From contig JAFRZC010000056.1 in the NCBI GenBank assembly GCA_017442765.1, forward strand, positions 1 through 19,030: 19,030 nucleotides of DNA, read 5' to 3'. This document shows positions 1 through 19,030 of this stretch, piece by piece. The notes below the pieces were generated by a model. That model was not told the origin of the DNA. It searched no databases and saw only the letters and a list, made by a program, of their open reading frames with translations. Within the stretch, counting starts at the first letter, position 1. The number at the start of each line of letters is the position of its first letter. The DNA comes from Prevotella sp. (GTDB lineage Bacteria > Bacteroidota > Bacteroidia > Bacteroidales > Bacteroidaceae). Position numbers and translations under genes: made by a program.

Positions 1-1
1 A

Positions 2-946
2 GCTTTTGAGAACGTTTTTCTTGTCCCGATGCCGAAGGACACCGTAGATATAACCGTGCGCCTTTTCAACAACCGGCGGCAGACCATGACGGAGATGACA
101 CATACGGTGACACCCGGCGACATTCTCATCCGACAGCTCGGCTTCAAGAACGTCACGCCCTACGTCACACTCAGACAGGCCGAGAATCCCGACAAATGCA
201 TTCATATTGCCTATATCGCTGAAGGATATACCGAGGAACAGATGGACGACTTCCTCAATGACGCACGCATCGCCAATAAGGCACTTTTTGCCCATGAGCC
301 TTTTAAAAGTCTCAAAAAACGGTTCAATATCATTGCCGTGAAGTCGCCGTCGATAGAAAGCGGCACCAGTGAGCCCTCGAACGGTATATGGAGAAATACT
401 GCGCTGAGCAGTCACTTCGACACTTTCTACAGCGAGCGCTATCTGACCACACTTCATCTGAAGAAATTGCACGACTGGCTGGCGGGCACACCATACGAAC
501 ACATCATCGTGCTCGTCAATACTGATCACTACGGCGGTGGCGGCATTCTGAACTCCTATAACCTGTCGATGACCAAGCACCCGCTCTATCGGCCCGTCGT
601 CGTCCACGAGTTCGGCCATAGTTTTGCCGGACTTGGCGATGAATACGCCTACGAGACCGAGGCCATCCCCATGTATCCCCACGATATTGAGCCTTGGGAG
701 CGAAACCTGACCACACTTGCCGATTTTCACGGGAAATGGGAGAACCTCATCTCGCCAAAGACAAAGGTTCCCACGCCTCTCGGCGATGGAACGGGGAAAG
801 TGGGACTCTACGAAGGAGCCGGCTACAGCATGAAAGGAGTCTATCGTGCGTTGCCCGACTGCCGGATGCGTACCAACGAGAATCCGGAATTCTGCATCGT
901 ATGTCGAAAAGCAATCACAGACCTCATTAACTTCTATACCGAATGA
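2..946 (+). CDS. M64 family zinc metallopeptidase, 5' partial
   Basis: C-terminal 314 residues of a peptidase of the M64 (IgA peptidase) family. The frame is open from base 2, so the true start lies outside the window; the ATG at 29 is probably an internal methionine. The zinc site is HEFGHSFAGLGDEY, beginning at base 605. It fits the HExxHxxGxxD metzincin-like pattern, with two His ligands, the catalytic Glu, and Asp/Glu downstream. A Cys-rich tail (CRMRTNENPEFCIVC) is also typical of the family. Known members have an N-terminal M64_N domain of about 120 residues followed by the catalytic domain; here only the end of the N-terminal domain remains. Such proteins are normally exported, but the signal region is not visible. 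The stop codon overlaps the next start as ATGA, so the two genes are translationally coupled. The natural substrate is unknown; cleavage of IgA should not be assumed. Confidence 0.9.
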   Translation, partial: AFENVFLVPMPKDTVDITVRLFNNRRQTMTEMTHTVTPGDILIRQLGFKNVTPYVTLRQAENPDKCIHIAYIAEGYTEEQMDDFLNDARIANKALFAHEPFKSLKKRFNIIAVKSPSIESGTSEPSNGIWRNTALSSHFDTFYSERYLTTLHLKKLHDWLAGTPYEHIIVLVNTDHYGGGGILNSYNLSMTKHPLYRPVVVHEFGHSFAGLGDEYAYETEAIPMYPHDIEPWERNLTTLADFHGKWENLISPKTKVPTPLGDGTGKVGLYEGAGYSMKGVYRALPDCRMRTNENPEFCIVCRKAITDLINFYTE

Positions 947-1518
947 GAAGACGAGTTGTCACATTCTTTGTGTTGCTGCTCGCCGCATGTCCCTCTTTTT
1001 CGCAAGCGAACGACAGCCAGAAGCTGGGCATGGCACTCGAGTATTTCCAAAGCGGAAAGTACCACGAGGCACTCATCATCTTGGAAAAACTTGACCGGCA
1101 ATATCAGCTCAACCCCCGTTTCCGCGCCTACCTCGGTGTGTGCTACTATTACGAGTGGGACTACAAAAATGCCTGCAAGTATCTCGACGAACTCATGCCT
1201 CAGCTTGAGGTCTTTGCCCCACACGAGCGGTCGGTCTATTATTTTGCCAACGCAGAGAGCCATTTTTTTCTCGGAGAATACGACAAGGCTCTTCCACTGT
1301 ATGAGTCGATGCTGCTCGTCTGTTACGACAACGAAAAGGCTGATGCCCTATTCCGCATGGCATACTGCTATCTGTCGAAAGAAGACTGGCTCAACGGACA
1401 AGAGTATCTGTGCTATGCCAGGGACTATTACCAGACCTTTCCCAACGAAAACAAGACCGCCCGTCTTGAGCAGATTAAGACCATGATAGCCGGATGCGAG
1501 GAAAAGATGAAAAAGTGA
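943..1518 (+). CDS. Exported tetratricopeptide-repeat protein
   Basis: 191 residues. The N-terminus is a signal sequence: three Arg, then a hydrophobic stretch (residues 5-15). Two processing routes are possible: a lipobox-like LAAC with Cys16, giving a lipoprotein, or signal peptidase I cleavage after SQA (residue 22). I cannot decide between them. The rest is helical, with TPR-like repeats around 'ALEYFQSGKYHEALIILEKL', 'GVCYYYEWDYKNACKYLDEL', 'AESHFFLGEYDKALPLYESM' and 'AYCYLSKEDWLNGQEYLCYA'. TPRs mediate protein-protein contacts, so a scaffold or partner role in the periplasm or outer membrane is likely. The start overlaps the upstream M64 peptidase stop by 4 nt, so the two are probably made together. 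No enzymatic motif is visible. Confidence 0.82.
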   Translation: MRRRVVTFFVLLLAACPSFSQANDSQKLGMALEYFQSGKYHEALIILEKLDRQYQLNPRFRAYLGVCYYYEWDYKNACKYLDELMPQLEVFAPHERSVYYFANAESHFFLGEYDKALPLYESMLLVCYDNEKADALFRMAYCYLSKEDWLNGQEYLCYARDYYQTFPNENKTARLEQIKTMIAGCEEKMKK

Positions 1519-1559
1519 CATGTCTTTTTTGGCACACTATTTGTTAGACCATAAAAAGA

Positions 1560-1588
1560 TTGTTCAACGATTCAACATTTTAGGTTTT
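1560..1588 (+). promoter_or_regulatory. Probable clpC promoter
   Basis: TAGGTTTT (1581-1588) is one base from the Bacteroidetes -7 consensus TAnnTTTG. TTG at 1560-1562, 18 nt upstream, can serve as the -33 element. Only CAAC separates the box from the clpC ATG (1593), so the transcript would start at or beside the start codon. The spacing equals that of the three stronger promoters in this window, which raises my confidence. Confidence 0.45.
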
Positions 1589-1592
1589 CAAC

Positions 1593-4127
1593 ATGACTAA
1601 TCAGTTTTCACAGAATATATCTGAGATATTAGCTTTCAGCAGAGAAGAGGCCGCGCGCCTCTATTGTCCGTCAATAGGCCCCGAGCACCTGCTGCTCGGG
1701 ATGATGCGCAAGAAAGAAAACCCCATTCATCAGCTCTTCGCCGAGATGGATATCAGCCCCAAAAGTGTCAAGGAGGAGCTGGAGGGGCGGCTCAGTCCGT
1801 CACCTGCCATATCAAGAGACGGGGCATCTATCCAATTAAACGAGCAAGCCAGTAATATACTGAAGCTCGCCGTTCTTGAAGCTCGTATGCAACATACCCA
1901 GCTCGTAGAGGCTGAGCACCTGTTGCTTGCCATGCTCCACGACCAGACAATGAACAAAGCAAAAGAAATACTTGAGGAAAAAGGCATGACCTACGAGAAC
2001 ACGGAAAAACTGCTAGTCCGTCATACCAACACCACCGTAGACGGCATTGGACTGCCCGACGAGGACGAAGAAGAGTTTGACACACCTCAGGCAAAAGACA
2101 GCGGTACTCAGACTGCCACGTCGCGAAAACCACAGACAAAGTCAAAGACTCCTGTCCTTGACAATTTCTCCGCCGACCTCACACAAGCGGCTCGCGACGG
2201 CAAGCTCGATCCGGTAGTCGGTCGCGAGAGAGAAATGCAGCGTGTTGTTGAGGTGCTCTGCCGCAGAAAGAAGAACAACCCCATCCTCATAGGAGAGCCG
2301 GGTGTGGGAAAGAGTGCCATTGTCGAAGGACTCGCGCAGATGATCACCAAGCGCCATACCTCCCCCGTTCTCTTCAACAAGCGGCTCGTCAGCCTCGACA
2401 TGACAAGTATCGTCGCCGGTACCAAATATCGCGGACAATTCGAGGAGCGCATCAAGGCTCTGCTCAAGGAGCTTGAGGAGAATCCCGACATCATCGTTTT
2501 TATCGATGAGATACACACCATGATTGGAGCCGGCGACGCGGCAGGGAGCATGGATGCCGCCAACATTATGAAGCCCGCGCTTGCACGTGGAACGATACAG
2601 TGCATTGGTGCTACCACGCTCGACGAGTATCGCAACTCCATAGAGAAAGACGGTGCCCTCGAACGGCGCTTCCAGAAAATTATCGTCGAGCCCACCACCG
2701 CCGAGCAAACCCTCGTCATACTCCATAACATCAAAGATCGATACGAGCGGCACCACCATGTTAGCTACACAGAAGAAGCGCTTAACGCATGTGTCAGGCT
2801 GACAGACCGCTATGTCAGCGACCGCTTTTTCCCCGACAAGGCCATCGACGCGCTTGACGAAGTGGGTTCCCGCGTACATCTCCAGCATGCAGAGATTCCT
2901 CCTGTAATCATTGACAAAGAGAAAGAGATTGAGGACATCAAAGCCAAGAAAAACCAGGCCGTCAAGGCACAAGACTACGAGCTTGCCGCCAGCTGCCGCG
3001 ACCGGCAGGCCTCTCTCGAGGGCGAGCTCAAGAAACTGCAACAACAATGGACCGATGGCGACAGCCAACAGCGCCAGACTGTCACGGAGGAAGAGGTTGC
3101 CGACGTGGTGTCGATGATGACTGGTGTTCCCGTGCAACGCATGGCTGAGGCCGAAGGCATACGCCTCAAAGGCATGGCGGCTGAGCTCAAAAAAGCCGTC
3201 ATTGCACAAGACCCCGCCATTGAGAAAATGGTGAAAGCCATACAGCGCAACCGTGTAGGCCTGCGCGAGCCCAACCACCCCATCGGCGTGTTCATGTTCC
3301 TCGGACCGACAGGCGTAGGCAAGACTTATCTCGCCAAAAAACTCGCAGAGTTTATGTTCGGCTCCGCCGACTCGCTTATCCGCATCGACATGAGTGAATA
3401 CACCGAGGCCTTCAACACCTCGCGTCTCATCGGTGCACCTCCGGGATATGTAGGATACGAAGAGGGCGGACAACTCACTGAACGTGTGCGGCGCAAGCCT
3501 TACTCCATCGTGCTGCTCGACGAGATAGAGAAGGCTCATCCCAATGTTTTCAATATGCTGCTGCAAGTGCTCGACGAAGGACGCCTCACCGACGGCAACG
3601 GCCGACTCGTCGATTTCCGCAACACCGTCATCATCATGACCTCCAACGCAGGCACACGCCAGCTCAAAGAGTTCAGCCATGGCGTAGGCTTCACAGCCGG
3701 CACACTTGGACACAACATGGACGACCACGACCGCCAGTATGCCCGCAGCATCATAGAGAAAAGTCTCTCGCGACAGTTCGCCCCAGAGTTTCTCAACCGT
3801 CTTGACGAGATTATCACCTTCGACCAACTCAATCTCGAAGCCATCAGGCAGATTGTGGATATCGAGCTTCAGGCATTGTTCAAGCGGTTCCAAGACCTTG
3901 GTCACAGCATTGAGGTCAGCGATGAGGCGAAAACACTCCTCGCCCAGAAAGGCTACGACGTGCAATTTGGCGCACGCCCACTCAAACGCGCCCTGCAAAC
4001 CCTTGTGGAAGACCCGCTTTGCGAGATGCTGCTCGAAGGAAATCTTGATCCTGACACCACCATCAGCATCGGGAAAAAGGCCGATGCTGAAGAACTCACC
4101 TTCCAGTCCTCTCGGAAGGAGAACTGA
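1593..4127 (+). CDS. clpC: ClpC, ATP-dependent Clp protease ATP-binding subunit
   Basis: 844 residues, full length for ClpC. It is a hexameric AAA+ unfoldase in the cytosol that feeds proteins to ClpP. Domain order: N-terminal double Clp repeat (about 1-145); acidic/polar linker (150-185); AAA-1 with Walker A GEPGVGKS (234-241), Walker B IVFIDE (301-306) and arginine-finger segment ALERRF (355-360); UVR-type coiled segment (about 441-480); AAA-2 with Walker A GPTGVGKT (571-578) and Walker B IVLLDE (639-644); C-terminal D2-small domain to the end. The UVR-type middle segment, rather than a long ClpB M-domain, separates it from ClpB. A VGF tripeptide (698-700) sits where the ClpP-binding loop lies in ClpC/ClpA, so it should dock ClpP. 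It appears to be a single-gene unit with its own promoter and a hairpin repeat downstream. No ctsR/mcsAB-type partners are nearby. Confidence 0.97.
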   Translation: MTNQFSQNISEILAFSREEAARLYCPSIGPEHLLLGMMRKKENPIHQLFAEMDISPKSVKEELEGRLSPSPAISRDGASIQLNEQASNILKLAVLEARMQHTQLVEAEHLLLAMLHDQTMNKAKEILEEKGMTYENTEKLLVRHTNTTVDGIGLPDEDEEEFDTPQAKDSGTQTATSRKPQTKSKTPVLDNFSADLTQAARDGKLDPVVGREREMQRVVEVLCRRKKNNPILIGEPGVGKSAIVEGLAQMITKRHTSPVLFNKRLVSLDMTSIVAGTKYRGQFEERIKALLKELEENPDIIVFIDEIHTMIGAGDAAGSMDAANIMKPALARGTIQCIGATTLDEYRNSIEKDGALERRFQKIIVEPTTAEQTLVILHNIKDRYERHHHVSYTEEALNACVRLTDRYVSDRFFPDKAIDALDEVGSRVHLQHAEIPPVIIDKEKEIEDIKAKKNQAVKAQDYELAASCRDRQASLEGELKKLQQQWTDGDSQQRQTVTEEEVADVVSMMTGVPVQRMAEAEGIRLKGMAAELKKAVIAQDPAIEKMVKAIQRNRVGLREPNHPIGVFMFLGPTGVGKTYLAKKLAEFMFGSADSLIRIDMSEYTEAFNTSRLIGAPPGYVGYEEGGQLTERVRRKPYSIVLLDEIEKAHPNVFNMLLQVLDEGRLTDGNGRLVDFRNTVIIMTSNAGTRQLKEFSHGVGFTAGTLGHNMDDHDRQYARSIIEKSLSRQFAPEFLNRLDEIITFDQLNLEAIRQIVDIELQALFKRFQDLGHSIEVSDEAKTLLAQKGYDVQFGARPLKRALQTLVEDPLCEMLLEGNLDPDTTISIGKKADAEELTFQSSRKEN

Positions 4128-4205
4128 CAAGTTCCCCGTCCACCGTGCTATTGGGTCCCACAAGTTGATCTCGTTACATATAGAGTAAAGACCCGTCCTC
4201 GGCTA

Positions 4206-4264
4206 AAAAATCACAAGAATTTCTTCCGAATGACCATCTTTCGCATGAAATTCTCGTGATTTTT
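4206..4264. repeat. Hairpin repeat element A, likely bidirectional terminator
   Basis: Two 18-nt arms (4206-4223 and 4247-4264) are inverted copies with one mismatch and flank a 23-nt centre. The centre itself carries CGAA...TTCG and could form a nested stem. Both outer ends finish in T-runs when read outward (TTTTT on the plus strand, TTTTTT on the minus strand). That suits a bidirectional terminator between the converging clpC and lipoprotein genes. The minus strand of the centre contains TGCGAAAGA, shared with the element at 11769-11831, so this is one member of a repeat family. Terminator function is inference. Confidence 0.75.
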
Positions 4265-4320
4265 CCTGACTTATAGTCTTGCGTGTGATTATCAAAGAAA
4301 TATATTGACCAATATTTGAC

Positions 4321-4349
4321 GGCTTTCCGGATATAGAACAAAGGAAGCC
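4321..4349 (-). terminator. Possible weak terminator of the small lipoprotein gene
   Basis: GGCTTTCC (4321-4328) and GGAAGCC (4343-4349) are inverted copies apart from a one-base bulge, around a 14-nt loop. They lie just after the minus-strand stop at 4367. No T-run follows on the minus strand, so it is not a canonical intrinsic terminator. It may only protect the 3' end or be chance. Confidence 0.25.
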
Positions 4350-4366
4350 AAGTTCTCCGGTAATGC

Positions 4367-4774
4367 TCAGAGTCCCAAATCTTTCAGTTCGATTCCCTCT
4401 TCTTTAAGTTTCAACAGTTCTTCAAGTATGCCATTCACCTCATTGCCAAGGCCAAGGATGCCGTTCAGCACACCATCCTTTGCTCCCTCTACCATGTAGC
4501 GCAGACAACGGCCCTCCAGCTGTCCGATGCGTTTGCGCTCCTCTGGAGTGTAATGGTGCTTAGCTATCTGCTTGCGCAGTTCCACGAATTGAGTGGCAGC
4601 CTGCTTCCATTCTGTCAGGGTATATGTCGGACTATCATCGCGCAGTTCCATAGAGAAACGCTCCAGCCGGTTCACGGCACTCTGCTTAGTGGCACATGAG
4701 ATAAACAGCAAGCAGACGAGCAAGCCTGCCATGATTCCTCTCAGGGAAGAAATACCTAATATTATTGCTTTCAT
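4367..4774 (-). CDS. Small lipoprotein, function unknown
   Basis: 135 residues from the ATG at 4774. I chose this start because it begins a clean lipoprotein signal (MKAIILGISSLRGIMAGLLV..LLFISC, Cys27 as the lipidated residue) and because a perfect -7 box lies 4 nt upstream. The longer open frame upstream runs through the divergent promoter and is not coding. The mature part is mostly helical and charged (SAVNRLERFSMELRDD, EWKQAATQFVELRKQIAKHH, TPEERKRIGQLEGRC), with a glycine-containing stretch (GVLNGILGLGNEVNGILEEL) near the C-terminus. This recalls small Bacteroidales lipoproteins of unknown role. It is anchored in the inner or outer membrane; the sequence does not settle which. It is divergent from the LacI regulator, which could control it. 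Confidence 0.75.
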   Translation of the reverse strand: MKAIILGISSLRGIMAGLLVCLLFISCATKQSAVNRLERFSMELRDDSPTYTLTEWKQAATQFVELRKQIAKHHYTPEERKRIGQLEGRCLRYMVEGAKDGVLNGILGLGNEVNGILEELLKLKEEGIELKDLGL

Positions 4775-4778
4775 GTTG

Positions 4779-4809
4779 CAAATATAAACATTTTCAACCA
4801 AACGACAAC
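4779..4809 (-). promoter_or_regulatory. Promoter of the small lipoprotein gene
   Basis: On the minus strand TATATTTG (4786-4779) matches TAnnTTTG perfectly. GTTG (4809-4806), 19 nt upstream, fits the -33 element (TTTG/TTG). CAAC separates the -7 box from the ATG at 4774, so little or no leader is expected. Confidence 0.65.
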
Positions 4810-4824
4810 TTTTCACATGGAAAA
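4810..4824. promoter_or_regulatory. Candidate operator in the divergent promoter region
   Basis: TTTTC (4810-4814) and GAAAA (4820-4824) form an inverted repeat around ACATG. It lies between the two outward-facing promoters and next to the LacI-family gene, where an autoregulatory operator would be expected. The motif is short and AT-rich, and the central CG common in LacI-family operators is absent, so this is weak. Confidence 0.2.
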
Positions 4825-4826
4825 AA

Positions 4827-4858
4827 TTTGGAAACTGCGATTTTTTTTTGTATTTTTG
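4827..4858 (+). promoter_or_regulatory. Promoter of the LacI-family regulator gene
   Basis: TTTG (4827-4830), a 20-nt spacer containing a long T-run, then TATTTTTG (4851-4858) together match the Bacteroidetes -33/-7 consensus. Only CGGT separates the -7 box from the ATG at 4863. This decides the start codon: any upstream start would lie inside the promoter. Confidence 0.75.
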
Positions 4859-4862
4859 CGGT

Positions 4863-5927
4863 ATGAAACAACGAATTCGTATTAAGGATATTGCCCAGCA
4901 GGCAGGGGTCTCAGTTGGCACCGTGGATCGGGTGTTGCATAATCGTCCTGGCGTATCGGCCAAGGCCCGGCAATCGGTAGAACAGGCACTGCAAGAAACA
5001 GACTACAAGCCGAACGCCTACGCGAGCGCGTTGGCGCAGAACCGCATCTACACGTTCTGTATGCTACTGCCGAAACATAATGAGGAGACATACTGGGACG
5101 AGATTGAAGAAGGGTCGAAACACGCCGTAGAAGCCCGTCACGATTTTAGTGTCAACGTGAAACGCCTCTACTACACCCGCTTCGACGACGCATCATTTAC
5201 AGAGAAGGCTCATGAGTGCATGGAGATGGAACCCGACGGCGTGGTGGTGGCACCGGCCACAATAACCTGCACGGCGGCATTCGCCGAGCAGCTCCACGAG
5301 GCGGAGATACCATTTGTGGTGCTCGACTCATACATGCCCGATTTGCGTCCTCTGTCGTTCTATGGGCAAGACCCCGTGCAAAGCGGACACTTCGCCGCCC
5401 GAATGCTGATGCTGCTGGCTACGGGTGAATCGGAAGTGATGCTGTTCAAGCAGACAAAGGATGGACAGGTAACAAGTCGGCAGCAGGCAAACCGCGAAGT
5501 GGGATTCCGGCATTACATGGGAGAGCATTTCCCAGATGTGACGATTGTGGAACTGTGTGTCCCCTACGATGCCTCGAAGCGCGAGACCGACAAACTGCTC
5601 GACGACTTCTTCAACCGGCACCGAACCATCCACAACGGCATTGCTTTCAACTCAAAGGCGCATATCGTGGGCGACTATCTACTGCGGCGCAACAAACGCG
5701 AGGTGCAAATCATGGGCTACGACATGGTGCCGAAGAACGCGGCTTGCCTCCGCCAGGGCAGCATCTCGTTCCTCATTGCACAGCATTCCTTCATGCAAGG
5801 CTACAACAGCGTGGACGCGCTTTTCAGAGCCGTAGTGCTGAAAATGAAGGTCGAGCCTGTAAACTACATGCCCATAGAATTGCTTACGAAAGAGAATGTC
5901 GATTACTACCGACGCACTCAACTTTAG
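4863..5927 (+). CDS. LacI-family transcriptional regulator
   Basis: 354 residues from ATG 4863. The N-terminus is a textbook LacI DNA-binding domain: helix-turn-helix RIKDIAQQAGVSVGTVDRVL (6-25), followed by the hinge-side NRPGVSAKARQSVEQAL. The remainder is a periplasmic-binding-protein-like effector domain with segments such as 'PDGVVVAPATIT', 'IPFVVLDSYMP', 'GQDPVQSGHFAARML' and 'VQIMGYDMVPKNAACLRQGSI'. The substitution of VDRVL for the usual VSRVL is seen in a subgroup of Bacteroidetes regulators. The ligand is presumably a sugar or sugar acid, but no sugar operon adjoins it. The next gene starts 6 nt after the stop and is probably co-transcribed; the lipoprotein gene is divergent. Autoregulation is likely but unproven. 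Confidence 0.92.
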   Translation: MKQRIRIKDIAQQAGVSVGTVDRVLHNRPGVSAKARQSVEQALQETDYKPNAYASALAQNRIYTFCMLLPKHNEETYWDEIEEGSKHAVEARHDFSVNVKRLYYTRFDDASFTEKAHECMEMEPDGVVVAPATITCTAAFAEQLHEAEIPFVVLDSYMPDLRPLSFYGQDPVQSGHFAARMLMLLATGESEVMLFKQTKDGQVTSRQQANREVGFRHYMGEHFPDVTIVELCVPYDASKRETDKLLDDFFNRHRTIHNGIAFNSKAHIVGDYLLRRNKREVQIMGYDMVPKNAACLRQGSISFLIAQHSFMQGYNSVDALFRAVVLKMKVEPVNYMPIELLTKENVDYYRRTQL

Positions 5928-5933
5928 CACACG

Positions 5934-6740
5934 ATGGACATTGTCAAGCGCAACTTCTTCAGACTGCTCAGGTCGGGGGCATTAGGCGAGTATGAGCAGA
6001 TAGAGCCAATGTCAGACTTTAAATGGAAACGACTGTTAGCCTTGCTGAAGGCGCAACGTGTTGAAACCATAGCCCTGAAGGGACTACGTAACCATCAGTT
6101 CGACACAGTGAAGTTTTTTCCCGAATGGCTACTTTCCTCCCTCTCCCCTCTCACCCCACAATCCTCATTTCTCCCCGCCAAAACACCCCGACTAACCAAT
6201 CCCTTCCTAAACCGGAGGCTGAATAAAATTCGTCGCTCAGAGCGCCATGCCATCGACAGCTCGACAGAAACGCTCGAACTGCTCGACATCATCGTCGGCA
6301 ACGTCGTCAGCATTCTGAACGAGGGTATTTCGCTCAGCGGAATTCTTGAACTGGGACATTTCCTTCGGACAAAAGGCGACCGCGTGGATTACGTAAAAAT
6401 AGAGGACTGGCTGGACCGCCTGCATATCAGACGCATGGCCGAACTGGAAGGTAGCATACTGATCGCCGTGTTCAAATTTGAGGCCGACGAACTCCCCTTC
6501 ATCCAGAAGATAGTCAGTGAAGCTTATCCGCTGACCCTCCGCTCACTGCGACATGCCGTCACCGACTCGGCCGACGAGTGGCACTTCCGACAAAGAAGAA
6601 ACGGATTCCTACGAAGCAACAACAGGGCACAGGCACGAAACCTGCGCCGCAGTTTCCGATACATTACCTACTCGCCCATAGAGACAACAAGCAACTTCCT
6701 TCACAACTTCACAAAGAGCCTTGCCGAAATAGAAGAATAG
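5934..6740 (+). CDS. Hypothetical protein resembling a core-less NTP_transf_5-type protein
   Basis: 268 residues, no signal peptide, probably cytosolic. I do not recognise a named family with certainty. The N-terminus (FFRLLRSGALGEYE...KWKRLLALLKAQRVETIALKGL) and the region after about residue 130 (GISLSGILELGHFLRTKGD..., LDRLHIRRMAELEGSIL) read like the flanking helical parts of nucleotidyltransferase-fold (NTP_transf_5) proteins, such as the product at 13852-14940. The catalytic GDxD strand and its neighbours are absent. Between them, residues about 66-92 are rich in Ser, Pro and Leu and encoded by CT-rich DNA (6134-6214), which looks like a later insertion or a disordered linker. The basic C-terminus ends in HNFTKSLAEIEE. 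It follows the LacI gene by 6 nt, so it is likely the same transcript. Alternative: an unrelated Bacteroidales-specific hypothetical. Confidence 0.7.
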   Translation: MDIVKRNFFRLLRSGALGEYEQIEPMSDFKWKRLLALLKAQRVETIALKGLRNHQFDTVKFFPEWLLSSLSPLTPQSSFLPAKTPRLTNPFLNRRLNKIRRSERHAIDSSTETLELLDIIVGNVVSILNEGISLSGILELGHFLRTKGDRVDYVKIEDWLDRLHIRRMAELEGSILIAVFKFEADELPFIQKIVSEAYPLTLRSLRHAVTDSADEWHFRQRRNGFLRSNNRAQARNLRRSFRYITYSPIETTSNFLHNFTKSLAEIEE

Positions 6741-6798
6741 GTCTTCGGTTAATTATTTGATATTAATTATAAATTATGTAAACTGCAAAACATAAACC

Positions 6799-6830
6799 GC
6801 AAAAAGTAAGCTTTTTTTTCTTACCTTTGC
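6799..6830 (+). promoter_or_regulatory. GH25 gene promoter overlapped by an inverted repeat
   Basis: TACCTTTG (6822-6829) is a perfect -7 box; CAGT then leads directly to the ATG at 6834. No clear -33 TTTG is present. The box lies in the right arm of an inverted repeat: GCAAAAAGTAAG (6799-6810) against CTTACCTTTGC (6820-6830), separated by a C followed by eight T. The arms differ by one gap and one mismatch. It may be an operator or a hairpin affecting initiation. Confidence 0.6.
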
Positions 6831-6833
6831 AGT

Positions 6834-7580
6834 ATGAAGAAGACTATTATTTCATTATTATATATCTTAGCACACACATTGACTACCTCCGCACAATACT
6901 ACATTGAGTGCGAGGACACTTGCCGCCACATGCACGGTATAGACATCAGTCACCATCAAAAAGAAATTTTCTGGGAAGCCATTGGCGAGAACTCAAAAAT
7001 GGCTTTTGTCTATATGAAAGCTACCGAGGGCGGCGATTTTATCGACCCCGCCTTTGAGCGTAACATCCGGTTGGCGAAACGCTATGGGCTGAAAGTGGGA
7101 GTCTATCATTTCTTCCGCGCACAGACAAATCTTGAGACCCAAGCCCGCAACTTCCGCGCTCAATGCCGCCCGGAAGACCAAGACCTGCTGCCAATGATTG
7201 ACATTGAGACAAAACCGTCGGGCATGAGCACCACGGCGTTCGTTGACTCCGTACAAAAATTCCTCGAGATTGTCACACGCATCTACAAACAAAAGCCACT
7301 CGTCTATACTTACACCAACTTCTACAACAACTATCTGTTGGGAAAAGTAAACGACTACAAACTATGGATTGCCCAATATTCGACGAACGAGCCAAGGCTG
7401 CGCGACGAACGCGACTACATCATGTGGCAATATACGGCCAAGGGACGCATCAACGGTGTGCAGGGATACGTGGACAAGAACCGGTTTATGGGGCGACACT
7501 CTATGCGCGAGATCCGATTCCGCAAAGATGCGACTCCTCACGGACATAGCCGTGTAGAAGTATATCCGGTGGAAAAATAG
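6834..7580 (+). CDS. Exported GH25 family muramidase (lysozyme)
   Basis: 248 residues. A signal peptide (1-20, ending TTSA before QYY) directs export. The body is a GH25 domain: GIDISHHQ (35-42) with Asp37 at the end of the first strand, YMKATEGGDF (60-69), GVYHFF (89-94), MIDIE (121-125) with the catalytic Asp/Glu pair, LWIAQY (177-182) and MWQYTAKGRINGVQGYVDKNRF (198 onward). Each matches the characteristic GH25 strand motifs. The family cleaves the beta-1,4 bond between MurNAc and GlcNAc in peptidoglycan. The length is a single catalytic domain plus a short basic tail, with no cell-wall-binding repeats. It is probably a periplasmic or secreted remodelling enzyme, and I see no phage genes around it. 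It has its own near-leaderless promoter; the next gene starts 52 nt downstream. Confidence 0.93.
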   Translation: MKKTIISLLYILAHTLTTSAQYYIECEDTCRHMHGIDISHHQKEIFWEAIGENSKMAFVYMKATEGGDFIDPAFERNIRLAKRYGLKVGVYHFFRAQTNLETQARNFRAQCRPEDQDLLPMIDIETKPSGMSTTAFVDSVQKFLEIVTRIYKQKPLVYTYTNFYNNYLLGKVNDYKLWIAQYSTNEPRLRDERDYIMWQYTAKGRINGVQGYVDKNRFMGRHSMREIRFRKDATPHGHSRVEVYPVEK

Positions 7581-7632
7581 AGAGCTAATCAAATAAAGAA
7601 CAAACTGAAACAGTCAATAAATAAGTAAGAAT

Positions 7633-8841
7633 ATGGCCATCATAAAATGTCCCGAGTGTGGACACCAAGTCAGCGACAAAGCCCCCACCTGCCCATCGTG
7701 CGGAGTTGAGATAGCAGGACACATTATCCGCTGCAAATATTGCGGCGAGGTTTATCTGAACGACTCAAGTGTATGCCCGAACTGTCACGACACATGGAAA
7801 CAAGACGCCGAAGATTTACAGGAAGATAAAGTGACTCTGCTGACCTCGCCTGTCAGCACAACCGTGTCTAAGTCCGATATGCCCGAAGACAGGGAGGAAA
7901 CCTATCGTGTAGAAACAGACGAAGGTGAAGAAAAGAAAAAAGGCAAACGTGACTATAGTGCACTCATCGTCTCGTTCGTCCTCGCGCTCATCATCTGCGG
8001 CTGTTGCCTCTACTTCTATAGCAATGCGAAGACAGAGAAAGAGAGTACAGCATACGAATATGCAATGAAAAGCCGCGAGATGGCTGTACTCGAGAGCTAT
8101 CTGAAAACTTACGTCGATGCCCCTAAAAGCCATCGAGACGACATAGAAAAGCGAATAACCGAACTGAAGAGCATCGATCAGGATTGGGTCAACGCACTGG
8201 TGAGTAACTCAAAAGCCAACTTCCGCAGGTATGCCGACACGCATCCCGACTCGAAACATAAAGAAGAGGCATTGCGGAAAATTGACTCTATTGACTGGGC
8301 ACTGGCACAGAAAAACAATACTATCGACGGCATGAGAGAATATCTTGCCGACCACGAGAAAGGTCTCCATGCCGATGAAGCCAATGAGCGTATCAAGAAG
8401 CTCAACGCTCTTCTCGTCACACCAGAAGAGCAGACAATGATAGCCGGACTCTTCAGAAAGTTCTTCCAAAGCGTCAACTCAAAAAACGGCGAGGCCCTAT
8501 CGCTATATGTCACTCCGACAATGACCTCGCTTATCGGGCAGCCAAATGCCACCAAAGCTGACGTGCAGGCCTTCATGGAGAAGCAGTACAAAGAGAATGT
8601 GTCGAACCTGAACTGGCATATTCTCGGCGACTACAAGATACAAAAGCATGAGACTGCAGACGGGAAATATGAATATATGGTGGGCTTCTCTGCGACAAAG
8701 GTTGAAGAACACAAGGACAACTCAAAGGCTGAGGGGAAATACAGCATTTCGGGTGTGGTTTCTCCCGACAGGAAGATCAGCCAGCTCAACATGACAAAGC
8801 TCGCTACTCCCGAACAACCTACGCCACAAAGTCAGCAGTAA
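7633..8841 (+). CDS. Zinc-ribbon, single-pass membrane protein with helical repeats
   Basis: 402 residues. Two tandem zinc ribbons open the protein: Cys6/9/20/23 and Cys34/37/48/51 (CPEC, CPSC, CKYC, CPNC). A charged linker (about 55-107) leads to one transmembrane helix (about 108-130, LIVSFVLALIICGCCLYFY). After it come three similar helical units of about 39 residues (roughly 141-182, 183-221, 222-260), each with a YL-type helix, a P/K-rich turn and an EA..RI..L helix. The C-terminal domain (about 265-390) has an NTF2/DUF4878-like feel (FFQSVNSKNGEALSLYVTPTM...). The ribbons would be cytosolic and the repeats periplasmic by the usual charge rule (KKKGKRD precedes the helix). Function unknown. 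It ends 3 nt before nudC, so they share an operon. Confidence 0.85.
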   Translation: MAIIKCPECGHQVSDKAPTCPSCGVEIAGHIIRCKYCGEVYLNDSSVCPNCHDTWKQDAEDLQEDKVTLLTSPVSTTVSKSDMPEDREETYRVETDEGEEKKKGKRDYSALIVSFVLALIICGCCLYFYSNAKTEKESTAYEYAMKSREMAVLESYLKTYVDAPKSHRDDIEKRITELKSIDQDWVNALVSNSKANFRRYADTHPDSKHKEEALRKIDSIDWALAQKNNTIDGMREYLADHEKGLHADEANERIKKLNALLVTPEEQTMIAGLFRKFFQSVNSKNGEALSLYVTPTMTSLIGQPNATKADVQAFMEKQYKENVSNLNWHILGDYKIQKHETADGKYEYMVGFSATKVEEHKDNSKAEGKYSISGVVSPDRKISQLNMTKLATPEQPTPQSQQ

Positions 8842-8844
8842 GCC

Positions 8845-9639
8845 ATGACCCGTTGGTTTGTCTTCAACAACTCCAAGCTATTGCTTCAGATGCTGCCCGA
8901 CGGTTCTTATGCCATTCCCCAAGCAGTACAGCCGCCGTTGCCCGTTACTAAAGACAATGAGCCTTTACTGGTAACTCGTCTTCCCGACGGCAGCAATGTG
9001 ATGACCTACACTGTCTCCAAGCTCCCCGCCCCAATCCCCTCTTCCCTCCCATCTCTCTTCTACGACCTGCGCCAAAGCTATTTTGTCCTGCCCGAAGACA
9101 CCTATGTCATGGCAGGGAAATGCCATGAGCTGGTCTATTGGAATCAGCGCACACGCTACTGCGGACATTGCGCGTCTCCCTTAGAACTCAACAAAGGACC
9201 TTATAAGGAATGCCCATCATGCGGGCAACTCTTTTGGCCGACACTCTCCACAGCCGTCATCGTGCTCATCAGTCGCGACGATGAGGTGTTGCTCGTGCGT
9301 TCCCGCGATTTTAGGGGAAACCACTACGGGTTGGTTGCGGGATTTGTTGAAACCGGCGAATCGCTCGAAGCGGCAATCTGCCGGGAAGTAAAAGAGGAGA
9401 CGAACCTTGAGATACAAGACCTCACCTATTTTGGCTCACAGCCCTGGCCTTACCCATGTGGTCTTATGGTGGGCTTCATGGCCAAGTATAAAGGTGGAGA
9501 ACTGCAATTACAGGAAAGCGAGCTCGCAACGGGCGGATGGTTTCATTACACCAAGCTGCCTGAGATTCCGCAGAAAATGAGTATAGCACGAAAGCTTATC
9601 GACAACTGGGTAAATCGGAAGAGTCATGAAAGAGATTAG
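8845..9639 (+). CDS. nudC: NADH pyrophosphatase / NAD-cap hydrolase NudC (Nudix)
   Basis: 264 residues. Layout is typical of NudC: a divergent N-terminal domain, a zinc ribbon with Cys106/109/123/126 (CGHC...CPSC), then the Nudix domain. The Nudix box runs 166-188 (GFVETGESLEAAICREVKEE..): Glu172, Arg180, Glu181, Glu184 and Glu185 are all present, while the usual Gly before the last hydrophobic is Asn187. The NADH-specificity motif SQPWPYP follows at 198-204. The family hydrolyses NAD(H) to NMN(H) and AMP and removes NAD caps from RNA. Residues about 60-70 (LPAPIPSSLPS) come from a CT-rich stretch and may be a small insertion. The start is 3 nt after the zinc-ribbon gene, and the end overlaps the oxidoreductase by 14 nt, so translation is coupled. 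Confidence 0.95.
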   Translation: MTRWFVFNNSKLLLQMLPDGSYAIPQAVQPPLPVTKDNEPLLVTRLPDGSNVMTYTVSKLPAPIPSSLPSLFYDLRQSYFVLPEDTYVMAGKCHELVYWNQRTRYCGHCASPLELNKGPYKECPSCGQLFWPTLSTAVIVLISRDDEVLLVRSRDFRGNHYGLVAGFVETGESLEAAICREVKEETNLEIQDLTYFGSQPWPYPCGLMVGFMAKYKGGELQLQESELATGGWFHYTKLPEIPQKMSIARKLIDNWVNRKSHERD

Positions 9640-10609
9640 TTGGGGATTTATCGGATGCGGAGAGGTGACCGAGAAAAAATCGGGGCCGGCGTTCAACGAG
9701 GTTGACGGGTCGCATGTCGAGGCCGTCATGAGCCGCAGCAAGGAAAAAGCACAATCGTATGCCAGCCGTCATCATATAAAAAAATGGTACACCGACCCAC
9801 AGCAAATCATCGACGACCCGGATGTGAATGCGGTTTACATCGCCACACCGCCGTCGAGCCATGTCACATTTGCCATCATGGCCATGAAGGCAGGCAAGCC
9901 GGTCTATGTGGAGAAGCCACTGGCCTCATGCTACGAAGATTGTGTGCGTATTAACCGTGTGAGCGAGGATACGGGAGTGCCCTGTTTCGTAGCCTACTAC
10001 CGCCGTTATCTTCCTTACTTTCAGCGAGTGAAGCAGATCATCCGCCAAGGAGCTATCGGCAAGATAGCCAATGTGCAACTGCGCTTCTCCGTACCGCCAC
10101 GCGAGCTCGACTACAACAGTGCCGGGAACCTTCCTTGGCGGTTGCAACCCGACATTGCCGGCGGCGGCTACTTCTACGACCTCGCCCCCCATCAGCTCGA
10201 CCTGCTGCAAGACCTTTTCGGCATCATCACCCATGCCCATGGCTACACCGCCAACCGTGCCGGACTCTACAAGGCCGAGGACACCATCAGTGCGGCATTC
10301 ATGTTTGAGGACGGATTACCGGGAAGTGCCTCATGGTGCTTCGTCGGACACAAGAGTGCCAAGGAAGATTGCATCGACATTGTTGGCGAACAGGGCATCC
10401 TCTCATTTTCCGTATTCAACTACTCCCCTATCCGGCTCACCGACGGCAATGGCACCGAGGAAATCATGGTAGCCAATCCTCCATACGTGCAGCTGCCCAT
10501 CATCAGGAATGTCATTGAAGACCTGCAAGGCACTGCCACCTGCCAGTGCACGAGCATCAGCGCCACTCCTGTCAACTGGGTGATGGACCGCATATTAGGG
10601 AAACTCTAA
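9626..10609 (+). CDS. Gfo/Idh/MocA family NAD(P)-dependent oxidoreductase
   Basis: 327 residues. The N-terminal Rossmann fold starts GFIGCGEVTE (7-16), with the GxxGxG nucleotide-binding loop. The family signature YVEKPLA (94-100; Lys97 contacts cofactor and substrate) is present. The C-terminal alpha/beta domain carries DLAPHQLDLL, with Asp185 and His189 at the usual active-site positions. Members oxidise or reduce sugars, inositols or related polyols, and the exact substrate cannot be read from sequence. Overlap with nudC (14 nt) and a 12-nt gap to the DUF4421 gene place it mid-operon. It has no signal peptide, so it is cytosolic, unlike the Tat-exported Bacteroidetes branch. Confidence 0.93.
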   Translation: MKEISWGFIGCGEVTEKKSGPAFNEVDGSHVEAVMSRSKEKAQSYASRHHIKKWYTDPQQIIDDPDVNAVYIATPPSSHVTFAIMAMKAGKPVYVEKPLASCYEDCVRINRVSEDTGVPCFVAYYRRYLPYFQRVKQIIRQGAIGKIANVQLRFSVPPRELDYNSAGNLPWRLQPDIAGGGYFYDLAPHQLDLLQDLFGIITHAHGYTANRAGLYKAEDTISAAFMFEDGLPGSASWCFVGHKSAKEDCIDIVGEQGILSFSVFNYSPIRLTDGNGTEEIMVANPPYVQLPIIRNVIEDLQGTATCQCTSISATPVNWVMDRILGKL

Positions 10610-10621
10610 GCGTGAAAGAAA

Positions 10622-11737
10622 ATGAATAGGTGTGTCGGGCTCATCTTTTGGTTGCTATGGCTGACAGCCTGTGCCTTTGCACATCCCTCGACGGAACTGT
10701 GCCATTCAGGAGCTTGCGACACCATTGGCAACGAGACATCCACGCTTCAGAAAAATGTCGATGCCGCCTATAAAGTGGTGAAGTCGCTCAACCATATCGA
10801 TACCCTCTACATAGAACCGCAGCATTTCAACTACACGGTGATGCTGCAGAACACCAACACTTACGAAGTCTATCGTCTGAACGACAACGAAGGACACAGC
10901 ATCACTTTTGCTCCGCGCCCGTCTGTCAAGATTGGCCCTTACTTCGGATGGCGATGGCTCTTCCTTGGCTATACCATCGACGTGAGCCATCTGGGCGACA
11001 GCAAGACAAAAGAAGAGTACGACCTCAGCCTCTACAGCTCAAAAATCGGCATAGACCTTTTCTACAGAAAGAGCGGCAACGACTATCTCATCCGGGAGAT
11101 GGATCTCGGAAAAGACATCAACACCTCCGCCATCAAGAATGCCCACTACGATGGTCTCAATGCCAGCATCAAAGGCTTCAATGTCTATTATATTTTCAAT
11201 CACCGCCGGTTTTCCTATCCCGCCGCTTTTAGCCAGAGTACCGTGCAGCGCATCAGCTGCGGCTCACCGCTTGTCGGCATCGGCTACACTCGTCATTCAC
11301 TTAGCGTTGACTGGAACAAGCTCGGCCAAGTAGTTGAGCAACGGTTAGGAACCGATGTTGCCGAAGAGCGTATCAACAAATCTTTGATGTTCGAAAAGAT
11401 ACAATACACCGACGTGTCCGTATCGGGCGGCTATGCCTACAACTGGGTGTTCGCACGCAACTGGCTGTTCGCCTCCTCGCTATCCCTTGCACTGGCCTAT
11501 AAGCGCACCAAGGGCGATTCGCGCTACGACCATTTCACCCTGCGCAACTTCACCATAAAAAACTTCAACCTCGATGGTGTGGGCCGCTTCGGCATTGTAT
11601 GGAACAACACGCGATGGTATGCGGGAACAAGTGCCATCATGCATGCCTACAACTACAATAAGAAAGAGTTTTCCACCAACAACATCTTCGGTAGCATAAA
11701 CATCTATGTAGGCTTTAATTTCATGAGACGACGCTGA
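10622..11737 (+). CDS. DUF4421-type exported protein, probably outer-membrane
   Basis: 371 residues. The signal peptide is hydrophobic up to CAFA (about residue 20), and cleavage before HPS is likely. LTAC (Cys17) could be read as a lipobox, but a barrel-like protein favours signal peptidase I. The mature part resembles DUF4421: DTLYIEPQHFNYTVMLQNTN followed by repeated amphipathic strands rich in aromatic residues (SVKIGPYFGWRWLFLGYTID, LYSSKIGIDLFYRKSGNDY, VSGGYAYNWVFARNWLFASS, LDGVGRFGIVWNNTRWYAG, GSINIYVGFNF). It ends in an aromatic F-M-R-R-R tail after a strand. That pattern is consistent with an outer-membrane beta-barrel. The role is unknown. It is last in its operon and faces the polysaccharide operon across a gap holding element B. 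Confidence 0.82.
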   Translation: MNRCVGLIFWLLWLTACAFAHPSTELCHSGACDTIGNETSTLQKNVDAAYKVVKSLNHIDTLYIEPQHFNYTVMLQNTNTYEVYRLNDNEGHSITFAPRPSVKIGPYFGWRWLFLGYTIDVSHLGDSKTKEEYDLSLYSSKIGIDLFYRKSGNDYLIREMDLGKDINTSAIKNAHYDGLNASIKGFNVYYIFNHRRFSYPAAFSQSTVQRISCGSPLVGIGYTRHSLSVDWNKLGQVVEQRLGTDVAEERINKSLMFEKIQYTDVSVSGGYAYNWVFARNWLFASSLSLALAYKRTKGDSRYDHFTLRNFTIKNFNLDGVGRFGIVWNNTRWYAGTSAIMHAYNYNKKEFSTNNIFGSINIYVGFNFMRRR

Positions 11738-11768
11738 GTTGCTTACAGCCAAGAACAGGCTTTACATG

Positions 11769-11831
11769 AAAATTCCCTAGGGAATTTTCTGCGAAAGACC
11801 ACCTTTCAACAAAAATTCCCTAGGGAATTTT
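11769..11831. repeat. Double palindrome repeat element B
   Basis: AAAATTCCCTAGGGAATTTT occurs twice (11769-11788 and 11812-11831). Each copy is a perfect 20-bp palindrome, and 23 nt separate them. The spacer contains TGCGAAAGA (11790-11798) and GAAAG...CTTTC, which could form an inner stem. Each palindrome can fold into an 8-bp stem with a CTAG loop ending in TTTT, or the two can pair with each other. It lies between converging operons and shares architecture and core with the element at 4206-4264. A termination role is inferred. Confidence 0.8.
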
Positions 11832-11854
11832 ACCTCAAGCGTATGTGTTGACGC

Positions 11855-11879
11855 AAAAAACTGAAGCCCGCTATTTCAG
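11855..11879 (-). terminator. Probable intrinsic terminator of the polysaccharide operon
   Basis: Reading the minus strand after the stop at 11900, CTGAA (11879-11875) pairs with TTCAG (11865-11861) across a 9-nt loop, followed by six T (11860-11855). The stem is only 5 bp, so efficiency may be modest; element B just beyond could back it up. Confidence 0.5.
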
Positions 11880-11899
11880 GAAGAGGCGCATCTCACTTA

Positions 11900-13813
11900 T
11901 CAACCCTCTTTATCCAACTGTGTGTAAACGGAATTTTTCGAGATAAATTCCGGCACAATTTCCTTCATCTTCGCCACGATAGCCATGTCGTCAAATGTCT
12001 GAGCTGTGGCTATCAGTTCGTATATCTGCTGACTCACCTCGCCATATTCATATTCACGCACCTTGGCAATGCGGATTTTCTCGTGGAAGCTTGGCAGTGT
12101 GTCCTCCTCATTTGAGAGCATCTCCTCATACAATTTCTCTCCGGCACGAAGGCCCGTGTACTTGATTTCCACATCCTTCGCACCCGATAGTTTTATCATG
12201 CGCTTGGCCAGATCGGCAATTTTCACAGGCTTGCCCATGTCGAAGACAAATATCTCTCCACCATTGCCATGCGTCCCGGCCTCCAACACAAGCTTACAGG
12301 CCTCGGGAATCAACATAAAGTAGCGGATGATATTCGGGTCGGTCACCGTCACCGGCCCGCCCTCTTTGATTTGCTGCTCAAACAACGGTATCACAGAGCC
12401 ATTCGAGCCTAACACATTGCCGAAACGGGTTGTCACAAACTGGCACGACTTCTCCGGCAGGCTGTTGTTCAACGCCTGCACATAAATCTCACAGATGCGC
12501 TTCGAGCACCCCATCACGTTTGTCGGGTTCACCGCCTTGTCAGTTGAGATCATCACGAACTTCTTTACCCCATACTTCACGCTCAGGTCAGCCACCACCT
12601 TCGTGCCATAGACATTGTTCTGAATACTCTCGCTCGGATTATCCTCCATCATCGGCACATGCTTATACGCCGCCGCATGGAACACATAGTCAGGTCGGTA
12701 GGTTTTGAAGATACGCTCCATGCGCTCTGCGTTAGCTATCGAGGCCATCAGCGTGTGCGACTTAATCTGCGGATAGTCGTGGGCCAGTTCCAAGCGCAAG
12801 TCATGCTGCGGCGTTTCTGCCTGATCAACAAGAATCAACTCTGCCGGCTCATACTTCGCAATCTGCCGAACCATCTCCGAGCCTATCGACCCCGCAGAAC
12901 CGGTAATCAGAATCTTCTTGCCCGTCAACAGCTCACCAATAGCTTTCATATCCACCTGTATCTCGTTGCGGGGCAACAAGTCCTCCACATTAACCTCCTT
13001 CAAGGCATGGCTTCCGAACGTCTGACCTGGTATCCACTTCTCTGGCGACTGCATCATATAGATACGCACCCCAGCGGAAATCAACCAGTCTTGCAACACT
13101 TCATCACTACGAAATGCCTCATTCTGCATCGGAGAAACGAGAACCGCCTGAATATGCAAGTCTTTCAGTACAGAGACAATAGACTCATCGCCCTCATAGA
13201 CACGCGTTCCCATGAGGATTCGCCCTGCATATCCGACCTCATTTGCAATAAATCCTTTTAATTGGAAACGCGATGGCTTCTCATTCCTAAGGCTCTTCGC
13301 CAAACCGATACCACCGTCTTTCACACCATATATCATTGCACGCATACCCTTGTCAGAGCTGAACGCCACATCGTAAAGCGACTTCACCAACACACGGATT
13401 CCCCACATCGCAACCGTCGAAACGATATATATCGACAAGATATGCCGCGTACCCAGTGGCACAAACAACGGTTTGAACACTTGAGGATAGCTCAATATCG
13501 GATAATGCAGCAACACGACCACGCCACATGCCGCAGCCATCGCATACCCCACACGCTGCAAATCGACAAACGACGAGTAGCGGATGATGCCCGAATACGT
13601 CCTGAACAAGCGGAACATTACGACGTTTACGACGATATAAAGCCCCAACGTCCTGCTGACAGGAACAATATTGGCCAATGTCTGACTGCCTCTGAAGAAC
13701 AGCCAGAACACCAACAATCCCGAAAGAAAGCAAATCAGGCAATCCAATATCAGGATACACCAATAAGGAAGTGCATTCTTCGAAAAATACCAATTTAGAA
13801 TTTTATCAATCAT
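11900..13813 (-). CDS. Membrane-bound UDP-sugar 4,6-dehydratase, PglF/CapD/WbpM-like
   Basis: 637 residues, the size of the long membrane-bound 4,6-dehydratases. N-terminal hydrophobic segments (about 17-40, 55-70, 88-105, 125-143) anchor it. They are followed by a first nucleotide-binding-like domain (about 155-260) and the catalytic SDR domain: GSAGSIGSE (305-313) for NAD, HAAAYKHVPMMEDNP (379-393), and STDKAVNPTNVMGCSKR (423-439). In this family the SDR Tyr of YxxxK is Met, giving MGCSK (Met434, Lys438), exactly as seen. The reaction converts UDP-GlcNAc to the 4-keto-6-deoxy sugar. With the PLP aminotransferase and acetyltransferase upstream in the operon it fits step one of diacetylbacillosamine-type synthesis. 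CapD-like use in another capsule sugar is possible. It is last in the operon, 38 nt after the preceding gene. Confidence 0.9.
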   Translation of the reverse strand: MIDKILNWYFSKNALPYWCILILDCLICFLSGLLVFWLFFRGSQTLANIVPVSRTLGLYIVVNVVMFRLFRTYSGIIRYSSFVDLQRVGYAMAAACGVVVLLHYPILSYPQVFKPLFVPLGTRHILSIYIVSTVAMWGIRVLVKSLYDVAFSSDKGMRAMIYGVKDGGIGLAKSLRNEKPSRFQLKGFIANEVGYAGRILMGTRVYEGDESIVSVLKDLHIQAVLVSPMQNEAFRSDEVLQDWLISAGVRIYMMQSPEKWIPGQTFGSHALKEVNVEDLLPRNEIQVDMKAIGELLTGKKILITGSAGSIGSEMVRQIAKYEPAELILVDQAETPQHDLRLELAHDYPQIKSHTLMASIANAERMERIFKTYRPDYVFHAAAYKHVPMMEDNPSESIQNNVYGTKVVADLSVKYGVKKFVMISTDKAVNPTNVMGCSKRICEIYVQALNNSLPEKSCQFVTTRFGNVLGSNGSVIPLFEQQIKEGGPVTVTDPNIIRYFMLIPEACKLVLEAGTHGNGGEIFVFDMGKPVKIADLAKRMIKLSGAKDVEIKYTGLRAGEKLYEEMLSNEEDTLPSFHEKIRIAKVREYEYGEVSQQIYELIATAQTFDDMAIVAKMKEIVPEFISKNSVYTQLDKEG

Positions 13814-13851
13814 AATACTCTATGTTTTGTTCTAAATAATTATCATCACTC

Positions 13852-14940
13852 TCAATTTTTCAAGAGGCCACCCGCTAATCTCCATGCATATAGCCACAAC
13901 GAGAAGAAAGGTTGCCACAAAGCCTCATGGGGGTAATGCCTGGCCAGATAGATGTCACGTCTCAAATTAAAGAAGAAGCGGGAGAGAGCCGTTTTTGTCG
14001 AACCCCATGAGCGTTTGTCACTATGCCCCATGTTTCCGGTCAGCATAATCTCTCTCAATATAAACCGTCCTTCCTTCTCATTAGGTTTCATCAGCAGATA
14101 TTTATCCTCTAATCCAAAAACCTTGCATAACACCCACATCAGTCCACGGGCATATCGCTCCATACCCAAGGTTTTGATCCATTTCACCGAATCTCGTCTT
14201 TCATCCTCCGTAAATCCTTGTCGCAGGACATAAAAATAATCCATCACCTGTCGCAGTCCCACCCCATGCCCACAGAAATGCTGGTAGCCATGTAGCAGGA
14301 TAAACACGCGGTCAAATGCCAGCGAGGGCATGTCACTCTCCATCATCGGATGATGCAATTTGCAGAACCGATGCAATCGGTAGTTCCGCAGTGGACTGCT
14401 AAGATACGAAGGCCAAATATGAACTTCTATATGTACACCCTCGATCAAATGGAAATGAACATGGTGATAGTTCACTCCATATAGATTCCCGTCCTTGTCA
14501 AATTTTCGGGCAAAGTCATATATCCGCTTTCGTCCGCCGTCAACCCAAATATCAACGTCTCCCGACGTGCGTCGCAATTGTGCTGGATAGTAGCGTCCGA
14601 CAGCTGTGCCTTTCAGTATTTCACAAGCGAAGCCATTATCCCTAAAATATTTCACGACCTGTTTCCCTGCCTCTGTCATCTTCCGCGAGTTCTCCTCCAC
14701 CATCTGCACGATTGCAATCCATTGCAGCCACACTTTCCTTGGAATCTCAACCACAGTCACAGTGTCATTAGCCCTTAACCTTTCCAAACCACTGAGCATA
14801 ACCCCGTGCACCGTTTGGTCAAAGGCAATCTTTAGAGCCTTTTCCCAATCCCTTTCAGTATAGGTCCTCGACAAAGAGTCTCTTGCTCCCGTTGTCACCA
14901 GCAGCAATTCAAAAAACAGTTCGTAACCTTTATTCTTCAT
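13852..14940 (-). CDS. Nucleotidyltransferase-fold protein (NTP_transf_5-like)
   Basis: 362 residues, no signal peptide. The central part has the minimal nucleotidyltransferase pattern: LKGTAVGRYYP (109-119), then RRTSGDVDIWVDGG (123-136) with the Asp128/Asp130 metal pair, and a later strand HIEVHIWPSYL (170-180) that supplies the third acidic residue. Flanking helices (FFELLL...DWEKALKIAFDQTVHGVMLSGL; MDYFYVLRQGFTEDE...) match the overall layout of NTP_transf_5 proteins. These are often found in polysaccharide or peptide-modification loci and have no settled activity. Here it lies between the aminotransferase (8 nt gap) and the dehydratase, so it is part of the sugar operon. It could transfer a nucleotide or other group to the glycan or to a partner protein; that is speculation. 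His is frequent around residues 159-170 (YHHVHFHLIEGVH). Confidence 0.8.
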   Translation of the reverse strand: MKNKGYELFFELLLVTTGARDSLSRTYTERDWEKALKIAFDQTVHGVMLSGLERLRANDTVTVVEIPRKVWLQWIAIVQMVEENSRKMTEAGKQVVKYFRDNGFACEILKGTAVGRYYPAQLRRTSGDVDIWVDGGRKRIYDFARKFDKDGNLYGVNYHHVHFHLIEGVHIEVHIWPSYLSSPLRNYRLHRFCKLHHPMMESDMPSLAFDRVFILLHGYQHFCGHGVGLRQVMDYFYVLRQGFTEDERRDSVKWIKTLGMERYARGLMWVLCKVFGLEDKYLLMKPNEKEGRFILREIMLTGNMGHSDKRSWGSTKTALSRFFFNLRRDIYLARHYPHEALWQPFFSLWLYAWRLAGGLLKN

Positions 14941-14948
14941 TCAACTGT

Positions 14949-16307
14949 TTAAACAATGGCCATACGAATTGCATGCACAATATACCTCACATCCTCTTCC
15001 GTTACACAAGGGCCGCTCGGCACACACAATCCCACCTTAAATAGAGACTCAGAAACTCCATTCACGTAAGCCACGCTATTCCCCGATGTCTGACGGATAA
15101 TACCGTTAGGCAATCTCTCTACAATCAACTCTCCGCTCTCAACTTCAAGCTGTCTATAAACAGGCTGGCAGTGCATCGGTTTCCATAGTGGGCGCGCCTC
15201 CACATTAGCGGCGTCAAGCATCATTCTTAGCGCTTCCACATTATCATTGGGTTCACAGTCGGTACGTGCATTTTCACTTACATGCACCACACCCGCAGCC
15301 CCGCCTACCGCTCCTGTCACAATGGTCTTATAGGCATTCTCCTGTCCTTTCACCTTCAACGAAGGATCTATAGTCAGTGTTATCAACCAGAAGTTGCTGT
15401 CATAACGCTCATCAGGATTGTCATGAACCTCAATTCCTTGAATTCCTTTTAGGAGTTCTTGGTACAGACCTTTTAGTTTTTTATGGTGGGCAATATGATT
15501 ATCTACTACCGTCATCTGACCACGACCAATCCCGGCGCAGATATTGCTCATGCGGTAATTATAACCGATGGACTCATGATGGTAGTACGGATAACTTTCA
15601 CGAGCTTGTGTTGCTAACCACATTACTTTCAGCCCAGCCTCCTTGTCCGGACAAATCAACGCGCCACCACCAGAAGTGGTAATCATCTTGTTGCCATTAA
15701 ACGACAATACACCATATTCACCGAACGTTCCCAGCACCTGCCCGTTATAGCAAGATCCAAATCCCTCGGCAGCATCCTCAATCACAGGAATATCATAACG
15801 GTTGGCAATTTCCATGATGCGTTCAATCTGATAAGGCATACCATACAGTGCCACCGGCACGATAGCCTTTGGTTTTCTGCCGGTCTTGGCTATCCTGTCC
15901 TTAATAGCCACCTCCAACAGCTCTGGATCCATGTTCCAAGACTCCCTTTCAGAATCAATGAATACGGGTGTTGCACCAAGGTAAGTAATTGGGTGAGAAG
16001 AAGCGCAGAATGTAAAACTTTGTACACATACCTCGTCCCCAGGACCCACGCCACACGCTATCAATGCCAGATGCACCGCCGCCGTCCCAGAAGACAAAGC
16101 CACCACTCGCCTACCTTCCTCCCCTCCCTGAAGGGAAGGGAGGGGTCGGGGGTAGGCTACAAATCTTTCCAGATCCTTCTCGAAAGCGTTGACGTTTGGT
16201 CCCAGGGGCACAACCCAATTGGTGTCGAATGCCTCTTTTATATATTTCTGCTCAATGCCGGCCTCACTCATGTGAGCCAAACACAAATAAATTCTATCTT
16301 TTGCCAT
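14949..16307 (-). CDS. DegT/DnrJ/EryC1/StrS PLP-dependent sugar aminotransferase, PglE-like
   Basis: 452 residues, longer than usual for the family (roughly 370-410). Family motifs are intact: ALSSGTAAVHLAL (70-82) for phosphate binding, VIEDAAEGFGS (175-185) with Asp178 contacting the pyridine N, and SFNGNKMITTSGGG (202-215) with the PLP lysine Lys207. The C-terminal signature is ARPLWKPMH...AYVNGVSESLF..GLCVPSG. It would aminate the C4-keto sugar produced by the dehydratase. Two stretches appear inserted. Residues 51-67 coincide with a 49-bp palindrome. Residues 386-412 lie between PVYR and AYVNGVSE, where I would expect only a few residues. Both keep frame and sit away from the motifs, so the enzyme may still work. 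It starts 4 nt after the acetyltransferase stop. Confidence 0.93.
   Translation of the reverse strand: MAKDRIYLCLAHMSEAGIEQKYIKEAFDTNWVVPLGPNVNAFEKDLERFVAYPRPLPSLQGGEEGRRVVALSSGTAAVHLALIACGVGPGDEVCVQSFTFCASSHPITYLGATPVFIDSERESWNMDPELLEVAIKDRIAKTGRKPKAIVPVALYGMPYQIERIMEIANRYDIPVIEDAAEGFGSCYNGQVLGTFGEYGVLSFNGNKMITTSGGGALICPDKEAGLKVMWLATQARESYPYYHHESIGYNYRMSNICAGIGRGQMTVVDNHIAHHKKLKGLYQELLKGIQGIEVHDNPDERYDSNFWLITLTIDPSLKVKGQENAYKTIVTGAVGGAAGVVHVSENARTDCEPNDNVEALRMMLDAANVEARPLWKPMHCQPVYRQLEVESGELIVERLPNGIIRQTSGNSVAYVNGVSESLFKVGLCVPSGPCVTEEDVRYIVHAIRMAIV
15072..15152 (-). repeat. In-frame insertion-like segment in the aminotransferase gene
   Basis: Encodes residues 386-412 of the aminotransferase. 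The first part is a purine-rich, oligo-repeat-like stretch on the minus strand (GAAGTTGAGAGCGGAGAGTTG), and the second part contains ACGG...CCGT. Family knowledge says PVY(K/R) is normally followed within about three residues by AYVNGVSE, so roughly 24 residues are extra. The insertion origin is inferred from family memory, not from an alignment. Confidence 0.5.
16109..16157. repeat. 49-bp nested palindromic element inside a coding region
   Basis: Outer arms GCCTACC (16109-16115) and GGTAGGC (16151-16157) are perfect inverted copies. Inner arms CCCCTCCC (16121-16128) and GGGAGGGG (16138-16145) are also perfect, separated from the outer arms by 5 nt on each side and from each other by 9 nt. 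It lies in frame in the aminotransferase gene and adds residues AYPRPLPSLQGGEEGRR before the phosphate-binding loop. It resembles mobile palindromic repeats known to invade genes. Confidence 0.8.
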
Positions 16308-16311
16308 TATT

Positions 16312-16914
16312 TTATATTAAATCTTGATTAATCCTTTTTATGAGTTTACAACGATTCCCTACTGCCAAATAGCCATCTGGAACATTATGAGTCACAACAC
16401 TTCCTGCGCCGATAACGCACCACTTCCCAATTGTGATGCCTTGAATAATAGTTGTACCAGCACCAATCCACGATCCGTCACCAACTGTCACATTTCCGCA
16501 AAGTGTGGCATGTGGCGACACATGCACATAATCTCCCAATACACAGTCATGGTCAATTGATGCGCCAGTATTTACTATACAATGCTTACCTATATAAGTA
16601 TCTGCATTAACGATGGCACCAGCCATTACGACTGTACCCTCTTCCACCTTGGCGGTATCAGATACAACGGCCTTATCGTGTACTGTGGCAGTAGCAATCT
16701 TACAACTCACTTCTTCTGCAATTCTCTTTCGAGTTTTGTTGGCACCGATGCTGACAATAATCTCATCAATATTGTCTATTGAATGTTTGACCGAAATGCC
16801 CGCCAATTCATTCACGTTTACATTATCATCGATAAAGCCATCAACTTTTCTGCCTTGACTTTCAATAACTTCCTTGACCACCTTTCCGTGTCCGCTTGCA
16901 CCGTATAAATACAT
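16312..16914 (-). CDS. PglD/NeuD-like sugar O/N-acetyltransferase (left-handed beta helix)
   Basis: 200 residues, the full length of the PglD family. The N-terminal Rossmann-like domain begins YLYGASGHGKVVKEVI (2-17) and binds the UDP-sugar in known members. From about residue 75 the sequence falls into hexapeptide repeats of the left-handed beta-helix type (VVMAGAIVNADTYIGKHCIV, GNVTVGDGSWIGAGTTIIQG, KWCVIGAGSVVTHNVPDGY). The catalytic-base His is most likely His122 in SIDHDC. The family acetylates the 4-amino group of UDP-4-amino-4,6-dideoxysugars with acetyl-CoA, which matches the neighbouring aminotransferase (4 nt downstream). The start is set by the family-typical N-terminus. Confidence 0.92.
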   Translation of the reverse strand: MYLYGASGHGKVVKEVIESQGRKVDGFIDDNVNVNELAGISVKHSIDNIDEIIVSIGANKTRKRIAEEVSCKIATATVHDKAVVSDTAKVEEGTVVMAGAIVNADTYIGKHCIVNTGASIDHDCVLGDYVHVSPHATLCGNVTVGDGSWIGAGTTIIQGITIGKWCVIGAGSVVTHNVPDGYLAVGNRCKLIKRINQDLI

Positions 16915-16945
16915 ATTCGATTAGATTAATTATGAAATAAGCATT

Positions 16946-17554
16946 TTAATTAGAACCGTTAAAAATTTCCTTCGTTGCATGACCCTCTTCAGAGATATCG
17001 GCGCGTACCAACACTTTCTTAATTGTAAGCCAGATAATCTTTAAATCGGTCAAAAACGAGACGTGATCCACATACCAGACATCAAGATTAAACTTCTCTG
17101 TCCACGAAATTGCATTACGGCCATGACACTGTGCCCAGCCACTGATACCCGGTCGCACTTCATGGCGACGTGCCTGCTCTTTAGAGTATAGAGGTAAGTA
17201 CTGCACTAATAACGGTCTTGGTCCAATCAGTGCCATATCACCCTTTAGAACATTTATCAATTGAGGTAACTCATCTATCGAGGTCGAACGTACAAACTTT
17301 CCGACTTTTGTCAACCGTTGCTCGTCAGGTAACAAATTTCCATCAGCATCCCGTTCATCCGTCATGGTTTTGAACTTGATAATCTTGAAAATCTTTGCAT
17401 CCTTCCCCGGTCGTTCCTGTAAGAAAAAGGCTCCAGCACCTTTATTGGCAAAATGTAACCAGATCGTCACCACCAATAAGAGGGGACTGATACTGATTAA
17501 CGCCACTAATGATATCCAGAAATCGAAAAACCGTTTAAAAAAATGTTTGTACAT
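16946..17554 (-). CDS. Phosphoglycosyl transferase, PglC-like initiating sugar transferase
   Basis: 202 residues, the size of the minimal monotopic PglC-type enzymes. One hydrophobic re-entrant segment (about 11-35, ending with the SPLLLVV region that contains the helix-breaking Ser-Pro) precedes the catalytic domain. Key motifs are [10 protein letters not shown] (56-65), the Asp94-Glu95 dyad in [24 protein letters not shown] (110-116) and RPGISGWAQ (134-142). The family transfers a phospho-sugar from the UDP-sugar to undecaprenyl phosphate at the inner membrane, the committed step of glycan assembly. Together with the upstream-acting dehydratase, aminotransferase and acetyltransferase, its substrate is probably the diacetamido-trideoxy sugar. 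It is 31 nt before the acetyltransferase and is preceded by a 150-nt tandem repeat. Confidence 0.94.
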
Positions 17555-17569
17555 TTGTTATTATTTTAT

Positions 17570-17718
17570 CTCACACAGATTTCACAGAACACACAGATAG
17601 TATATGTAAATCCGTGACATCAGTGGTATCCGTGTAACCTTTTCTATTCTCACACAGATTTCACATAACTCACAGATATTATTTTATAATCCGTGGCATC
17701 AGTGTTATCTGTGACCTT
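17570..17718. repeat. Two tandem copies of a CACAGAT/ATCYGTG repeat
   Basis: Copies at 17570-17641 and 17649-17718 match at about 60 of 70 positions plus a 2-nt gap. Each has CACAGAT-type words on the left and ATCCGTG or ATCTGTG on the right, so each can fold back on itself. They fill most of the gap between the GT4 gene and the PglC-like gene, the only sizeable gap inside the operon. This style of repeat is common and dispersed in Bacteroidetes. Confidence 0.85.
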
Positions 17719-17726
17719 ATACACTA

Positions 17727-18866
17727 TCAGTGTGACAGAATCTCGTCGTAAAAATCATAGAGGCATTGCCTGACATACCCCTGTTCAAACCGGTCTGCTA
17801 TCATTGGCCGTGCATTCGCTGCCATTTGCTCCCGCAAGATACTATTCTCTATCATTTCCTTCATGGCATCATACAGCGCCCGTTCATCTTTCGATGGGAT
17901 GATACGCCCGTTCTTTCCATCCACAATAATCTCACGCGAGCCATTGATATCTGTCACGATACAAGGCAGCCCCATCGCTCCCGCCTCCAACACCGTGTTT
18001 GGAAACCCCTCACGATAACTTGGAAAAACGAAACAATCAGAAGCGGCATAGTAGGCCAACAACTCATCACCCATCTTAGTCCCTACGGCATGTATAGCAC
18101 TCTTTTCATCATCTATCACCGCCTTTGTCTCTGTGCTCACAGGATCAAGGTTATCCTCATAAGGTCCCACTAACCATAGCCGCGTTTGCGGATATTGCTG
18201 ATGGAGAAGTGAAAAAGCCTGGCATAATTCATTTATTCCCTTGTCTCCCACAATGCGCCCCACAAACAAAAAAGTAAACTTCTCATTGGAACGCAATTTT
18301 TCACCCTTCACTTTTAATTTTTCACTACGCATGAAATGCGTCATGTCCACCCCTCTCACATTACCATGGCCCAAGACTTTCAATGGCTTTTTTGTGATGC
18401 CATTGTTCAACAGGTCATTCTTCACCCCTTCTCCTTCAGGGATCACGTGTGTCGCACAGAAACACGTGATGGAATCTGTCAGCATCAAGATACGGCGTTT
18501 CAATCCTTTTGATGTCGGAAAGACCAATCCCGTGAACGTATGTACCCGCACCGGCACCCGTGTCAGCCACGCCGCTATCATACAGAGCAGTCCCGCCTTT
18601 GGTGTCATCGAATGTACCATATCAGGCCGTTCGTGCCGGAACGTCTTTATCAATCTCCACAAAGAAACCACATCATGCCGCAACGAGATATGCCTTTCCA
18701 TCGGTACACAGATGCCCCGCACCCCATATTGGGCAGTTGCCTCGTCCATCTCCTTTCCAGGCGACGACAGCAACACCATCTCATATTTCTTCTTGAGGTC
18801 AGGCAACATCCCCGCAACAAAGTCAATAGAAAGAGACACCGTACAGGCACGAATGATTTTCTTCAT
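17727..18866 (-). CDS. Glycosyltransferase family 4 (PglA-like position)
   Basis: 379 residues, GT-B fold. The C-terminal domain shows FLFVGRIVGDKGINELCQAF (199-218), LWLVGP (230-235) and the retaining GT4 motif ExxxxxxxE from Glu286 (EGFPNTVLE, second Glu 294). The N-terminal domain carries MVHSMTPKAGLLC (83-95) and VHTFTGLVFP (108-117), which suit acceptor and membrane-lipid contact. Family members add a hexose or HexNAc to a polyprenyl-linked sugar. Its position directly before the PglC-like gene parallels pglA, so it may add the second sugar. Residues 181-195 (SEKLKVKGEKLRSNE) form a short duplicated linker. The ATG overlaps the stop of the upstream glycosyltransferase by 4 nt. Confidence 0.92.
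   Translation of the reverse strand: MKKIIRACTVSLSIDFVAGMLPDLKKKYEMVLLSSPGKEMDEATAQYGVRGICVPMERHISLRHDVVSLWRLIKTFRHERPDMVHSMTPKAGLLCMIAAWLTRVPVRVHTFTGLVFPTSKGLKRRILMLTDSITCFCATHVIPEGEGVKNDLLNNGITKKPLKVLGHGNVRGVDMTHFMRSEKLKVKGEKLRSNEKFTFLFVGRIVGDKGINELCQAFSLLHQQYPQTRLWLVGPYEDNLDPVSTETKAVIDDEKSAIHAVGTKMGDELLAYYAASDCFVFPSYREGFPNTVLEAGAMGLPCIVTDINGSREIIVDGKNGRIIPSKDERALYDAMKEMIENSILREQMAANARPMIADRFEQGYVRQCLYDFYDEILSH
18295..18325 (-). repeat. Short direct repeat within the GT4 gene
   Basis: On the minus strand GTGAAAAATT occurs at 18325-18316 and 18304-18295, a 21-nt period equal to seven codons (EKLKVKG / EKLRSNE). It lies in the linker between the two Rossmann-like domains. It could be an in-frame repeat insertion or an ordinary Lys-rich helix. 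Confidence 0.5.
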
Positions 18867-19030
18867 CTTCTTTTAACGTTAGCATAAACCTCATTATATC
18901 CCTCTACCGTCTTGGAGATATCAAATTGTCGTGCACGTTCGTAGCATTTCTCTGCAACTTGCTGATAAAACACCTGATCGTCATGAATTTTCATAATGAT
19001 TTCAGCCAAGGCTTTTTCATCTCCATGAGG
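18863..19030 (-). CDS. C-terminal end of an upstream glycosyltransferase, partial
   Basis: The frame is open from the window edge to a TGA at 18865-18863, giving 55 residues (from PHGDEKALAEII to EVYANVKRR). The composition fits the tail of a GT4-type glycosyltransferase, where a 'D...LA..I.....D......VAEKCYERARQFD' helix pair follows the sugar-nucleotide site and the last helix swaps back. The stop overlaps the next ATG (ATGA), showing tight coupling within the operon. The catalytic part is outside the window, so family assignment is provisional. Confidence 0.65.
   Translation of the reverse strand, partial: PHGDEKALAEIIMKIHDDQVFYQQVAEKCYERARQFDISKTVEGYNEVYANVKRR

Follow-up and report, generated by a model that had tools for sequence, protein, structure and literature searches.

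Two intergenic elements in a contig of Prevotella sp., each lying between genes that converge on it, raise the question of whether such repeats end transcription from both sides, travel through genomes as mobile hairpins or serve as binding sites for a protein. The window, i.e., the whole 19,030-nt stretch of DNA that was analysed, carries element A at positions 4206-4264 on the minus strand and element B at positions 11769-11831 on the plus strand; both were found where the first-pass annotation had placed them, and its observation of the pair is confirmed. Element A (59 nt) is a diverged copy of a 65-nt hairpin family with arms 3 nt shorter. Its arm at 4206-4223 pairs with the other arm at 4247-4264, the centre dinucleotides AC and GT being complementary between the two, and the inner stem CGAA/TTCG occupies positions 4227-4243, with the TGCGAAAGA half-site at 4237-4245 on the minus strand. 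Element B is a full P1-P2-P1 copy composed of a 5' arm formed by the P1 palindrome AAAATTCCCTAGGGAATTTT (11769-11788), an inner hairpin formed by the P2 palindrome GAAAG-N5-CTTTC (11793-11807, with the TGCGAAAGA core at 11790-11798) and a 3' arm (11812-11831), which is again a P1 palindrome, 43 bp from the first. The core TGCGAAAGA, one half of the P2 palindrome, is identical in A and B, and on recounting the centres agree at 14 of 23 positions. Exact matches to GAATTTNNTGCGAAAGA in the window are limited to these two elements, while six matches with up to three mismatches were counted vs 0.80 expected, a number reached in none of 200 shuffles.

The convergent location described earlier holds for both elements after checking of the neighbouring genes. 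Element A is flanked by clpB (1593-4127, plus strand), ending 78 nt away, and by a short minus-strand ORF identified with our own gene caller (4367-4732), 102 nt away. Element B lies 31 nt past a DUF4421 gene (10622-11737, plus strand), with a Polysacc_synt_2 gene (11900-13813, minus strand) 68 nt away on its other side. When folded on the core strand, each element is predicted to form one long hairpin (-25.5 kcal/mol for A and -31.5 kcal/mol for B), far better than shuffled sequences (z of -6.8 and -8.5, respectively), and the inner stems proposed for the two centres, CGAA/TTCG in A and GAAAG/CTTTC in B, were both recovered in these predictions. At the gathering score, Rfam has no matches in the window and none in 12 loci.

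Genome contigs were scanned for the pattern AATTTNNTGCGAAAGA-N11-16-AAATT, which gave 75 stretches, six of them with long complementary arms as judged by eye: five in the uncultured Prevotella sp. Red_deer_4_mag_92 (G001) and one in Prevotellaceae bacterium RUG12198 (G002). Among 299 genomes of the genus, G002 is the nearest to the window according to the DUF4421 protein (84% identity, the next being 65%); G001 has no match to this protein at the same cut-off. A covariance model seeded with the six stretches plus A and B was then used for the genome-wide scan of relatives that had been proposed, and further copies do exist. With 150 of approximately 950 candidates scored per genome, at least 27 distinct matches at E<=0.1 were obtained in G001 and at least 18 in G002. 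Copies of the P1-P2-P1 plan number at least 23 in G001 and at least 10 in G002, so that the suggested dispersed repeat family is borne out; the 12 remaining matches, which are weaker or follow another plan, were excluded (seven of them are L159-L162 and L173-L175). The plan consists of a P1 palindrome (AAATTCYCNNGRGAATTT and variants), a P2 palindrome (GAAAG-N5-CTTTC and variants) and another P1 palindrome. A typical copy of 65 nt has the layout 21+3+7+3+7+3+21, corresponding to 21-bp outer arms, a 7-bp inner stem and a 3-nt loop. No printed description of this family was found in the open literature searched, and among the matches listed for the exact TGCGAAAGA string in papers no title concerns such a repeat.

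Across the genus, the model reached E<=0.001 in 30 of 150 genomes, and beyond G001 and G002 most of the matches listed measure 87-88 nt and differ in their centre. We examined 25 such longer-match loci in other Prevotella (23 of 87-88 nt and two of 65 nt), which share a P1-like palindrome, mostly AAATTCTCTAGAGAATTT. They were not counted as family members because they are without the P2 centre, lie in the middle of gaps and show no gene-end bias, with 12 loci in tandem, nine in divergent and three in convergent gaps and one unassigned. By eye, several of the 87-nt forms (L110, L112, L121, L123, L128, L130 and L131) seem to belong to a longer shared, roughly palindromic element of ~190 bp. Viral contigs were rejected as carriers: 11 stretches fit the search pattern, and none has long complementary arms as judged by eye.

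The pairing of the long hairpin was analysed in an alignment of 34 of 35 copies (A3), from which L155 was omitted owing to a 30-nt insertion. In total, 88.1% of cells are paired, vs 82.1% in shuffled alignments and at most 64% after a one-column shift of the partners. Changes on both sides affect 69 cells vs 33.5 in shuffles, and the covariation score equals 0.253 vs 0.146; none of 500 shuffles reached any of these three values. Two weaker measures, doubly changed pairs and pair types, were reached by six and five of 500 shuffles, respectively, all shuffles being of a kind that ignores relatedness. The outer arms have 89.7% of cells paired and changes on both sides in 12 of 21 pairs, compared with 83.5% and three of seven pairs for the inner stem. 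The earlier proposal that structure rather than sequence is conserved thus stands in part: pairing is kept through both-side changes, but it is mainly the outer arms that covary, and the compensatory changes foreseen for the inner stem are present in weaker form.

Since the arms are themselves near-palindromes, folding of each arm on itself was considered as an alternative. As the main fold it was rejected, with a score of 0.174 vs 0.253 and doubly changed pairs reached by 227 of 500 shuffles. An arm agrees with its own partner, read as the reverse complement, at 0.911, with itself as a palindrome at 0.844 and with the partners of other copies at 0.784, and none of 5000 permutations gave an arm-to-own-partner match as good. 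In addition, 10 of the 13 copies with arm centres other than TA have these centres exactly inverted, and the three exceptions include L172, which seems to be misaligned. Because the match to the own partner exceeds self-symmetry and the centres are inverted, arm-to-arm pairing appears from the alignment to be the feature that was kept. Sequence conservation in A3 nevertheless exceeds the needs of a hairpin, which suggests descent by copying or recognition by a protein; the higher apparent conservation of the inner 5' strand (TGCGAAAGA) is partly due to the first search, which required TGCGAAAGA.

Copy number and the orientation of flanking genes were tabulated, as had been recommended, for 33 copies, using our own simple hexamer-based gene caller (571 genes called over 754 kb of G001, of which 84% is coding). 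The copies fall into 14 convergent, 18 tandem and one divergent gap, with 60 convergent, 189 tandem and 74 divergent gaps among the 323 G001 gaps of at least 60 bp taken as background. The expected bias to convergent gaps is therefore present (14/33 vs 60/323, binomial p = 0.0013), together with a deficit in divergent gaps (1/33 vs 74/323, p = 0.0020). The stronger statement that copies sit exactly where transcription units converge does not extend to the family as a whole, in which tandem locations outnumber convergent ones. At least one gene 3' end borders the gaps of 32 of 33 copies, compared with 249 of 323 background gaps. The nearest stop codon lies at a median distance of 27 nt, with 19 of 32 copies at 19-47 nt and five of 32 at more than 100 nt. 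In tandem gaps, 14 of 18 copies are closer to the upstream stop and four to the next start; their orientation is mixed, with 10 along the genes and eight opposite, as expected of a symmetric function.

Several traits of intrinsic terminators accompany this position. A T-run of at least four residues was found at 61 of 70 element ends, the run being part of both the stem base and the search model; at most ends it can be read as a U-tract from either strand. With the element masked, another terminator-like hairpin occurs in only one of 16 convergent gaps with a copy vs 20 of 36 without (80-400 bp; Fisher p = 0.0007). Shorter convergent control gaps gave 15/32, 13/26 and 13/25 with a hairpin (p = 0.008, 0.006 and 0.003, respectively). 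These counts use 34 of 35 gaps, the divergent L167 being omitted. No such stand-in contrast was seen in tandem gaps, where another hairpin is present in three of 18 with a copy vs 22 of 190 without, and the hairpin scan is noisy, as eight of 58 divergent gaps also score. Against a terminator stand the AT-rich base of the stem and the absence of both A and B from the standard scan.

By sequence, the family combines three features expected of an intrinsic terminator, a predicted RNA hairpin conserved by pairing, a 3' T-run and a post-stop position, and we consider it reasonably probable that A and B, as members of the dispersed 65-nt P1-P2-P1 hairpin family, act as bidirectional terminators. Of the functions proposed at the outset, this one agrees best with the convergent bias, the scarcity of other hairpins, the T-runs and the gene ends shared between species (see below). 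Once RNA polymerase has moved beyond the last gene, the long hairpin would form in its wake and the transcript would be released by the U-tract at the base of the stem; as the element is symmetric, it could serve both convergent genes. If so, one repeat family would close part of the gene ends of a Prevotella genome, and a repeat would have become a terminator part that swaps its arm sequence or unit number while the fold is kept. The family would also aid gene-end annotation in rumen Prevotella.

Comparison of the two genomes points to inheritance of many positions. A comparable G001 gap exists for eight of the 10 G002 copies (all except L167 and L172), and in seven of the eight a G001 copy occurs at the same gene end; this comparison and the reverse one below cover 10 of 23 G001 copies, and the seven positive pairs were found among sequences retrieved for carrying the element. 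Identity of the flanking DNA is 72-84% for six pairs and 93-97% for the seventh. In two pairs (L137/L166 and L147/L170), arm sequences differ between the species with pairing retained in both. In the eighth case, G002 copy L169, the G001 gap contains a plain perfect hairpin instead. In G002, B has a diverged counterpart, L172, where the orthologous Polysacc_synt_2 gene ends; the other neighbour differs from that of B, and the G002 DUF4421 gene is found on another contig. Downstream of clpB, G002 has a different reading frame on the same strand, and the model gave no match there at E<=1.

Some copies are not retained. Three G001 copies traced into G002 correspond to one gap with a single P1 and two places without the element, one of which lacks left-flank similarity. 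The G002 gap that corresponds to L136 was noted by reading to contain, near the same stop codon, a GC-rich hairpin followed by a T-run. The single-P1 case (L145/L347) amounts to a difference of exactly 43 bp (P2 + P1) between stretches that are otherwise almost the same, as would fit recombination between P1 blocks. We infer that the family spread by past copying and is now largely inherited with its genes, and that recombination between near-identical P1 blocks may add or remove the 43-bp unit.

The P2 palindrome also has a distribution of its own. GAAAG-N5-CTTTC was counted 129 times in G001 and 127 times in G002, vs four and five for the reversed pattern; of 150 genus genomes, only a few others show a clear excess (for example, 44/10 in G122, 39/6 in G080, 38/7 in G055, 35/3 in G006 and 30/4 in G067). 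In 46 loci, mostly chosen for carrying the element and with R or Y allowed at the site ends, the only P2 spacings below 200 nt are 22 (13 cases), 43 (2), 44 (6) and 65 (1). A blind palindrome scan of 130.5 kb of G001 gaps gave peaks at 11, 22, 44 and 66 bp with 32, 42, 32 and 21 cases, vs 1.6, 3.4, 1.8 and 1.8 in resampled sequence; with other rounding, the same distances gave 36, 35, 23 and 13 vs 2.0, 0.8, 0.8 and 1.2. Furthermore, 44 P2 clusters without a nearby P1 occupy long gaps, with a median of 640 bp (79 bp for all gaps). These P2-only clusters occur in every gap type and form mid-gap arrays at a 22-bp pitch, with ATATAT-centred end units in the examples inspected. Gaps with P2 clusters (e.g., G001 C10:76381-77223) are enriched in TGTTAA and TTAACA, with 53 and 60 occurrences in 33.6 kb vs 23 and 19 in 57.6 kb of other G001 gaps of at least 200 bp. 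GTTAAC itself was found there 20 times, and the GTTAA-to-TTAAC spacings of 7, 19-20 and 29-30 recur in six, seven and 10 cases, respectively.

The same pitch is seen with unrelated palindromes in G078 and G086 (TGACGTCA-centred and AGTTGGCCAACT). Among 11 genus genomes the phase signal is strong in four (G001, G002, G078 and G086), suggestive in three (G012, G139 and G026) and weak or absent in four, and it was seen in none of four genomes of other Bacteroidota genera (Pedobacter, Flavobacterium, Kaistella and Ulvibacter). Since G001 and G002 were picked as carriers and the other samples comprise 100-140 kb, this comparison is a survey rather than a census. We tentatively propose, with somewhat less than even confidence, that several Prevotella lineages possess intergenic palindrome arrays at a fixed 22-bp pitch, the blocks of which vary by lineage or locus (GAAAG-N5-CTTTC, AAATTCCCTAGGGAATTT, AATATGACGTCATATT and AGTTGGCCAACT), so that geometry is conserved and sequence is not; some arrays would be 3'-end hairpins and others mid-gap arrays with their own function. 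This fixed pitch with changing block sequence is the more novel part of the findings. Its sharing by unrelated palindromes in several lineages offers a testable geometry, which needs either a protein reader or a generating process. As a separate dispersed family, two G086 gaps (offsets 25689 and 68311) hold three or four TGACGTCA-centred palindromes (AATATGACGTCATATT) at a 22-bp pitch.

The repeated, inverted build of the family could also be that of a REPIN/BIME-type mobile hairpin, copied by a Y1 (RAYT-like) transposase and found at gene ends merely where insertions are tolerated. Such tolerance alone could explain the few divergent-gap copies, and REPINs, which are mobile elements, likewise consist of inverted palindromes separated by a spacer and show compensatory changes, as far as they are described in the available text of PMC3116915; covariation alone therefore cannot decide between a terminator and a mobile hairpin. 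Y1_Tnp genes are present as well, with three matches in G001 and two in G002. However, in the stretches analysed no P1 or P2 match lies within 1 kb of any of these five genes (one side of L177 ends at a contig end), and the seven Y1 genes read with their flanks (three in G001, two in G002 and one each in G006 and G053) are adjoined by other repeats. When 20 Y1 stretches were scanned, P1/P2 matches within 1 kb were found in two only, a loose 17-nt match in L183 and one AAATTCTCTAGAGAATTT in L187, neither of them from G001 or G002. The P2-rich genomes G080 and G122 are absent from the list of 88 genomes in which Y1_Tnp is matched, the GTAG/CGTC tag occurs within 8 nt 5' of the element end, read on each strand, at one of 70 ends only, and most comparable copies occupy one and the same gene end in the two species. 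A RAYT/REP origin was rejected because the Y1 genes read have no P1 or P2 beside them, a REP driven by a RAYT finds no support given the other repeats there, and we regard the mobile hairpin as an unlikely explanation. Gene-end position, the few other hairpins in convergent gaps and the positions common to two species favour a terminator over it.

The element might instead be a DNA site: palindromes about two helical turns apart could be bound by an oligomerising protein (a regulator, a gyrase-like or a nucleoid factor), with pairing as a by-product. The protein-recognised core suggested at the outset may have its place here, as TGCGAAAGA is a half-site of a palindrome recurring every 22 bp. 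The restricted P2 spacings, the 22-bp excess in the blind G001 scan and the P2-only clusters in long gaps of all types are in line with this. Against it, arms pair with their own partner beyond self-symmetry, most non-TA centres are inverted, and the 65-nt form follows gene ends whereas P2-only clusters do not; for A and B we hold a DNA site to be improbable, about to the same degree as the mobile hairpin. The long, near-perfect duplex, mostly soon past stop codons, might alternatively be an mRNA 3' stabiliser or processing site (an RNase III-type substrate) and not itself the terminator, a function that we find very improbable, as T-runs at both ends and the few other hairpins in convergent gaps favour termination. 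Counting against the bidirectional terminator are the tandem gaps without a stand-in effect, the copies far from stop codons or nearer the next start, the two weaker covariation measures, the sequence conservation in excess of the needs of a hairpin and the copies that are not retained.

Among known systems, bidirectional terminators serving convergent genes and evolving by compensatory stem changes are described in the available text of PMC5381666, and the family resembles intrinsic terminators of this kind in its hairpin and T-run soon past stop codons and in its compensatory stems. Unlike these, it is 65 nt long with an AT-rich base and a nested inner hairpin, is built of repeated palindromes and has a sequence common to its many copies in two genomes. 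With REP, BIME and REPIN elements (PMC1525189 and PMC3116915, as far as described there) it shares dispersed intergenic palindromes, inverted pairs that form hairpins, compensatory changes and frequent location in convergent gaps, a preference reported for REPs in the former source. It differs from REP/REPIN-RAYT systems in having neither P1/P2 beside the Y1 genes read nor the GTAG/CGTC tag. Moreover, REPIN doublets are given in the latter source as randomly distributed in extragenic space, in contrast to the gene-end bias and the unit pitch of 21.5-22 bp observed here.

The nearest Bacteroidales repeats found are BrickBuilt and PINSR, insofar as their available descriptions allow comparison. 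BrickBuilt, a MITE of Porphyromonas gingivalis (PMC4596501), is likewise intergenic, with ~22-nt units, gain and loss of units between strains and predicted stem-loops. Its own features are 23-nt direct repeats without a spacer, a leader and tail and terminal inverted repeats; the units of our family differ in sequence, alternate, are palindromic and measure 21.5-22 bp. As to MITEs in general, the arms of our family are inverted, and its one clean indel (L145/L347) consists of a 43-bp unit between P1 blocks. PINSR of Prevotella intermedia (PMC4755523) is similarly a clade-specific intergenic repeat of Prevotella with many positions kept between strains; it is set apart by its description as a 188-bp repeat without terminal inverted repeats, in the available text of which palindromic units go unmentioned.

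Other repeats were noted in passing. Small solo Y1_Tnp genes of ~150 aa (L176-L182, from G001, G002, G006 and G053) are adjoined by repeats, several of them palindromic and, by eye, CCCGAAGGG-, AGCCCAGGGCAACGCCCTG- or GACCGCAACGCGGTC-like. Some of these genes have motifs resembling TnpA-Y1 subclass 1.2, which is tabulated without a flanking structure in the available text of PMC6006769. Upstream of the Y1 gene in L179, a GTAATATATATTATATTAC-like array with a pitch of ~22 nt was seen by eye inside a longer palindrome, and a shorter stretch resembling it lies upstream of the Y1 gene in L177. Within the window, positions 17569-17713 hold two 66-nt copies of a further repeat (TCTCACACAGATTTCACAG...), which are 85% alike, 79 nt apart and located between two minus-strand ORFs.
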